The notes under the pieces: model-generated | Databases searched by the model: none | Told to the model about the DNA's origin: nothing | Seen by the model: the letters and a program-made list of their open reading frames with translations, nothing else | Shown here: piece after piece, positions 1-64,000 of the stretch | How the letters are laid out: each line of letters opens with the position of its first letter | Numbering within the stretch: position 1 is the stretch's first letter | NCBI GenBank assembly: GCA_020186115.1 | Contig: WSYJ01000036.1 | Coordinates: forward strand, 1,240,001 to 1,304,000 | Direction of reading: 5' to 3' | DNA: 64,000 nucleotides | Source of the DNA: Histomonas meleagridis | Taxonomy: Eukaryota; Parabasalia; Tritrichomonadida; Dientamoebidae | Translations under genes and position numbers: made by a program

Positions 1-1
1 T

Positions 2-1174
2 ATAGAGGATGCATACATAAAGCAAAAAGAGAAAATGAAAAAATTTTTTATATTTTCTGTTATTTCACTTGACATTTCAGTGTTTTCGGATAATTTTCTG
101 ATTCAATCCGAATTCATAGAACCTAATGAATTAATTAACACATACAAACAAAAAGATTCACCAATATCAATTTTATTATTGTGTAATTCGATTAGTCGGA
201 AATATTTTAATAATGAAAATAATTATAATTTGTTATATAACTATTTAAGTTTTCCTTTAGGAAATAATTTTGATTATTTATTATATCCACCAAAATATAA
301 AATTGAACTTGAACCTAAAATTGAAATTGATGAAAGTTATGTAAATATTTTGATTAATTTAATTCAAGAAAGAAAACACTTTCAAAATTACATTTTTTCG
401 ATTTTATTACACTGTAAATTAAATAATGAACAAAATGAAAAATTAAAAAATATTATAAAAAATGATCAAACAAAAATTTATAATTATTTAACCCCTTCAT
501 TGCTATTTAATGATTCATATTTACATGAAAATAATATTAATTATAATGAATTAATTTGTAAATTTTCGATTTTGCCGCCATCACAAAACAGAGCTTTCTA
601 TCGTTCGTTGTTTGTTGAGTTTATACCAAAAGTGTCGGACAAAATGATTAATGAAGTTATATGCGTTTCTAATTTTATGAATCCATTGTTTTCTTATAGA
701 ACATTTAATACTTTTAATGATGATGTATTTTCGAATATTTTGATGAGAAAATATAATGAAGTTAATATTTTGGATGTTTTTGATATTGTAAGTTTTGAAG
801 TTTTGGATTTATATAAATGTTTAATGAGTAATTTAAGATTTGATCAAAAGACAGAAATATCCGAAAAGATATTTTTGACTGCAATTTCGAAAGCTTCAAA
901 TGCATTTTTCGCATTAGAAGTTTATAAATTATTGATAAAATATAACTTTAATTTAGATGAAAAATTAATGGATCAAAAAATTATCGAAAGTTCGAACTTT
1001 TTGATTTATTGTTTGCTTTGCGAATTGGAATCAAAGAAAAATGAAACAATCAAAGAAAAGATTTGCGAAAAGTTAAATAACGAAAAAGAAAAAGAATTTA
1101 TAACAAAAATAGATTCATACCAAAAGTTCGCTGCATTAATCGAATATGACACCAACCAAGAAAAAACTGAATGA
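2..1174 (+). CDS. unknown protein, C-terminal part (open at left edge)
   Basis: The first ATG is at position 35, but the frame has no stop back to base 2, so the gene probably begins outside the window and this is its C-terminal part (379 residues counted from the ATG). The product is rich in Asn, Ile, Lys and Phe and appears entirely helical, with hydrophobic segments spaced as in an alpha-solenoid. I see no catalytic motif, no signal peptide that is convincing in this context, and no membrane segment. The last residues are charged (Glu/Lys-rich). It is convergent with the tryptophanyl-tRNA synthetase gene. I do not recognise the family; a trichomonad-specific protein is likely. Confidence 0.6.
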   Translation: MEDAYIKQKEKMKKFFIFSVISLDISVFSDNFLIQSEFIEPNELINTYKQKDSPISILLLCNSISRKYFNNENNYNLLYNYLSFPLGNNFDYLLYPPKYKIELEPKIEIDESYVNILINLIQERKHFQNYIFSILLHCKLNNEQNEKLKNIIKNDQTKIYNYLTPSLLFNDSYLHENNINYNELICKFSILPPSQNRAFYRSLFVEFIPKVSDKMINEVICVSNFMNPLFSYRTFNTFNDDVFSNILMRKYNEVNILDVFDIVSFEVLDLYKCLMSNLRFDQKTEISEKIFLTAISKASNAFFALEVYKLLIKYNFNLDEKLMDQKIIESSNFLIYCLLCELESKKNETIKEKICEKLNNEKEKEFITKIDSYQKFAALIEYDTNQEKTE

Positions 1175-1422
1175 TTTAATAAAATTCGGAATTTTTGGAA
1201 TTTTATTCATTTATTGAGAAACGTTTTCATATTATTCTGATATTTTAAACTGAAAATGCGATTAAATTATCATAAATTTTACAGTTGTTAAATAGCCGAT
1301 AGGGAAATTGAATATAAACGATTGTTTTCTATTCAATTCTTTAGTTGTTTTCCAAAATCTTTCAAGCAGAACATATTGTACATGTGAAAGGCATAAACAA
1401 ATTATTTAGATATTTTTATTTA

Positions 1423-2574
1423 TTAATTCCAAACCTTTAACGACTCAAACTTTTCGACTACATCATCTGTAATTTGTTCTCTGCCTTTCTTGTGATCGCT
1501 AACAAGCTTTTGCAGCACCTTGATGAGCCTCTCCTTCAGCTCTTGCGGCGTCATTCTCTCTTCTCCTTCCTTCAGTTCTCCTTTGCCATATCTTCTTTCT
1601 ACCTCTGCCAAGTATTCATCATCGTCGTCGAATACGCTTAGGTATTGGTACACAACGTCTTCCTTCAGGTTGGCGCCTTCGGGTGTCCAATCAGTATGAG
1701 CGCATTCATTAATTTTGCGCGCGATTTCTTCGTCTGAATCTTGGATATAGATAGCAGAGTCGTTCTTGCTTGCAGTCATCTTTGCGCCACCGCCAAGTGC
1801 AGGTATGAATTTGCCATATATTGTTGAAACGCGTTTGGTCTTGAGCCTTTTGGCAATTTCTCGGGCATACCGGAAGTAAGGATCCTGTTCACGACCACAT
1901 GGGATAAGACAATAGACATCATTTGGATGTGTAAATAATTTGACAAAATATTGGGCAAAGGCAGGTGCAATCTGTTTGGCTGGAAACACTACATAACCAA
2001 CACTGTGCTCATCAACAAAGCCAAATAATGATTGAATGACATGAAGTGACATGCATCGGGACATTTCTGTTAAAAAGGGAACATTGATGTCGAAATATTT
2101 GCTCTCACGCATGATAAAGGTCTTCTCTGGATTAAAGCCTTGAGCTAGAATATCTCTGATGTTGGATTCTGTATATTTTTGAATGGTATCCCATGATAAA
2201 TCTTTGTCACGAATGAATTTCTCATCATCAGTAACTTGAACAATGAGAAAACAATCTAGTGCATCTTGAAGATATTTGTTAAAAATAAATGGAACGAGAT
2301 GTCCAAGATGAAGAGCATCGCTTGAGGGACCACGTCCTGTATATAAGTAAATTGTTTTCCCTTGTTCCTTTGCATCAAGAATTTGTGTTAATTCTCGATG
2401 AGCAAAGAAAAGACCACGTCTCATAAATTTATGTGGTCTAACACCAGTAACTTTTTCCCAGCGTTGAAGAATTGCATCATCAAGTGCACCGCATCCAAAT
2501 TCTTCAATAAGGCGTTCTTCTGTCATTTGAGCGGCTCCATCTGTTGCATCAGCAAGTTTGGTATTTGCAGCCAT
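1423..2574 (-). CDS. WARS: tryptophanyl-tRNA synthetase, eukaryotic cytoplasmic type
   Basis: This class I aminoacyl-tRNA synthetase charges tRNA-Trp for cytosolic translation. The Rossmann catalytic domain carries the HIGH-like motif as ALHLGH in the segment beginning GRGPSSDALHLGH (about residues 80-92), and the second signature as KMTASKND (about residue 265), the archaeal/eukaryotic form of KMSKS. The order of motifs and the C-terminal helical part fit the eukaryotic enzyme. At 383 residues it has the catalytic core without the WHEP extension found in animals. The ATG at 2574 is well placed: a promoter-like AAAAAGTGG lies 11 bp upstream. TAATAAATAAAA follows the coding region, giving a UAAA poly(A) signal. 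Confidence 0.93.
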   Translation of the reverse strand: MAANTKLADATDGAAQMTEERLIEEFGCGALDDAILQRWEKVTGVRPHKFMRRGLFFAHRELTQILDAKEQGKTIYLYTGRGPSSDALHLGHLVPFIFNKYLQDALDCFLIVQVTDDEKFIRDKDLSWDTIQKYTESNIRDILAQGFNPEKTFIMRESKYFDINVPFLTEMSRCMSLHVIQSLFGFVDEHSVGYVVFPAKQIAPAFAQYFVKLFTHPNDVYCLIPCGREQDPYFRYAREIAKRLKTKRVSTIYGKFIPALGGGAKMTASKNDSAIYIQDSDEEIARKINECAHTDWTPEGANLKEDVVYQYLSVFDDDDEYLAEVERRYGKGELKEGEERMTPQELKERLIKVLQKLVSDHKKGREQITDDVVEKFESLKVWN

Positions 2575-2584
2575 TAGCCAATGG

Positions 2585-2593
2585 CCACTTTTT
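2585..2593 (-). promoter_or_regulatory. AAAAGTGRC-type promoter motif upstream of the tryptophanyl-tRNA synthetase gene
   Basis: In gene orientation the sequence is GAAAAAGTGGCC, directly before the start codon. The same word (AAAAGTGAC or AAAAAGTGG, sometimes reversed) precedes the TRAPP, M3 peptidase, phosphotransferase, cap methyltransferase, CYRI and tetraspanin genes in this window. The role as a core promoter element is inferred from recurrence only. Confidence 0.4.
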
Positions 2594-2893
2594 CAATTCA
2601 AATTGAATTTTTCCCAAAATTTTACCTGTTCATCAAGGCAAATTTAACTCTGAAATTTAATAGAGGAGGGTTTTCTTGAAACTTATCCTTTTCATTATGC
2701 ATTCAAACAATTAATGGAATTCTTCACATTGCACGTGTAATATTCATACATGAATCCTTCGACATCAACGGTAATTTTGGGGTGGGCCCAAAACAGGACT
2801 TTTGGACATAACGATAGAAGTTTACAAAATGCCACTTTCTCACTTTTTGCGGGAATAACCGTGGGTGAAAAAAAGTTCTGAGGCATTATAAAA

Positions 2894-3435
2894 ATGATAA
2901 AAAGGGCTGCAAGGTTATTGTTTTGGGAATAGACGGGGTTGGTAAAACGTCATTAATAAGACGCCTCACCGAGGGATATTTTGAATACGGCTTTGCTTTT
3001 GCAATATTTGATTTTTACAATTATACTATTCAAATTGAAAATAAAAATGTTAAATTTAATATATGCGACTACCGAAACAGTTGCAGCCCGTACGGTAATA
3101 TCAAAAGAATATTATCAAATTTGATAAAGGAAAATGATTTCTTCATCATTTGTTATGCAATTGATAATCCTATCTCTTTCGAAAACGTTGAAGAATTTTA
3201 TAACACAATAGTGTTAATAAAAGGTAAGCAAGCTCCAATTATCATATTGGGGAATAAATGTGATCTTGAAGAAAAACGAATTATCCTGCAAATCAAAGGA
3301 AAAGAATTAGCTGCAATCCTAGGTTGTAGTTTTTTTGAGACATCTGCCCTTTCTGACATAAATATCAAAGAACCATTTATAGAATTTGCCAAGGACATCA
3401 TGAAGCAAAAGAAGAAAAAGAAATTTTTTAATTAA
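2894..3435 (+). pseudogene. divergent Ras/Rab-like GTPase, apparent 1-nt frameshift at its start
   Basis: The product shows a P-loop (GIDGVGKTS), the NKCD guanine-specificity motif and an ETSAL G5 motif, so it is Ras-superfamily. The switch II motif DxxGQ is replaced by DYRNS, which removes the catalytic Gln region; the C-terminus is a Lys tract without prenylation cysteines. No ATG exists in the reading frame: the frame is closed by TGA at 2866 and the first in-frame Met is near the C-terminus. An ATG at 2894 lies in the neighbouring frame, and adding one A to the A5 run at 2899-2903 would join it to the GTPase frame with a normal N-terminus. It may be an assembly indel, a real mutation, or non-AUG initiation. 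CACTTTTT and AACCGT promoter-like words lie at 2830-2863. The stop forms TAAAT. Confidence 0.7.
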
Positions 3436-3744
3436 ATGAATGTTTTTTATTTTTTTATTTTTTTTTTTTTTTAAACTAATTTTTATGAATAGTGTGTGAA
3501 TGAAATGTAACATTATAATAAAATGATTTACATATTTAAATTTTTGAGTTTGAAGCCAAAAGAACTAAACCCAAATTAAACTATGATTATTTTAATGATT
3601 TGTTTTCAAATAAAAATTAAAATTGAAACATCTCTTAATCTGTGGAATTGACTTAATACTAATTGTGGATAACTATTCACATGATTTATTGCAACAATTA
3701 TTAAAAATTAGAAAGCAAAATTATTATATTGAGGAATCTAATTT
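3436..3744. other. intergenic, no gene seen
   Basis: AT-rich spacer with a T-rich tract near 3450-3472 just after the GTPase stop. I see no coding potential or RNA gene. It ends at the target duplication of the transposon. Confidence 0.6.
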
Positions 3745-3759
3745 TTGTTCTTTGAGATT
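3745..3759. repeat. target site duplication, left copy
   Basis: TTGTTCTTTGAGATT, repeated perfectly at 5277-5291 and directly abutting the transposon end. Discrete TSD lengths of about 4, 15 and 25 bp are, as I recall, described for IS481EU elements of parabasalids. Confidence 0.85.
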
Positions 3760-3764
3760 TGTTC

Positions 3765-3794
3765 TAACCCGATTTGGTCTCCAAATAAACGGTC
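3765..3794 (+). repeat. left terminal inverted repeat
   Basis: 30 bp, identical to the reverse complement of 5242-5271. Five further outer bases (3760-3764) match at three positions. Confidence 0.9.
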
Positions 3795-3991
3795 GCTAAT
3801 GTAAAGCAATCAAAAAGTTGTTGGTTCTATTTAATAACTATACATAAAAACTGTCATGAAAGTGCATAATTTCTAGAATTTTGATTTACCAAGGTAATAA
3901 AAATATTATTCATGAATTTTCTGTATCAATTTAATATTGTAATACTTCATTAATATTATTTAATTTTAAATTCTTTACTCACTTTCTATGT

Positions 3992-4957
3992 ATGGAGAGA
4001 GGTCCTTATAAGCAACGAATCTATACATTCGAACAAATATTAGAATTCGAATGAAGAATAAAAGAACACAAGCAAACAATCAAAGGGCTGATGAAGGAAG
4101 AAAAAATAGGAATCAAGCGCCTTAAAAAAGAATTTGCTCTTGCTCAAGTTCCATTTCCAGAGATCCAACGGGGAAGAAAGCCATCAGAGATCACACAGGA
4201 TGAAATAGATGCAGTCATTGAGTATCGAAAAAAGTTCGCTGTGGGCTATCAAAAATGCGCTTTTGCATTGATGAAGAAGAATATTGCAACGATATCAGCT
4301 CGAAAGTGTGCCTCGATATATGAATCGGAGGGTCTTTTTCTATATGAGCATGAATATATAGAAAAGGATGAAGAAAGAATTAGATATGTTGCAAAAATGG
4401 TGGGCCAAATTTGGCACACGAATCTGCATTAAATCGATGATCTCATCATTAAGCAAGAAAATGGGAGCGAAGTACGAAGCGAACAGTACATTGTTGCATT
4501 TCTTGATGATAGATTCCGCTTTATCATTCATGCAACCATTGTGTTAAACAAAGAAAGCTCAACAATTGCTCAACAATTAGAGATTGCACTCACAAAGGCC
4601 TCAGCTCCTGCTCGGATTGTTATCGACAATGGAGGGGAGTTTGTTGGTAAACCCTTCCAAGCTATTCTTTCACACAATGGGATAAAAGATTGGCGAACTG
4701 CACCATACACACCACAACAAAATGGGAAAATGGAAAGGTGGTGGGAAACATATGAAAGATCAAAAGGTGCATCCGATCTTCAAACTGTCATCCATGAATA
4801 TAACTTTGCATGGAGACACCACGGTCTCCATGAAATGACATGAAAGTGGATGACATGAAAGTGGATGACACCATCAGACATGTGGCTTAGTGAACCTCAT
4901 TGGTCACCTGGATGCCCTGACGGAGTTGAATTCGTCAAAAAGATATCTGCTAAATGA
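3992..4957 (+). pseudogene. IS481-like DDE transposase, broken
   Basis: One frame can be followed from an ATG at 3992 to TGA at 4955-4957, interrupted by stops at 4052, 4430, 4841 and 4856. The integrase core is recognisable: WHTNLH at the first catalytic position (Asn where Asp is expected, followed at once by the stop at 4430), VIDNGGEF with the second Asp, and NGKMERWW with the Glu. After TAPYTPQQNG the C-terminal part HHGLHEMT continues past a 30-bp insertion as PSDMWLSEPHW. The insertion is two tandem 15-bp units, each bringing a TGA. Two nonsense codons, a catalytic change and an insertion mean the copy cannot make transposase. Confidence 0.85.
4835..4864 (+). repeat. 15-bp tandem duplication inside the transposase
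   Basis: ATGACATGAAAGTGG occurs twice in a row and is followed by ATGACA again, so a 30-bp in-frame insertion separates the codons for HEMT from those for PSDMW. Both units contain TGA in the transposase frame. Confidence 0.8.
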
Positions 4958-5241
4958 AAATTTAGCATTATTTTTTCTGAATGAGGTGTTTAGATTCTTT
5001 ACCAAGCTTTGCCATACAAAGCTTGGTGATCGATGGAGATAATCGATCGACTGATCGATTGATCAACATCAACCGACCCACCTGTTTTGTATTCTGTTGC
5101 AGTTGAAATTGCGTTATCACCAGTATGGTCTGGCCACAACCGTCCCAATTAGCACAAAAACATTGCACACAAACACCGATCAATAACCGACCAATCGAAT
5201 AGATAACAATCAAAACCGTTAATTTTTCCATTACGATAAAG

Positions 5242-5271
5242 GACCGTTTATTTGGAGACCAAATCGGGTTA
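5242..5271 (-). repeat. right terminal inverted repeat
   Basis: Perfect 30-bp inverted partner of 3765-3794. Confidence 0.9.
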
Positions 5272-5276
5272 CTACA

Positions 5277-5291
5277 TTGTTCTTTGAGATT
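5277..5291. repeat. target site duplication, right copy
   Basis: Second perfect copy of TTGTTCTTTGAGATT, abutting the right end of the element. Confidence 0.85.
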
Positions 5292-5334
5292 AACCTCCAA
5301 ATTTATCATTGAAACCGTTTTTCAGGTTTGTTCG

Positions 5335-7365
5335 ATGAGTATTTCGGCTAAACGGTTTTTGCAGGAAAATTCTAAACATTTTTACTACTTTGTTTAATTT
5401 TAGCTGTTTTATTGCTTATTTTATGCGAATATTCAACATCAATATCTCGTTTAAGGGATGGTGAAATATACACTAGAGGCAATTTTAATCCTTTCATGAA
5501 ATTATCAATTCCACAATATGGGCCATACACAAATAATCCGAGTTTCATATATAAGTCTTTATCCAAGTCAATGTGTATTCGAAGAACCAGGTTTAGTTTC
5601 GAGTTTGCACGTCTTTTTGATAAACATTTGGATAATAGTCAACTTTCAAAATCGAATATATTAATATTTGGAGGCATGACATCTGTTGGTTCATCACTTA
5701 AACGATTATTTCATAAATTTAATATATCTTTTGTTTCTGTTAATGGTATTAATGAAATTGATTTTTCTACACCTGATTCATATAAAGTTTTAAATACAGT
5801 TCGTATAGCGAAAGCGATCATAGCCTATCAACCTCCATTAGTACGTCATACATATTCAGATGGTTATAATTATACGGTAAATATATCGACAAAATATATT
5901 TCAGGATTATCAAAATATTTCAAAAAAAAAACGAATTCCATTTACTTTTGTTGCGACACAACCTATTTATAACGAGACAGATATTGTAATTAAAAATGGC
6001 GGCAATGTCATTGAAATTCCATATTTAATTGATTCTAAAGCAGTAAAAGATCTTGAAAATCCGACAATGCGAGCAGTTCGTGAATGTTTAAAAGTCAATT
6101 ATACAAACGTTGAATATTTGCCATTTCTTAAATATGAAAGTATTACTTCCGATGAAGTTGCTAAATTCGTAATGAATGTCTTCAATCCGAAAGGACATAT
6201 TTTACTTAAAGGTCATTCTACTATTGATATTGAAAGTGCAGTTAAAATCGCACTTAAGTCAGCTAACATTTCGAAATGTTCCGTTCATTTCCATAACTAT
6301 TCACATAAAGTAAGTTATAACTCAAAATATAATTTCAAGAAATTTATAGGTCAAAAAGATACTGATGTAAAAACACTTATTGCAGATGCATATAAAGGTT
6401 TCAAATTAAAACAAAATCCAGACAAAAAATATTACGCATCAATTGTTCTCACAGGTCGTAATGATGGTTATGGTATTGGGTTTGAAAATCGTGCGCAAAA
6501 CTTTCTTAAAGCTATTGATTATGCACTTAAAGTTGTTCCACTTGCAGATGTCGAAATTGTCCTTGTCGATTATGCGACGCCTGTTAAGAACAAGTTATTA
6601 TCAGAGGTGTTAAAGGTTCCATCCGGTTTACATGATAAGATTCGATTTATAGTTGTTCCACCATCAGTTCATACTATGTTAGAAGAACGCTATCAAACGA
6701 AATATGATTTTCTTGAATATGTTGCGAAAAACATTGGAATCCGTCGCTTGTTTGGTAAGTTTATCTTGACGACGAATGCTGATTGTTTATTCCCAACTGA
6801 ATTCTTCGAGTTAATTGCAGCTCATCAATTTAATTCGGCTGTAGTTTATAGAGGAAATCGTTGGGATTTAAAGCCGGATACATTAAAGACACATAATATT
6901 ACTATGGATAACCTCATAAAGATTATATCCGAAACATGGACAGTTAGTAATATGGATATAGTCCAATGGTGTACTGACTTCGATTATAGATTCGCCGTAA
7001 TCGATTCATGTCGTGAATATAAACGTAAAGCGGCTTCATGCGCACCTGGAGACTTCCAAATGTTGTCGAAATATATGTGGGAGGCAGTACAGGGATTTAA
7101 TGAAGTCCCAGCAAACCCCGCAACAGATTCTGTGTTCATCGCAAGAATGATGAAATTAATGCCAGGCTATATGCCAATGTTCGTACACCCATTGTTCTTA
7201 CATCAATATCATAATCAGTCGTACGGAAAAAGAAAAATATTTCCAAAAGAAAAGCCCGCAAAAAATGATTATTGCTGTATCGGAAATTGTATTTCTTGCG
7301 CACCGTTTTATGATCGTAATGATTGGGGACTTATTAATTATACATTTAGAGAAATAATGTTTTGA
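5335..7365 (+). pseudogene. type II membrane protein: SDR-like N-terminal part and GT-A-like glycosyltransferase, two frameshifts
   Basis: Three frames read as one protein. From the ATG at 5335 a short cytoplasmic tail (MSISAKRF...) runs to a T5 tract at 5379-5383. In the next frame a strong membrane anchor follows (LLLCLILAVLLLILC, about 5382-5426), then a Rossmann-like segment (ILIFGGMTSVGSSL) resembling RmlD-type reductases. At an A10 tract (5922-5931) the frame changes again, and the protein continues as RIPFTFVATQPIYN into a C-terminal half with a glycosyltransferase look: an NADC acidic motif after FILTTNAD, a Cys-rich end and TDSVFIARMM. Each shift is one base in a homopolymer, so assembly error is possible; decay is the alternative. 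The architecture suggests a Golgi sugar-modifying enzyme; the substrate is unknown. An AACCGTTT word lies at 5313-5320. Confidence 0.6.
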
Positions 7366-7580
7366 TAAATTTGTCTTGTTTTTTATATAAATTTTTGTAC
7401 TAAACACCTAAAATTATATTAAGAAATAATATTATGGTGAATTGTTTTTGTATAAAAAAATAATGTGTTTAAACACTGACCATAAATATGAAATTCTGTG
7501 CGTTTTGATCGGCTATGTCAAGAATTGATGACATGTTGCGTCACTTTTAAAGACATGCTATGTGACATGAAGCAGAAAAA
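7366..7580. promoter_or_regulatory. promoter region of the Trs120-like gene
   Basis: A short spacer. GTCACTTTT at 7540-7548, 33 bp before the ATG, matches the recurring motif (here in reverse orientation). TGATAAAT at the preceding stop codon supplies a UAAA poly(A) word. Confidence 0.4.
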
Positions 7581-10481
7581 ATGAAAAGAACTATTTTTGC
7601 GGATTTCCCACCTGCTTTCCCAATTTTACTTGTTCCCTTGGGCGAAAAAAGTGATAAAACAGACTTATTGATCGAAAATTTAGTGAAAGAACCTATTATA
7701 ATCCATTCTTCAAGAGATAGTCAATTAACAAATTCATGTAAGATGAAAAAAATTTCTATACCAAATGATTTAAAAGCCCAAGTAATTTACATTGCGAGCA
7801 TTCAAGAATTAATACCCATTCAAGAAAGATTATTTAATGAAAGACATTTACCTTTTTTCAAATTCTTTATGACTATATTCCTTATTGACTATAGCCGAAA
7901 TAAAAATCATCAAGAACTTTGTGGTTGTGTTAAAAGTCAAAAATTCTTACCTAATTCAAAAACTATTGGTTTTATTTATTACTTAGCAACAGAAGATGCT
8001 GCAGATTATCAATCAGATACAACCCACATTTCTCTAGCTGTTTATGGGGAAAAAGCAATTGTCAACATCAAAGAATTCCTCACGACTTTGTTTCTCCAAT
8101 CACTCAGAGATTCTGTTGAAACGCTCAAGAAAATTGAAAAAACGTCAAAACCCGATTTTGATACCATCATTCAAAATGAAGTTCTATCATTTCTATCAAT
8201 TGAAAGAAATGACATCAGCTCAAGTTTGATGAGAACCCTTCAAGCATTAGAGAAGGGCGGTCAGCCTAATTACACAAAACTTGGAACATTTTTTGAGATA
8301 TCTGCATTAGCAGAAAGCGTTTTCCCTGGAATTGCATCTGAATTAAAACTTGAAGAACACTATCCGAGTATTCCTATGATGTGTGGAATCGACGTTTTCG
8401 CAGAAAGGCAAAATATTCAATATGTTCTTTACATTATTTCTGCATCATGCTTCTTGAAAGCCAAATCTCCAACGCTTGTAATAGGGTGTATTTTAAGAGC
8501 TATTCAATGTTCACCAAATCCAACTTTCCTTATAAATGAGATTACAAATTTCATTACAAAATTACAAATTGGACCACAATCTCAGTTTTTCGAGATGTGT
8601 GCATTTGAGCTTGTATATATTGCAGGGAAATACTGTCCTCGAAAAGTTCCTTTGATCTGTTATAAATTTCTTAACGTTTTCACATTTGATGCAAAAGCTG
8701 ATTTTCAGCGGCATCTATTTCATGTGCTTCTAAAATCTGCACCAAATGATCCTGTTCTTCGTAATCTATGTTCAAATTTGATTACATCAATCATTACATC
8801 AGGACAAAATCCATCTATCGTATCTAGGCTTCTTCTTGATTTCCTATCATCATGTGGGCCATCTCTTTCAAAAGAAGACCAGGAAAATCTTTTCTCAAGG
8901 CTGCTAGGGATAACGATGGGCGACGCACGTTATCCTTGTAACTTTGGACTTGTTGCAAGAAAAGTGAAATTCATCCAGCCAAAAGTGACGTTCAAATCAC
9001 AGGGGCGCCCCGCTGAGCAATCAAGCATCTTCAAGTATAGTTTTCTTGGTAACAATTCAGAACAAAAAGAAATCGAAGTTGGTATAGGATTTAAAGCAAG
9101 AGTTTCCTTCGAACTTTTTAATCCATGTAAAATACCACTTTTGACATCTATTCGAATCACAGATATTCCAAATTGTATAGTTTATGAGAACTCACAGACA
9201 ATAAGTGGAAACAGTGGGACTAACATTGTTTGTGGGTTTGTTCCAAAGGAACCAGGATCTTATACAATTTCAACAATAGAATGTATCGCTTATCATTGTG
9301 TACAAAAAATCATGTTTGAGCAACCACTCACAGTAAGAGTTATTCCTGATGTTGTCCAATTTAAATATCGTACTGATTTACCAATGACTCATAAGATCAG
9401 TGTTTTTGAAGGAGAAAAACTTAGCTTTAATGTATGGATCATGAACTCAGGGAATATCCCTATCGAAAACATCCAACTCCAGTTTCCTGATGGCGTTGCT
9501 AAGACTGTTTCCTCCCCGGGGCTTCCTGTTCACCCATTCACTGAGACGATGGTTAACGTTCAAATGACGGTTGCCGATAAGATGGATCGCATCAAGTTCG
9601 ATATTGTTTGTTCTTCTCATCTGAGCGAAATACTAACAGTATCAGAGTTTGTTCAAGAGATAGAAGTAAAGCCTGCGATCTCATTAGCAAGGATTTATAC
9701 TCTTGAAAAATCGCCTGACATATCTGCTGACTTCTCCAAATTTATTTTTATCGCGTTTGATATTGTTAACAATAGCTCTACAAATATTTTCGATTATTCA
9801 ATCGCATTCGAACAACCTTATGATATTGGATGTAAATTCAAAAGTATTGTTTCGAATGTTCCTAGGTCAGGAATGTTATCCACAAATGAAACAATGGTAT
9901 CCATTGTTGCCGTCGAAAAGGAAATTCTTCGAAATGCTAATAAAGTTGATGTCAAAAGAGCAGTAATTGCTGCTCAAAATGAGGAAGATAGAATCAAAGG
10001 AAGGCTTAGCAAGCAGCAAAGAGAAGATTTGGACAAGAGAGTTGCTATTTCAATATTCCTTGAAACTAATCTAAAGTTTGAATGGAAGACAACTGGTGGA
10101 AGGATTGGTGTACTATCAATTCACTCGGTTATTCCATCTGCTGAACTTCTTGCAGAGCTTAAATGCAATCGACCAGAAGTTATATGCAATTTTGTAAGCT
10201 GTGAAAAGGAAAAAGTGCCAATCAACAAAAAAGTGACACTTAAAATTCAATACCCAAATACACTTGTGAAAAAATGTAAAATTGATCTTGGAATGTATAT
10301 GGATCCTTCATTTGGAATTGCATGGGGTGAAAAACTTGAGCAAATGGATGAAGTTGGGAAAGAAGAATTTGAATTTACATTTTTCTTCACAAAGCCAGGA
10401 AAGTTTTCCTTTGGTGTGGAATATTCAACAGCTACAGGAATTTGTGGGTTTTCCTGCGCTAAATGTATGATTGTTGAGTAA
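7581..10481 (+). CDS. TRAPP-II complex subunit, Trs120/TRAPPC9-like
   Basis: 966 residues. The N-terminal half is an alpha-solenoid with TPR-like pairs (SCFLKAKSPTLVIGCILRAI about residue 290). The C-terminal half is beta-rich with successive Ig-like modules. Three segments resemble Trs120/TRAPPC9: FELFNPCKIPL (like the 'NPYxF' strand), VPKEPGSYTI and VFEGEKLSFNVWIMNSGNIPIE (like the 'LFEGE...LRNTSSVPV' strand). TRAPP-II activates Rab11/Ypt31-type GTPases at the trans-Golgi and recycling endosomes, and this subunit forms its outer arms. Length is somewhat below that of yeast Trs120. The stop forms TAAAA. The alternative is another TRAPP or coat-like protein with the same solenoid-plus-Ig plan; I rate the family as probable, not certain. 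Confidence 0.6.
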   Translation: MKRTIFADFPPAFPILLVPLGEKSDKTDLLIENLVKEPIIIHSSRDSQLTNSCKMKKISIPNDLKAQVIYIASIQELIPIQERLFNERHLPFFKFFMTIFLIDYSRNKNHQELCGCVKSQKFLPNSKTIGFIYYLATEDAADYQSDTTHISLAVYGEKAIVNIKEFLTTLFLQSLRDSVETLKKIEKTSKPDFDTIIQNEVLSFLSIERNDISSSLMRTLQALEKGGQPNYTKLGTFFEISALAESVFPGIASELKLEEHYPSIPMMCGIDVFAERQNIQYVLYIISASCFLKAKSPTLVIGCILRAIQCSPNPTFLINEITNFITKLQIGPQSQFFEMCAFELVYIAGKYCPRKVPLICYKFLNVFTFDAKADFQRHLFHVLLKSAPNDPVLRNLCSNLITSIITSGQNPSIVSRLLLDFLSSCGPSLSKEDQENLFSRLLGITMGDARYPCNFGLVARKVKFIQPKVTFKSQGRPAEQSSIFKYSFLGNNSEQKEIEVGIGFKARVSFELFNPCKIPLLTSIRITDIPNCIVYENSQTISGNSGTNIVCGFVPKEPGSYTISTIECIAYHCVQKIMFEQPLTVRVIPDVVQFKYRTDLPMTHKISVFEGEKLSFNVWIMNSGNIPIENIQLQFPDGVAKTVSSPGLPVHPFTETMVNVQMTVADKMDRIKFDIVCSSHLSEILTVSEFVQEIEVKPAISLARIYTLEKSPDISADFSKFIFIAFDIVNNSSTNIFDYSIAFEQPYDIGCKFKSIVSNVPRSGMLSTNETMVSIVAVEKEILRNANKVDVKRAVIAAQNEEDRIKGRLSKQQREDLDKRVAISIFLETNLKFEWKTTGGRIGVLSIHSVIPSAELLAELKCNRPEVICNFVSCEKEKVPINKKVTLKIQYPNTLVKKCKIDLGMYMDPSFGIAWGEKLEQMDEVGKEEFEFTFFFTKPGKFSFGVEYSTATGICGFSCAKCMIVE

Positions 10482-10843
10482 AATATGTTTTGAATAATTT
10501 ATTCAAATTGTTCAATTTCACAAAAATGTTCGATCACATCTTTTGCATTGTTTTGTAAATAATTTTATCTACGAAATATGTTTATTTGTTTTTGTATATT
10601 GCAGAACATCGCATATTAAATTATTAATTATTAATTTGTACTATTTTACTGAAGGAATTGCACAATATCAAATTCAAATAATACTATTAAATAATTGCAG
10701 TACAATATTTTCAGATTGTTTGTTAAGTGTGATCGCATATTACGAATCAATTAGTATAAAAAAATGTTTGAGTACAATGTACAATTTAATATAACCATTT
10801 GATTAAAAATATATTTATTGAAATATAAAAACAATTTAAACAC
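10482..10843. other. convergent intergenic region, no gene seen
   Basis: This spacer lies between the converging 3' ends of the Trs120-like and Ser-rich genes. An open stretch at 10543-10794 has no ATG at its start and no conserved features, so I treat it as chance. Confidence 0.55.
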
Positions 10844-13756
10844 CTAAAAGTAATCCAAACTGATGCTGAGATCCTCTGCATCAGATCCGTCACTTTCTAC
10901 AGGTACCACATCAGCTTTAGCGTCTGTAACCAACGACTGGTGTTCAGGCTTGTCACTGTCATCAAATGAAGATGAAACATGTTTTTCGTTGCTGATGTGC
11001 TTTGATGACTTTGATGAAGAACTGTCTAATTTGACATCTTCGATTTCACTGCTCTTATTTATGTTTTCGCTATGTTTTGATGACTTTGAAGCCGAACTAT
11101 GAATTTTAATATCTTCAATGTCTTTGATTTCATTTACATTTTGACTGTGATTTGATGACTTTGACGAAGAACTGTCAAATTTAACATCTTCGATTTCGCT
11201 GCTCTTATTTATGTTTTCGTTATGTTTTGATGACTTTGATGAAGCACTTTGTAATTTGATGTCTTCGATTTTGCTGATTTCATTTACATTTTGACTGTGC
11301 TTTGATGACTTTGATGAAGAACTGTCAAATTTAACATCTTCGATTTCGCTGCTCTTATTTATGTTTTCGCTATGCTTTGATGACTTTGATGAAGCACTTT
11401 GTAATTTGACATCTTCGATTTCACTGCTCTTATTTATATTTTCGCTATGTTTTGAAGCGGTACTATGAATTTTAATATCTTCGATGTCTTTGATTTCATT
11501 TACTTTTTGACTTTGCTTTGAGGATTTGGACGAAGTACTTTGCAATTTGACATCTTCAATTCCATTTATGTTTTTACTGTTCATTGATGACTTTGAAGCA
11601 GAACTTTGGAATTTCCCTTCTTCGTTTCCGATTTTGATGTCATCAAGTGGTATTTTTAATAAATTTTCGTCGTGCTTTGATGATTTTGTTCGATTTGAAG
11701 CTGAACTTAAAATATTTTCTTTATGTTGTGATGACTTTGAGTGTATTGATGACGAACTTTGGAATTTCGTTTCTTCTTTTTCTGATGCTCTTCGTGCTGA
11801 ACTCAATTCTTTACTATGTTTCGATGATATTGATTTTCTTGATATTGAACTTTCGTGATTTGATAATTCTTTTCTCGATGATAAACGTGAAGCTGAACTT
11901 AACATATTTTCTTTGTGTTGCGATGATATCGATTTAATTGATGAAGAACTTTGGAATTTCATTTCTTCTTTTGCTGATGCTCTTCGTGGTGAACTTAACT
12001 CTTTACTATGTTTCGATGATATTGATTTCTTTGATGCTGAACTTAACATATTTTCATTTCGTTTTGATGAAAGTGATTTATTTGATATTGAACTTTCATG
12101 TTCTGAAGGTTCTTTTCTCGATGACAAACGTGAAGCTGAACTTAACATATTTTCTTTGTGTCGTGATGATATCGATTTAATTGATGACGAACTTTGGAAT
12201 TTCGTTTCTTCTTTTTCTGATGCTCTTCGTGCTGAACTCAATTCTTTACTATGTTTCGATGATATTGATTTTCTTGATATTGAACTTTCGTGATTTGATA
12301 ATTCTTTTCTCGATGATAAACGTGAAGCTGAACTTAACATATTTTCTTTATGTTGCGATGATATTGATTTAATTGATGACGAACTTTGGAATTTCATTTC
12401 TTCTTTTTCTGATGCTCTTCGTGCTGAACTTAATTCTTTACTATGTTTCGATGATATTGATTTCTTTGATGCTGAACTTTGGTATTTCTCTTTTCTCGAT
12501 GATAAACGTGAAGCTAAACTTAACATATTTTCTTTATGCCGTGATGACTTTGATCTCATTGAAGCAGAACTTTGGAATTTCCCTTCTTCGTTTCCGATTT
12601 TGATGTCATCAAGTGGTATTTTTAATAAATTTTTGTCGTGCTTTGATGATTTTGTTCGATTTGAAGCTGAACTTAACATATTTTCTTTATGTTGTGATGA
12701 CTTTGAGCGTATTGATGACGAACTTTGGAATTTCATTTCTTCTTTTTCTGATGCTCTTCGTGGTGAACTTAATTCTTTACTATGTTTCGATGATATTGAA
12801 CTTAACATATTTTCATTTTTCTTTGATGAATCTGAATCTGAACTTAGCATATCGAAGTTCGACGAATTTGAATGCGAACTTTTTGATTTTTCTTCTTCTT
12901 TTCCTATAAATTCATCACTTGATGATGAGCTTGACAATTTTTCATTCTTTTTCGATGAATCAGATGCATTTTCTGATGACGTACTTAGTAAATTCACTTC
13001 GTCTTTGATTATTATATCATTACCATCAGAAGACATTGAATTTGAAGAAAATAATTTCGTTTCATCTTTATCGTCTTTATGTTTTTCACTCGAACTAAGT
13101 TTTTTATCATTATTTGATAATGTATTACTTCGAGCACTAGATGTTTTTGTACTTATTCTAGAAGTCTTGGAACTAACAGAAGATTTGTCAGATAATTTAT
13201 TTGTTTGATAACCAATTTTAATACTTTCTTTTGGAAATTTGCGCTTATATGTGGCACTGTAACTTTTTTTACTGTTGTTTGTTGAGTACGGGGTTGTATA
13301 TTCTGCATAACTCTCATTTGATGCAGATGAAATGTCGCTTGGATCTGGTATAACGGAAGATGAAGAAGTAACATATGAAGATGAAACATAATTAGAAGTT
13401 CGGGATGATGATGAAGGATACCGCACATCGGAATCAAATAAATTGAACTCAACAAATTTCCCTTCTTTTCTTGTTGAACTTTTGGTACTATTCCAATCTT
13501 CAATCCTTTTTGATTTATTTGGTCTAGTATCAATTTTCCTGATCATTGCACTGTGGTCTTGATATGCTTTTTGTACCTTTTCTTTATATCTTTCTTGTTT
13601 TTCATAATGAAGTTGAATTCTTGGTGATATGTCAGGTCGAGAAGTATTAATAATTGGTCTAGAACGTTGCAGGGCTTCCATGTGCCTTTTGTATGCACGT
13701 TCTTTTTCTTGAATATCAAGAAACCGATTTGAAACTGGTGGTTCTCTCACAGACAT
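10844..13756 (-). CDS. serine/lysine-rich repeat protein, low complexity
   Basis: I chose the ATG at 13756 (MSVREPPVSN). The frame is open to 13855, but that would run into the divergent HMG-box gene. The first 100 residues are ordinary and charged (KERAYKRHMEALQRSRP, then a coiled-coil-like HYEKQERYKEKVQKAY). The rest is Ser, Lys and Glu-rich. The middle holds repeats of about 64 residues (192 bp) built from KHSKELSS, RRASEKEE, KFQSSSSI and HKENMLSSASRLSSRKE. The C-terminal third holds repeats of 24-25 residues (72-75 bp) around NKSSEIEDVKLDSSSSK. It ends with an acidic tail (DGSDAEDLSISLDYF). It is probably disordered and heavily phosphorylated, perhaps cytoskeletal or nuclear; no family recognised. 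Confidence 0.8.
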   Translation of the reverse strand: MSVREPPVSNRFLDIQEKERAYKRHMEALQRSRPIINTSRPDISPRIQLHYEKQERYKEKVQKAYQDHSAMIRKIDTRPNKSKRIEDWNSTKSSTRKEGKFVEFNLFDSDVRYPSSSSRTSNYVSSSYVTSSSSVIPDPSDISSASNESYAEYTTPYSTNNSKKSYSATYKRKFPKESIKIGYQTNKLSDKSSVSSKTSRISTKTSSARSNTLSNNDKKLSSSEKHKDDKDETKLFSSNSMSSDGNDIIIKDEVNLLSTSSENASDSSKKNEKLSSSSSSDEFIGKEEEKSKSSHSNSSNFDMLSSDSDSSKKNENMLSSISSKHSKELSSPRRASEKEEMKFQSSSSIRSKSSQHKENMLSSASNRTKSSKHDKNLLKIPLDDIKIGNEEGKFQSSASMRSKSSRHKENMLSLASRLSSRKEKYQSSASKKSISSKHSKELSSARRASEKEEMKFQSSSSIKSISSQHKENMLSSASRLSSRKELSNHESSISRKSISSKHSKELSSARRASEKEETKFQSSSSIKSISSRHKENMLSSASRLSSRKEPSEHESSISNKSLSSKRNENMLSSASKKSISSKHSKELSSPRRASAKEEMKFQSSSSIKSISSQHKENMLSSASRLSSRKELSNHESSISRKSISSKHSKELSSARRASEKEETKFQSSSSIHSKSSQHKENILSSASNRTKSSKHDENLLKIPLDDIKIGNEEGKFQSSASKSSMNSKNINGIEDVKLQSTSSKSSKQSQKVNEIKDIEDIKIHSTASKHSENINKSSEIEDVKLQSASSKSSKHSENINKSSEIEDVKFDSSSSKSSKHSQNVNEISKIEDIKLQSASSKSSKHNENINKSSEIEDVKFDSSSSKSSNHSQNVNEIKDIEDIKIHSSASKSSKHSENINKSSEIEDVKLDSSSSKSSKHISNEKHVSSSFDDSDKPEHQSLVTDAKADVVPVESDGSDAEDLSISLDYF
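10990..11500 (-). repeat. 72-75 bp tandem repeats in the Ser-rich gene
   Basis: Successive copies centred near 11010, 11085, 11155, 11230, 11300 and 11375 encode SSEIED-V/I-K followed by a Ser/Lys cluster and KSSKHSENIN. The period is a multiple of three apart from small in-frame changes. Confidence 0.7.
11580..12800 (-). repeat. 192-bp long repeats in the Ser-rich gene
   Basis: Units recur with a 192-bp pitch (for example the codons for KFQSSSS near 11752 and 11944, and again near 12188 and 12380), with partial units between. Several stretches are nearly identical, so recent unequal crossover is likely and copy number may vary between strains or be misassembled. Confidence 0.65.
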
Positions 13757-13823
13757 ATTTATTAGGTAACGTACATCATAGAAAAATTTAATAGGGACCC
13801 AAACGGTTTTTAGGGTCCAAAAA
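13757..13823. promoter_or_regulatory. 67-bp divergent promoter, Ser-rich and HMG-box genes
   Basis: Only 67 bp separate two divergent start codons. The region holds AAACGGTTTT at 13801-13810 between GGGACCC and GGGTCC words, which form a small inverted arrangement. One TAACGG/AACGGTT-type element may serve both genes (inference). Confidence 0.45.
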
Positions 13824-14267
13824 ATGGAGCTTGGCGCCAAAATGTTCGACAACAACCAACAGCAAGAAGATAAAATTCCTCCAAACGCGTTTATCCTTTT
13901 TATGAGGTCTATACGGCAAACTATTATTCAAGATGTATCTAGTGGTGTAACCGAAGAAACAGTTGATCCAATAATTGGAAAGATGTGGCAAGGATTGCCC
14001 GAAGATTCTAAAAATGTTTACCGTGAACAAGCAAAGGAAATAGCCGAAAAATTTAGAGCAGAACATCCTGACTATCCTGATAAAAAAGTGAAAAGATCAC
14101 CTGAATTTGCCAAAAAACCACACCCTGAACCTATACACGTAAAAGTTATTTTTGATAATGAAGCAACTGATCAAGGGAATAGTCAAATTTCTGATGATCC
14201 TCTTTCAATTCTGAAACTTCCCCAAAAAGAGGTAGAATCTGAAATTCACACAGTGAATTTTGATTAA
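13824..14267 (+). CDS. HMG-box protein
   Basis: One HMG box covers about residues 18-90. It begins with the typical PPNAFILFMRSIRQ (aligning with 'PKRPLSAYMLF'), has the helix 2 core PIIGKMWQGLPEDSK, and helix 3 ending with HPDYPDKK. The rest is a charged tail with PEFAKKPHP. HMG-box proteins bend DNA and act in chromatin or transcription; with one box and 147 residues it resembles small Nhp6/HMGB-type proteins, but with a longer C-terminal extension. ATG 13824 or the one six codons later (13842, with a purine-rich leader) could start it. The stop forms TAAAC. It is divergent from the Ser-rich gene with which it shares a 67-bp promoter. Confidence 0.85.
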   Translation: MELGAKMFDNNQQQEDKIPPNAFILFMRSIRQTIIQDVSSGVTEETVDPIIGKMWQGLPEDSKNVYREQAKEIAEKFRAEHPDYPDKKVKRSPEFAKKPHPEPIHVKVIFDNEATDQGNSQISDDPLSILKLPQKEVESEIHTVNFD

Positions 14268-15056
14268 ACAGTGTCTGTGTTTTTGCTGGTCTTATTAAAA
14301 TCAATTTTTTTTAACATTTATTAATTTTCACTTAGTGATAAGCTATAGAAAACATTATTTTTCAAAGTTTTTCTGATTTAAAATATAAATTGATTATTTT
14401 ATTGTAAATGTCGAAAGTAAAAATGAAGAAGATTTAAGTCAAAAACTGTACAAAAAAATTATGAAATCAACACAGATTTTTAAATACAATAAGATACAAC
14501 AAGAAACTTTACTACTTATTATTCTTTGATATCTACCAAATTGATATTTTACCAAAAGAATTTATTTTGAAATTTCCATGGCTTTGAACAACACAATTGT
14601 GAGTTATTATAGATTCTATTAAATTTGTTGATCTGTTGCTAGTTTACAAATTAAAATATTACTATATGGGAAATATCTCAAAATATTTGAAAAAGCATGC
14701 TCGAAACTATATTGCATTCAGAAAGAACGATCAGTCGAAATTTCATTATAGCAACATTATTTTAATCTCCTGAAAAATTTATTGAAAAAATATAGCAAGA
14801 TTTGAAGTTTAAGGATCTTTAAAACTGCCGTTTTTTATTCAAGTAAAAGTTTTGTTGCTTAGCATTGCTTTATTCTATGGGAAAACAATAAATAAATTGT
14901 GATGTTAAATAAAATTGTTGTAAACACGATAGACGTCTAAAAAGATCTTTTTTGTTTGAATTGTTATAACAGTTTTTGAATATTCAGAAAAATATGTCAT
15001 AATCAAAAAGTCAGCTTACCATCAAGGTGATTGCTTCTCTCTTAAGAAAGTATTGC
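14268..15056. other. intergenic, no gene seen
   Basis: About 790 bp of AT-rich sequence between two plus-strand genes. I see no open frame of note, tRNA-like fold or repeat. Confidence 0.55.
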
Positions 15057-15638
15057 ATGTGGAAAGAACGAAGGCGTCAACAAAACGCTTCTGTTGTTAT
15101 AGATAATTTAAAGATACCCATTTATGGTTCAGGAGCCACTGGCAAAACATGCTTGATAACTAGGTTGTTTCAAAATGAATTCACTGAAGAATATCACGCC
15201 ACTACAGAAGAAACATACAAAAAAAGTATTACATATAAATCTCATCAAACATTTGTGGAAATAGTCGAATGCGGTTATTCAAAAGATCAAGCTTACCTTG
15301 AATCTCGTCTCATACAAACAAAGCCAGACTGTGTTATCTATGTTTATTCTATAAATTCCCGTGAATCTTTTAATGAACTAACAGATTTACACTTCAAACT
15401 TAAGAGATTTTTAAAATTTGTTATTCCAATTGTTTTGTGTGGCAATAAGCTTGACATGGAAAATGAACGTGAGGTTTTAAGATATGAAGGAGAATCTTTT
15501 GCGATCGGAATTGGAGCAAAATTTATGGAAACATCAGCTAAAACAGGTCAAGGCATTAGCGATGAACTTATTTTGATTCCACTCATTACAAAGCACGAAC
15601 AAAACGAGATATATATTAATTTTCATAGAAAAATTTAA
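15057..15638 (+). CDS. divergent Ras-like GTPase without switch II motif
   Basis: The first ATG in frame is at 15057 ([11 protein letters not shown]); the frame is open from a stop at 15000, but only with a GTG before the ATG. The product has a P-loop GSGATGKT, a candidate switch I Thr in [12 protein letters not shown] for guanine specificity and ETSAKTG for G5. The place of DTAGQE is taken by [10 protein letters not shown], so there is no DxxG and no catalytic Gln. There is no C-terminal prenylation cysteine. GTP hydrolysis is probably weak or absent, or needs a partner. It is the second Ras-like protein in the window with this loss. An expanded, divergent Ras/Rab set is typical of trichomonads. 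Confidence 0.8.
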
Positions 15639-16265
15639 CAAAGAATAAACTATTAGAATAATTCGTATTTTGCACTCAATTATATCCTGTGCTATGTATG
15701 GTATAACTCTAAAACAAAGTTGTAATGTTGCACCAAATTTGATTATGCTGTTTGAAACGATAATGAAGGAAAAGTTTGGCGTTAAAGGTGAACAGTTATA
15801 ATGTTTTCATGAGGGAATGTAGATCATGATCCATGCATCCAAATTGGAAATGTTAACCCTATGTAAATCATTCTAAGTTACATGGAAGATTTTAAACAAA
15901 GGGATATAATAGTTCCTAGGAAAGCTTAAGTTATCGCAACATGAAAAAAAAAAATGAATGCGTTTAAACATATAATTTTATATCAATTTCAAAATATTTT
16001 CAGGAACATTATGTATTCATAGAAATCTTATAACCCAAAATATAAATATATTTACATTTTCCAAACCATGCTAATATTTTAAAATATTGTGAAACATATT
16101 GTTCTAAAAAAAGCGAATATAACAAAAATGATAATAATAAATGTGTTTCATTTGGATTTGATGTTAATTCGTGTTACAAAAATTTAATTCGACAATTATG
16201 TGAGTTACAAGGTTTATAAAATAAGATAGAACATACTTCAATATGTATTAACAACAATCTGTTTC
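15639..16265. other. convergent intergenic region, no gene seen
   Basis: 627 bp of AT-rich spacer between converging genes. Nothing recognisable. Confidence 0.5.
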
Positions 16266-17516
16266 TCATTGCTTTTTCTCTTTAACAGCTTCTGACGTTT
16301 TCGCCAATGGAATATTAATGATTTGTCCATCGACTGTCTTGCACCTTGCGTTCTGACCATCATCTGACATCCATAGTACGTATTGACCTTTTTGTATTGA
16401 ATACGTTTCATCATTAAAATCTTCTTCGACTTTTAAAACTTTTCTCTTAATATCTTTTCTGTATTTCAAGTTTGATGATGGGACTTTACCTCTTAGTCCT
16501 GTTTCTTCACTTTCTACTAATGCAGTCAGGCCATCCTTGATTATCTTTACTGTTTCATTAGCCTTTACTTTGAAGTAATCTGTTTTACTTTGATATTCGG
16601 CCTTAACGGTCGCAAATGATGAGTGAAGTTCACCAGCAAAAACAATGTTCCATGGAAGATACTCAAATATATCAAATTTAAGAGCTGGTGGTTGTGAAAA
16701 CTCATCAACAATCATTGATACCTTCTCACGGGGACAATCTTGCGCATTTTTGTCTTCTTGAATTATTTGTTGAAGACGTGTCATGTCACTTTCGGCAGCT
16801 TCGGCGAGCGTGAGATATGAATCTGAAAGTTCATTGAGAATTTCAACAAATTTACGGATTAAATTTTGGATATTTTCAAAAAATTCTCGCTCATATCCTT
16901 CAAAATCAACTGCCATGTTTTCCGTAGCAACCTGAAACTCACGGACCCTTTGGTAGTAGTTTGAATGTGCTTTAGCTGCTTCTTCTTCAACTTCTATGCA
17001 TTGTATTCGATGTTGATCAAGTTCGCTTTGAATCTTTTCTTGCTTTGATGGGTCCTTAAAGAGCTGCTCTCCAAGTGATTCAATCTTTTTACATATTGTT
17101 TGATAGTTTGAATATTTTGCGAGATATTCTTGATAAGAAGCAAGACATAACGCTTTTGCATTTTCGAAAGCAGCATTAAGATTTTTAATGTGCTCTTTAT
17201 ATGTGAGTGTAATATGTTTTGTTGATGAAGTCTGAAGAATTTGTAATTGTTTGAAAAATGAGGAATTTAATGTATTATTTGATATAAAAAGGCATGCCCA
17301 GTTTGTAAAATGAAGGGTCCCCTCGTCTCTTACCATTCCACTAAGTTTTGAATCTGTTTCAGTGAAAAAATTATTAAAATCATTTATAAGCCCAATGATT
17401 GAATTTGAAAAGCTGTCAAACATCTGTTGAACCATAGCACACATAGTCAAACGACGTTTAGCAACCTGTTTTATCTTGTTGAACATTTTTTCTTGGTGCT
17501 TGATGGGCTCATCCAT
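16266..17516 (-). CDS. BAR-like coiled-coil protein with C-terminal SH3-like domains
   Basis: The 416-residue product begins with about 270 residues of amphipathic helix, including HKENM-like and FNNFFTETDSKLSG segments, a long central helix (KYSNYQTICKKIESLGEQL to AAKAHSNYYQRVREFQ) and FENIQNLIRKFVEILNELSDSY. This is the pattern of BAR/F-BAR membrane-bending domains. Two small beta modules follow: YQSKTDYFKVKANETVKI...TGLRGKVPSSNLKY (about 310-350), with the SH3-like ALYDF-to-GxxGxxP logic, and EDFNDETYSIQKGQYVLWM (about 360-405). BAR plus SH3 proteins link endocytic membrane curvature to actin and dynamin. The assignment is from architecture; no exact family is claimed. TAACGG lies at 17524-17529, just upstream of the start. 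Confidence 0.6.
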   Translation of the reverse strand: MDEPIKHQEKMFNKIKQVAKRRLTMCAMVQQMFDSFSNSIIGLINDFNNFFTETDSKLSGMVRDEGTLHFTNWACLFISNNTLNSSFFKQLQILQTSSTKHITLTYKEHIKNLNAAFENAKALCLASYQEYLAKYSNYQTICKKIESLGEQLFKDPSKQEKIQSELDQHRIQCIEVEEEAAKAHSNYYQRVREFQVATENMAVDFEGYEREFFENIQNLIRKFVEILNELSDSYLTLAEAAESDMTRLQQIIQEDKNAQDCPREKVSMIVDEFSQPPALKFDIFEYLPWNIVFAGELHSSFATVKAEYQSKTDYFKVKANETVKIIKDGLTALVESEETGLRGKVPSSNLKYRKDIKRKVLKVEEDFNDETYSIQKGQYVLWMSDDGQNARCKTVDGQIINIPLAKTSEAVKEKKQ

Positions 17517-18141
17517 TTGTTGTTAACGGCCTTCTTTCTATCACATACAACCGACATTATTTTCATAAAAAGCTTTTTATGAGCTCACAAATTTTTTATT
17601 CAAATTTTAAAATTATTTTATCTTTTGATTATCTAATTAAATCCTAATTTATAAAACAATTTAAGTAAGCCAATATTTTGGTAATTAATAAATTTTTGAA
17701 AATTCTTATTTACTATTTGGTACATTGGGAAAATATTATTTTTAAAAATGGGTGGGTGCAAAAATTTTCAATATACTTTGTGCAAAAAGAGGAGCCACTT
17801 TTCAAATCTGTCCACATTGGTTTTTTTCACACAGCTTTAAGTCTTGTGATTAAATCTGTAGGAAATTTTGAATTCTTTCTTTATTAGAAATGCCATTATA
17901 TTGATTTAGTATTTGTATTTTATATGATTAGTTCAATTTTATTTAACATTCATAATTGATAAAATTCAATTGCAAGCTATCTTTGAACGAAAACAAAAAA
18001 ATATAGAATATAGTTGCTTATTTAAATTTTTAAGTGTTTTTGAAAAATGATGGGTCTTTTTCTATTACACTTTGAGCATTTTCTAGAAAAAAAATTTGAA
18101 TTTTAACAATTTGCGTTTAGGGTACCCCATTTTTCAGCCCA
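17517..18141. other. divergent intergenic/promoter region
   Basis: It separates the BAR/SH3-like gene from the helical-repeat gene. TAACGG lies 8 bp from the former's start. The open stretch at 17678-17887 has a non-ATG start and looks like chance. Confidence 0.5.
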
Positions 18142-21100
18142 ATGTCGAACCAGCCGAAAGCACCCAAAGAAATCACAAAAAATGACTTAATAAAAATACT
18201 TAAAAATATCCCATCAGGTGATAAAACGAATGACGCTGAATCATTAAAGTTATATTTACAACGTTACCAAGATTTTAAAGTTTCATTTAAAGCTTTCCAA
18301 AAAATAGATTTATCATTCACAGAAAAGGAATTAAGGCTTTCCATTTGTTCATCATTAGTAAATTCTTTATTTAATCAAAAAAACACAGAAAAATTATTTA
18401 ATTTCATAATTACAAAAAATATTATTGAAAAAAGCGAATGCTTTCTGTTATTCATAGATTCTAATTATTTTTCAACAATTATTCTATCCAGAATTCGAAA
18501 GACTTCAAATGATATGAATACTTTGATTAACGTGCTTTCTTCATTATCTACAATCACACCGCAAATCCAACTTTTGAGGCGATCAATTTTTCAATTCGCA
18601 CTTTTAAGAAATGAAACAGATTTATGTTTTGATATAATCAAGTCTATTAAACCATCAAATTCAAGTGAAGAGTTTCTTGAATTTTCTAACTATTGCACAT
18701 CCTTTATTCGTCTCATTGCGAATAATCCAGAAATGGCTAAATCATTTTTCAATTATCTTATGAATCTTACTCCATTCTTTCAAGGCAGCAAGCTTCAGCA
18801 TATTATTTCTATCATAATTTCATTTGCCTCACTAATTCGTGGTGGTACACTTCATCCATCATCACTTAGTTTTGTCAAGTTTGTAGGAAATCCACAAAGC
18901 CTTGTGAATAAGTTTGAATCTTCCACCAAATCACTCATCAACCCAACCTTATCTTTTGATCAATCTCCATCACTTATGAAACCCTATTATCTTTACGAAA
19001 AGTGGCATTTGGATCCATTTAAAATATTTGAATCTGACGATAGCGAACGTGTATACAATTCAATACTTTACCTGATCCAAAATTCCCCGACTCTTTCACT
19101 TGAGTTATTAGATCAATTACCATTACGTACTTCTTTACCCTTTTATTATATACTTTCTACTCGAGGTCAAGATGAACCATTTCATATAGCAATTGAAAAA
19201 TCATTACAACAAAACATAACTGAAATTGTAATTCCAATATTAGAAAAAGTCTCAAAAGTTACTCCATCACTTTTAACGCGACATTTTAAATCCATATCCA
19301 TTTTAAGTATTCCACAATGTTCAATTATCGTCTCATATTTAATTAAATCGGACATCATTGATTTCCAAAAATTATTTACTCACTTTTTAAAGAAATATGA
19401 ACTTCATCAAGTCAAACCAATCATTCGAGAAGGAATTCTTCAAATCCAACGTCAATCGACATCAATAGAGAACACGCAATTCATTTTGTCTGTACTTAAA
19501 CATTACTTCAGTGATATCCATGGAACAATAAATTGGTTTTCAGTTGCTGAACAATTCGAAGATGACATTTCAATCTCATCCACAATATTATTAAATGAAA
19601 ATGCTGAAAAAGGCACAGAGAATGTTACATCAACATTATTAACTCGATGGCAAGAGAAATTTTTCCAATACATTTCACGTGCTCCAAGTAATTTACATAG
19701 TGCGTTAGTTATACCATTTATTCTTTTATCGACATTAACAAATGAAATCCAACTTAACAAATTAAAATGGGCAATTTCATTATTACCGACATATGAAACA
19801 TTATCCGAATCAATTCTTGAAGGATATTCATTATTTGAGTTAGCAAAACATATTATGACGCAATCAAGTTCATATGGAGAAGCATTAAACATATTTAAGA
19901 ACATATTTTTATTTGATGAAAATAAAGTTATAACATATTCATCGATATTTGTACATGCTGCGTTAATAGTTAATGGTAAAAAACAAAGTTTAAACTTATT
20001 AATAGATGCGACTAAATCAAATCATTCACAAATATCAAACGGATCTAAAATCGCATTAAACATAATCAAATTAAACGGAATTAAAATCGAATATGAAACC
20101 GAAGAAATTCCAATTGTTGGGAAAATAATTGGACTTTTAAGTAATTACGTGCATAACGCGTCAAATGAAAACATAAAAATTGATGCAAAAGATCAAAAGT
20201 TAATTGATATGTTACAAGCAACGCATTCAATGGTAACAAAATCAATGAAAATATCATTGAACAATAATAAATTTAATACATATGAAGATGTTAAATATCA
20301 TTTCTTACAAATCTCAATTTCATGTTTTCTATTATTACCTTCACGTTGTATATCACAAACGTCAATCGATAAATGCTTCGAATTATTAACAAGTTCTTCT
20401 TCATTATACATACATAAAAAATTTGCTATTTATGCATTAAGTCAAATAAATAAAATCCCAGAATCAATAGACTTTAATCAATTACTTACTAAGGACTTAT
20501 TTAAACCAATTTGTATCTTAGCAGTCAAGCAAAATGATTATCAATTAATTATGAAAATTTTGGAAATTTCAAACGATTTCAATACTTTATTCGTGTTAAA
20601 GCCGGTAATTGAATTCCTCAGCGTCGAAACCGTTGTAAACTTCATAAGAAAGACGGTTAATTCGGTTGATATTACAACACTTTTTGACTCAATTGACTTG
20701 TTTACAAATCCAAATGAATTGTTTGAAATATTTAATGGTATTCGTAAAAATAAATCATCAATTTTGGAATTATTCGATTTACCAAGTATAAACAAATTAA
20801 AGACGGCTTTGATTAAGTTTAATAATGATGATTTAGAAAAATATGTTTTGACACCATTTGATGATTTCGCACTTTTATGTTCAAATGAATTAAATAATTC
20901 AGTTTCATCAATTTGTTGGAAACTTTTATCTAATAATAATGACGAAGTTAGTTCGCAATGTTTGTTTAAGTTTGCATTAAACCAACAAGAAAAAACAATT
21001 CAATTTGTTGAATCATTTTTCGGTATAATGCAAAATGCAAGTGAAATTAAAACGAACATTGCGATTAGTTATATATCAATATTCTTATTAGCTTCGAATA

Positions 21101-21303
21101 CAAAAGAACCTTTTCTCTCTATTAAATTACATTTGCAAGCAAATCCAAATGATGCAACAAATGAATTATTTCATTCGTTGGCGCCGAGTTTAATTGCATT
21201 GTCACCAAAAATCACAAAAATTCATTTGAACATTTTGGAAGAAAAGTCATTAGGCGAACTTGATGAAATAATTGGGGCTTTAAAGTTAAGGAAACTTGTT
21301 TAG
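18142..21303 (+). CDS. large alpha-solenoid (HEAT/ARM-like) protein, unknown
   Basis: 1053 residues, all-helical, with repeated hydrophobic helix pairs throughout, for example SLELLDQLPLRTSLPFYY, ITEIVIPILEKVSKVTP and VIEFLSVETVVNFIRKTV. The start is the ATG after CAGCCCA. The first 20 residues are polar (KAPKEITKNDLIK). No signal peptide, membrane segment, zinc motif or catalytic motif is visible. Such scaffolds serve transport, ribosome-associated or cell-cycle complexes; nothing in the sequence decides. The codon choice is strongly AT-biased, as in the first gene of the window. I do not recognise the family. Confidence 0.8.
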   Translation: MSNQPKAPKEITKNDLIKILKNIPSGDKTNDAESLKLYLQRYQDFKVSFKAFQKIDLSFTEKELRLSICSSLVNSLFNQKNTEKLFNFIITKNIIEKSECFLLFIDSNYFSTIILSRIRKTSNDMNTLINVLSSLSTITPQIQLLRRSIFQFALLRNETDLCFDIIKSIKPSNSSEEFLEFSNYCTSFIRLIANNPEMAKSFFNYLMNLTPFFQGSKLQHIISIIISFASLIRGGTLHPSSLSFVKFVGNPQSLVNKFESSTKSLINPTLSFDQSPSLMKPYYLYEKWHLDPFKIFESDDSERVYNSILYLIQNSPTLSLELLDQLPLRTSLPFYYILSTRGQDEPFHIAIEKSLQQNITEIVIPILEKVSKVTPSLLTRHFKSISILSIPQCSIIVSYLIKSDIIDFQKLFTHFLKKYELHQVKPIIREGILQIQRQSTSIENTQFILSVLKHYFSDIHGTINWFSVAEQFEDDISISSTILLNENAEKGTENVTSTLLTRWQEKFFQYISRAPSNLHSALVIPFILLSTLTNEIQLNKLKWAISLLPTYETLSESILEGYSLFELAKHIMTQSSSYGEALNIFKNIFLFDENKVITYSSIFVHAALIVNGKKQSLNLLIDATKSNHSQISNGSKIALNIIKLNGIKIEYETEEIPIVGKIIGLLSNYVHNASNENIKIDAKDQKLIDMLQATHSMVTKSMKISLNNNKFNTYEDVKYHFLQISISCFLLLPSRCISQTSIDKCFELLTSSSSLYIHKKFAIYALSQINKIPESIDFNQLLTKDLFKPICILAVKQNDYQLIMKILEISNDFNTLFVLKPVIEFLSVETVVNFIRKTVNSVDITTLFDSIDLFTNPNELFEIFNGIRKNKSSILELFDLPSINKLKTALIKFNNDDLEKYVLTPFDDFALLCSNELNNSVSSICWKLLSNNNDEVSSQCLFKFALNQQEKTIQFVESFFGIMQNASEIKTNIAISYISIFLLASNTKEPFLSIKLHLQANPNDATNELFHSLAPSLIALSPKITKIHLNILEEKSLGELDEIIGALKLRKLV

Positions 21304-21424
21304 GAATAAATATATATGTTTTGGAATTAATTTTTTTTTGGATAAAAATATAAATTTATTTGATATTATAGTAATAGATTTGAATCATTTTGGGTTTAGT
21401 GTCAAATGTTTGTTTAACGATTTT

Positions 21425-22480
21425 TGTTCAAGTAATTTAACTATTTCTATTTGCCAAGTTGAGATGCCCACATAAGTGCTGTATAAAATATTTTGAGCAA
21501 AATTATCTAAATATTATTTTGAAATCCAAAATTAAGAAAATAAACACCAAATAAAACGAGTAAATAGTATTAATATCAATTCCTTCTTGTTCAAGAAAAA
21601 ATTTAATAAAATTAGAACTCTGTTTGTTTTTTACAATGTTTGGTTCAAGAAAATTATGTACAATCATGGCTTCAAGAAGATAAGATGATTCATTTGTCTG
21701 TTTGTTATTAAGAAACGTAATAAGATGCATAAAATAATTATAATATATCTCAAATATTATTTTAAATATGAAATCATTAAAATTATTTTCAAAAAATATA
21801 ACATATCATCTTTGGTATTAACTTCATAATTATTCAATCCTATATCATTGTCTTTTAAATATATGATAAATGCATTAATGTTAAACAAATCGAAGACTTT
21901 GTAATTTATGAATTGGAAATAATATGTTCATTAATGATGAATAAAATGAATATATTTCAAAAGATGTAACAACTTTACTAATTCTAATTGCTTCCAATTT
22001 ATCATAATCATAAAATGCACTATTTACATGTATAGTAAAATGTATTATTTCAGATCATAGTGAAATAAGGTGATGATAAAAATATAAAGAATTTCAGTAA
22101 AAAAAATCAATGCATGAAAAGAAGAATATTTTTATATAAGAGGTAAGTTTTACTTCAATAAGATTATATTCAATCATTTATTCAAGAAGATATTATGGTA
22201 CGATGGTTTTATTACAAAAGAAATAGCGTAAAACATTCAAAAAATTTGATTTATACTATTAATTTCTTCAAATCTCTCAATTTCTTTTATTGAACCTAAG
22301 TATATATATATCAAAAAAATCCAAATTTATTAAAATCATTGTGAAAACCATTTGAATGATAATAAGTTTAAGAGTATGATAACTTTGAATCAAGAATATT
22401 GAATTAAATTACTATTTCATATACAATGTTAGCTTCTTTAAAACCAAAAGCTATTTGATTGATGGAAAAGAGGAATTTCT
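21425..22480 (-). pseudogene. relic of a DUF3447/ankyrin gene
   Basis: On the minus strand one can read scattered pieces of the family that is better preserved at 22592 and 59196. Near 21640-21730 is NNKQTNESSYLLEAM...HNFLEPNIVK, matching DSYFLLEELIDKKLIEPNIVK of the 59-kb gene. Around 21430-21610 is one ankyrin unit with its spacer: FLEQEGIDIN, then the hydrophobic spacer reading FKIIF, then TALMWAS and EIVKLLEQK. Near 22270-22350 is EIERFEEI. Frameshifts and stops are frequent, so it is dead. Limits are approximate. Confidence 0.5.
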
Positions 22481-22591
22481 ATTCTTTTCAAAAATTTTAT
22501 CTAATTTTGCTTTCATGAATTAGTTTTCTTTTGAATACTTTACTTTTATCGTTGATATTTTTATTCAAAACCATCTGCCAAGTGTTGGCTT

Positions 22592-25155
22592 ATGCAAGAA
22601 AGAAAAAAAACAATTCAGAACGAATGGGAAACAATTTTATCGATTAAGCAAATTATTTTTGATTTAGATAAAGAAAATTTAATTCAATCAGCAAAATCAA
22701 TAATTAAAACATTTAAGCATAACCATCCATTATCTTTAAATCCGATTATTTGTCAAATGATATACACAGTTCTTGTTATATCAGAAACAAAAATGTTTGA
22801 TTTATATTTAAATTTTATGAATGAAATTAAAACCATACAAGAGAAAAAAAATAACAAGTCAAAAATTTTTAAAGATTTTGCAATTTTCTCTATTAATAAA
22901 AATGATGAAGAATCACGTTTTCTTCTTAATTCATTGATTGAACATAATTTTATTAAACCAAAATCTGTCCAAAGCTTAAAAAATCCTTATTTTGCTCATT
23001 ATCTTTCACATGAAAAAGTTAAAAATTTATCTAGTTTAGAATCTTTTCATGATAATTATGAAGAACTATCGAAGAACAATTGTTCTGAATATATTCAAAA
23101 AAATTATGAAGGATTATCAAAGAATGATTGGGAATTACATAAGAAATTAATTAGAGAATGACATAATCCAAATGAAATTGTAAAAATAATCCGAAATGAT
23201 GAAGTAGAAAAACTTCAAGAAATATCATCACAAACAAATTTTGATTTTAATCAAAAAATTGAACCATCACTTTATGAAAGATGTTCACTTGTTAATGAAG
23301 ATAATGTTTCATTAATTGATTATGCAGCATTTTTTTCAGCAGTTAAATGCTTTAAATATTTACTTATGAATGGAGCTAAAGTAGAAAACACAGGCAAATA
23401 TGCAATTGCAGGAGGAAATGAAGAAATAATTCATTTATGTGAACAAAATTATTCATCGTTTGAAGATGTATATGAAACAGCAATTATTTTTCATCGAAAT
23501 GATATCTTTAAATATTTTTATGATAATAAATTAAAAGAAATTAATAATTTAGAAGAATTAGGAAAGCTTTGTATTTTATATCATAATTATGAAATATTTT
23601 CATTTTTACTTAAAGAAGGAATGAAAATCAATGATGATATTATTAATGAAGCAGCAATTATTGGAAATATTTTTTTAGTTGAAGATTTTCTTAAAGATCA
23701 TTCAATTCCGCATGATATATTGGTATTTTCAGCTGAATCAGGAAATATTGAACTTGTTAAATATGTTTTAAAACAAAAAGGAATTGATATTAATGATGAA
23801 AATATTCAACTGTTTCATTTGATATTTATTTTAATAATTTGCTATTTCAAAATAATATTTGGAAATTATTTTGAATATTTTATACAGCGCTTATGAACGC
23901 ATCTTGGTTTGGTCATACAGAAATAGTTAAATTACTTCTTGAACAAGAAGGAATTGATATAAACCGCGAAACTATTTATTTCTTTTTTTGTATAGTTTAT
24001 TTTAATAATTTGATAATTCAAAAAAGTATTTGGAAATTATTTAAATTATTTAAGACAGCACTTATTTGTGCATCTATAAATGGTCATACAGAAATAGTTA
24101 AATTATTTCTTGAACATAAAGGAATTGATATAAATCACGAATGTATTTATTTGTTTTATTCATTGTTTATTGTAATAATTTTTTATATTAAAATAATGTT
24201 TGGAAATTGTTTAAATTATTTGATACAGCACTTATTTATGCATCTGAAAATGGTCATTCAGAAATAGTTAAATTACTTCTTGAACAAGAAGGAATTAATA
24301 TTAATGCTAAAGATATTAATTTGTTTTATTTTTTATTTATTTTAGTAATTTAGAATTTTAAAATAATATTTGGAAATTATTTAAAATATTATGGACAGCA
24401 CTTATGTTCGCATCTAAATCTGGTAACTTAGAAATTGTTAAATTGCTTCTTGAACAAGAAGGAATTGATATTAATGCTCAAAATATTTATTTGCTTTATT
24501 TGATATTTATTTTAATGATTTTTTATTTCAAAATAATATTTGGAAATTATTTTATTTATTTGTAACTGCACTTCATATAGCAATTAGAAATAATAATACA
24601 GAAATAGTTAAATTACTTCTTGAACAAAAAGGAATTGATATTAATGCTGAAGATATTTGTTTGTTTTGTTTGAAATTTATTTTAATAATTTTTTATTTCA
24701 AAATAATATTTGGAAATTATTTTAATTATTTGAAACTGCACTTCATATAGCAATTAGAAATAATAATACAGAAATAGTTAAATTACTTCTTGAACAAAAA
24801 GGAATTGATATTAATGCTGAAGATATTTGTTTGTTTTGTTTGAAATTTATTTTAATAATTTTTTATTTCAAAATAATATTTGGAAATTATTTATATTATT
24901 TGATACAGCACTTATTAGAGCATCTTCAAATGGTCATACAGAAATAGTTAAATTACTTCTTGAACAAGAAGGAATAGATATTAATGCTAAAAATATTAAT
25001 TTGTTTTATTTTCTATTTATTTTAGTAATTTAGAATTTTAAAATACTATTCGGAAATTATTTAAATCATTTGAAACAGCAATTGAATTAGCATTTATAAA
25101 TAGCAATACAAAAGTAATTGAATTATTTCGGAAACTAAGGGGAATTTTAATATAA
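22592..25155 (+). pseudogene. DUF3447/ankyrin-repeat gene with one nonsense codon and a split 170-bp repeat array
   Basis: The N-terminal part (22592-23161) and the middle (from 23162) are the same frame, broken by TGA at 23159-23161 where the paralogue has GGA (IKEGHNPN). The middle carries the DUF3447-like region (KYAIAGGNEEIIHLCEQN) and the first ankyrin repeat, whose EIVKLL-type helix starts at 23750. Eight more ankyrin units follow with that helix at 23920, 24091, 24261, 24431, 24601, 24771, 24941 and 25111: a 170-bp pitch, once 171. Each unit codes 30 clear ankyrin residues from TAL to GIDINAKD and is then followed by about 80 bp before the next Thr codon, of which some 68-71 nt breaks the frame. 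The last unit ends in frame at TAA 25153-25155. Apart from the TGA it could be intact if the spacers are removed. Confidence 0.65.
23750..25130 (+). repeat. 170-bp tandem array, about nine units
   Basis: Spacers share the consensus ATTTATTTGTTTTATTT...ATTTGGAAATTATTT...TTATTTGAA before ACAGCACTT. Two adjacent units (24601 and 24771) are almost identical, while the others have diverged. No GT...AG boundary is shared: the 3' edge is ACAG in some units and ACTG in others, both coding Thr. Confidence 0.85.
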
Positions 25156-25690
25156 TGCTGCATGAGCAATTGATGTAGCACCCCATTGATTAATAAATGA
25201 ACATTTTTCATGGTGCAATATATTGATCAAAATCAAATTATGTTTGTGATGATATTTCTTAATATGCAATTTCACTTGGATTAAAAAAACTAACTAAAAA
25301 AATTATTTTGGCTTTGTGGTGATGTTTTAGGTATAACTTCTTAGTTTATCTCACATAAGTTGTTTTCAAAAATTTTATTAAGAAGATAATTTGATTCATT
25401 TGTTTATTGTTTCAAAAAAATTCACAAAAATAGTGATTAAATTTTCATAACACTTATTATAAAGTTCTGCTTCTTATGACTCAAGTGATTTTATATATTT
25501 TAAACATAATCTATCATCATCTTTTGAAATAAGAAACGAATATAAAATACTACAATTAATAAAATTAAATGAATATTTATCATCAAAAAAATTCAATGAG
25601 TCATCATTTTTCATTTTTGTTCAAGTAATTCAACTATTTCATTATGATGCAACAATAAGTGCTTCCCAAAATAAAACATGTAATATTTAA
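25156..25690 (-). pseudogene. second relic of a DUF3447/ankyrin gene
   Basis: On the minus strand, from about 25690 downward: an ankyrin scrap (GKHLLLHHNEIVELLEQK, frameshifted), then an N-terminal-like helical region (NFFDDKYSFNFINCSILYSFLISKDD broken by stops), then KQ-stop-TNESNYLLNKIFENN, then EISSQT-stop-FDFDQ, then EKCSFINQWGATSIAHAAL. The order matches the intact paralogue at 56317-59196. Several stops and shifts show it is dead. It abuts the 3' end of the plus-strand copy. Confidence 0.5.
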
Positions 25691-25734
25691 AAATTTCTTC
25701 TTGCAAAACAAGCATAAATATTTTTGGCGATTTA

Positions 25735-26163
25735 CTAATGTTTAGCGGAAAGTGGACTGTCTGAAAGAGCCCAACCTTCAACAACGCGTACACCAATTGG
25801 ATCAGGGTTCTGTTTAAAGTTAACAAATTCCATTGTGTGTTGTAAGATTTCTTCATTCGTATCAAGATTCTTTACCTTAACACTGTAGCGAATAGCTGCC
25901 CAATCATCCTTGATAAGCATATTATCGAATTCACCCAGTTCCATGGTGTAATGCTGGAAAAGTTGTCCCATCATATCTTTATATTGTTGCAATGTTAATC
26001 GATGACCATAAACATTATAATGCGCATCTGGTTCGTACAGTGTGTTACACCATTCTAGCCAGCCACCATATCCACCATTCCAGTTCTTGAATCCATTAAC
26101 AAGACGATCACGGATCGCATCTTCCATATTGGGTCCACTTTGTACCTTTTGAGTTTCCGACAT
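25735..26163 (-). CDS. SnoaL-like/NTF2-fold protein
   Basis: 142 residues with the cone-shaped NTF2 plan: an N-terminal helix pair (AIRDRLVNGFKNWNGGYGGWLEWCNTLYEPDAHYNVYG), a helix (LTLQQYKDMMGQLFQHY), then four strands (NMLIKDDWAAIRYSV, EEILQHTMEFVNF, VRVVEGWALSD). DAHYNVYG followed by a helix and then RYSVKVKN is typical of SnoaL-like proteins. Bacterial SnoaL members are polyketide cyclases, but many relatives are carriers or small-molecule enzymes of unknown substrate. The family is common in bacteria, so lateral acquisition is possible. The upstream region contains a CACCG-based hairpin. Confidence 0.75.
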   Translation of the reverse strand: MSETQKVQSGPNMEDAIRDRLVNGFKNWNGGYGGWLEWCNTLYEPDAHYNVYGHRLTLQQYKDMMGQLFQHYTMELGEFDNMLIKDDWAAIRYSVKVKNLDTNEEILQHTMEFVNFKQNPDPIGVRVVEGWALSDSPLSAKH

Positions 26164-26190
26164 TATAAAAAATGATTGTTTAGAAAAAAT

Positions 26191-26218
26191 TCCACCGGAG
26201 ATGTATATTCTCGGTGAG
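26191..26218. promoter_or_regulatory. CACCG hairpin upstream of the SnoaL-like gene
   Basis: CACCGGAGA and TCTCGGTG form an imperfect inverted repeat (one bulged G) around TGTATAT, 30-55 bp before the start codon. TCACCG occurs again near 26228 and 26273. This may be an operator or mRNA hairpin, or chance. Confidence 0.3.
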
Positions 26219-26571
26219 CACCTTTCAATTCACCGTAAACTATTCAATATCCGATTTTCATAACTTTACTTATCACCGGGGATCAATTTCCTAAGAAAAA
26301 ATGAATGCAATTGACCACATTTTTTGAAAAAAAATAAAAGTGTCAATAAACCCGAGTTGGTTATCAATCTTGAAGATGCACAACAAAAACAAAAATACAT
26401 TTTAAGTTTTGCCTCGTTTTTTGTAAAAAATTAAATGCATTTTCCCCTTTATTTTTCTCGAAAAAAATTATTCAAATCATTTTAATTATATGTTCTGATC
26501 AGAGATTTAAAATTTTGTTTATTATCATGAATGTCATATATTATTGTTATATTTATAATCTTTTAATTAGT

Positions 26572-27147
26572 TTAGCAGCACTTGGATTCCTCTTTTTTAT
26601 CTGCAAGCACGGGTTGCTGCTGTTGAGAATCAACAATAATATCTTGACCTGCACCAGTTTGAGCAATTTGATTAAAAATATCATTAATACCCTCGCCAGT
26701 CACAGCCGATGTTTCGCCGAATATGACTGCGCCAAGTCTGTCTGCAAGTTCTTTACCTTGTTCTTTTGATATACATCTTGCATCTTCTAAATCAATTTTG
26801 TTTCCAATCACAACTAATTTAACATTAGGCGGACCTCTATTTGCAATTTCAGACGCCCATTTTTCTAAACCTTCAAGACTAGCTTTTGATGTAACATCAT
26901 AAACAAGAACTGCAACATCAGCTGATCTATAATACATAGGAGCAAGAGCCCTGAACTTTTCTTGACCCGCGGTATCCCATAATTGAAGACGAACTGAACC
27001 TTTTTGAGTTTGCACCACTTTCGTATAAAATGCAGCCCCAACTGTTGGTGGTAAATTTTTATCCATTGCCTCTCTAACATATTTGTTAATGATACAACTC
27101 TTTCCAACCTTTGTATCACCCACAATGACGACTTTCATTTGACTCAT
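26572..27147 (-). CDS. Rab GTPase (Rab5/21/22-like)
   Basis: A canonical Rab: P-loop GDTKVGKS, switch I with PPTVGAAFYTK, WDTAGQEKF, YYRSADVAVLVYDVT, GNKIDL, ETSAVTG, and a double-cysteine prenylation end (SKCC). The endosomal Rab5/Rab21/Rab22 group is suggested by PTVGAAF and by WDTAGQEKFRALAPMYYRSAD. It would recruit effectors to early endosomes. The start is the ATG at 27147; a second Met three codons later is possible. Two AACCGTTT-type words lie upstream at 27175-27183 and near 27197. The stop forms TAAAC. Unlike the two other GTPases of the window it keeps every catalytic motif. Confidence 0.92.
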   Translation of the reverse strand: MSQMKVVIVGDTKVGKSCIINKYVREAMDKNLPPTVGAAFYTKVVQTQKGSVRLQLWDTAGQEKFRALAPMYYRSADVAVLVYDVTSKASLEGLEKWASEIANRGPPNVKLVVIGNKIDLEDARCISKEQGKELADRLGAVIFGETSAVTGEGINDIFNQIAQTGAGQDIIVDSQQQQPVLADKKEESKCC

Positions 27148-27242
27148 TTTCGACTAATAATCACAACGACACGAAACCGTTTATTTCAATTATCGACCGT
27201 TTAATCGCATCAAAAAAATTTGATTTGAAGATGAATTTTTAT

Positions 27243-29357
27243 TTAATTTTCAGCCATTGTATAATATTTACCATTCTGCATTATTATTCTTTGTTTTAGA
27301 AGTTCATTAAGGGCCATTCCAAATTCGTCTGGATCGAAAGGAAACATTGAAGACAACATTTTTTCTGCTTGAGTAGCCAATCCTAAATCTGAAACTTTTT
27401 TACTACCTTTTACAGTTCTCGTGATGATTGATTGATAAACTTTTAATCTCTTCTTTGCAAGAAGTTGATCCTGAACACTCTTTTGCGCCAATTGCAATGA
27501 GAAATGGGCCGGGATTATAATAGCAAATTTCTTCTTCGGCGTCTTAAAAGCCGGGTTAAACATTACAATTGTATCTTCTTTCTTATCTTTAGGCATTATC
27601 CTAAACAACATGAAAGCCTTTGTTAACCCCTTTTTAATTAACACTTCAATTTCGGGCACTTTCATGTGTAAACTTTCCGCTATTTGTCTATAAGTAGCAG
27701 TTTTAACTTCGGAAAGATGTACAATAACAATTGCCAACAACAAAGGCATTTTGATTTGGAAGTCATAACGATTTTGTGCGCTTAATTTCATCATCACGAT
27801 ATTATCCTCATAAATCCATTTTAGTTTTACGCGGGAATTCTTTTGCCCCAAAAAGAATTGTGTAAAAGCGCTTTTCCAATCATTGAAAACTTTCGGTAAA
27901 ATAACTTGATCGAATTTCGAAGCAACGCCTTGCGCATTCGAAGTGGGGAGAACGAAAACGCGTAATACATATCCGAAAGGTTTCTTCTCCCAATCGTTGT
28001 TAATTTTGGCCGACGTCTCAAAGTCTTTTAACATGTTTTGGAATGGCTTCGCTAATGTCGGTGGCATATAAGGCTCCAAACATTCGATTGCAGTTTCTTC
28101 GACTTGATATTGTTGGCCTGCAAATTGACATAATCGAACTAACATTAACGTGTTATGCGTTTCGATGAATTCCATTTTCTTATTCGAAAACGATACGATT
28201 TTTGCGCATTGACTTATTGATATTAATTGGTCCCGTTTCTTACTCGGATCGTTACACATAGTTTCAATACATTTACTGATGTAACGTGCCGCGTTGTATT
28301 CAAACGATAGGTCGGGATTCTGGATAATGGTCTGACGAACGTTTTCAAGTTTTTCTGAAAAGCCGGGTATTGAATACATTTTCGTTTGCGCTAATAAGTC
28401 GAGCTTTTCGTATAAAGTTATCAATTCTTCAATCATAGCTAGTGAACTTTGGAGGTTATTAGGATTATTGGTGTCCTTTAACGTGCCAGACTTGGAAATG
28501 AAGTACGATAGAAACAATTCAGATAATTCCTTCAGAAAAGTGGTGCCGATTATGTAGTTGTCAATTAAATCGGTTAGAAATTGATAGTTGACAAAAGTGT
28601 CAAGAAAAGTGGCAAAATATATTGAGTGAAATGAACTTTGCATTAGGTATTCACTGGTGATACATGAATATAACCCAGCGGATAATATCGACCGAAGCTT
28701 ATCGCCATCTGCTTTTGGTAGGATTCCCCATAATTTTGATTCATTATCAATTAAATTCATAGAAGCACTAAGATAAATTAATGGGTTTTCTTTAACATCT
28801 GAACGCTGAAGCAGCTGAGAAGTAAATGTGAATGCTAAATAATCAGTTGCTTGGTAAAGATGATTTACAAATGTATCCCATAATTTGGTTTGCTTTAAAA
28901 ACTGTGAGAAAAATAAGATAATGTCTTTGAAGTCTTCGAAGTTCGGTGAGCCTGGAAGTTGATGTGCTAATTTGATTAAATAACTTGAAACTCTATCTGA
29001 AGATGGAGGAGTAAGAAATATAATTGTTTTAAATATGTTCGTCAATTCGGCTTCGATGTCGATTTTGTCGTCATACATTTGAACTGGATAAAGAACATTC
29101 TTTAAATGTTTTATGTATGAAAATGTCGTTTGAACAATTTGATTAACAACTTCTAAAAGTTGTTTGTCATCTGAATTTGATATATTTTCGCGAATGTTTA
29201 TCAATGATTTGGAAAACGAATCTTGAAGAATTCGGATAAACGATTTTGAGTCATTCATTTGAAGATAATCAAAAACTGTAAAATATATTTCATCAAATGA
29301 TAAATCATTCGCATGCCCTTCGACTAATTGTGATATCCATTCATCCAGTTGTTCCAT
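27243..29357 (-). CDS. cullin
   Basis: 704 residues, typical cullin length. The N-terminal half has cullin repeats starting WISQLVEG...LSFDEIYFTVFDYLQ. The cullin homology region includes QFFLGQKNSRVKLKWIYED (like 'YL..H.GRKLTW'), MPLLLAIVIVHLSEVKTATYRQIAESLHM (winged helix, equal to 'LLLFN....LTFEEI') and the Nedd8 domain at the end. The lysine in ITRTVKGSK (about residue 650) lies where neddylation occurs in IVRIMK of other cullins. The last residues, NGKYYTMAEN, match the usual 'YxYxA' end. Cullins are scaffolds of RING ubiquitin ligases. The subtype (CUL1, 3 or 4) cannot be told. The stop forms TAAAT. Confidence 0.85.
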   Translation of the reverse strand: MEQLDEWISQLVEGHANDLSFDEIYFTVFDYLQMNDSKSFIRILQDSFSKSLINIRENISNSDDKQLLEVVNQIVQTTFSYIKHLKNVLYPVQMYDDKIDIEAELTNIFKTIIFLTPPSSDRVSSYLIKLAHQLPGSPNFEDFKDIILFFSQFLKQTKLWDTFVNHLYQATDYLAFTFTSQLLQRSDVKENPLIYLSASMNLIDNESKLWGILPKADGDKLRSILSAGLYSCITSEYLMQSSFHSIYFATFLDTFVNYQFLTDLIDNYIIGTTFLKELSELFLSYFISKSGTLKDTNNPNNLQSSLAMIEELITLYEKLDLLAQTKMYSIPGFSEKLENVRQTIIQNPDLSFEYNAARYISKCIETMCNDPSKKRDQLISISQCAKIVSFSNKKMEFIETHNTLMLVRLCQFAGQQYQVEETAIECLEPYMPPTLAKPFQNMLKDFETSAKINNDWEKKPFGYVLRVFVLPTSNAQGVASKFDQVILPKVFNDWKSAFTQFFLGQKNSRVKLKWIYEDNIVMMKLSAQNRYDFQIKMPLLLAIVIVHLSEVKTATYRQIAESLHMKVPEIEVLIKKGLTKAFMLFRIMPKDKKEDTIVMFNPAFKTPKKKFAIIIPAHFSLQLAQKSVQDQLLAKKRLKVYQSIITRTVKGSKKVSDLGLATQAEKMLSSMFPFDPDEFGMALNELLKQRIIMQNGKYYTMAEN

Positions 29358-30134
29358 CTATCGATTTGTCATAGCGGCTATGTAAATCTCAGAAATTGTA
29401 TCGTTCATAATTAATATATGGAAAATAAAAAATTTGTTTTGTTTTTGTTGTTAATAGAATCAATTTTATATTTTTATCTATGAAAAAATCCGATATTGGA
29501 TGAGTGAGAAAAATGGCTTTTTGCTAAAAATAAAATAAATTACTTCGAATTATTGCTCTTCTAAATCTTTTTTTTTTTGGTTGAATAAATTCTATTTTGA
29601 AATCCGTTGGATGTGCGTATAAGTAAATCCACAATTACATAAATACATTATAGTTATGAATACATAAATAATTTAAATGACAATGAATTTTTTCTCTTAA
29701 TTGACTTTTATAATTTACCCAAGAGGAACGTATTAACTGAATTCACAATTTTCGTAATTGCGAGCTACATTATATTTTTTACACTTTAAAACTAATGAAT
29801 GTTCAGAGCGAAATCAAAAAACAATATCATAAACACACTTTTTCAGATATTTATCCGACTTTCCAATAAAATTACGTGAAAACAAACATAACATATATTT
29901 ACTACAGTAGATTATCTTAATGACATACAAAAACGCTTAATAAACAGATGTCCCCCTCTATTTTAAAATGATATGTTCAGCAAATCATTAACAATTATGT
30001 TTTTGTTGTTTGGAAAAGTCAAATTAATTCGAATTAGTTCAATGACAAAATTTTGTTTATTTAACTTTTTCATAGCATGGCAAAATTTGGTATAAAGCAC
30101 ACAAAAAATTGACTATGTTGGTTTGAACAACTAT
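29358..30134. other. divergent intergenic region
   Basis: About 780 bp between the divergent cullin and dipeptidyl peptidase genes, AT-rich with T and A tracts. No gene or repeat recognised. Confidence 0.5.
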
Positions 30135-32198
30135 ATGACAATCTCACTTCACTTTACAAATATGTCAGTTGAGCCCAGATTTCTCGTAGGAACTGAATTT
30201 CATGTCGGTGACCTTCGTGTTAAGGAAGTTCTTGATGGTCTCACGCCACAAGAAAGACAATATGCTACTTATCTTACACTTGCAGGATGGGCAGGATATC
30301 CAATTCTTGCTGATCAGGTTTCTCGAAGCACACTTGCGATTTCTAATTTCCTTTCAGAATTTGTTCTCACTTATCCCAAGGATAAACTCGTTGCAGCCAC
30401 TTCCGAAAAAGGAACTCCATTATTCTATCTTTTAGAATATGCTTCATCTTTCTTTTATAATGCTTCTGAGTATCTTGGGTTTGGTGATATTAAAATGATT
30501 CCACGTATTACAAAAGAACAACTTACTGAGTTAGTATCTGATTATCCAAAACTTAAAGAACTTCTTAATGCTTGTGTTGATTCAATCTACGATGCAAGTC
30601 CACAAGTTCTTCATATTGGTTATAATCCAGGCGGTGTTACTTCTTATTATGATCCACCAGAATTTTCCAAAGATGAAGTCAAAGCTATTGACTCCATTTT
30701 ATCGCAACAGAAAGTTCGTGTTGAGAACACAAAGATCATTCGTCATTCCGACAAATATGAAGTATCAGTTGCATCAATAGATGAGTCAGAACCAATCACA
30801 GTTGGCCAATACAACAATCTTCCAATAGTTATTACCCATGGACGTCATTCCTCCATCCTAAAGAAAGTTGTACATTGGCTTGAACTTGCGAAATCAGTTG
30901 CACCACGTGAAAACGAGAAAGAAATGCTCACTTCATTAATCTCACATTACACCACAGGCGATGTCTTACAACATGAGACCTATAGCATACAATGGGTTCA
31001 TGACATTGATCCAAATGTCGAAACATATCAAGGCTTCATTGAGTCATATCGTGATCCATCAGGTGTCCGCTGTGAATACGAAGCATTTATCGCCGCTGTC
31101 AATCACAAGGAGAGTGAATCGTTACATGAATATGTTCGCAATTCCCAAACGATATTATCCTTATTACCATATCCGAAAGAGTACGAACGTAAAACATTTA
31201 CACCTCCATCATATAATGCCATTGACATCTTATCCTTCTGCACGACCGGAATGCCAATTGGCATCAACATTCCAAACTATGATTCAGTCCGTCTTAAGGA
31301 AGGCTTCAAGAACGTATCGCTGACTAATGTAATGAACGCGTCCATTGCTAATCGCAACAACTTCCCATTCTTAACTGAATCGGAGAAGGACATTGTTGTT
31401 AAGTACGCCGGAATCGCAAACACTATACATGTCGCGTCACATGAATTATATGGACATGGCTCAGCAGCATTGTTCTACAAAGAAGACGTCGTCGGAAAGA
31501 ACATTCCCGACTTAATCAATCCGAAGAAGACAGTCGAAACGTATTATCCCGAAGGAGTCAGTTTCGATAGTGCATTTGGAAGTCATGCGTCATCATACGA
31601 AGAATGCCGTGCGGAGACCACCGCATTGTTCTTAATCTTCAAGCCCGAAGTGCAAAAGATATTTGGCGTCAGTGAAAGCGATTTCACTAATGTTACATAC
31701 ACTGATATCTTATTATTGTTACACAACGGCATTAAAACACTCACTTGTTACTCGCCGGAAGTAGCAGAGTGGAAACAGGCGCATGCGCGCGCACGATTTG
31801 CGATATTACGCGCGTGCATAATGTGGAGTAATGGCGCAGTCGTAATGCACCAAAAGGAAAACAATGAATACGAATTAGTGGTGAACATCGACAAGTTGGA
31901 TAACATAATGGAAGCGCTCGAGCGGCTGTTGAAGTACTTGAATTACTACAAGACGACGTACCAGGTGGAGGCTGGCGTGGAGTTCTATAGGAGTCTGACA
32001 GCAATAGACTCGTTCTGGCTCGACGTGAGAAGCCAAAGCGTGAAGAAGACGCAGCCACGGATGGTGGTGTGCGGAGCAGTCGTAAAGAAAGACGAGGGCG
32101 GCAACTACATGTTGGATCAAGTCACAAGCGAAAAGCCAACAACGTACGACGTCGCGTATTCAATTGCCGAAAACATTAAAATGGCGTTGGACTGCTGA
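30135..32198 (+). CDS. DPP3: dipeptidyl peptidase III (M49 metallopeptidase)
   Basis: The zinc motif HExxGH appears as HELYGHG (about residues 436-441) and is followed by EECRAE (about 489-494), the two signatures of family M49. The enzyme removes dipeptides from the N-terminus of small peptides in the cytosol. Length (about 687 residues) is normal. ATG 30135 is the first in frame, but ATG 30162 (MSVEPRFLVG) may be the real start. Codon use changes along the gene: the first 1.5 kb is AT-rich, while the last 450 bp (31740-32190) is distinctly GC-rich, with runs such as GCGCATGCGCGCGC. This is unlike its neighbours. The gene is next to a degraded membrane-protein fragment. Confidence 0.92.
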   Translation: MTISLHFTNMSVEPRFLVGTEFHVGDLRVKEVLDGLTPQERQYATYLTLAGWAGYPILADQVSRSTLAISNFLSEFVLTYPKDKLVAATSEKGTPLFYLLEYASSFFYNASEYLGFGDIKMIPRITKEQLTELVSDYPKLKELLNACVDSIYDASPQVLHIGYNPGGVTSYYDPPEFSKDEVKAIDSILSQQKVRVENTKIIRHSDKYEVSVASIDESEPITVGQYNNLPIVITHGRHSSILKKVVHWLELAKSVAPRENEKEMLTSLISHYTTGDVLQHETYSIQWVHDIDPNVETYQGFIESYRDPSGVRCEYEAFIAAVNHKESESLHEYVRNSQTILSLLPYPKEYERKTFTPPSYNAIDILSFCTTGMPIGINIPNYDSVRLKEGFKNVSLTNVMNASIANRNNFPFLTESEKDIVVKYAGIANTIHVASHELYGHGSAALFYKEDVVGKNIPDLINPKKTVETYYPEGVSFDSAFGSHASSYEECRAETTALFLIFKPEVQKIFGVSESDFTNVTYTDILLLLHNGIKTLTCYSPEVAEWKQAHARARFAILRACIMWSNGAVVMHQKENNEYELVVNIDKLDNIMEALERLLKYLNYYKTTYQVEAGVEFYRSLTAIDSFWLDVRSQSVKKTQPRMVVCGAVVKKDEGGNYMLDQVTSEKPTTYDVAYSIAENIKMALDC

Positions 32199-32379
32199 GT
32201 AAAGAATTCCTTATTCGAAAGTGACATTTTTTGCTCTGAGATAAAACTTTTGATCATTTCAGATACAAACTGTATACAATACGGAATTAACAATATTTTA
32301 AATAATTATCGAATACGATAAGTTAACAAATTTATTAAAAAAAATATATTTCATATAAAATTTCATGAAATAATTATTA
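32199..32379. other. intergenic, no gene seen
   Basis: AT-rich spacer between DPP III and a gene relic. Confidence 0.4.
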
Positions 32380-32760
32380 GGAGATTTGCAAAAAGAGTAT
32401 ATCGAAAGATTAAATAAGGCTCAAACAGAACAAGGGCTTAAGTGTTCATATTATGAATTTTACACAAACTTATATACAATTTATCAACAAAATGAAAATA
32501 ATTCTAAAACTATATCTTAAGGAGTACTGATTGCTCTTACATGTTCTTCAGTTGCAATTTGATTAATAATTCTTGGAATCGTTATTTTTTTAATAGGTAA
32601 TCACAAAGTAATTGCATCGATTAGCACGAAAGAATCATTAGAAAAAACAAATACTGAAAAATTTACTGAAATTGATAAAATTAAAGAGATACAAAATTTG
32701 GTACTTAATGAAAATGATCAATTTGTAGATGTGAAAACTTTTGATTTAACAAATAAATAA
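32380..32760 (+). pseudogene. C-terminal relic of a single-pass membrane protein
   Basis: One frame reads GDLQKEYIERLNKAQTEQG, a polar segment, then stops at TAA 32518-32520 and TGA 32560-32562. Beyond these it reads LIILGIVIFLIGN as a membrane segment and a charged cytoplasmic tail (STKESLEKTNTEKFTEIDKIKEIQ, ending DLTNK) with TAA at 32758-32760 followed by AAA. Codon quality is good on both sides of the stops. It looks like the end of a surface protein gene that has lost its 5' part. No family recognised. Confidence 0.5.
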
Positions 32761-32776
32761 AACGCATTTATACAAT

Positions 32777-34663
32777 TTATTTTGAATGTTCGTTACTTAG
32801 TTTCGGCAGCCTAAATCGCGGTAATGATTCCAAACTATTACCATAAAAAGCTGCGCCATCGCCATAGAGCATTTTACCTCCACTCTGCGCAGTCATAACA
32901 GATGCTTCGCCAACTCGTTTGGCTTCCTTAGCAGATATGTGCCCTGATACACCTGTTCTCGTACGACCACATAAAAGACATTCTTTGACACATGCTGAAT
33001 CGCCATCTTTCTTTGGCGATGTTATTGCCGTTTTTACGGCTTTTGTTAGTATTAGCAGATCATCTTGAGTAGCAAGTCCTTCTGTTGACTTGGATACTTC
33101 ATTTATTCGATCACTCAAATTTTGTATGAGTAAACGAATTTTATCAAAGAGACGATCAACAAGTTCGCGATCGACTTTTCGTTCGATTGCACTAAGTAAT
33201 TCATCCTTCTCATTATGAAGAATGTTTGTAAAATCATCTAAAGTTTTCGACTTGAAATCTTCGAGGAGACGTTTAATATTGTCACTTTTCATGTTCATGA
33301 CACTTTTGGCTTCTGAGTCACTTTTTGCGTTTGAGTCACTTTTTGATTCCTTGTCAGATTTGGGCAAGCTGACTTCAGAGATATCATCAAGAAGAGAGAT
33401 ATTGGATTTGAGCGTTTTATGGTGGTGGTGATGATGATGCGGTGATTTTTGGCTAATGATGGGCACTTGGGATTGGTTATCTCCAGATGAATCAGTAGAA
33501 AGTCGTTCATTCGAAACAAGATTAGAAGTTGATGATGTTGAAGATGCATCTCCACGCAAAAAGGTATATGATGGATTGTTGAAAAACGATGGAAGACATT
33601 GACCAAGATTAAGTGGTGGAAGATAATCAAAACCACCATCATCATGAACTAGTTTATCACCACGCGGATTAAACGTTTTGATATCTACACTCATAGGGAA
33701 AGGACCACGATGGAAATTAGTGTCTGATAGTGAGATATTTTGAGATTGTAATTCGAAGGGTTGTTTGCTACGGAAATCTTCGCTGGAGCGCGATTTAAAA
33801 CTGCTGTGAGATTTCATGTTTAAAAGAATTTCATCAAGTTTCTTCGAGAGAGTTGACTGCTCATTCATATACTTTATGATGGAATTTCTGTTTCGTTCGG
33901 CAATGATATAAATCTCATGAAGCTGAGCACTTGAAAAATCACTTTGAGATTCATCTATGATTTCGGAAGATGTAGGATTAATTTCAAATAGATTCAATGG
34001 TTTATTTTCAACGATAGATTTATCGTCCATTTCACTTACGGTTGCAATTGGAATATTGGTGTTGTTGGTTTCAGTTATCTTGTTTTGTATTGGTATTGAA
34101 GTTAATGAAGGTTTAGTTTGCTTTTTGTTGTTAGAATCTGATGCTGAATTGGATTTTGGATGATTTTTTAAATCTGTTGAAGGATTTTTTGAGTTATTAT
34201 TTGCCAAAGGTACTTGAGTATTTGCGCTAAGTTTCTTATTAATATCTTTTTTAAATAATTCTATACCATTCTTGAGATATGAAATTGTATTTTCAAGATT
34301 TCCAATTGCTTGATTGTGATTAGAAGTTGTTGAAATAAGCAATTCATCAGCTTTTGATTCAATTAATTGCTTTAAATTTGTTATCGAATCTTCAAGATTT
34401 TTGTCTAATTGATTTGTTTGATTAATAAGTCCATCAGTTTTTTCTTTGTATGTTTTCATAAATTCTTGAATTGGTTTGTTATTTTGACGAAATTTCTCTG
34501 TTGTTAAAAATTTTTTATTTTCATTTTCCAAATGATTAATTCTTGCTTCTTGCTCTTTAATTTTATTACTCAGTTGTTTTAATATAAATGCGATTCTAGA
34601 TGGATCAATATTTATGCTAATCATATTCTCAGCTGATAAAGTCTCTTGAAGAGAATTATTCAT
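32777..34663 (-). CDS. coiled-coil protein with C-terminal Cys motif
   Basis: The frame begins with a GTG after an in-frame TAA, so I use the ATG at 34663 (MNNSLQETLSAENM), giving 628 residues. Coiled coil covers about residues 30-150 (LKQLSNKIKEQEARINHLENENKKF). A Ser/Asn-rich disordered middle follows, with a run of seven histidines near residue 430, then a second coiled coil (about 485-550: HNEKDELLSAIERKVDRELVDRLFDKIR). The C-terminus has ECLLCGRTRTGVSGH and a Gly-rich tail. CxxC after a long coiled coil is also the plan of DUF4795/QRICH2-type axonemal proteins, but the resemblance is weak. It is divergent from the rpS28 gene over 143 bp. Confidence 0.75.
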   Translation of the reverse strand: MNNSLQETLSAENMISINIDPSRIAFILKQLSNKIKEQEARINHLENENKKFLTTEKFRQNNKPIQEFMKTYKEKTDGLINQTNQLDKNLEDSITNLKQLIESKADELLISTTSNHNQAIGNLENTISYLKNGIELFKKDINKKLSANTQVPLANNNSKNPSTDLKNHPKSNSASDSNNKKQTKPSLTSIPIQNKITETNNTNIPIATVSEMDDKSIVENKPLNLFEINPTSSEIIDESQSDFSSAQLHEIYIIAERNRNSIIKYMNEQSTLSKKLDEILLNMKSHSSFKSRSSEDFRSKQPFELQSQNISLSDTNFHRGPFPMSVDIKTFNPRGDKLVHDDGGFDYLPPLNLGQCLPSFFNNPSYTFLRGDASSTSSTSNLVSNERLSTDSSGDNQSQVPIISQKSPHHHHHHHKTLKSNISLLDDISEVSLPKSDKESKSDSNAKSDSEAKSVMNMKSDNIKRLLEDFKSKTLDDFTNILHNEKDELLSAIERKVDRELVDRLFDKIRLLIQNLSDRINEVSKSTEGLATQDDLLILTKAVKTAITSPKKDGDSACVKECLLCGRTRTGVSGHISAKEAKRVGEASVMTAQSGGKMLYGDGAAFYGNSLESLPRFRLPKLSNEHSK

Positions 34664-34806
34664 CAAGAATTTGTTAAATTCGTTATTTGAAGGCACAGAA
34701 AAGTACGGTTAATAATCGTTGTCGTACAGAAAATTTTTTCAGATTCAGCTTCTGTCAATTTTGAAAGACCAGAAACGGTTAGGCATGGTCCGGCCTTTTA
34801 AGAACA
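34664..34806. promoter_or_regulatory. divergent promoter, coiled-coil and rpS28 genes
   Basis: It contains two outward-placed Myb-like words: ACGGTTAA at 34705-34712 near the coiled-coil gene and AACGGTTA at 34774-34781, some 26 bp before the rpS28 ATG. A GGTCCGGCC palindrome-like word follows the latter. Confidence 0.45.
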
Positions 34807-35007
34807 ATGGAAGAAGTCCAAGTCAAGTTAGCTGTTGTCAAAGAAATCATCGGACGCACAGGTAGCCGTGGTGGTGTTACACAAGTAAAGGTCGAATTTC
34901 TTGATGACACACAACGTTCACTTATCCGTAATGTTAAAGGCCCAGTCAGGAAAGGCGATATCCTTTCTCTCCTCGAAACAGAACGTGAAGCACGCCGTCT
35001 TCGTTAA
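34807..35007 (+). CDS. RPS28: 40S ribosomal protein S28e
   Basis: A complete 66-residue S28e with the family's standard length and core: [43 protein letters not shown], ending EREARRLR. It is part of the head of the small ribosomal subunit near the mRNA exit channel. The stop forms TAAAG. Codon use is more balanced than in the neighbours, as expected for a highly expressed gene. Confidence 0.96.
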
Positions 35008-35131
35008 AGGATCGGTGTTCAATAAAAAATTTTAATTATAAATTATTTTCATTTTAACACATGTATTAAAAAAAAATCAAATTTGATCAAACACTGTTTG
35101 TGAGTTTAGTTAATTGGAACAAAACGAGAAA

Positions 35132-36850
35132 TTATTTTCTGATGTTAAATCTTTGGGGAGGTGGCATCGGTGGTTTCGTTTCATCTGGGAAAGATATCGA
35201 TGTCTGCAAGTACGGCAACTTCTTTGCCTCGTTCAAAACGCTATTTCCCTTTTCGATTGAATCTTTTGATTTATCTGATTTTTTGATGAATGAAAGAAGT
35301 TTCACCGAATTCGAAACTTCTTCAACAGCAGGCCTACTTATCACTGCGATGCAAAAATCTTTTGCCTCTTTTGCAGTATTAATTAACTTCATTGCCGAAG
35401 ATGCGATTGTATCCAAGTAACGATCTAAATCAGGTTCAAGGTTTTCTGAGACCTGATTATTTCCTATAGCAAGGTTTCCTTCGAGACCTTTATGTGCGGA
35501 GTGCATCATTACTTTTGTTCTCAATATAATCCCAAGTTGTTTAATAGTTTCCACCATCGGATGGTTGCTGTCACTTTTGCCCGAAAAGTGCGAAATCACT
35601 TTATCGGTTTTGACGGTTATTGGTATGAAAATGTCCAAACTTTGCTCATATTGAACAAGTAACAAAATCAAATAGAGTGATTTAGCAGCAACTCTTGGAT
35701 CTTCTTTCCAAGGCCTTTGTGTGTAAAGAAAATTAACTAATGATATTGGCGTCATTTCGGTATGACGTATTGATGCTAGAACAACTCGTCGAACAAATTT
35801 AGAGTCTGGTGGATCATTAGATGCAAATGTAGCTTTAATAGCCCATTGGGAAACACCTGTAGAAACAAAAGAACGATATTGCTCTTGGAAATATTTGATT
35901 GGGTTTGTCCACGTTTTCCTGGCGGTTTCTTTCGGACTTTTTTGGGGTGCCTTAACTGTGTCACTTTTGCTCTGAGGATGAACATCAATTTTCTTCTTGA
36001 CGCCGTGCATCATTAACGCTGTTCCAGCAACTTCTGCTGCAGTAGGGCGTTGTGAGGGATTAACTTGAACGCATTTTGATATAATCGTTGCAAATGAATC
36101 TTCAATTTCACTTGGTAGCTTAAATTTGCCTTGAAGTATTTGAGCTTTTTCACTAAGCTTAAACATGTCTTCGCGGAAAATGAGTTTGTAAAGAGTACAA
36201 CCTAAAACCCATACATCTAATGCTGGTCCAATCTCAACTCCACCGATAAGATTAATCATCTCTGGTGATCTGTAATTAAGAGCTGTGTTGAGTTCGATGT
36301 CTTCACGAGCAATTTGAGTTTCTTCTGGTGTTTTACAATAATATATTTTTGATGTGATGCTCCCAAAATCACAAATTTTGGGCGTCCCATCTTCTGCTAT
36401 AAGTATGTTTTCAGCTCTTAAATCACGGTGAATAATTGGAGGCGATTGTGAATGAAGAAATGCACATGCGCTTGAAATCGCTATAAAGAATATTAATGTT
36501 TCATCGCGTGTTAACTTCCTCTTGTTAATGATTTCACTGGCTGTTAATGGGCAATATTCATATAGAAGTGTTATTGAATATGATTTAGGATTCATGTCAA
36601 CTGCATATAATTTAATGATATGAGAATGAGGCGGAACCTTTCTTATTGAATTGGCTCTTTGACAATTTTGTTCATATCTTTGCTGGTTAACACAATTCAC
36701 AATTTTCAATGAATATGGTTTCCCTTGATTATCTTCAACTTGAAATACAAAATTGAAGTTATTTTCACTAAGCTTCTTTTTCACCGTGACTGAGTAGTTT
36801 TCTATCTTTAAGGTTTTCCCTATTAATGAATTAAAACTTGTAGACATCAT
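35132..36850 (-). CDS. NAK-family protein kinase fused to an ANTH-like domain
   Basis: Residues about 20-285 are a kinase of the NAK (Ark1/AAK1/GAK) group. The catalytic loop is HRDLRAEN (Arg where Lys is usual), and the activation segment CDFGSIT...NTALNYRSPEM, then DVWVLGCTLYKLIF, matches AAK1 closely. The ATP lysine is in YSLKIVN, but the glycine-rich loop is SENNFNFVF with no glycine. After a linker, residues about 315-480 resemble the ANTH/ENTH helical domain: IKATFASNDPP, VRRVVLASIRHTE, and AAKSLYLILLLVQYEQSLDIF. NAK kinases regulate clathrin adaptors, and ANTH domains bind PtdIns(4,5)P2 on coated pits. The fusion would place the kinase directly at the coat. The ANTH call rests on pattern, not search. 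Confidence 0.75.
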   Translation of the reverse strand: MMSTSFNSLIGKTLKIENYSVTVKKKLSENNFNFVFQVEDNQGKPYSLKIVNCVNQQRYEQNCQRANSIRKVPPHSHIIKLYAVDMNPKSYSITLLYEYCPLTASEIINKRKLTRDETLIFFIAISSACAFLHSQSPPIIHRDLRAENILIAEDGTPKICDFGSITSKIYYCKTPEETQIAREDIELNTALNYRSPEMINLIGGVEIGPALDVWVLGCTLYKLIFREDMFKLSEKAQILQGKFKLPSEIEDSFATIISKCVQVNPSQRPTAAEVAGTALMMHGVKKKIDVHPQSKSDTVKAPQKSPKETARKTWTNPIKYFQEQYRSFVSTGVSQWAIKATFASNDPPDSKFVRRVVLASIRHTEMTPISLVNFLYTQRPWKEDPRVAAKSLYLILLLVQYEQSLDIFIPITVKTDKVISHFSGKSDSNHPMVETIKQLGIILRTKVMMHSAHKGLEGNLAIGNNQVSENLEPDLDRYLDTIASSAMKLINTAKEAKDFCIAVISRPAVEEVSNSVKLLSFIKKSDKSKDSIEKGNSVLNEAKKLPYLQTSISFPDETKPPMPPPQRFNIRK

Positions 36851-37119
36851 ATTCCTGACAGATTTATTTTTATTGAAAATGTGATTTTATTTATGGCAGA
36901 TGTATAAACAGAAATTTGAACGAAAATTGAATGATTGTGTAAATGGAATATTATTTGAATTTGTGTTATCGGTTGGCACTCGGCCCATCCACAATCTCCG
37001 ATTACAACATTTAAAACATTCGTCAAAAGGACATTTTGATCTCATATACCATAATGAACAATAACATCTTTGATTGAAATTTGATAATTACCATATTAAA
37101 ATGATCAACTAAGTTTTGT

Positions 37120-38499
37120 TTACTCTTGAAGGCGCTTAAGTTTGACTGTAAAGTGGCGGAGAATCTCTGCCTCCCATTCAATTGCCAAACCTCTTTTGAT
37201 AGATTCTCTCCTATCAAATACATTCTTCAATGCAACAGCAATAACGTCCATATGGTTGTTAGTGTAAACTCTCCTTGGAATTGCCAATCTTAACAAATCA
37301 AGTCCATCAAAACGATTTTGATGAGTTTCAGGATCTCTATCAGCCAATAAGTATCCGATCTCACAGCCTCTAATTCCGGCCTCAAGATACAACTCAACAG
37401 TCAATGTTTGGGCTGGGAATTCTTCTTTCGGTACATGGGTAAGAACCTTTGGAGCATCAATGAAGATGGCATGTCCACCAGCAGGCCTTTGGTATGGAAT
37501 TCCGAACTCATCAAGACGCTTTGCAAGGTATTCGACTTGCTTAATACGTGTTTCAAGATTATCAAATTCGGTATTTTCATCAAGACCAATTGCTATAGCA
37601 TTCATATCACGTCCTGCCATACCGCCATATGTCAAGAAACCTTCGTATTGAACGCAGTATCCTTTGGCTGCATCATACCAATCTTGGCGATGAGTTGCAA
37701 TGAAGCCACCAATGTTAACAATGGCATCTTTCTTGGCACTCATTGTCATTCCATCGCAATAAGTGTACATCTCTTTGACGATTTCTTTGATAGTCTTATC
37801 CTTATATCCTTCTTCACGGACTTTGATGAAATAGGCATTTTCAGCAAAGCGAGCACTGTCGAAGATGACTGGTTTGTTGTATTTGTCGGCAAGTGCTTTG
37901 ACTTCACGAAGATTCTTCATGGAAACTGGTTGACCACCACTGGTGTTGTTAGTGATAGTGACAATGATGAATGGTATCTTGTCTTTGTGCTCTTGAAGGA
38001 CCTTTTCAAGTTTTGCACAATCAACATTTCCTTTGAATGGAACTTCGAGTTGTGTATCCTTGGCTTCATCAACAGTGCAATCAATTGCATGTGCTTTACG
38101 GCATTCAATGTGACCTTTTGTGGTATCAAAATGTGAATTTCCTGGGCAATAGTCACCTTCATGAACTAATGCTGAGAATAAAACGTTTTCTGCAGCACGA
38201 CCTTGATGAGTTGGAATAACATAATCAAAACCGAAAATCTTTTTGATTGTGTCCTTCAAATTGAAAAAGGATTTGGCACCAGCATAGCTCTCATCTCCCA
38301 TCATTACTCCTGCCCATTGGCGGTCACTCATAGCTCCTGTGCCGGAATCTGTAAGAAGATCAATATAAACTTGCTCTGCTCTAAGCTGGAATACATTATA
38401 GTTTGCTTCCTTAAGCCACTTCTCACGTTCTTCGCGTGTGGACTTATGAATTGGCTCGACCATTTTGATCCTGAAAGATTCTGCGAATGGTAATTCCAT
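37120..38499 (-). CDS. tnaA: tryptophanase (bacterial type)
   Basis: 459 residues, full length for this PLP enzyme, which splits L-tryptophan to indole, pyruvate and ammonia. The Schiff-base lysine is the second Lys of MTMSAKKD (about residue 257), followed by NIGGF. Other family blocks are YVIPTHQGRAAEN, NNTSGGQPVSM, DSARFAENAYF and FDGLDLLRLAIPRR. It is more like anaerobic bacterial enzymes than any eukaryotic protein, and trichomonads are known to have acquired tryptophanase by lateral transfer. The gene is now embedded in host style: it has AACGGTTTA at 38561-38569 upstream and a TAAAC at the stop. Indole produced in the gut or genital tract could act on neighbouring bacteria. Confidence 0.95.
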   Translation of the reverse strand: MELPFAESFRIKMVEPIHKSTREEREKWLKEANYNVFQLRAEQVYIDLLTDSGTGAMSDRQWAGVMMGDESYAGAKSFFNLKDTIKKIFGFDYVIPTHQGRAAENVLFSALVHEGDYCPGNSHFDTTKGHIECRKAHAIDCTVDEAKDTQLEVPFKGNVDCAKLEKVLQEHKDKIPFIIVTITNNTSGGQPVSMKNLREVKALADKYNKPVIFDSARFAENAYFIKVREEGYKDKTIKEIVKEMYTYCDGMTMSAKKDAIVNIGGFIATHRQDWYDAAKGYCVQYEGFLTYGGMAGRDMNAIAIGLDENTEFDNLETRIKQVEYLAKRLDEFGIPYQRPAGGHAIFIDAPKVLTHVPKEEFPAQTLTVELYLEAGIRGCEIGYLLADRDPETHQNRFDGLDLLRLAIPRRVYTNNHMDVIAVALKNVFDRRESIKRGLAIEWEAEILRHFTVKLKRLQE

Positions 38500-39067
38500 G
38501 GGAATTAAATAAGTGAAGTGAATACATCGTTTTCTCTAAAAAAGTTGACTAATATTTGCCAACGGTTTAACTTAATATTTTTCGGAAAATTCAAAAGAGT
38601 CTGTTCGATTATGCGATCAAATTGGACTTTTTGAGTGGACGTTTAAATTTTGGGTTTCCTATCTGGATAAAAATATTCGAATATACGAAATAAATTACTC
38701 ACCAAACAACACTACTAAAGTGTATAAAAAACGTCAGTAAAAGTTGGGAAACACTAAAATAGTATTGAGAATAATTACAAACAATAAAAAAGAATGCCGA
38801 TTATGTAACGCATTGAAAATATTCAAAGAGCATGAAACCATAATGCTTAGATGATATATAATTAAAAATATAATATTATTTAATTTATGGAGTCAATTAA
38901 TAATGATAATTGATTAAGTTTTTTTGGGAATTTTCAATAAAATCAATTAAATATTTTCGATTTACAAATTGTTTGTTTCTTCCACTTAACGTATTCTGAG
39001 GTTATGCGATAATTTTTACCCAATTCAATTTATATGTAAAGTATACAATAACTATCCACCAAAATCC
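38500..39067. promoter_or_regulatory. divergent region, tryptophanase and BspA-like genes
   Basis: 568 bp. AACGGTTTA lies 62 bp upstream of tryptophanase. No other gene or repeat seen. Confidence 0.4.
38561..38569 (-). promoter_or_regulatory. AACGGTTTA word before tryptophanase
   Basis: This Myb-like word also occurs upstream of the kinase, Nudix, tetraspanin, phosphotransferase, rpS28, Rab and glycosyltransferase genes. On a laterally acquired gene it would show adoption of a host promoter. Confidence 0.4.
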
Positions 39068-41419
39068 ATGTTCCTTGTATTTCTATTTGCTTTAATTAAA
39101 TCTGATACAGATACACTTAATATTACAAACATTCCAGAAATTTTTCAAAATAACTTTTCAGAATATAAGGACGTAATCAAATATATTTTTATTTCTGATG
39201 GTGTTTTTTCAATTGGTTTAAAAGCGTTTTATGACTGGAACCAATTACTAGAAGTTACCATTGGAAATTCAGTTACTTACGTTGGCGAACGAGCGTTTGA
39301 ATCTTGCGATAATTTAAAATCGATAATCATTGGTAAAAATGTTGAAACCCTTGATAACCATTCAATGTGTGAAAATCCAAGTCTAATAAGCATTATAATT
39401 CCTAATTCTGTTATAAAAATAGGTTATCAAACATTTCTTAGATGTAGTAAATTACAGACAGTAACTATTAGTGAGAGCCTTACAGATATACCAAGCAGTG
39501 CTTTTTCTTCTTGTTCACAACTTACAAAAATCGTCATTCCAAATTCTGTACAATCAATAAGAAACGGTGCATTTTCTTATTGTACTCATTTAGCTGAAGT
39601 AACTATTGGAGAAAATGTTCAATTTCTTGGAAGTTATTCATTTTTTTCATGTAATGACCTCGTCAAAATCACAATTCCAGATTCAGTTACAACAATTGGA
39701 GAAAATTCATTTTTCGAGTGCACGAGCTTAACCACTGTTATTATGGGGAAAGGTGTTAAAAATATTCGCTTAAGTTCATTTTCGAATTGTTATTCATTAT
39801 CAAATATTCAAATTGGCGAAAATGCGGAAACAATTGAAAAACAAACATTTAGTGGATGTCTTGCGTTACAAAATATCATGATTCCTGACTCAGTTACGAC
39901 AATTGAAGATTCTGTATTTGAATATTGCACAAACTTAGAAACGATTACACTCAGCAAAAACTTATTAAAGTTGGGCCAAAAAGTCTTTTACAAGTGTAAA
40001 AATTTAAAAAATATTAATTTGCCAAATTATATTTCATTTATTGGAAATAATACTTTCGAAGAATGTACTTCTCTCGAAACAATTTCGATTGGAGAAAGTG
40101 TAACAAAAATCGAAAACTTTGTATTTTTCGGATGTAAAAATTTGAAAAGCATTAAATTACCAAATTCATTAACAGCTATTGGCGAATATGCATTTGCTTC
40201 ATGTTATAATATAACGTCAATTGAAATGAGTGAAAACATTATTGATATTCATGAATATGCATTTATTCATTGTGAAAAATTAACAAATTTAAGAATTCCA
40301 AAATTAATTTCTGTGATTAATGCCGGAATATTTTCATTTTGTTTTAGCTTGTCTTTCGTTGTAATTGAAGCCAATATTGACGAAATTGGGAAATCAGTGT
40401 TTTACTCGTGTTCTTCATTGAAAAACTTCACAGTTCCGAATTCAGTTATCAAAATTGACTCGATGGCATTTTATTTGTGTACCAGCTTAGAAACTTTTGA
40501 ATTTGGAAAAAACGTCGAAAGCATTGGAATTTTCACTTTTTGTAAGTGTTCAAAATTGACAACGATCACAATTGGAGAACGTTTAACAACGATAGGAAGT
40601 TCACCTTTTCTTGACTGTATAAACTTACAAACCATTAATGTAGCATCGACAAATCCAAATTATTCCAATTATGAAAATGATGGTGTCCTTTATAATAAAG
40701 ATTTTACCGAAATAATTTCATATCCGATTGGCAATACAAGAACAAGTTATATATTTCCATCAAACATTATCAAGACATCATCAAATTCATTTTCATTTTG
40801 TCCTTACATTAAAAACATAACATTTTCTAGTACATTATCTAATATTGGCGAACAATCATTTTATTCATGTACAGAAATTACAAACATAACAATACCAAAT
40901 GCAACAAAAACAATTGGAAACAATGCGTTTTATCATTGCAGAAGTATAATATCATTAATAATTGGATCGAATATTGAAACAATTGGAAACATGGCATTTT
41001 ATGGATGTAATTCTCTTCTTTGCATATATTATTATGGAGTTAATGAGCCGAAATTTGGTACAAATGTATTCGGTAACATCTCCGAAAATTATGTGATATA
41101 TGTAACAGAAAGTTATAATGGTAACAAATTTAATAATATGAACGTAAGTTTTGGATTTAATGAATGTAAAATCGATCCAAAAATTCCCCAAAATAATAAC
41201 AAAAATTTGATTTTAATTGTTGTTGCTGTGGTCGCTGTGATAATTGTTGTGGTTATTGTCATTGTGTTAGTTGTGAAGAAATCAAATTGCGCGCATAATA
41301 ACTTCGAGTTACTGACAACGGGTTTCGACGAGAAGTTTTTGCTGAACCAATTGTTTAAAGATGACGAATTTACTGAAATGGCCGAACAACAAAAAGAAAC
41401 AAACGACTACACAAAATGA
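39068..41419 (+). CDS. BspA-like leucine-rich-repeat surface protein
   Basis: The 783-residue protein starts with a short hydrophobic leader (MFLVFLFALI). About 25 BspA/TpLRR (LRR_5) repeats of 23 residues follow, for example ITIPDSVTTIGENSFFECTSL and VTIGENVQFLGSYSFFSCNDL. The consensus is I-x-I/L-P-x-S-V-x-x-I-G-x-x-A/S-F-x-x-C-x-x-L. A single membrane helix lies at about residues 713-736 (LILIVVAVVAVIIVVVIVIV) before a 47-residue cytoplasmic tail. This is the typical plan of trichomonad BspA-like adhesins, an enormous family thought to bind host or bacterial surfaces. The plan came from bacteria or mobile DNA. The tail has acidic clusters that could carry sorting signals. Confidence 0.93.
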   Translation: MFLVFLFALIKSDTDTLNITNIPEIFQNNFSEYKDVIKYIFISDGVFSIGLKAFYDWNQLLEVTIGNSVTYVGERAFESCDNLKSIIIGKNVETLDNHSMCENPSLISIIIPNSVIKIGYQTFLRCSKLQTVTISESLTDIPSSAFSSCSQLTKIVIPNSVQSIRNGAFSYCTHLAEVTIGENVQFLGSYSFFSCNDLVKITIPDSVTTIGENSFFECTSLTTVIMGKGVKNIRLSSFSNCYSLSNIQIGENAETIEKQTFSGCLALQNIMIPDSVTTIEDSVFEYCTNLETITLSKNLLKLGQKVFYKCKNLKNINLPNYISFIGNNTFEECTSLETISIGESVTKIENFVFFGCKNLKSIKLPNSLTAIGEYAFASCYNITSIEMSENIIDIHEYAFIHCEKLTNLRIPKLISVINAGIFSFCFSLSFVVIEANIDEIGKSVFYSCSSLKNFTVPNSVIKIDSMAFYLCTSLETFEFGKNVESIGIFTFCKCSKLTTITIGERLTTIGSSPFLDCINLQTINVASTNPNYSNYENDGVLYNKDFTEIISYPIGNTRTSYIFPSNIIKTSSNSFSFCPYIKNITFSSTLSNIGEQSFYSCTEITNITIPNATKTIGNNAFYHCRSIISLIIGSNIETIGNMAFYGCNSLLCIYYYGVNEPKFGTNVFGNISENYVIYVTESYNGNKFNNMNVSFGFNECKIDPKIPQNNNKNLILIVVAVVAVIIVVVIVIVLVVKKSNCAHNNFELLTTGFDEKFLLNQLFKDDEFTEMAEQQKETNDYTK

Positions 41420-41806
41420 AAATGAGAAGAAATAACTTTGTAAAATGTTCTGAAATAACTTTTTATTTTTTTATTAAATAAAATTGTAAAAATATTTCAT
41501 TTATGAGCAAATCTTTTCTTAGTGATATTTGACACATAATGCATTATATAAGTAATGTGAAATTGGAAAAAAATCGCTTTGATAAGTTTCACCATGGTAT
41601 TTTGTTGCTAGATCTTTCCATTTTCACCAATTTTTCTTTGGGGTGTAACACCAAAAGCAATCAATATAAATTTATTTATGAAATTCATATTGATTTTAAA
41701 TTTTTATAGGAAATTCTAAGTTATTTAACTATAAGAACTTTTGCTAAATCATTCGACAAAACAACTTTAATAATAAATTGATCGCAAAAATTTCAAAAAT
41801 TTGATT
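41420..41806. other. convergent intergenic region, no gene seen
   Basis: 387 bp AT-rich spacer between converging genes. Confidence 0.5.
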
Positions 41807-43900
41807 TTATTCATCAAATTTGATTCCACTTCTTTCCAAAAACGCCTTTTGCTCTGGGTCTCTTCCCATGAAATCTCTATACAGCTCTTCTGGCGGCTTT
41901 GTGTTACCCATCTCCAGTATTTTCCTTCTGAACTCCATTCCCACCTTCTGGCTGAGGATTCCCTCTTTCTTGAATCGGGAGAACGCGTCTGCGTCCAACA
42001 CCTCCGCCCACAGATAGCTATAGTAACCTGACGCGTAACCAGTTGCGCTTGCGAACAAATGGTCGAATGCGTATAGTACAGAATTCTCTTTTATTGATGA
42101 CGGATATCGATAATTTTTAAGTATCAAATCATCGATTTCATTTATGTTCAAATTTTTATATTTATTATAATTACTATGAATTTCCAAATCGATTTTACCG
42201 AATGATAATTGGCGCATATAAAACGTCGCTTTGTTATAGTTTCGCGCTTTTATCATTTTCTCGTATAAATCGTTTGGTATATTTTCGTTGTTAATTAAAT
42301 CTTTCGCAAATATATCTAACGCAGTTCTTTCCCACGTCCAATTCTCTAATATTTGCGATGGTAACTCCACGAAATCCCATGAAACATTTGTCCCGAATAA
42401 TAAGTTATATTTAGAACGTGATGAAACATGATGACATAAATGTCCGAATTCATGAAATATCGTTTCGACTTCTTCATGATTTAATTGCGCCGCTTTTCCT
42501 GATATCGGCTTTTGTAAGTTTCCGGCAATAACGCCAATGATAATCGGATTATCTTTTGTGCCATTACTTAATGGATGTGTCCAACCTCCTTCTTTTTTGT
42601 TTTCGCGTGGATATAAATCGCTATAAAATGATGCAATGTGTTGATTAGTTTCCTTATCATATATATCAAAGTATTGGATATCGTTGTCCCAAACTTCAAC
42701 GCTTTCATTACTTTGTGGTTCTTCGCCATTAATTTTACAATATGTCGGTCGTTCAACAACATTAAATCCATATAAATTAGAGATAATATCAAATAAACCC
42801 TTAAGGACAGACTCAACATTGAAATATGGTCTTAATAATTCTTCATCAAAGTCATATAACTCTTTGCGTTGCTTTTCAATGTAATATAATCGTTCCCATG
42901 GAAATATTTCGGTTTCTTTGATGCCTGTTTTGGATGACTTATATTGAACTAATCGCTCGAATTCTTTCATAAATGGGTTATAGATCTTGTCATGTAATTC
43001 ATCAACAAATTTCATTGCGTTTTCTTTTGTTTTGGCCATACGACGTGAAAGTGTCAATTCGGAAAATGAATTGTAACCAAGAATTTTTGCTTTCTCATCA
43101 CGAAGTTTAAGTATCGTAAATATGTTTTCAGTGTTATCATATTGACCTTCAGTGCCAATTTTGTCATATGCTTCCCACATTGTCTTCCGGAATTGTTCGT
43201 TATTGGCATGTTGTAAGACGGGAATTAATGATGGAGATTGCAATGTAAAGCGATATTGACCTGGTTTACCTTTAGATTCGGCACTTTCTTTGGCTTGTTG
43301 AATTGATGATTCAGGTAAACCATCAAGTTCTTTTGGATCAGTGACATAATATTCGAAGGCATTTGTGGAGTCTAATACATTTTGGACATAATTCGTATTT
43401 GCATTGGCAATTTCTTTACTTATCTCTGTAATGCGTGCTTTCTGTTCTGGTGAAAGATTAGCACCATTATGTACAAAATCAAGACAAATTTCATCGATTA
43501 AACGTTTTTGGGAATAATCTAATGATGTGTTTTGAAGAAGTGATTTGGCTTTTTGGAGAATTTGCCATAACTTCTCATTAATATAAACTTTCGTGGCAAA
43601 TTCTAGTACAAGTGGACGTAGCTTTTTATATTTTTTCCTTTGTTCTGGATTATCATGACATGAATTTAAGTTTGAAAATCTTTCCCAAGCAATGTTAAGC
43701 AACTCATCATACTTGTCAAATGCTTCAAATGTTGATTCAAAAGTAATTTGATCTTCTGTTAAAGATGTAATTTTTTCAATATTTTCTTCAGCAATCTTAA
43801 TTGCTAAATTGATTTCATCTTCAACAATGTCAGGAGTCATCTTTGACCATTGAATAGGGAATTTTGGATTTAAAAAAGGATGATTTTCTAGGGATTCCAT
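41807..43900 (-). CDS. M3 family oligopeptidase (thimet/PrlC type)
   Basis: The ATG at 43900 is the start (the frame extends two codons further only through a TTG). The zinc motif is HEFGH (about residues 483-487) within EEVETIFHEFGHLCHH, and the third ligand is expected in the following helix. The PALxR-like N-terminal helices and the C-terminal HLFASATGYASGYYSYLWAEVLDADAF block are typical of family M3. It cleaves short peptides in the cytosol. The sequence resembles oligopeptidase A/Dcp-type bacterial enzymes at least as much as thimet oligopeptidase. An AAAAAAGTGAC word lies 5 bp upstream. The stop forms TAAAA. It is divergent from the phosphotransferase gene. Confidence 0.92.
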   Translation of the reverse strand: MESLENHPFLNPKFPIQWSKMTPDIVEDEINLAIKIAEENIEKITSLTEDQITFESTFEAFDKYDELLNIAWERFSNLNSCHDNPEQRKKYKKLRPLVLEFATKVYINEKLWQILQKAKSLLQNTSLDYSQKRLIDEICLDFVHNGANLSPEQKARITEISKEIANANTNYVQNVLDSTNAFEYYVTDPKELDGLPESSIQQAKESAESKGKPGQYRFTLQSPSLIPVLQHANNEQFRKTMWEAYDKIGTEGQYDNTENIFTILKLRDEKAKILGYNSFSELTLSRRMAKTKENAMKFVDELHDKIYNPFMKEFERLVQYKSSKTGIKETEIFPWERLYYIEKQRKELYDFDEELLRPYFNVESVLKGLFDIISNLYGFNVVERPTYCKINGEEPQSNESVEVWDNDIQYFDIYDKETNQHIASFYSDLYPRENKKEGGWTHPLSNGTKDNPIIIGVIAGNLQKPISGKAAQLNHEEVETIFHEFGHLCHHVSSRSKYNLLFGTNVSWDFVELPSQILENWTWERTALDIFAKDLINNENIPNDLYEKMIKARNYNKATFYMRQLSFGKIDLEIHSNYNKYKNLNINEIDDLILKNYRYPSSIKENSVLYAFDHLFASATGYASGYYSYLWAEVLDADAFSRFKKEGILSQKVGMEFRRKILEMGNTKPPEELYRDFMGRDPEQKAFLERSGIKFDE

Positions 43901-43904
43901 TGCC

Positions 43905-44097
43905 AAAAAAGTGACTATTTTACCATTTTTTGTAAAGCAAACAAATGTTATGGGAATTCAAAAAGTGAGTTATACGTTTTTGTCAAACATAGTTACTCAA
44001 AAATTGTTTAAGTTGCTGTTAAATTTAACGGTTGTATTGAAAATATGTCGACCCAAGATTCAAACCTTTTTTAATTCAAAATTCAATTAAAAGTGAC
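43905..44097. promoter_or_regulatory. divergent promoter with two AAAAGTGAC motifs and one TAACGGTT
   Basis: AAAAAAGTGAC at 43905-43915 lies beside the M3 peptidase start, TAACGGTT at 44026-44033, and AAAAGTGAC at 44089-44097, ten bases before the phosphotransferase ATG. All three words recur at other starts in the window. Function is inferred from position. Confidence 0.5.
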
Positions 44098-44106
44098 AGG
44101 GCGAAA

Positions 44107-45336
44107 ATGATGAATACTTTAAGAACCAAGTTTTCGGAAGAAGATATCGATAACGCAAAGAAATATAAATACAATGGAAAAGATAATAGTATTTTTGTTA
44201 AGTTATTTTTGCGTTCTTTTTGGGATTGGTGTATTCAATATGTTCCAAAAAACATTGCTCCTAACTTAATCACATTCACAGGATTTCTCATCGAGTTCTT
44301 TACTTTTTGGGTTTCTCTTTTTTCTTCTAATTTCCTTGCTCAAGAAATCCCAAGATGGTTATGTTTTTTAAATGGAATTTCTTTGTTTGTCTACCAAACA
44401 TTGGATAATCTAGATGGACGTCAAGCTAGAAGAACAAACTCTTCTTCACCTCTTGGTCAATTTTTTGATCATGGTTGTGATGCAATTACAGGAGTTTCTG
44501 AATTAATCAAAGTTGTTGCAACACTTAACCTCGGACAAACATATGTTTCCTTTAATTTTGTATTTTTAATGTCAATTGGCTTTTATTTTACATCAGTTGA
44601 AGAATATGTTTTACATGAATTTAATCTTGGCTTTATTAATGGTCCAGATGAAGGTCTTTTAATACTTGCTTTCGTCCATGTATTTGTAGGCATATTTCCA
44701 TCATCTAAGAAATTATTTAATAATGTATTTTCATATCTTATCTACACTGCAGGTGTTATTTGGATTCTCTCATCAATTTTCATCAATATCTTTAAGAAGT
44801 ATAATGGGGAAAAAGACAAATTAATGCGATTTTTAGGAGCTACAGGATATGTCATGATTTCCATTGTTATTTTCCTAACTTTCGGGTACGGAATTGACAT
44901 TTGTGCCAAGAATCCTTTCTTTATTATGGCTTCGTCCCTTGTTTTGCAATTCCAATCTCAAAATATCATATTGGCATTCTTGACAAAAAGGCCGCCAGTG
45001 AAACTTTTCACACCTTCTACAATCACAGTATGGTCCTTAGCGTTAGTTGTGTTCATATTTGTGTATTTGTCGGGCGTTTTGAATTATTGGGCACTTTACT
45101 TCACACTCGTTCTTTGCATCATTATATTGTTCGATGTTGACGTCTGTCTCGGACTAAGTATAGGTTTGGACATTCCAGTGTTCACATTGAAGGCACAGGA
45201 AGAAGAAGAAAAAATCGATTTCGAAATATTCGATAATAATGAAATGGAAGAAGATGAAGAAAACCCAGAAGAGCCGAAAGAAAATGTGGAAGAAACGAAA
45301 GAAATACCTTTGAATGTTTTTAAAGATGGTGAATAA
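44107..45336 (+). CDS. choline/ethanolamine phosphotransferase (CDP-alcohol type)
   Basis: An integral membrane enzyme with about eight hydrophobic segments. The CDP-alcohol phosphatidyltransferase signature DGxxAR(x)8GxxxDxxxD is clear: DNLDGRQARRT, then PLGQFFDHGCD. NAPNLIT-like sequence (NIAPNLITFTGF) precedes it, as in CEPT1/EPT1. It would make phosphatidylcholine or phosphatidylethanolamine from CDP-choline/ethanolamine and diacylglycerol at the ER. The C-terminus adds an acidic tail (MEEDEENPEEP). Head-group preference is not readable. The start is ATG 44107 or the next codon. Confidence 0.93.
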   Translation: MMNTLRTKFSEEDIDNAKKYKYNGKDNSIFVKLFLRSFWDWCIQYVPKNIAPNLITFTGFLIEFFTFWVSLFSSNFLAQEIPRWLCFLNGISLFVYQTLDNLDGRQARRTNSSSPLGQFFDHGCDAITGVSELIKVVATLNLGQTYVSFNFVFLMSIGFYFTSVEEYVLHEFNLGFINGPDEGLLILAFVHVFVGIFPSSKKLFNNVFSYLIYTAGVIWILSSIFINIFKKYNGEKDKLMRFLGATGYVMISIVIFLTFGYGIDICAKNPFFIMASSLVLQFQSQNIILAFLTKRPPVKLFTPSTITVWSLALVVFIFVYLSGVLNYWALYFTLVLCIIILFDVDVCLGLSIGLDIPVFTLKAQEEEEKIDFEIFDNNEMEEDEENPEEPKENVEETKEIPLNVFKDGE

Positions 45337-45633
45337 AACTCTCTCTAAATTTTAATTTATGTTATGGCATATAAATAAATATGGAGAAGAATATTCAAAA
45401 GCTTTGCCAAGGAGATGAGCAAAGGAACTTTTACTATTAACAAATAAATTCCAGTTTCATTTGAACGAACGTTAATTTTTATGTGTTGAAAAAGTTCGAA
45501 TTTCCACTTGAGTCAAATATTAACTTCTAATTATTTTAAGTTGTTGTCTTTTACTGTGCTCATTTTGATAATAATAAAATCAACAAAAATGCTATTTACT
45601 TCTATTATTCAACGGAGTATCTGTTACAACAAT
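45337..45633. other. convergent intergenic region
   Basis: Nearly 300 bp with no recognisable gene. It holds the 3' ends of the phosphotransferase (TAAAA at its stop) and of the methyltransferase (TAAAT at its stop). Confidence 0.5.
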
Positions 45634-47586
45634 TTATTCAAAGAAGCTGAAGTAAGTTTCGCTTTCGTTCATTACGCTTCTTTGCTGAAACAGCGGCCTC
45701 ACTATCATTCTTTCTTCTCGAGCAAAGAATTTTTCAATTATTGTTCCCAATTGAGTATTTTTCTTTGAAGCTTTTTCGATTTCGTCCAGTTCCCTTTGCC
45801 TTCTGTTACTTTCCTCATCAGCTTTGTCCTGTCGTATGTATGTAGTTATCTTTGGCATTTCTTGTGGCTGTTGAACTCGATCAAATTTACGATATGGAAT
45901 TCTTGGTCTATCTTCCATCTTATTCCTTGGCACACACCATTGCTTCAAACATCGATTTGCTATATCATCTTGATCAAGCGGTTCAATCTTTTCATCACTT
46001 GCATAAATGATAAACTCATCAACGCCATCCGTTTGCTTCAACACTAAGTCCTCGTTAGACTTAGTCATATAATCTGCAAAATATTTTGGTATTTTAGAAA
46101 TTGGAAATATGGCCATTATATCTTCATTATTACCTGGCGTTGATTCTAACTTTTGAAACAAGTCATTAGTGTATGAAAGTAACCTAATAACAGAGTTTGG
46201 TTGTGATTCCCTTAAACCAAGAAACACAACATAACGTTCACTATTAGCTGGTCTTGAAGTGTATGGCTTGACGATACAAAACCGTTCAAAACATTGTGCA
46301 ACGACGTAAAGTAGTGAAACACTGAAGTCTGTAAAGCAGTCAAAAACTTTGCATACAAAATTTCCACCTTTTCTGAGTATCAAAAGTGCGCAAAGGAATT
46401 GACAAAGAACTAATCGTTTCAATAACATTTCTTGATCATTTTCTTGACCATCAACAGCTATACCACCATCACCTGTAACCAAACTAACCATTTCACCATT
46501 AGTTTGTTTACCTATTTCTTCTTGAAAAGAAATTAGATTTGAAGGTTTAAAGATATTCCCATCACCTTCTTCACCATAACAACGAACGAAACTTGAAACG
46601 TCAGAACAAAAACGTGCATTAGAAGCCCAATCATGATCACCAGCAAGAGTCATTCCAAATCCTCGAGCTCGATCTTGTAATCTCCAATAAAGATAATCAG
46701 TAAAACCACCAGGGCCAGCACAAATATCGGCGAAGTAGAAAAGTTTATCTTCTGGAACATCAGTATTTGACGGTTTGTTAAAACATTCTTGACCTGTTAA
46801 GTTAAAAAGCTCATCAATGTTGGCCATCTTAACTGCGGCACGGTTCATGAAAATAGCTTTGCCAATCTTCTCATAAGGGTTTGCTTTTCTTCTTGCTTGC
46901 TCGAAGACGACTTCACTGATTGACTGAAAAAGTTCCTTCTTTTTGAATAGAGTTTGAATGAGTTTTTGGTCGCAAAAATTGGAGTGCCCCAAATCGGTTC
47001 TAGCTTCGCCTGTGGTGATGTTGTCAAGTGTGATGTCTTCTGTGTTAGCTGGTTCACATGGAATTATGTCGGGTGTTTGTTCATGTGGTACAAATCGTGG
47101 TCTTCTCTTGATTTCTGGTGTGAGTTTTTTGAGTTCATCTGATAAAACATAGGCGATACCAGAACCATCTGCAATGTCTTTCGGTATTTCGTAAATATCT
47201 TGTTGTGCCATAAACTCTGGGTTCTCTCTCCCTCCAAGATTCATCAAAATTTGTATGCCAATTGAGAACTTTGGTCTTACGTACGATGGCTCTCTGGAGC
47301 AACTGTTCTTCATTTCTTCGAGCTTTTGATACGTTAACCAATATTCTTTTGTGGGATATTCGTTATGATATGGTGAAACTAAAGGAGTACTTACGTAAAA
47401 AGGATCTTCATCTGAGTACAATTTGAATGGAATTGTTTTCGGGTTTTTCCTAAATTTTGTAAGATATAATGAATATTCTTTCCAATATGCTTCGCACGGC
47501 ATTTCATTTGAGTACGGTGATTCTATTGGTGTTTCCGCGTAATCAGGATCGTTTTCGCTGTAAAGATCGAAAGGAAACCTAAGCAA
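45634..47586 (-). CDS. cap-specific mRNA 2'-O-methyltransferase (CMTR1/FtsJ type)
   Basis: The Rossmann methyltransferase has FADICAGPGGFTDYL as the SAM-binding motif, DHDWAS, VTGDGGIAVDG with the catalytic Asp, the catalytic Lys in FVCKVFDCFTD and the Glu in SRPANSERY. The spacing fits cap-1 enzymes, which methylate the first transcribed nucleotide of capped mRNA. A segment of about 200 residues precedes it. At the very N-terminus a motif of about 30 residues is duplicated (LYSENDPDYAETPIESPYSNE and LYSDEDPFYVSTPLVSPYHNE, split here across pieces). No ATG precedes the first copy in frame: the frame is open from a TGA at 47599-47601 and the first Met falls inside copy 1. So the listed start (TTG) is provisional. 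Confidence 0.85.
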   Translation of the reverse strand: MLRFPFDLYSENDPDYAETPIESPYSNEMPCEAYWKEYSLYLTKFRKNPKTIPFKLYSDEDPFYVSTPLVSPYHNEYPTKEYWLTYQKLEEMKNSCSREPSYVRPKFSIGIQILMNLGGRENPEFMAQQDIYEIPKDIADGSGIAYVLSDELKKLTPEIKRRPRFVPHEQTPDIIPCEPANTEDITLDNITTGEARTDLGHSNFCDQKLIQTLFKKKELFQSISEVVFEQARRKANPYEKIGKAIFMNRAAVKMANIDELFNLTGQECFNKPSNTDVPEDKLFYFADICAGPGGFTDYLYWRLQDRARGFGMTLAGDHDWASNARFCSDVSSFVRCYGEEGDGNIFKPSNLISFQEEIGKQTNGEMVSLVTGDGGIAVDGQENDQEMLLKRLVLCQFLCALLILRKGGNFVCKVFDCFTDFSVSLLYVVAQCFERFCIVKPYTSRPANSERYVVFLGLRESQPNSVIRLLSYTNDLFQKLESTPGNNEDIMAIFPISKIPKYFADYMTKSNEDLVLKQTDGVDEFIIYASDEKIEPLDQDDIANRCLKQWCVPRNKMEDRPRIPYRKFDRVQQPQEMPKITTYIRQDKADEESNRRQRELDEIEKASKKNTQLGTIIEKFFAREERMIVRPLFQQRSVMNESETYFSFFE

Positions 47587-47594
47587 TTTTAATT

Positions 47595-47603
47595 GTCACT
47601 TTT
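47595..47603 (-). promoter_or_regulatory. AAAAGTGAC motif before the cap methyltransferase gene
   Basis: It lies about ten bases upstream of the first readable codon. Its placement argues that transcription starts here and that the missing ATG is a start-codon problem, not a missing exon far upstream. Confidence 0.4.
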
Positions 47604-47814
47604 CTAAATCAATTTTAACTTTTTCTTCTTCAAAAACAAATTTTAACGAAAGATTTTTAGTAAAAAAAATGCACTTAAACATTAGATGATTGCCTAAAGT
47701 CACAAATGTCATTTATATATTAAATTATTTTAATTGTTAATTTTGATGAATTCTCATCCAAAAAGGAATAAGAAGTCGAATGTTTAAGATTTCAAAAACC
47801 AAAAACTTATTTCG

Positions 47815-48747
47815 TTATTTGAACAAGGCTGCGATCTTTGGATCGACTCCATCCTTGTCTAAGTTCTTTGATGAGTACTTAATCGCGTTGATGAGTTGGT
47901 TCTGCTTTGGTTCGAAGGATACAAGGAGTTCCATTGCCTCTCTGACGTGGAATTTCTGCTTTGTAGTGAATGAACCATTTGGTGACAAATGATCATAAAT
48001 TAATGTCGCGCCAACAATACATCTCAAACAGAGCTTGTTGGGTTGTTCATCCGGGAATCTGTGGTTTTTGAGGATGTTTGTGCAGACATCGCTGACACAA
48101 CCAAGTACATCTAATATCTTTGCATGAGCTTCGGATGTTGGTGAATAGTTAGCCTGAAGTGTGCTAATGACATCAGAAAGCATTGGAGTTGGAGCAGCCC
48201 AAAAAACAGTGGATGTATTTGAATCATTAATTATCTCATCCAAATCACCTTGGTTACGAGGTGCTGCATTTCGCCTAAAGAATGCAAGGTCATTAAGAAG
48301 TTTAGGTAGGCGAAGCTTAATTTCATCAAATGTAAGTATAATGTCAAAACAGTTGACAAAACATTTGATAGCAATTGGCATATCAACAAATACGTCAATA
48401 GTTTTATCATGGGCTAAATTGGTAACGGTTTCTAGAAGTTCAGCAAACTTCTTAGATACAGTTTTAGCAAACTTGAACATCTCCATTTGTAATTGAATAT
48501 TAGGAAATATAGCTTGCCAAGCGGCTTCCTTAGTTTCTGGAGATGGATTATTAAGTGATTCTGCTGCAAGCTGCTGTCCATCTTGATAAGCTGAAAAACG
48601 TTGGAATTTTTCTTGAGCAGGATTAAATATCGTATTTTGAAAATCAGTGTACAATTGTTTCTCGCTCTCGGTTTTAGGTTCCGCATTCACTATGTCAACA
48701 TAGAGTTCTGGAAGCGACCTTTTGCTTGAACTGAACAAGCCACCCAT
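47815..48747 (-). CDS. CYRI/FAM49 family Rac1-binding protein
   Basis: 310 residues covering the whole DUF1394 family. Matches to animal CYRI include MGGLFSS at the N-terminus (a myristoylation-type MG start), TESEKQLY, KEAAWQAIFPNI, LTFDEIKLRLPKLLNDLAFFRRN (with the Arg pair that binds Rac1 in CYRI-B), TPMLSDV, CLRCIVGATLIYDHLSPNGSF and INAIKYSSKNL. CYRI opposes the Scar/WAVE complex by sequestering active Rac1 and so limits actin protrusions. Its presence in a trichomonad suggests that the Rac-Scar brake is ancient. The AAAAGTGAC motif lies 9-17 bp upstream (48756-48764). Confidence 0.9.
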   Translation of the reverse strand: MGGLFSSSKRSLPELYVDIVNAEPKTESEKQLYTDFQNTIFNPAQEKFQRFSAYQDGQQLAAESLNNPSPETKEAAWQAIFPNIQLQMEMFKFAKTVSKKFAELLETVTNLAHDKTIDVFVDMPIAIKCFVNCFDIILTFDEIKLRLPKLLNDLAFFRRNAAPRNQGDLDEIINDSNTSTVFWAAPTPMLSDVISTLQANYSPTSEAHAKILDVLGCVSDVCTNILKNHRFPDEQPNKLCLRCIVGATLIYDHLSPNGSFTTKQKFHVREAMELLVSFEPKQNQLINAIKYSSKNLDKDGVDPKIAALFK

Positions 48748-49885
48748 TTCTCAATGTCACTTTTGGCCTTTCAAAAAGCAAAAAAATTGAATGAGCTGTC
48801 CCTCGCATCAAAATCCCTTATCGTATTAACCACTCAATCCAATTTTTGTTGTAATTTCGGCTAGTTTATGGTTAAAAAGTGACATAAAATGTGAGGCTGG
48901 TAGATTTACCGATGGAAAATTCAATGATTGAAAAATCGTTTTAAACAGAAAAAACGTATTATCGTCACACAGAAATTCTATCGTATTCATCAAGAAAGAA
49001 AGTTTCCATAAGAAAAGTTTCACAATAAGTATTTTATATAATATTCAAAAACTAAATATATGTTTCTGGTAATGAAAAGGTAAATGGTAAACATTAAGCA
49101 AAAACTACATTTTATGAAAATATTGTTTGATAGGGGAATAAGAATTAAATTAGACAAATGTTATTGATGGAATTAAGAAATAAGCATTATCGACATAGAA
49201 TATCTATGTGGACTCCAAAAACCATCTAAACTAACGCATATAATTCAACTTTATTACATACAAGTGGAAAAAGCATATATTTTAAAAAGCAATGTAATGT
49301 AAGTTTTTCACTGTGCCTCTTACATATATATTAATGAAAACACCATTTAGAGATATTTAAAATGCAAATGACATACCATTTTCAAATGTAGAAACAATGA
49401 ATTTGACAGACCCATGTTATTCATAACTGTTACAAAATATATCCATATTTAAAATGAATTTATTTTTGTATGAAAGGATATGCAAAATCTTTTTTTTAAA
49501 TAATAAATTTATTGGCATTTTATTTGCATGAATATGGAATAAAAAGCTAATGATGTGCCAAATGGATACGCATAAAATAAATAATATCTAATGATATTAC
49601 ATTTTTAAAAGAGTAAGTGTTTTAAGAGGAAAAAATTTATACTCTTTATTACTTATTTTAACTCATTGCAAAAGAATAGATTCAAATAACTAATGAATAA
49701 TGAACTTCAATATAGACTTAATTATTAAATAAATTAAAAATAATTATACCAAAGATTAAAAATTAATAAATATTAAACAAACGAACATTAATATTAAACA
49801 ATTTCATCTTTTACTAAAGGATCTAAATTCTCATTTAAAAATAAAAAATTAAATAAAAAAAAATTTAATTATAACACAAACAGTC
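48748..49885. other. long intergenic region, no gene seen
   Basis: About 1.1 kb, very AT-rich. Apart from the AAAAGTGAC element near its left end I find no gene, RNA fold or repeat. Long A/T tracts near 49700-49870 precede the 3' end of the RRM gene. Confidence 0.5.
48756..48764 (-). promoter_or_regulatory. AAAAGTGAC motif before the CYRI gene
   Basis: CCAAAAGTGACA in gene orientation, ending 9 bp before the start codon. Confidence 0.45.
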
Positions 49886-51976
49886 CTAAAATTCATTAGT
49901 TTTTTTCTTGATCCATTCATTCATCAAGTTAACATCATTCGCAAGTTCGAAACACTTTTCAATTGTTTCATTTGTTATTTCATCCAAAAGTTTCTTTTTT
50001 ACTTCATTTTCATTCACAGACTTAACAATACAATTTTTGATGATTTCTCTTGGCCGAAAGCAACAAGGATTCGAAATATTTCCATTTTTCTTTATATATA
50101 TTTCAGATTCATATGAATGTTGTTGCTCTTTAACTTTAAACTTTGTGATATTATATGTTGAATTCGGAGGCTTGTTTAAGGAAACAATTGCATCATGCAG
50201 CTCTTTAAATACAATGATAGCTCGTTCATCAGGTTCGCCTGTAACTGGATCAAAAAACATCATGGCACTTTCAACCGCCCCAACCGTTTCGAATGTTTCG
50301 CGCAACTTTTTGTTGGTCATTTTAGAGCCAATATCAGTTACATAAATGGTTCTATCATGGACGTCTTTATTAGATTTGGATAAGAGTTTGTAAGTACGAA
50401 CCATCATATGAAATCCATAAAGTTGACAATCAAATCCAATCGATCTTAAAAAATTTAATGCATTAATTACATTGTTAAGATCAGAAAGTGTTATAAAGGC
50501 AGTTCGAGAATTACCATTGTTTGAAATCCAAAGATCAACAATAGATTTAATTCCATTCTGATGAAATTTGTCTGTTATCGTAATTTCAGTTTCTGTTTCT
50601 GGTATGTTGTACCATGCAACAACGCGTCCTTTATTGTTATCAGAAAAACCACTTAATATATCATTTGGATCAAGTGGCTGATACAAATATGTATTAATAA
50701 TTCCACTTTCCTTATGAGCTGTTACAGCATCAGGATAATGACCAAATAAAACATAACCAATACAACTACCATCACTAACTGGTGAAATATATATTGATAA
50801 TATATCACCAAAAATAGATAACTGTTGTCTAATTTTGGAATATGTAATATCGCCAGGAAGTTCATTTAATTGAAGCAATCCTGAATACGGATGTTCAAGT
50901 CTTTTCTCTAAATATGGTAAAATACGTATTGGGGTACCCCGCGTATCTATCGTTGTTTTATCGAGTTCTTTTATAACTTTGTTTCTTTCTGATTCACTTT
51001 CGAATTGTGCAAAGCAAACAATATCCGAAGAATCTCTTTTCCCATATACATCAATAAAAACCACTTTTGCAACTTTTTGTAAATGTTCAATTATTAGTGA
51101 TTTGTCATCAGTTAAAAGTTCTGTAATGAAAACACGTTTACTTTCACTTGCCCTTAGAACTGATGTATATATATCTTTTTTAACTGAACTAACAATTGTA
51201 AATTGTGGATCATAAAATTCTGCAATTGCATGAGAAGCTGACCTTGGGTTTTCGAAAATTATAAAATAATAATCACTCAATGGAAAAGAATCCAAAATCT
51301 TTCCAAACTTAGAGAAGACATTACAAAAATTGTAATTATTGAAATCTAAAGAGGATGTATTTGATTGAATGCAAATAATGTTTGGTGGTAACTTTAATAT
51401 TGTATTAAGAATTTTATCCCTTGCTCTATAAAGTCCTACATTGATTACATTTCCATTTATTTCTGCATTTTGAAGAACATCCATAGTTGTTTGTGCGTCA
51501 TCTGAATTAGCAAAATGAACATATGCAACTCCTTTGGATTTTCCATATATGTCTCGAGGTATTCTACATGAAATTGAACCATATATTTCTAATGTTTTTT
51601 GTAATTGTAATTCGTCAATATCAAGTGGAAGGTTATTTAATTGTAATACAATGTGTTGATTATATGAATTAAAAATTAACCAAGAAACTTGTATTTGAAT
51701 TCCAGTATGATTGATTACAGAAAAATTATCATCAACTGCTTTTTTAGCTTCACTGTAATTGGAAAACGTAATGAAAGCATCAGCCATTTGTTGTGAAACA
51801 CACTTTGAAATTGAAGTTATAGTTCCATATTGCTGAAAAAACCCATGGAGCCATTCTAATGAAACTTTACATGGTAAGCCACCTACGTGAATCATTCTGC
51901 CCTTCAACAAAAATAATGGATCCATTGCATGACGGATATTTGGTTCCATTTTGGCGGTATTTAAACACAATTTCAT
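49886..51976 (-). CDS. multi-RRM RNA-binding protein (about seven RRMs)
   Basis: 696 residues made almost wholly of RRM-type repeats. RNP2/RNP1 pairs can be read for RMIHVGGLP...DAFITFSNY; IVLQLNNLP...GVAYVHFAN; IICIQSNT...YYFIIFENP; RVFITELL...CFAQFESE; LLQLNELP...GYVLFGHY; VVAWYNIP...AFITLSDL; and TIYVTDIG...AIIVFKEL. Only the second and fifth keep aromatic residues close to the canonical RNP motifs, so some modules probably serve as scaffold. A short Lys-rich tail follows. The layout recalls PABP- or MRD1-like proteins, but the number of modules points to a trichomonad-specific arrangement. The start is ATG 51976, or the Met nine codons later. Confidence 0.85.
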   Translation of the reverse strand: MKLCLNTAKMEPNIRHAMDPLFLLKGRMIHVGGLPCKVSLEWLHGFFQQYGTITSISKCVSQQMADAFITFSNYSEAKKAVDDNFSVINHTGIQIQVSWLIFNSYNQHIVLQLNNLPLDIDELQLQKTLEIYGSISCRIPRDIYGKSKGVAYVHFANSDDAQTTMDVLQNAEINGNVINVGLYRARDKILNTILKLPPNIICIQSNTSSLDFNNYNFCNVFSKFGKILDSFPLSDYYFIIFENPRSASHAIAEFYDPQFTIVSSVKKDIYTSVLRASESKRVFITELLTDDKSLIIEHLQKVAKVVFIDVYGKRDSSDIVCFAQFESESERNKVIKELDKTTIDTRGTPIRILPYLEKRLEHPYSGLLQLNELPGDITYSKIRQQLSIFGDILSIYISPVSDGSCIGYVLFGHYPDAVTAHKESGIINTYLYQPLDPNDILSGFSDNNKGRVVAWYNIPETETEITITDKFHQNGIKSIVDLWISNNGNSRTAFITLSDLNNVINALNFLRSIGFDCQLYGFHMMVRTYKLLSKSNKDVHDRTIYVTDIGSKMTNKKLRETFETVGAVESAMMFFDPVTGEPDERAIIVFKELHDAIVSLNKPPNSTYNITKFKVKEQQHSYESEIYIKKNGNISNPCCFRPREIIKNCIVKSVNENEVKKKLLDEITNETIEKCFELANDVNLMNEWIKKKTNEF

Positions 51977-52548
51977 TTCACAGAAAAAAATTGAATAAAA
52001 AAGGTAAGCCGTTTATATTAAAATTTTACAAAAGATTTTCAAAATCTGTCCTTTGGCAAAATCAAGTGCTTTTTTCCAAAACCTGGAAGTAAATATTAGA
52101 ATTATATATTATTTCTTTGGTATTTAACACCTTTTGAATGTAAAATTATTAACCACAATATATTCAATATTAATTTCTTCTTGGCCCATCATTTCGTTTA
52201 ACAATGCATCAAAAAGTCATAACGACTTCACATACCTTAATAGTTATTTTCATGTTTATTGTAATTAGATAAAGAATGAACCCATTTTACTTATCGAAAT
52301 AGAGTTTATATTATTTTTGAAAATCATTGATTCATTTTATGAATTAATTTCATACCATAAATTCAATGAATTTTTTTTCTATTTTCCTAATGAATAATTT
52401 TCCCTATTTCCATAATATCATTTTGATTCTTGTTGGGATTCCAATTGTCTTCTTTTTATTGTTGATAAAAAAGTGAAGTGTATTTCAATGCGTACGATAA
52501 AAATTTCAATTACAAACGGTTAATGGATTTGGCCAAATCAGATTTTAT
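51977..52548. promoter_or_regulatory. divergent region, RRM and Nudix genes
   Basis: 572 bp. GCCGTTTAT at about 52008 lies near the RRM gene and AAACGGTTA at 52514-52522 lies 27 bp before the Nudix ATG. No further gene seen. Confidence 0.4.
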
Positions 52549-53292
52549 ATGACCAACATCATTGTTAGAAGAAAAGCTAAGTATGGTGATTATCTTCTTA
52601 AATGGGAAGGAGAACTATCAGACCCTTCAATCGTTACAGACTTAATCGAGCAAAATATTTCTGCATGGATTGAATCTGATACACCTTCAATATGGATTAG
52701 ACTCCAAGGAAATGACTTAAATCACATAAATTATTTTCTTTCGAATGGTTTTAAGATGCATCGCATTAAAAATGGAAATATCCTTGTTCTTAATCGATGG
52801 ATCCGAAAATACAGTAACACATTACCACCTGGTCCATTTTGCTACATTGGTGTTGGCGCTTGTTGTATTGCAGACGGTAAAATTCTAGCGATCCGCGAGA
52901 ATCAAAAAACCGGACCAAGTCCTTGGAAAATTCCAGGAGGCTCATTTGATGTTACCAAAGACAGAACAATATCAGATACCGCTGTTCGCGAATGTTTTGA
53001 AGAAACAGGAATCAAAGCAAAATTTGAATATATTACATTCCAACGATTTGCATTCAAATCGCCATCACTGTTCCACCAACCAGATATATATTATATTGCC
53101 AGACTTACACCAATCACAAAAGAAATAAAATCCGACAAAGTTGAAATTTACGAATGTAAATGGATGGACATCGAAGAGTTCGAAGCAAGTCTTTCTGGGT
53201 ATGGCAAAGAAATGTATCTTCCTGCAATAAGGGCAAGCACTGGTTTTACTGAACATCAGACATCAAATCCAGATCATACTTTCTACTACTAA
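52549..53292 (+). CDS. Nudix hydrolase, NUDT6-like
   Basis: The Nudix box is at about residues 125-150: GGSFDVTKDRTISDTAVRE, then CFEETGI. The first Glu position is changed, but REx2EExG is intact. The block SPWKIPGGS...DTAVRECFEETGIKAKFEYI matches NUDT6 (the FGF-2 antisense protein family). The preceding 100 residues form the small N-terminal domain of that family. Substrates of NUDT6-type enzymes are unsettled; NADH and coenzyme-A-like dinucleotides have been considered for relatives. The C-terminal strand KVEIYECKWMDIEEF is typical. The stop forms TAAAT. Confidence 0.88.
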   Translation: MTNIIVRRKAKYGDYLLKWEGELSDPSIVTDLIEQNISAWIESDTPSIWIRLQGNDLNHINYFLSNGFKMHRIKNGNILVLNRWIRKYSNTLPPGPFCYIGVGACCIADGKILAIRENQKTGPSPWKIPGGSFDVTKDRTISDTAVRECFEETGIKAKFEYITFQRFAFKSPSLFHQPDIYYIARLTPITKEIKSDKVEIYECKWMDIEEFEASLSGYGKEMYLPAIRASTGFTEHQTSNPDHTFYY

Positions 53293-53983
53293 ATTTTTTG
53301 GAAATTTCCCTTCATAAATTACAAATTTAGATTCATTTTTTGCTTTATTACACTTTAGTCATTTATTTCATTCGTATATCGATCAGAAAATGAAGAATCA
53401 ATTTCTCATAAAATCATGTCTTTAACAAGTATGCGGGAAAAAAATTCCTTTAAATAAGGGGCGGTACATATTTAGCTAAATAATTATATAATATAATATT
53501 TTTAAGTTCATTAATGATGAAAATATTTAATATAATTCGTTAAAAATTTATTTTTTCTTTTAATTTCAGCATTTGATTCAAAAAACGTCGTTACCACTTT
53601 TTATACATAACTGTAATTATTTATTTGGACCATCTTGAAGAAATACGAAAAGAACTGACAAATAAAAATTTGTAGGTTTTGTTTTTCTTGAACTCATTTT
53701 TATTGGATTTTTTTTTAAATAATTTGATTTTTTGATATAATTTTGGAACTCATCTGCTTACTATTGCATATTTTAATAAATTTTTCACATATGATTCAAA
53801 TACTATTCCATTCTCTTAATTGAAGTTTTCGAGTGTTTTATGAATTTATTAAGATATCCTCCAATTCTGACTCCTTTAGATTGATTTGTATTAACATTTA
53901 CAATATCATGGCCTAATATCTTAAGAGATATTATACTGAAACCTGAAACATGCTATCATTGGAAAACAAAGCAATACATGGAA
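53293..53983. other. convergent intergenic region, no gene seen
   Basis: 691 bp. A brief GC-richer patch (GCGGGAAAA near 53431 and GGGGCGGTAC near 53457) stands out in AT-rich sequence; otherwise nothing. Confidence 0.45.
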
Positions 53984-54592
53984 TTAATTTTTATTAACGT
54001 TTGCAAAGTAAGCCTTCAAATCAACACCAGCAAAATTGGTCATGAATGTATACTCTGAAACATGTGATTCAAATTGTTTAAAGTCAATGGATCCTGTTTT
54101 ATCAGGATCAAACTTCTGGCAAGCTGAAGTGACCAACACTTCTATTTGATCATCAGGAAGATATGTTAATTTCTCCTTTGCAATTAGGAGCATAATTTCT
54201 TGAAGTTCGCTTATTTTCACTATACCATCCTTATCTAGATCAAATAAATGAAATGCAAGCTTTAATCTTTCTTCTTGAGATGCCCTGTCACAAAGAGAAG
54301 AAAATCCATGAACAAATTCTTTGAAATCAATAATTCCATCACCATTGGCATCAAATGCTGAAAAGATATATTCTGCTAATTGTAAACTTGATATACCAAA
54401 GACGTCTTGGAAATCGTGAATTTTAATACCTGGTTTACGCTTATGTACTTTTACAAGATCTTTAAATCGAGAATATAAAAGTTTGATTTCATCAGCAGAG
54501 AAATGTGTTGATGACTCCAATTCTGAAATTGTTTTGTGTGTGAGCTTGTCTCTTTTTAGTTTTAAAGCAATTTTGCTACCTTGAACACCCAT
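53984..54592 (-). CDS. calcineurin-B/CIB-like EF-hand protein
   Basis: I chose the ATG at 54592 because it gives MGVQGSK, an N-myristoylation consensus as in calcineurin B; the frame also allows a start at 54655 with 21 further residues. Four EF-hands are laid out: a degenerate pair member near the start, then DANGDGIIDFKEF, DLDKDGIVKISEL and DPDKTGSIDFKQF with good Ca-binding loops. The block HGFSSLCDRASQEERLKLAFHLFD is the calcineurin B/CIB/CBL family signature. It would couple calcium to a phosphatase or kinase at membranes. The catalytic partner is not in the window. Confidence 0.85.
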   Translation of the reverse strand: MGVQGSKIALKLKRDKLTHKTISELESSTHFSADEIKLLYSRFKDLVKVHKRKPGIKIHDFQDVFGISSLQLAEYIFSAFDANGDGIIDFKEFVHGFSSLCDRASQEERLKLAFHLFDLDKDGIVKISELQEIMLLIAKEKLTYLPDDQIEVLVTSACQKFDPDKTGSIDFKQFESHVSEYTFMTNFAGVDLKAYFANVNKN

Positions 54593-55047
54593 CAATATTT
54601 GTGAAGTAAGATACAGATAGAAAATTGAATAGCCATAAAATGTTCGAACGTTCATTTTTCAATTGAAAAGGTGCATCTCGGACAAACAAATCAAATCGGT
54701 GATACGACCAAATCTTGTTGTAAAAAAGTGGCTTTGAAAACTTCCGTTAGAGATTTCGACCCAATTCAAAAACTGCCTCAAGAAGATCTTCTCGTTTCAT
54801 GCAATGAATTCATCTCACTATCATAAACAACAAGACAACGAATTCTTTTGTTATGGTGTAATTACGCATGGTGAAAAATTATAAATTTTATCAAAATTCA
54901 AATTTGGTTTGACAAAAACATATTTTTTTTACTTATAATATGTTACTCACATACAACACTTACATGTTTACAAAGAAGAGTCGGCGTTTTTTTTAAATAA
55001 AGCAATAATATCATTTCAAAACAATAGATTTTATTATATAAAAACAT
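54593..55047. other. upstream region of the calcineurin-B-like gene, no other gene seen
   Basis: 455 bp, includes AAAAAAGTGG near 54722, a possible promoter word at about 130 bp from the start. Confidence 0.4.
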
Positions 55048-55728
55048 TTATGATTGACTTTGTGAACTACTTGGTTCACTTTGATCGTTAAATTCTTCTT
55101 CTTCATTTCGATCAATTGGTTTGATGCACGCCATCAAAATAAGATCAATAATTAGAATGATAATTATTGCCCCATAAACGCAAACCAGCACAAGAGTGAC
55201 GATGAAAGCGGTTTTGGATCTCTGATCAACATATTCTTCAATTTTATCAGAACAATCTCGATTTTGACTGCATCCATTGGAATCCATCCAATCCTGAAAA
55301 TAAGAAGGTGGACTAGTAGAATTAATCATTTGTGAAAAGGATGTTAAATATTGTGTTTGTTTGTTTGGTGCATTAAGACATATTGAATAAATCCATAGTA
55401 CTAACTGTGCAATTAACGCTAATGCTGTGATAATTATCAGCAAGAAATGTACGGCAAAGAAATATCCATAAATATAAATTATAACTAGTGTAATTACCAA
55501 CATTACAATAGCCCCATATGAAATAGCCATGTAAGAGCAGACAATGTCTCTCATAAGTTTTCCGTTTTCGAGTGAAATCCATATATCGTTATTTATCCAT
55601 GTGAACCAGATTGTCCCCCAGATCCCTCCTATTAATACCATAATAATAACGAAGCAGCATGCTAACTTAAATAGGCACATAAAGTCGCCTATCCTAAATG
55701 TCAGCCTTTGACCAAAGTTAAGTTTCAT
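55048..55728 (-). CDS. tetraspanin-like four-helix membrane protein
   Basis: The ATG at 55728 (MKLNFGQ) is the first Met; the longer frame begins with a TTG. Four membrane helices are evident: LACCFVIIMVLIGGIWGTIWF, GAIVMLVITLVIIYIYGYFF, FLLIIITALALIAQLVLWIY and IVTLVLVCVYGAIIIILIID. Between helices 3 and 4 is an extracellular loop of about 60 residues with GCSQNRDC; it lacks the classic CCG motif, as in trichomonad tetraspanin-like (TSP) proteins. The cytoplasmic tail is acidic and Ser/Gln-rich. TSP proteins in trichomonads occur on the surface and on exosomes and respond to host contact. AAAAAGTGG (55760-55768) and TAACGGTTA (55785-55793) both lie just upstream. The stop forms TAAAT. Confidence 0.75.
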   Translation of the reverse strand: MKLNFGQRLTFRIGDFMCLFKLACCFVIIMVLIGGIWGTIWFTWINNDIWISLENGKLMRDIVCSYMAISYGAIVMLVITLVIIYIYGYFFAVHFLLIIITALALIAQLVLWIYSICLNAPNKQTQYLTSFSQMINSTSPPSYFQDWMDSNGCSQNRDCSDKIEEYVDQRSKTAFIVTLVLVCVYGAIIIILIIDLILMACIKPIDRNEEEEFNDQSEPSSSQSQS

Positions 55729-56316
55729 TTTAGGGATTGCGTTCAAATCTTGAACGTTTCCACTTTTTCAACTCCAAACAAAAGTAACGGTTATCGATAT
55801 TTCAATTTATTAGAAAAGTGTTTTTAAACGATTTACCACGCGGTTTTCTTTCTTTTGGTCAAAGTGTGATTTTTTTTTTTATAATCACAGGCTTTAAAAT
55901 AGTTTTGAGATGTCTTATAGCATTTAGATTTGTTCACTATAGTGGTAAATTATAGAAAACGGTCTTTTTATAGGTCTATAAGGATGAGACAAAAATCTTC
56001 GAGAATATATTTTTTCGGACATGTGATATGAAATAGTTTACATAAAATTTTAATAAGTAAAAATATGTATTAGGTTTGCACAAAAACAAACAATTTTAAC
56101 TTAAGAAATCTTTCTAATGACAAAAATATAATTTGGAATGTCATAATTTGTTCAATCGATTGCAACTTTGATCATTCTATAGAATACCTTGGCGAAGCAC
56201 CCACAAAACTTACGGAAATGTACGCACATAAGAATAGAGAGGTCCGTGGTTCAGCCTACCATGCATTTGACTAAAGATAAATGATATAATTACAGGATGG
56301 TTGTATTTTACTCATT
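55729..56316. other. intergenic with the tetraspanin-like promoter
   Basis: 588 bp. The left part carries both recurring promoter words (AAAAAGTGG and TAACGGTTA) upstream of the tetraspanin-like gene. No other gene found. Confidence 0.5.
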
Positions 56317-59196
56317 TTAAAAACCTTTTGATTTGAATAGTTTTGGTTTTTGATTGCAAACAGCTTCAACAAGTTTCATATCAATTTCAATTCCTTCCTG
56401 TTCTAGTAAGTTTTTGAGTTCAGTATTATTATTTTTGCAAGCATAAATGTATGCATTTTGAAGTAAACTCATTAAATACCAATTTTTAAATAAAAACATC
56501 AAAAACAAATAATAAACATTAAACACATGAACAAAATATCTTTTGCATTAATATCAACACCTTTTAGTATTAAATTCTTTACAAGTTCAATATTACCATT
56601 TGAAGATGCATATAGAAAAACTGTTCGAAACAATCATAACAAATTCCAAATTATGTGAATATATAGAAAATAATTAAAATAGTTATTAAAGATAATAAAC
56701 AAATGTCTTTAGCATTAACCTCAATTCCATTTTGTTCAAGAAGCAATTTAACAATTTCAAAATGATTATTTAAAGTTGCCAACATAATGGCCGATTGAAA
56801 TAACGCAAATATTTTTCAAATGAATAAATAAAATATAAAATAATTATATTAAACATTAAAGAAAACAAATATATATCTCTAGCATTAATTTCAATTCCTT
56901 TTTGCTCGAGAAGTAATTTAACAATTTCAATGTGCCCACTTGCAGAAGCCAATATAAGAGCTGTTTGAAATAAATAAAATAAATTCCGAATGAATAAAAC
57001 ATTTATTAAATAATTAAATAAAATATTAAATAAATTAAATAAATATCTTTTGCATTTATATCTGTGCCTTTTTGTCTAAGAAGTAATTTAAAAATATCAA
57101 TATTGCCACTTGAAGATGCAATCATAAGTGCTGTTTGAAACAAATAAAATAAATTCCGAATGAGCAAAACAAATATCAAATAATCAAATCAATTATTAAA
57201 TAAAGCAAATAAATATTTTTTTCATTCATTACATTAATGTTTTTTTCAAGAAACAATTGAATAATATCAATATTATCATTTGAAGATGCTAACAAAAATG
57301 CTGTTTGAAATAATTCAAATAAACTCCAAATACTAAAAATAAGCAAGAATTTATTAAAATTAATATCAAATAACATAAATATACATTTTTTGCTTCAATC
57401 TCAATATCATTTTGTTCAAGAAGTAATTTAACAATTTCGAAAAGCCCATTCATAGTTGCAATCATAAGTGATGTTTGAAACAATTTTAATAAATTTTATA
57501 AAATAAAAATAAATCCAAAATTATTGAAATGAATTCTATATTTAACAAGTAAATATCTCCAGCATTAATTTCAATACCTTTTTGCTCAAGAAGTAATTTC
57601 ACAAGTTCAACATCACCAGTTAAAGTAGCAATCATAAGAACTGTTTGAGATAATTGAAACAAATGCCAAATATGCAAAATAAATAGTAAATTATTAAAAC
57701 AAACTTTAAATAAAACAAATAAATTCTTTTTGAATTTACATTAATTCCTTTTTGTTCAAGAAGAAACCTTACGATTTCGATTTTATCAAATCTAGATGCA
57801 ATCATAAGTGCTGTTTCATATATTTATTATAAACTCCGAAAGATGAAAACAAACAAAAAATCATCCAAATCGACATCAAATTAAATCAATGAATATTTTC
57901 CGCGTTAATATCAATTTCTTTTTCTTTAAGAATTGCTTTAACTATTTCAGGATTTCCTGATTGAATAGATTGAAGAAAAGTGGAATTAGATATTTGTATA
58001 CTTTCTTTGATGGAATTGAACAAATATGTATTTCCACTTTTTAATATTTCATCACTAATGTCATTAATATTCATTCCTTCCTGTATTAAAAATGATAAAA
58101 TTTTGAAGTTATTATATTGTATACATATTTGACCAAGATAATTAATGTTCTCTTGAGTTAAATTATTTGTATATTGAATATTATTAGGTGAACATCGTAC
58201 TCCACATCGAGCTTGGCCAACACCGCCTCTTACCTGGAACATGGATCCAGTAAATGAACTTTTATCAACTATTTTCCCAATTTTATTTTTATAAAGATAG
58301 TAAAAAATATCATTTCTATGAAATTGAATTGCTGCTTCATAAGCACCTTCAAATGATGAATTATTTTGTTCACATAAGTGAACGATTTCAAGATTCCCGC
58401 CTGCTATTGCATATTTTCCCGTAATGACTCCATTCGGGTTTTTTTGTTTTAAATATTTAAAACACTTAATTGCGCCGAAAAATGCACAATAATCAATCAT
58501 GGATACATTTGATTGATTAATAAATGAATGCCTTTCATAGAGTGATGGTTGAATGATTTGATTAAAATCAAAATAATTTTGTGATGATATTTCTTGAAGT
58601 TTTTCTATTTCATCATTAACAAGTATTTTTGCAATTGCGTTTGGATTATGTCCTTCTTTAATTAGTTGTTTATGAAGTTTCCAATCATTCTTCGATATTT
58701 CTTCATACTTTTTGTTATATTCTGAAGTATATTGGATAATACCTTTGAAATTTGGAGTATGATAATGAGCAAAAACATAAGTCATTAAGTTTTTTACAAT
58801 ATTAGGCTCAATTAATTTTTTATCAATTAATTCCTCTAGTAGAAAATATGAATCTTGAGTTTCAACACCAAGTAAATAATTAGAAAAAACGTTTATAAGG
58901 TTGTTTTCAAGCTTATGATTTTCTTCTTCCTTAGCATTCAAAATCTGTAAATATTGAAAAATAAGATTTTTGTTCTTCTCAGGCAAAATAGAAATTGAAT
59001 ATAAAAATCTTGAAATCATTAAATGAAATGTATAAGGAAAATTCTGATCAAAAAGATTTAAGGTTGATTGAATTGCTGTTTCAACATTATCTTCATTAAT
59101 TTTATATATAATTTGTTCTAATGTTTGCATTACTTCCATTTGCACTAAGCCAAGCACAATTTTGAAAGACCCAGAAAGATCGAAACAAAAAGCCAT
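56317..59196 (-). CDS. DUF3447/ankyrin-repeat protein with split 170-bp repeat array
   Basis: The continuous frame 59196-57886 encodes about 430 residues: an N-terminal helical region, the DUF3447-like block (KYAIAGGNLEIVHLCEQNN) and the start of an ankyrin domain, and ends inside the first spacer (ENIH-stop). Seven to eight further ankyrin units continue downstream at a 170-bp pitch (equivalent helix positions at 57931, 57761, 57591, 57421, 57251, 57081, 56911, 56741 and 56571). Each is readable for 30 residues without a stop. A last unit reads QNAYIYACKNNNTELKNLLEQEGIEID and ends naturally (KLFKSKGF) at TAA followed by AA. If the 68-71-nt spacers are removed the gene gives one long ankyrin protein. 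Codon-by-codon the units have diverged strongly. Exon limits inside the spacers cannot be fixed from the sequence. Confidence 0.65.
56560..57950 (-). repeat. 170-bp tandem array, second locus
   Basis: Nine anchor points at exactly 170-bp steps. The 80 bp between the last clear ankyrin codon and the Thr codon of the next unit are alike in every unit, with ATTTATTTGTTTTATTT at the 5' side and a conserved TTYGGA about 20-27 bp before the Thr codon, mostly followed by TTATTTCAA. Confidence 0.85.
58188..58250 (-). other. GC-rich in-frame insertion in the ankyrin gene
   Basis: About 63 bp of unusually GC-rich sequence coding for GSMFQVRGGVGQARCGVRCS. The paralogue at 22592 has no such segment: its text runs from KLKEINNLEELGKLC directly. 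Origin unknown. Confidence 0.5.
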
Positions 59197-59928
59197 TCAC
59201 AATTTCACACAAAAGTTTATGTTGTTTACACATATAAATTATACAAAATCCCGCAGAAAAAGACGACCGTTACAACATCTAAATCCACAATAATTTTATT
59301 GCATGGATTTTCATTAGCAAACAACATATCAGAAATCTCAAAACGAATGCAATACAGCATTCAAAGATATAATCTTCGGTTTTAACATATATATGTATAT
59401 ATGCTCAATCATCAAATTTTATTATCAGCAAATTTTGTAATAAATATCGAATATCTTATGATATCATAATGAGCCGAATGATGTATACATCTCTTTTGAT
59501 CGATAATAATAATTTTGATATATAATTCTTATTTGATATTATTAGAGGAAATTGAAAAATTTGAAGACAATAGATACATTGGCTTCTAAATCGACTCTAA
59601 ATTGAGCATTAAATGATTAATTTTGTTTCTTTTATTTTTTATTCATTTGGCTCCCATGTACATCAACGGCAGAAGTGCAGGTACACCAGAACCCGATCTA
59701 GCTATCTCAAAATCATTCACAAAACATGTTTGATGTTTTATTTTGCCTCAATTTATAGCACATATTCCCACTTTTCGTTATGGTTGTTCTCACTTTTGAC
59801 AGGGCATAAAAAAAAACATTTACAACGGCCTATATTTAATTCAAATTTGAATTAAGATCTGAAGTAAAGTTATCTCCTCATTGAAAATTCAATACTCTAT
59901 AGAATTTTAATACAAATGAATTGCACAC
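59197..59928. other. intergenic, no gene seen
   Basis: 732 bp. A CCGTTACAAC word lies at about 59269. The open stretch at 59613-59855 has no conserved features and is not called. Confidence 0.45.
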
Positions 59929-60894
59929 TCAATGTGCCGAGAGCGCGTAGGGATGAATCCAAGCCTTTCTCATGAATCTTACTCCGTTGGTACTTTTCCT
60001 CTTCACACTACTAAGCTGTGCTTGTGGGGGTGGTGGCTTTTTCGCCTGAGGGATATTACCAAATGCATTGATTTTAGGTTGTGACGTGGATTGCGTAACC
60101 TTTAACCTAGGCAATCCCTCCGGAGCAGTAAAGTACTTATCTTCACATACTTCTTGGATCGTAATACGATTCTTGGGATCAAATTTAATCATTTGTTGAA
60201 TCAAGTTAAGAAGACGCTGATCAATCGTTTTGGGGAACTTAACTTCGAAGCTTGCATCCTCAGGCGGACCGTTGGGGAAGAGTTGTTTTCCAGTAATGAT
60301 TTCATAGAATGTAACTCCTAATGACCAGACGTCAGCCTTAAATGGATCATAGTTTTTGCTATAGAAAGTTTCAGGCGCAAGATAAGGTTTGGATCCACAT
60401 ATGTTATTCACACTTTCTTGATATGATGAAAGACCAAAATCTCCTAATTTTGGCCTACCATACTTATCAAAGAATACATTCGAGGGTTTGATGTCTCTGT
60501 GAGCTATATTTGCCTTGTGACAAACATTAACAGCTTTTGCGAGTGCTTCGATAATCGACCGGGCGTCAAAGGGATCCCTTCTTGCGATAGTTGTGGCGAG
60601 TGACCCATTACAAAGCTCAAGAATTAGGAAAAGATAGCCCTCGGAAATAAAATAGTCATAAATTCGCATAATATTTATATGGTCGAGAGACATAAGAGCA
60701 TAAAGCTCCATGTCATTGTAATTTCCGTTTTCGTCGATGAACTCGGGAGAAATTGGAGTTACTTTGGCACAAAAATTTTGTTGATATTTATTAGAATAAA
60801 CCTCAAAACAATAAGAATATGATCCACTTCCTATCAGACGATTGAAGTAATATCCGCCAACTTGAAAAGGAAGAGATTTCGAGAGGTCATCCAT
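59929..60894 (-). CDS. serine/threonine protein kinase (CAMK-like)
   Basis: The ATG at 60894 starts MDDLSKSLPFQVGGYYF. The 321-residue protein is a bare kinase domain with a short tail: GSGSYSYCFEV loop, FCAKV lysine, HRDIKPSN catalytic loop, LGDFGLSS, a glycine-serine-rich activation segment (NNICGSKPYLAPE) and DVWSLGVTFYEIITG. GS-x-PYLAPE and DPKNRITIQEV indicate the CAMK/CAMKL or Snf1-related class, which is expanded in trichomonads. The tail is Pro/Lys-rich (PQAKKPPPPQAQL). All catalytic residues are present, so it should be active. TAACGGTT lies at 60925-60932, about 30 bp upstream. Confidence 0.9.
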   Translation of the reverse strand: MDDLSKSLPFQVGGYYFNRLIGSGSYSYCFEVYSNKYQQNFCAKVTPISPEFIDENGNYNDMELYALMSLDHINIMRIYDYFISEGYLFLILELCNGSLATTIARRDPFDARSIIEALAKAVNVCHKANIAHRDIKPSNVFFDKYGRPKLGDFGLSSYQESVNNICGSKPYLAPETFYSKNYDPFKADVWSLGVTFYEIITGKQLFPNGPPEDASFEVKFPKTIDQRLLNLIQQMIKFDPKNRITIQEVCEDKYFTAPEGLPRLKVTQSTSQPKINAFGNIPQAKKPPPPQAQLSSVKRKSTNGVRFMRKAWIHPYALSAH

Positions 60895-62382
60895 CAATCC
60901 TTGCGAGGATTATTGATTTTTTACTAACGGTTTTTTAAACTTTTTTTGTGCAAATTTTTGTTTGAAATCAGTTCACATTAATTTTACAACGAAATTCTTT
61001 CGTCTTTTTCCGGCAAGAAACATGATGAAAAAAGAAAATCCTGGATAGCTATTCATCTCTTCCTTTTGGAAATTTGTATTTGAGAATAAAAAAAGTTAAA
61101 TATTGCTTATTTAACCTTAACACGGATAGAGTCAGAACTGTGACGCTGTTGATCGCAACTTATCAAAAAGTGGTAATTGAAAATTTCTTGTCGAAAATTG
61201 GCTGAATAAACTGGTTGGGAAAATCAACAGCACTTTTTGATCCGTTTCGCTAGAATCACGTTCAAAAAGTGAAATCGATACTGAATTCAAATTTTCATGA
61301 AAATGTTGCTTTATTGCACAATGCACTTCAAAATGCAATTTCAAAAATCGATTAGCCAATTGTGTTGTGATTTTGGTGTAATATGCTAAGCTTTGCAAAA
61401 GATATTTTTATCATTAAAAAATATATTAATAAACATCACATTCATTTTTATTTCTAATAGCGAAATCGGAGTTTTAAGAAACCGTTAAAACCAACCCTTA
61501 ATATAACCGTTTATCGTTTTCTCATAACCGTTTATAATTTTTACGTAATTTCCTGAAAAATGCTGTAACATTTGCTTTGGGTAATAACCAATTTTGAAAA
61601 CTTTTGCATATGATAATTGATCAGTATTCTCTCTTATTTTTTCTGTAAGAAATTCGGTTTACTATAAAATTTCATCTTGTGAATAATATAGAGCCATCTC
61701 AATTATTTCCGAAAACTTCCAAATCTTATAATGGCACGTAATTTTGAATATTAGTTGGAAATTCTAACTTGGAATTCAATCACAAATAAAAACAAAGGAC
61801 GTAAAGATTTTAAGCCTGAAAGAACGGGGCATCCCAAAACGTTATAATTGATAAAAACAGAAATGATCGGCGTCATTCAAATATGGCAACGATAGCTCTC
61901 AAATATGGAAACAGACTTAGTCAAAATGGCAACAAACTTCGTTAAAAGCGAACGATAAGATATTAAAAATTGTTTGGTTTATTTTTGAGAAATAGCACTT
62001 TTGCATTCCCGATTGTGATATGAAAAATGATCGTTGTCATATGGCAAGAGATTTTCAAAATGGCAATATGGCACCATTGCTCCCTGTTGGGGGAGTCTAC
62101 ATTTTTGTGCATATATCAATAAAAAAATTATAAATTATTAAACGGTTGAAATTATTAAACATTTTCGACTCACATGTGACACCTACCACTATAATGATTG
62201 CGAAAATTTTAATTTCAAATTTAATTAAAATATGCTAGTCGGAACGAATGGTCAGAATACACAATTTTAAAAAGTGTCATTAATTTAAATTATTCAAAAT
62301 TTTGAATATTTTTTATGGATTTTCTATGGAATTGAATTCCTTATCGTTTTGTTGAAAATTCTGTAACACATGCCTCAATTTC
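60895..62382. other. long intergenic region with a Myb-site cluster and a GC hairpin
   Basis: Nearly 1.5 kb without a convincing gene. Near its left end is TAACGGTT for the kinase. At 61479-61534 lie three AACCGTT words. From about 61880 to 62080 ATGGCAA-type words recur, and CTCCC-TGTTGG-GGGAG at 62080-62095 forms a short GC-rich hairpin. An AAAAAGTGTC word near 62268-62277 precedes the Cys-rich gene. Confidence 0.5.
61479..61534. promoter_or_regulatory. cluster of three AACCGTT words
   Basis: AACCGTTA at 61479-61486 and two copies of ATAACCGTTTA (61503-61513 and 61524-61534) spaced 21 bp apart, about two helical turns. They match the Myb consensus YAACKG on the other strand (TAACGG or AAACGG). 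Confidence 0.45.
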
Positions 62383-63390
62383 ATGCGCATGATTTTGCAG
62401 GCCTTATTTATCTGTAAAATACTCAGCAAATGCCCTGTATGCGATCCTGGAGAATTCTGCTCGCCACCATCTTCTTACTGCACCAAGTGCCCACCAGGAA
62501 CAATTTCATATATATCAGGTTCATCTTCATGCAGTAGATGTAATTATGGCTATTACAATGAGAAATATGGTGCGACAGAATGTAAAGCATGCCCAGCAGG
62601 AACAGCCAATGGTGAATTAGGTGCCAATTCATCATCTGCGTGCAAAATTTGTCCACCAGGAACAATTTCATACAAATCAGCCTCAGCCTCATGCAGCAGA
62701 TGTAATTATGGCTATTACAATGAGAAATATGGTGCAACAGTATGCAAATCGTGTCCAGCGGGAACAGCCAATAGTGAATTAGGTGCCACTTCTTCATCAG
62801 CGTGCAAGACATGTCCACCAGGAACAGCAAGCTCACAAGCCTCAGCCTCATGCAGCCGATGCAATTATGGATATTACAATGAGGAATATGGTGCATCAGT
62901 GTGCAAGCCGTGTCCAGCAGGAACAGCTAATGGTGAATTAGGTGCCAATTCATCATCTGCGTGCAAGACATGTCCGCCAGGAACAGCAAGCTCACAAGCT
63001 TCAGCCGCATGCAGTCGATGCAATTACGGATATTACAATGAGGAATATGGTGCATCAGTGTGCAAGCCGTGTCCAGCAGGAACAGCTAATGGTGAATTAG
63101 GTGCCACTTCATCATCTGCGTGCAAGACATGTCCGCCAGGAACAGCAAGCTCACAAGCTTCAGCCGCATGCAGTCGATGCAATTACGGATATTACAGTGA
63201 GGGATACGGAAATGCGCATTGCGAACCGTGTCCGGGTGGGTATTACAACGACGTAATTGCCGCAACTTCATTCAGCTATTGTAAGCGATGTCCTGCAGGG
63301 TATGTCAGTAAGGTGGCATCGTCTTACTGCAGCAGGTGCGCAGATGGATATCACCCAAGTGCTGACCAAACTTATTGCATCTTAGATTAA
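62383..63390 (+). CDS. secreted Cys-rich GCC2/GCC3 (ephrin-receptor-like) repeat protein
   Basis: A hydrophobic leader (MRMILQALFICKIL) is followed by about six repeats of 53 residues: CPPGTASSQASASCSRC, NYGYYNEEYGASVCKPC and PAGTANGELGATSSSACKTC. The pattern CxxCPPGT/CPAGT with YGYYN is the GCC2/GCC3 or Eph-receptor-like Cys-rich module, as found in many protist surface and secreted proteins. The last unit is divergent (CPGGYYNDVIAATSFSYC). There is no membrane anchor or GPI-type tail, so the 335-residue product is likely secreted or granule-stored. Units 3 to 5 are nearly identical in DNA. Confidence 0.85.
   Translation: MRMILQALFICKILSKCPVCDPGEFCSPPSSYCTKCPPGTISYISGSSSCSRCNYGYYNEKYGATECKACPAGTANGELGANSSSACKICPPGTISYKSASASCSRCNYGYYNEKYGATVCKSCPAGTANSELGATSSSACKTCPPGTASSQASASCSRCNYGYYNEEYGASVCKPCPAGTANGELGANSSSACKTCPPGTASSQASAACSRCNYGYYNEEYGASVCKPCPAGTANGELGATSSSACKTCPPGTASSQASAACSRCNYGYYSEGYGNAHCEPCPGGYYNDVIAATSFSYCKRCPAGYVSKVASSYCSRCADGYHPSADQTYCILD
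62640..63190 (+). repeat. 159-bp tandem repeats in the Cys-rich gene
   Basis: CPPGT codons occur at about 62651, 62813, 62972 and 63131 (steps of 162, 159 and 159 bp). The units beginning at 62813 and 62972 differ at only a few bases, so homogenisation is recent. Confidence 0.8.
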
Positions 63391-63799
63391 GCTTATGATA
63401 TTTATTATTATCATAAAAAAATGGAGTGATGCAAGTAATTTGTTCAAATTTATTTTTTTATGAATTGTTTAATCAATGTGTTGAATGACGATGACTTTTA
63501 TACATGGAATACGTGATGATATAATAGAGTACAAACAAATAATATAAAGATTTACAAAGCACTTCAGTTCTCACCTTAGCCATTTTATAGAACACGCAAA
63601 ACTTGCCTGAAACATTGAAAATTTGAAAGAAAATTTGCTCAGATTTTTCTGACAACAGTTTGACGGTTTAGATTATTTTTTGACTTGATTAACAAAATAA
63701 AATCAATTCAAACTCAAAATTTATAAACTATTCAAATCAGATGATCACTTTTCGCCTTTTCCAAAAAAACAAAATTTAAAATCTCTACTACTAAAATAT
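63391..63799. other. convergent intergenic region, no gene seen
   Basis: 409 bp between the Cys-rich gene and the phosphatase fragment, AT-rich. A TCACTTTT word lies at 63744-63751. Confidence 0.45.
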
Positions 63800-64000
63800 T
63801 TATTCATAAGAAAACAAATTATAAATATTTCTAACACGGTAACTATTTTTCAAGAAGTTCATGATGGAAAATAGCTCATTGTCTGTTTTCTCATCGAACC
63901 ATGATGAAATAGCTATTGCATTATAAGGTTGAAACAGATATGCTGTTGGAGAGTTATCAACTATGATAACTTTTTCCAATTTTCTGTTGAGCCTTGATAA
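63800..64000 (-). CDS. SCP/FCP1-type CTD phosphatase, C-terminal fragment (runs off the right edge)
   Basis: Reading in from the right edge on the minus strand gives 66 residues with no stop until TAA at 63800-63802. LSRLNRKLEKVIIVDNSPTA, then PYNAIAISSWFDE and DNELFSIMNFLKN match the end of NLI-interacting-factor/SCP phosphatases (animal SCP1: DLSRLGR.L..V.I.DNSP.SY.FHP.NA.P..SWFD...D.EL). The catalytic DxDxT motif would lie outside the window. It probably removes phosphate from the RNA polymerase II tail or other proteins. The stop forms TAAAT. Confidence 0.85.
   Translation of the reverse strand, partial: LSRLNRKLEKVIIVDNSPTAYLFQPYNAIAISSWFDEKTDNELFSIMNFLKNSYRVRNIYNLFSYE

What the first reader, a model, noticed from the sequence alone, without database searches (positions are those of the whole stretch)
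56317..59196. Ankyrin gene split at every repeat by frame-breaking spacers at an exact 170-bp pitch
Nine ankyrin units are set exactly 170 bp apart. 170 is not a multiple of three, so consecutive units lie in different frames and the continuous reading frame ends in the first spacer. Yet every unit encodes 30 ankyrin residues (TAL...GIDINAKD) without a stop, and the last unit ends with a natural C-terminus. The units differ a great deal in sequence, so recent copying cannot alone explain the conserved length and clean coding. If about 68-71 nt per unit is removed, a normal 33- or 34-residue ankyrin protein results. The spacers have no shared GT...AG ends, unlike the known Trichomonas introns (GTAYGT and ACTAACACACAG), so this could be an undescribed intron class, or another means of skipping.
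Basis: partly seen in the sequence, partly recalled or inferred. Interest (0 to 1): 0.88.

Follow-up and report, generated by a model that had tools for sequence, protein, structure and literature searches.

The report
Codons split by 17-base inserts
In the poultry parasite Histomonas, ankyrin protein genes are cut, often between single codons, by 17-base inserts that do not look like ordinary introns, so the cell seems to need an unknown way of skipping them to read these genes.

Summary
The array is real, but the spacer is not one 68-71 nt intron. Each 80-nt linker is four 17-nt inserts alternating with single codons: D|17|N|17|N|17|G|17|Q-T-A-L. The codons spell the normal ankyrin linker DxxGxTAL; 34 codons (102 nt) + 4x17 = 170. 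The finding's gene holds 36 inserts (9 linkers x 4, one linker split by eye). The genome matches Histomonas meleagridis, virulent strain, and carries a large family of such genes: 107 loci scored with one query, 96 without a stop in the matched N-terminal part. Other ankyrin genes there carry one to four inserts. In 124 non-redundant linkers 0 of 496 single codons is a stop (31 expected from base frequencies) and codon 3 is glycine in 95. Inserts are T-rich (RTTTATTT...TTT); GT...AG occurs in 0 of 800 at shifts -3 to +3. Ordinary GTATGT...CTAACAC introns exist in the same genome. Related proteins from ENA contigs break off at the same place. I think the inserts are removed from the RNA by an undescribed route; no RNA data were available, so removal is inferred. 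Ribosome bypass and decay remain rivals.

The parts
57895..59196 (-). N-terminal coding part (DUF3447-type domain plus the first ankyrin half-unit), open frame ending ...NAEN before the first insert
   Evidence: ORF 57886-59196; Pfam PF11929 and PF12796 over cut-off; family members at other loci
57815..57894 (-). linker 1: four 17-nt inserts and codons GAT, TTT, GGA, GAA (reads N-D-F-G-E-T)
57725..57814 (-). ankyrin core (30 codons)
   Evidence: i-E 1.6e-12
57645..57724 (-). linker 2: four 17-nt inserts, reads R-K-T-G-Q-T
57555..57644 (-). ankyrin core
57475..57554 (-). linker 3: four 17-nt inserts, reads D-R-W-K-Q-T
57385..57474 (-). ankyrin core
57305..57384 (-). linker 4: four 17-nt inserts, reads N-D-L-G-Q-T
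57215..57304 (-). ankyrin core (the profile stopped one codon early at 57218)
   Evidence: end read by eye
57135..57214 (-). linker 5: four 17-nt inserts, reads N-N-D-G-Q-T (split by eye, profile gave 83)
57045..57134 (-). ankyrin core
   Evidence: i-E 1.2e-14
56965..57044 (-). linker 6: four 17-nt inserts, reads D-N-N-G-Q-T
56875..56964 (-). ankyrin core
56795..56874 (-). linker 7: four 17-nt inserts, reads D-N-Y-E-Q-S
56705..56794 (-). ankyrin core
56625..56704 (-). linker 8: four 17-nt inserts, reads D-N-S-G-R-T
56538..56624 (-). ankyrin core (29 codons)
56458..56537 (-). linker 9: four 17-nt inserts, reads D-N-D-G-Q-N
56317..56457 (-). last coding part with natural C-terminus and TAA
22592..23803 (+). 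second gene of the family, N-terminal part, with one in-frame TGA at 23159-23161
23804..25074 (+). second array: ankyrin cores and linkers with four inserts each; the linker at 23974-24054 is 81 nt (one extra base); the last linker was read by eye
21422..21649 (-). decayed fragment of a third array with remnants of the inserts

Best explanation
This is an ankyrin gene whose linker between repeats is divided into single codons by 17-nt T-rich inserts (consensus RTTTATTTNNNNNATTT). The inserts sit between codons; a boundary one base further left cannot be excluded where the codon before ends in T. The full protein can only be made if every insert is skipped. I think the inserts are cut out of the transcript, four per repeat and 36 in this gene, by a route that does not use the GT...AG and CTAAC signals of the ordinary introns of this genome. 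It may be a divergent use of the spliceosome, since the 5' end GTTTATTT resembles a 5' splice site, or another RNA-cutting and joining activity. Shown: the anatomy, the coding constraint on the single codons, the lack of GT...AG, the recurrence in other ankyrin genes. Inferred: that the gene is transcribed, and that removal is at the RNA level.
For: (1) All 9 linkers of the finding's gene fit codon/17-nt alternation (linker 5 split by eye). (2) D-to-T gap over 294 distinct adjacent pairs: 249 are 12+17n (12:22, 29:2, 46:4, 63:18, 80:203); 60, 100 and 120 (codon+17 units of 20 nt) give 20 more; 25 fit neither. (3) In 124 non-redundant 80-nt linkers GG stands at codon 3 in 77% and in at most 8% at each of the other 83 offsets; codon 3 is glycine in 95 of 124, by GGA 81, GGG 6, GGT 5, GGC 3. 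(4) Stops among single codons: 0 of 496, 31.2 expected from position-wise base frequencies; in seven loci with long linkers 0 of 318, 54.4 expected. (5) Codons 2 and 4, and less so codon 1, vary more than the inserts beside them. (6) Core codons show more synonymous single differences than the insert mutation spectrum predicts: 253 against 180.6 of 844. (7) Outside the array family, 29 loci: 21 linkers with a gap over 15 nt, 16 of them decoded into 36 inserts, 32 of 17 nt; 5 not decoded. (8) 107 scored loci with the same N-terminal part, 96 without a stop in the match; scoring takes the best candidates, so intact ones are favoured. (9) In 17 ENA proteins that reach the end of the first unit, 9 end with I or V right after the D position; P0001, the only one compared with this genome, is at most 64% identical to it. 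(10) Ordinary introns are present and different.
Against: No transcript or peptide was seen. Single-codon exons between 17-nt introns are, to my knowledge, without precedent and hard for a spliceosome. dN/dS of the cores is only weakly below 1 (0.72 adjacent units, 0.68 between arrays, 0.49 and 1.05 in the two window arrays) and the wrong frames give 0.37-1.21, so this ratio does not decide. Codon 3's synonymous share (12 of 24) is near the neutral value 0.44, and the inserts are about as conserved as the cores (p-distance 0.31 and 0.34 between arrays). Zero stops is also seen at register shifts -4, -3 and +3; those windows fall in T-rich, little-varying insert bases. The expected stop numbers ignore shared ancestry. 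Array 1 in the window has a TGA and an 81-nt linker. If the ENA contigs are transcripts, they would show inserts kept in RNA. L035 would carry linkers of up to 24 codons. Inserts were seen only in ankyrin linkers.
Confidence: 0.62

Rival explanations
1. The inserts stay in the mRNA and the ribosome jumps over each 17-nt piece from one codon to the next (massive programmed bypassing).
For: The inserts decode as lying between codons. Length is nearly fixed and sequence weakly fixed. No splice signals. Single-codon steps suit a decoding device better than a spliceosome.
Against: Known bypassing (recalled: T4 gene 60, yeast mitochondrial byps) needs matching take-off and landing codons; here the two flanking codons are identical in only 32 of 496 cases. 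36 jumps per protein in nuclear translation is without precedent that I know of.
Confidence: 0.16
2. The arrays are not translated; the working product is the N-terminal part ending at the first insert, and the arrays are relics copied from a functional source.
For: N-terminal parts are mostly open (96 of 107) while arrays cannot be read straight on (a stop in 208 of 213 units, the unit's own core used as stand-in for the next). Weak dN/dS. Homogeneous, satellite-like expansion in L033-L038. Array 1 carries a TGA.
Against: No stop among 496 or 318 single codons, synonymous excess, clean C-terminal ends in L033 and L035 (read by eye) and in the finding's gene, the same inserts in one to four copies in other ankyrin genes. 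A functional source would itself have carried the inserts.
Confidence: 0.14
3. One larger intron per linker (68-77 nt) is spliced out and the single codons are lost with it.
Against: Single codons carry glycine and no stops; linkers with only one or two inserts exist; removing the whole block would delete the linker residues DxxGx that ankyrin repeats need (established repeat structure, recalled).
Confidence: 0.05
4. Assembly or sequencing artefact.
For: The published assembly is Nanopore plus Illumina (PMC8529796, passages), which can leave indels; one break in the window at an A-run near 5.92 kb looks like that.
Against: About 1,100 inserts counted in the fetched loci (800, 318, with some overlap) share one length, one consensus and one protein position on many contigs, and proteins from other public contigs break at the same point.
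Confidence: 0.01

Closest known systems
Trichomonad spliceosomal introns, types A and B (PMC12316389, passages read)
   Same: Same lineage; type B introns are very short (23-28 nt) with a 5' motif GTWYWD and T at positions 8 and 9, which resembles GTTTATTT
   Different: They end in RCTAACACAYAG or TCTAACH(1-2)AACAG, carry GT...AG, and occur one (rarely two) per gene. The inserts here are 17 nt, lack the branch motif and AG, and reach 36 per gene with single-codon exons
Stentor coeruleus tiny introns (PMC9505925, passages read)
   Same: Near-fixed ultrashort length (15 and 16 nt), AU-rich
   Different: The passages report the commonest splice sites of the major spliceosome and a branch adenosine at a near-fixed place; GT...AG is absent here. 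Exon lengths there were not looked up
Mitochondrial byps of Magnusiomyces and T4 gene 60 bypassing (recalled; only a search listing seen)
   Same: Short pieces skipped inside coding sequence without splice signals
   Different: Byps lie in mitochondria, vary in length and need matching take-off/landing codons (recalled); here nuclear, near-fixed 17 nt, flanking codons rarely match
Non-conventional introns of euglenids and diplonemids (PMC12621601, PMC11170887: search listing and start of abstract only)
   Same: Nuclear intervening sequences outside the GT-AG rule
   Different: Length, single-codon exons and confinement to ankyrin linkers; no detailed comparison was made
DUF3447-ankyrin proteins of Tritrichomonas (P0012 T. 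musculus, P0030 T. foetus)
   Same: Same protein family
   Different: P0012 runs on through several ankyrin units; P0030 ends about ten residues after its DINA motif, so it does not tell. I did not see their DNA

Membership tests
Spliceosomal (GT-AG) introns of trichomonads | GT at the 5' end and AG at the 3' end | tested here: not met
   GT...AG in 0 of 800 array inserts at each of seven register shifts from -3 to +3; at shift 0, 59 start GT and 1 ends AG. In other ankyrin genes 22 of 36 start GT, none ends AG (the decoding favoured R at the start and T at the end).
Spliceosomal (GT-AG) introns of trichomonads | Branch-site motif CTAAC fused to the 3' end | tested here: not met
   Absent from the insert consensus; present in the nine kinase loci L066-L074 (eight CTAACACATAG, one ACTAACACACAG; ends of L071 and L072 read from the translations).
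Spliceosomal (GT-AG) introns of trichomonads | Excised from RNA | not testable with these tools
   No RNA reads available.
Programmed translational bypassing | Matching take-off and landing codons | tested here: not met
   Codons on the two sides of an insert identical in 32 of 496 cases (non-redundant linkers).
Programmed translational bypassing | Gap retained in mature mRNA | not testable with these tools
   No RNA reads available.
Ankyrin repeat proteins with DUF3447 domain | PF11929 and ankyrin models over their cut-offs | tested here: met
   PF11929 32.7 bits (cut-off 26.9), PF12796 28.3 bits (27.3) for the N-terminal part.
Ankyrin repeat proteins with DUF3447 domain | Linker DxxGxTAL between repeats | tested here: met
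   Only when the 17-nt inserts are set aside: glycine at codon 3 in 95 of 124, T after codon 4 in 114 of 124.
Satellite / decayed pseudogene array | Coding positions free to acquire stops | tested here: not met
   0 of 496 and 0 of 318 single codons are stops, 31.2 and 54.4 expected; 3 of 213 cores have a stop.

The most novel reading that the evidence does not exclude
Histomonas and at least one relative have an undescribed class of near-fixed 17-nt, AG-less intervening sequences, probably thousands per genome (extrapolated from about 1,100 counted in the fetched loci), that split ankyrin linkers codon by codon and are removed from RNA by machinery other than ordinary GT-AG splicing. Tandem copying of a codon+17-nt unit then adds residues to the protein one at a time.
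Probability: 0.5. Interest if true: 0.97.

Novelty: categorically new. Interest (0 to 1): 0.92.

Why it matters
If the inserts are removed from RNA, they are to my knowledge an intervening-sequence class with the shortest whole-codon exons possible, in a nuclear genome said to hold 573 introns, at most one per gene (PMC8529796, passages). At least a hundred genes of this parasite (107 loci) could then be longer than a reading of the open frame suggests, and a new splicing or decoding device would be needed. If the ribosome jumps them instead, it would be the most massive nuclear bypassing known to me. Either way existing RNA libraries can decide it.

Tried and rejected
One intron per repeat with GT...AG: rejected; the AG in CAAACAG is coding (ACT and TCG replace ACA), GT is not conserved, and GT...AG is found in 0 of 800 single inserts. 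Splicing at the TATTTG direct repeats: wrong frame (worked by hand). Removal of exactly 20k nt: gives 30-residue repeats without the linker (worked by hand). Read-through of the spacer as a hydrophobic stretch: stop in 119 of 213 linkers. A second, divergent spliceosome: one U6 and two U2 loci with the same RNA body were found; U1, U4, U5 and minor-class snRNAs were not searched. Inserts in other genes: a scan of the window for coding-like frame changes gave 9 ORF pairs, 4 compatible with a 17-nt insert, all in the two ankyrin arrays. In kinases 133 rows came from 132 scored of 635 candidates; the nine I fetched (seven with stops inside, two cut short) show the ordinary intron pattern; intact rows were not read as DNA. 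A 42-residue unit as protein query found no homologue. Viral contigs: no relative. Transcripts: none reachable.

Full report
Where it is. The window is G000:C30:1240001-1304000 of an assembly of 43,276,120 bases in 121 contigs. Contig C120 is 3,384,422 bases and C63 is 673,467, the largest contig and the N50 given for the virulent strain of Histomonas meleagridis (PMC8529796, passages). The paper's totals differ a little (43,414,808 bases, 187 contigs), so the held copy may lack small contigs. The genome is very probably that parabasalid, not Trichomonas. The paper reports 573 introns, at most one per gene, from AUGUSTUS trained on a transcriptome.

Nine units at 170-bp pitch lie on the minus strand behind an open N-terminal part. 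A second array of the same kind lies at 23.7-25.1 kb, and the genome holds many more: 84 matches to one unit and 152 to another, both lower bounds. The N-terminal part recurs: with P0001 as query 107 loci were scored of 6971 first-look candidates; 96 have no stop in the match, 11 have. Only the best candidates are scored, which favours intact ones.

The key step. Other arrays do not keep 170. Of 156 pitches under 700 nt in the window and L031-L050, 138 are 87 or 90 plus a multiple of 20; the rest include 171 (6), 166 (2), 153 (2), single values and two double hits. In L033 and L035 the spacers are tandem 20-mers. In ankyrin genes outside the family (29 loci, 73 pairs) the gap between the D of one repeat and the T of the next is 12 nt in 50, 29 in 2, 46 in 6, 63 in 3 and other values in 12. 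Both series follow from one rule: each insert is 17 nt and each kept codon 3 nt. In L051 a single insert lies in GGA|ATTGATTTTATAATAAT|TGG, which gives the normal D-D-G-W-S-P-L. In the finding's gene the sixth linker reads GAT|17|AAT|17|AAT|17|GGA|17|CAA ACA, D-N-N-G-Q-T. All nine linkers fit four inserts each (linker 5 was split by eye because the profile ended one codon early).

How firm is it? Over 294 distinct adjacent core pairs in the window and L001-L065, 249 gaps are 12+17n and 20 more are 60, 100 or 120. The other 25 include 81 (7), 83 (5), 77 (3) and 66 (2); some are profile ends placed one codon off, some look like one-base changes. The pairs were found with a profile built from such units, so this is not a random sample. 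In 124 non-redundant 80-nt linkers the codon windows are fixed by position, with no fitting. GG falls at codon 3 in 77% and in no more than 8% at any other offset. The single codons are never stops: 0 of 800 in 200 distinct linkers (44.3 expected), 0 of 496 in the 124 (31.2 expected), and 0 of 318 in seven loci with long linkers (54.4 expected). The expectation multiplies base frequencies per position and ignores shared ancestry. Some shifted windows also show none (0 at -4, -3 and +3; 139 of 318 at -1), but those fall in the T-rich insert bases, whereas codons 2 and 4, and less so codon 1, vary more than the inserts beside them. Core codons show 253 synonymous single differences of 844 against 180.6 expected from the insert mutation spectrum, mostly at structural residues. 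dN/dS itself is weak and the wrong frames overlap it, so I do not lean on it.

What the inserts look like. Consensus in the arrays: ATTTATTTGTTTTATTT, ATTTATTTTAATAATTT, ATTTCAAAATAATATTT and AATTATTTAAATTATTT for positions 1 to 4. Of 800 inserts 683 end TTT, 704 begin with A and 66 with G; none has GT...AG at any shift from -3 to +3. Outside the family (loci chosen from the Pfam Ank_2 list, with L056 and L065 set aside) 21 linkers have a gap over 15 nt; 16 were decoded into 36 inserts, 32 of 17 nt, two of 18 and two of 19, and 5 were not decoded. 23 begin with G and 13 with A; these base counts lean on the scoring used. None ends in AG. Some of these genes, such as L062 and L064, have an N-terminal part like DUF3447 (read by eye), so they are other genes rather than unrelated ones. 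The ordinary introns of this genome, seen in nine kinase loci fetched because their match held stops or was cut short, have GTATGT and CTAACACATAG (eight) or ACTAACACACAG (L071), so two kinds of intervening sequence coexist. Among other genes of the window no 17-nt-compatible frame change was found by a coding-potential scan.

A second organism. P0001-P0009 and P0014-P0022 come from ENA contigs whose longest lengths are 1.3-6.1 kb. P0001, the only one compared, has at most 64% identity here, so its source is another species or a very divergent relative. Of 17 that I read and that reach the end of the first unit, 9 (P0001-P0005, P0008, P0017, P0021, P0022) stop with I or V one residue after the D position, as an insert beginning RTT TRA would give; P0006 ends at the same point with D; six (P0007, P0009, P0014, P0015, P0018, P0020) read on into a different tail and stop; and P0019 reads in frame through a stretch (KIYFNDFIFQNNIWGFLKLF) that resembles the translation of three inserts of this genome. 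P0015 also has a first linker without insert. I did not see the DNA. If these contigs were transcripts they would argue against removal from RNA.

How it works. Shown: single codons under coding constraint, separated by near-fixed inserts at codon boundaries; translation straight on is blocked (a stop in 208 of 213 units). Inferred: transcription and removal. I rate RNA-level removal 0.62, ribosome bypass 0.16, untranslated relics 0.14, one larger intron 0.05, artefact 0.01. The 5' end GTTTATTT recalls the type B motif GTWYWD of T. vaginalis (PMC12316389, passages), so a spliceosomal origin is possible, but AG and the branch motif are absent. Spread within the family is most simply tandem copying of a codon+17-nt unit, seen raw in L033-L038, where linkers reach 24 codons.

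What is known. Ten full-text searches found no description of such inserts; the library holds only open-licence PMC papers. Stentor's introns are 15-16 nt with ordinary splice sites (PMC9505925, passages). PMC6679479 was seen as outline and abstract only. Byps and gene 60 bypassing are recalled; one search gave listings only. The ankyrin linker consensus DxxGxTAL is recalled knowledge, borne out by the contiguous repeats of this genome (gap 12 in 50 of 73 pairs).

Noticed in passing
L066-L074 (kinase loci of G000): Ordinary introns of this genome: GTATGT...CTAACACATAG (L071: ACTAACACACAG). Eight of the nine (L066-L073) lie at one shared position after an ALL(A/S/V) stretch in SNF1-like kinases; some keep frame, so the match runs on with stops inside.
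   Followed up: partly
G000:C78:376002-376739: A kinase domain lies in an open frame listed as 22,955 residues.
   Followed up: no
window 5496-7365: One gene appears broken by a frame change at an A-run near 5920-5935, perhaps an assembly indel.
   Followed up: partly
window about 58130-58270, minus strand: The N-terminal part carries an in-frame stretch (SSFTGSMFQVRGGVGQARCGVRCSPNN) absent from P0001-P0008; eight loci have a split match near there.
   Followed up: no
window 62383-63390: Cysteine-rich ORF with a 159-bp tandem repeat, 4.3 copies at 90% matches.
   Followed up: no
window 10844-13756: Serine-rich 970-aa ORF made of nested 75/150/192/435-bp tandem repeats.
   Followed up: no
G000:C40:1173955-1174137 and C120:2033147-2033329: Two U2 snRNA loci with the same RNA body; one U6 locus at C36:377228-377335 just under the curated score.
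   Followed up: partly
L035 1992-6020: Homogeneous array whose linkers hold 4 to 24 codon+17-nt units, a raw picture of stepwise expansion.
   Followed up: partly
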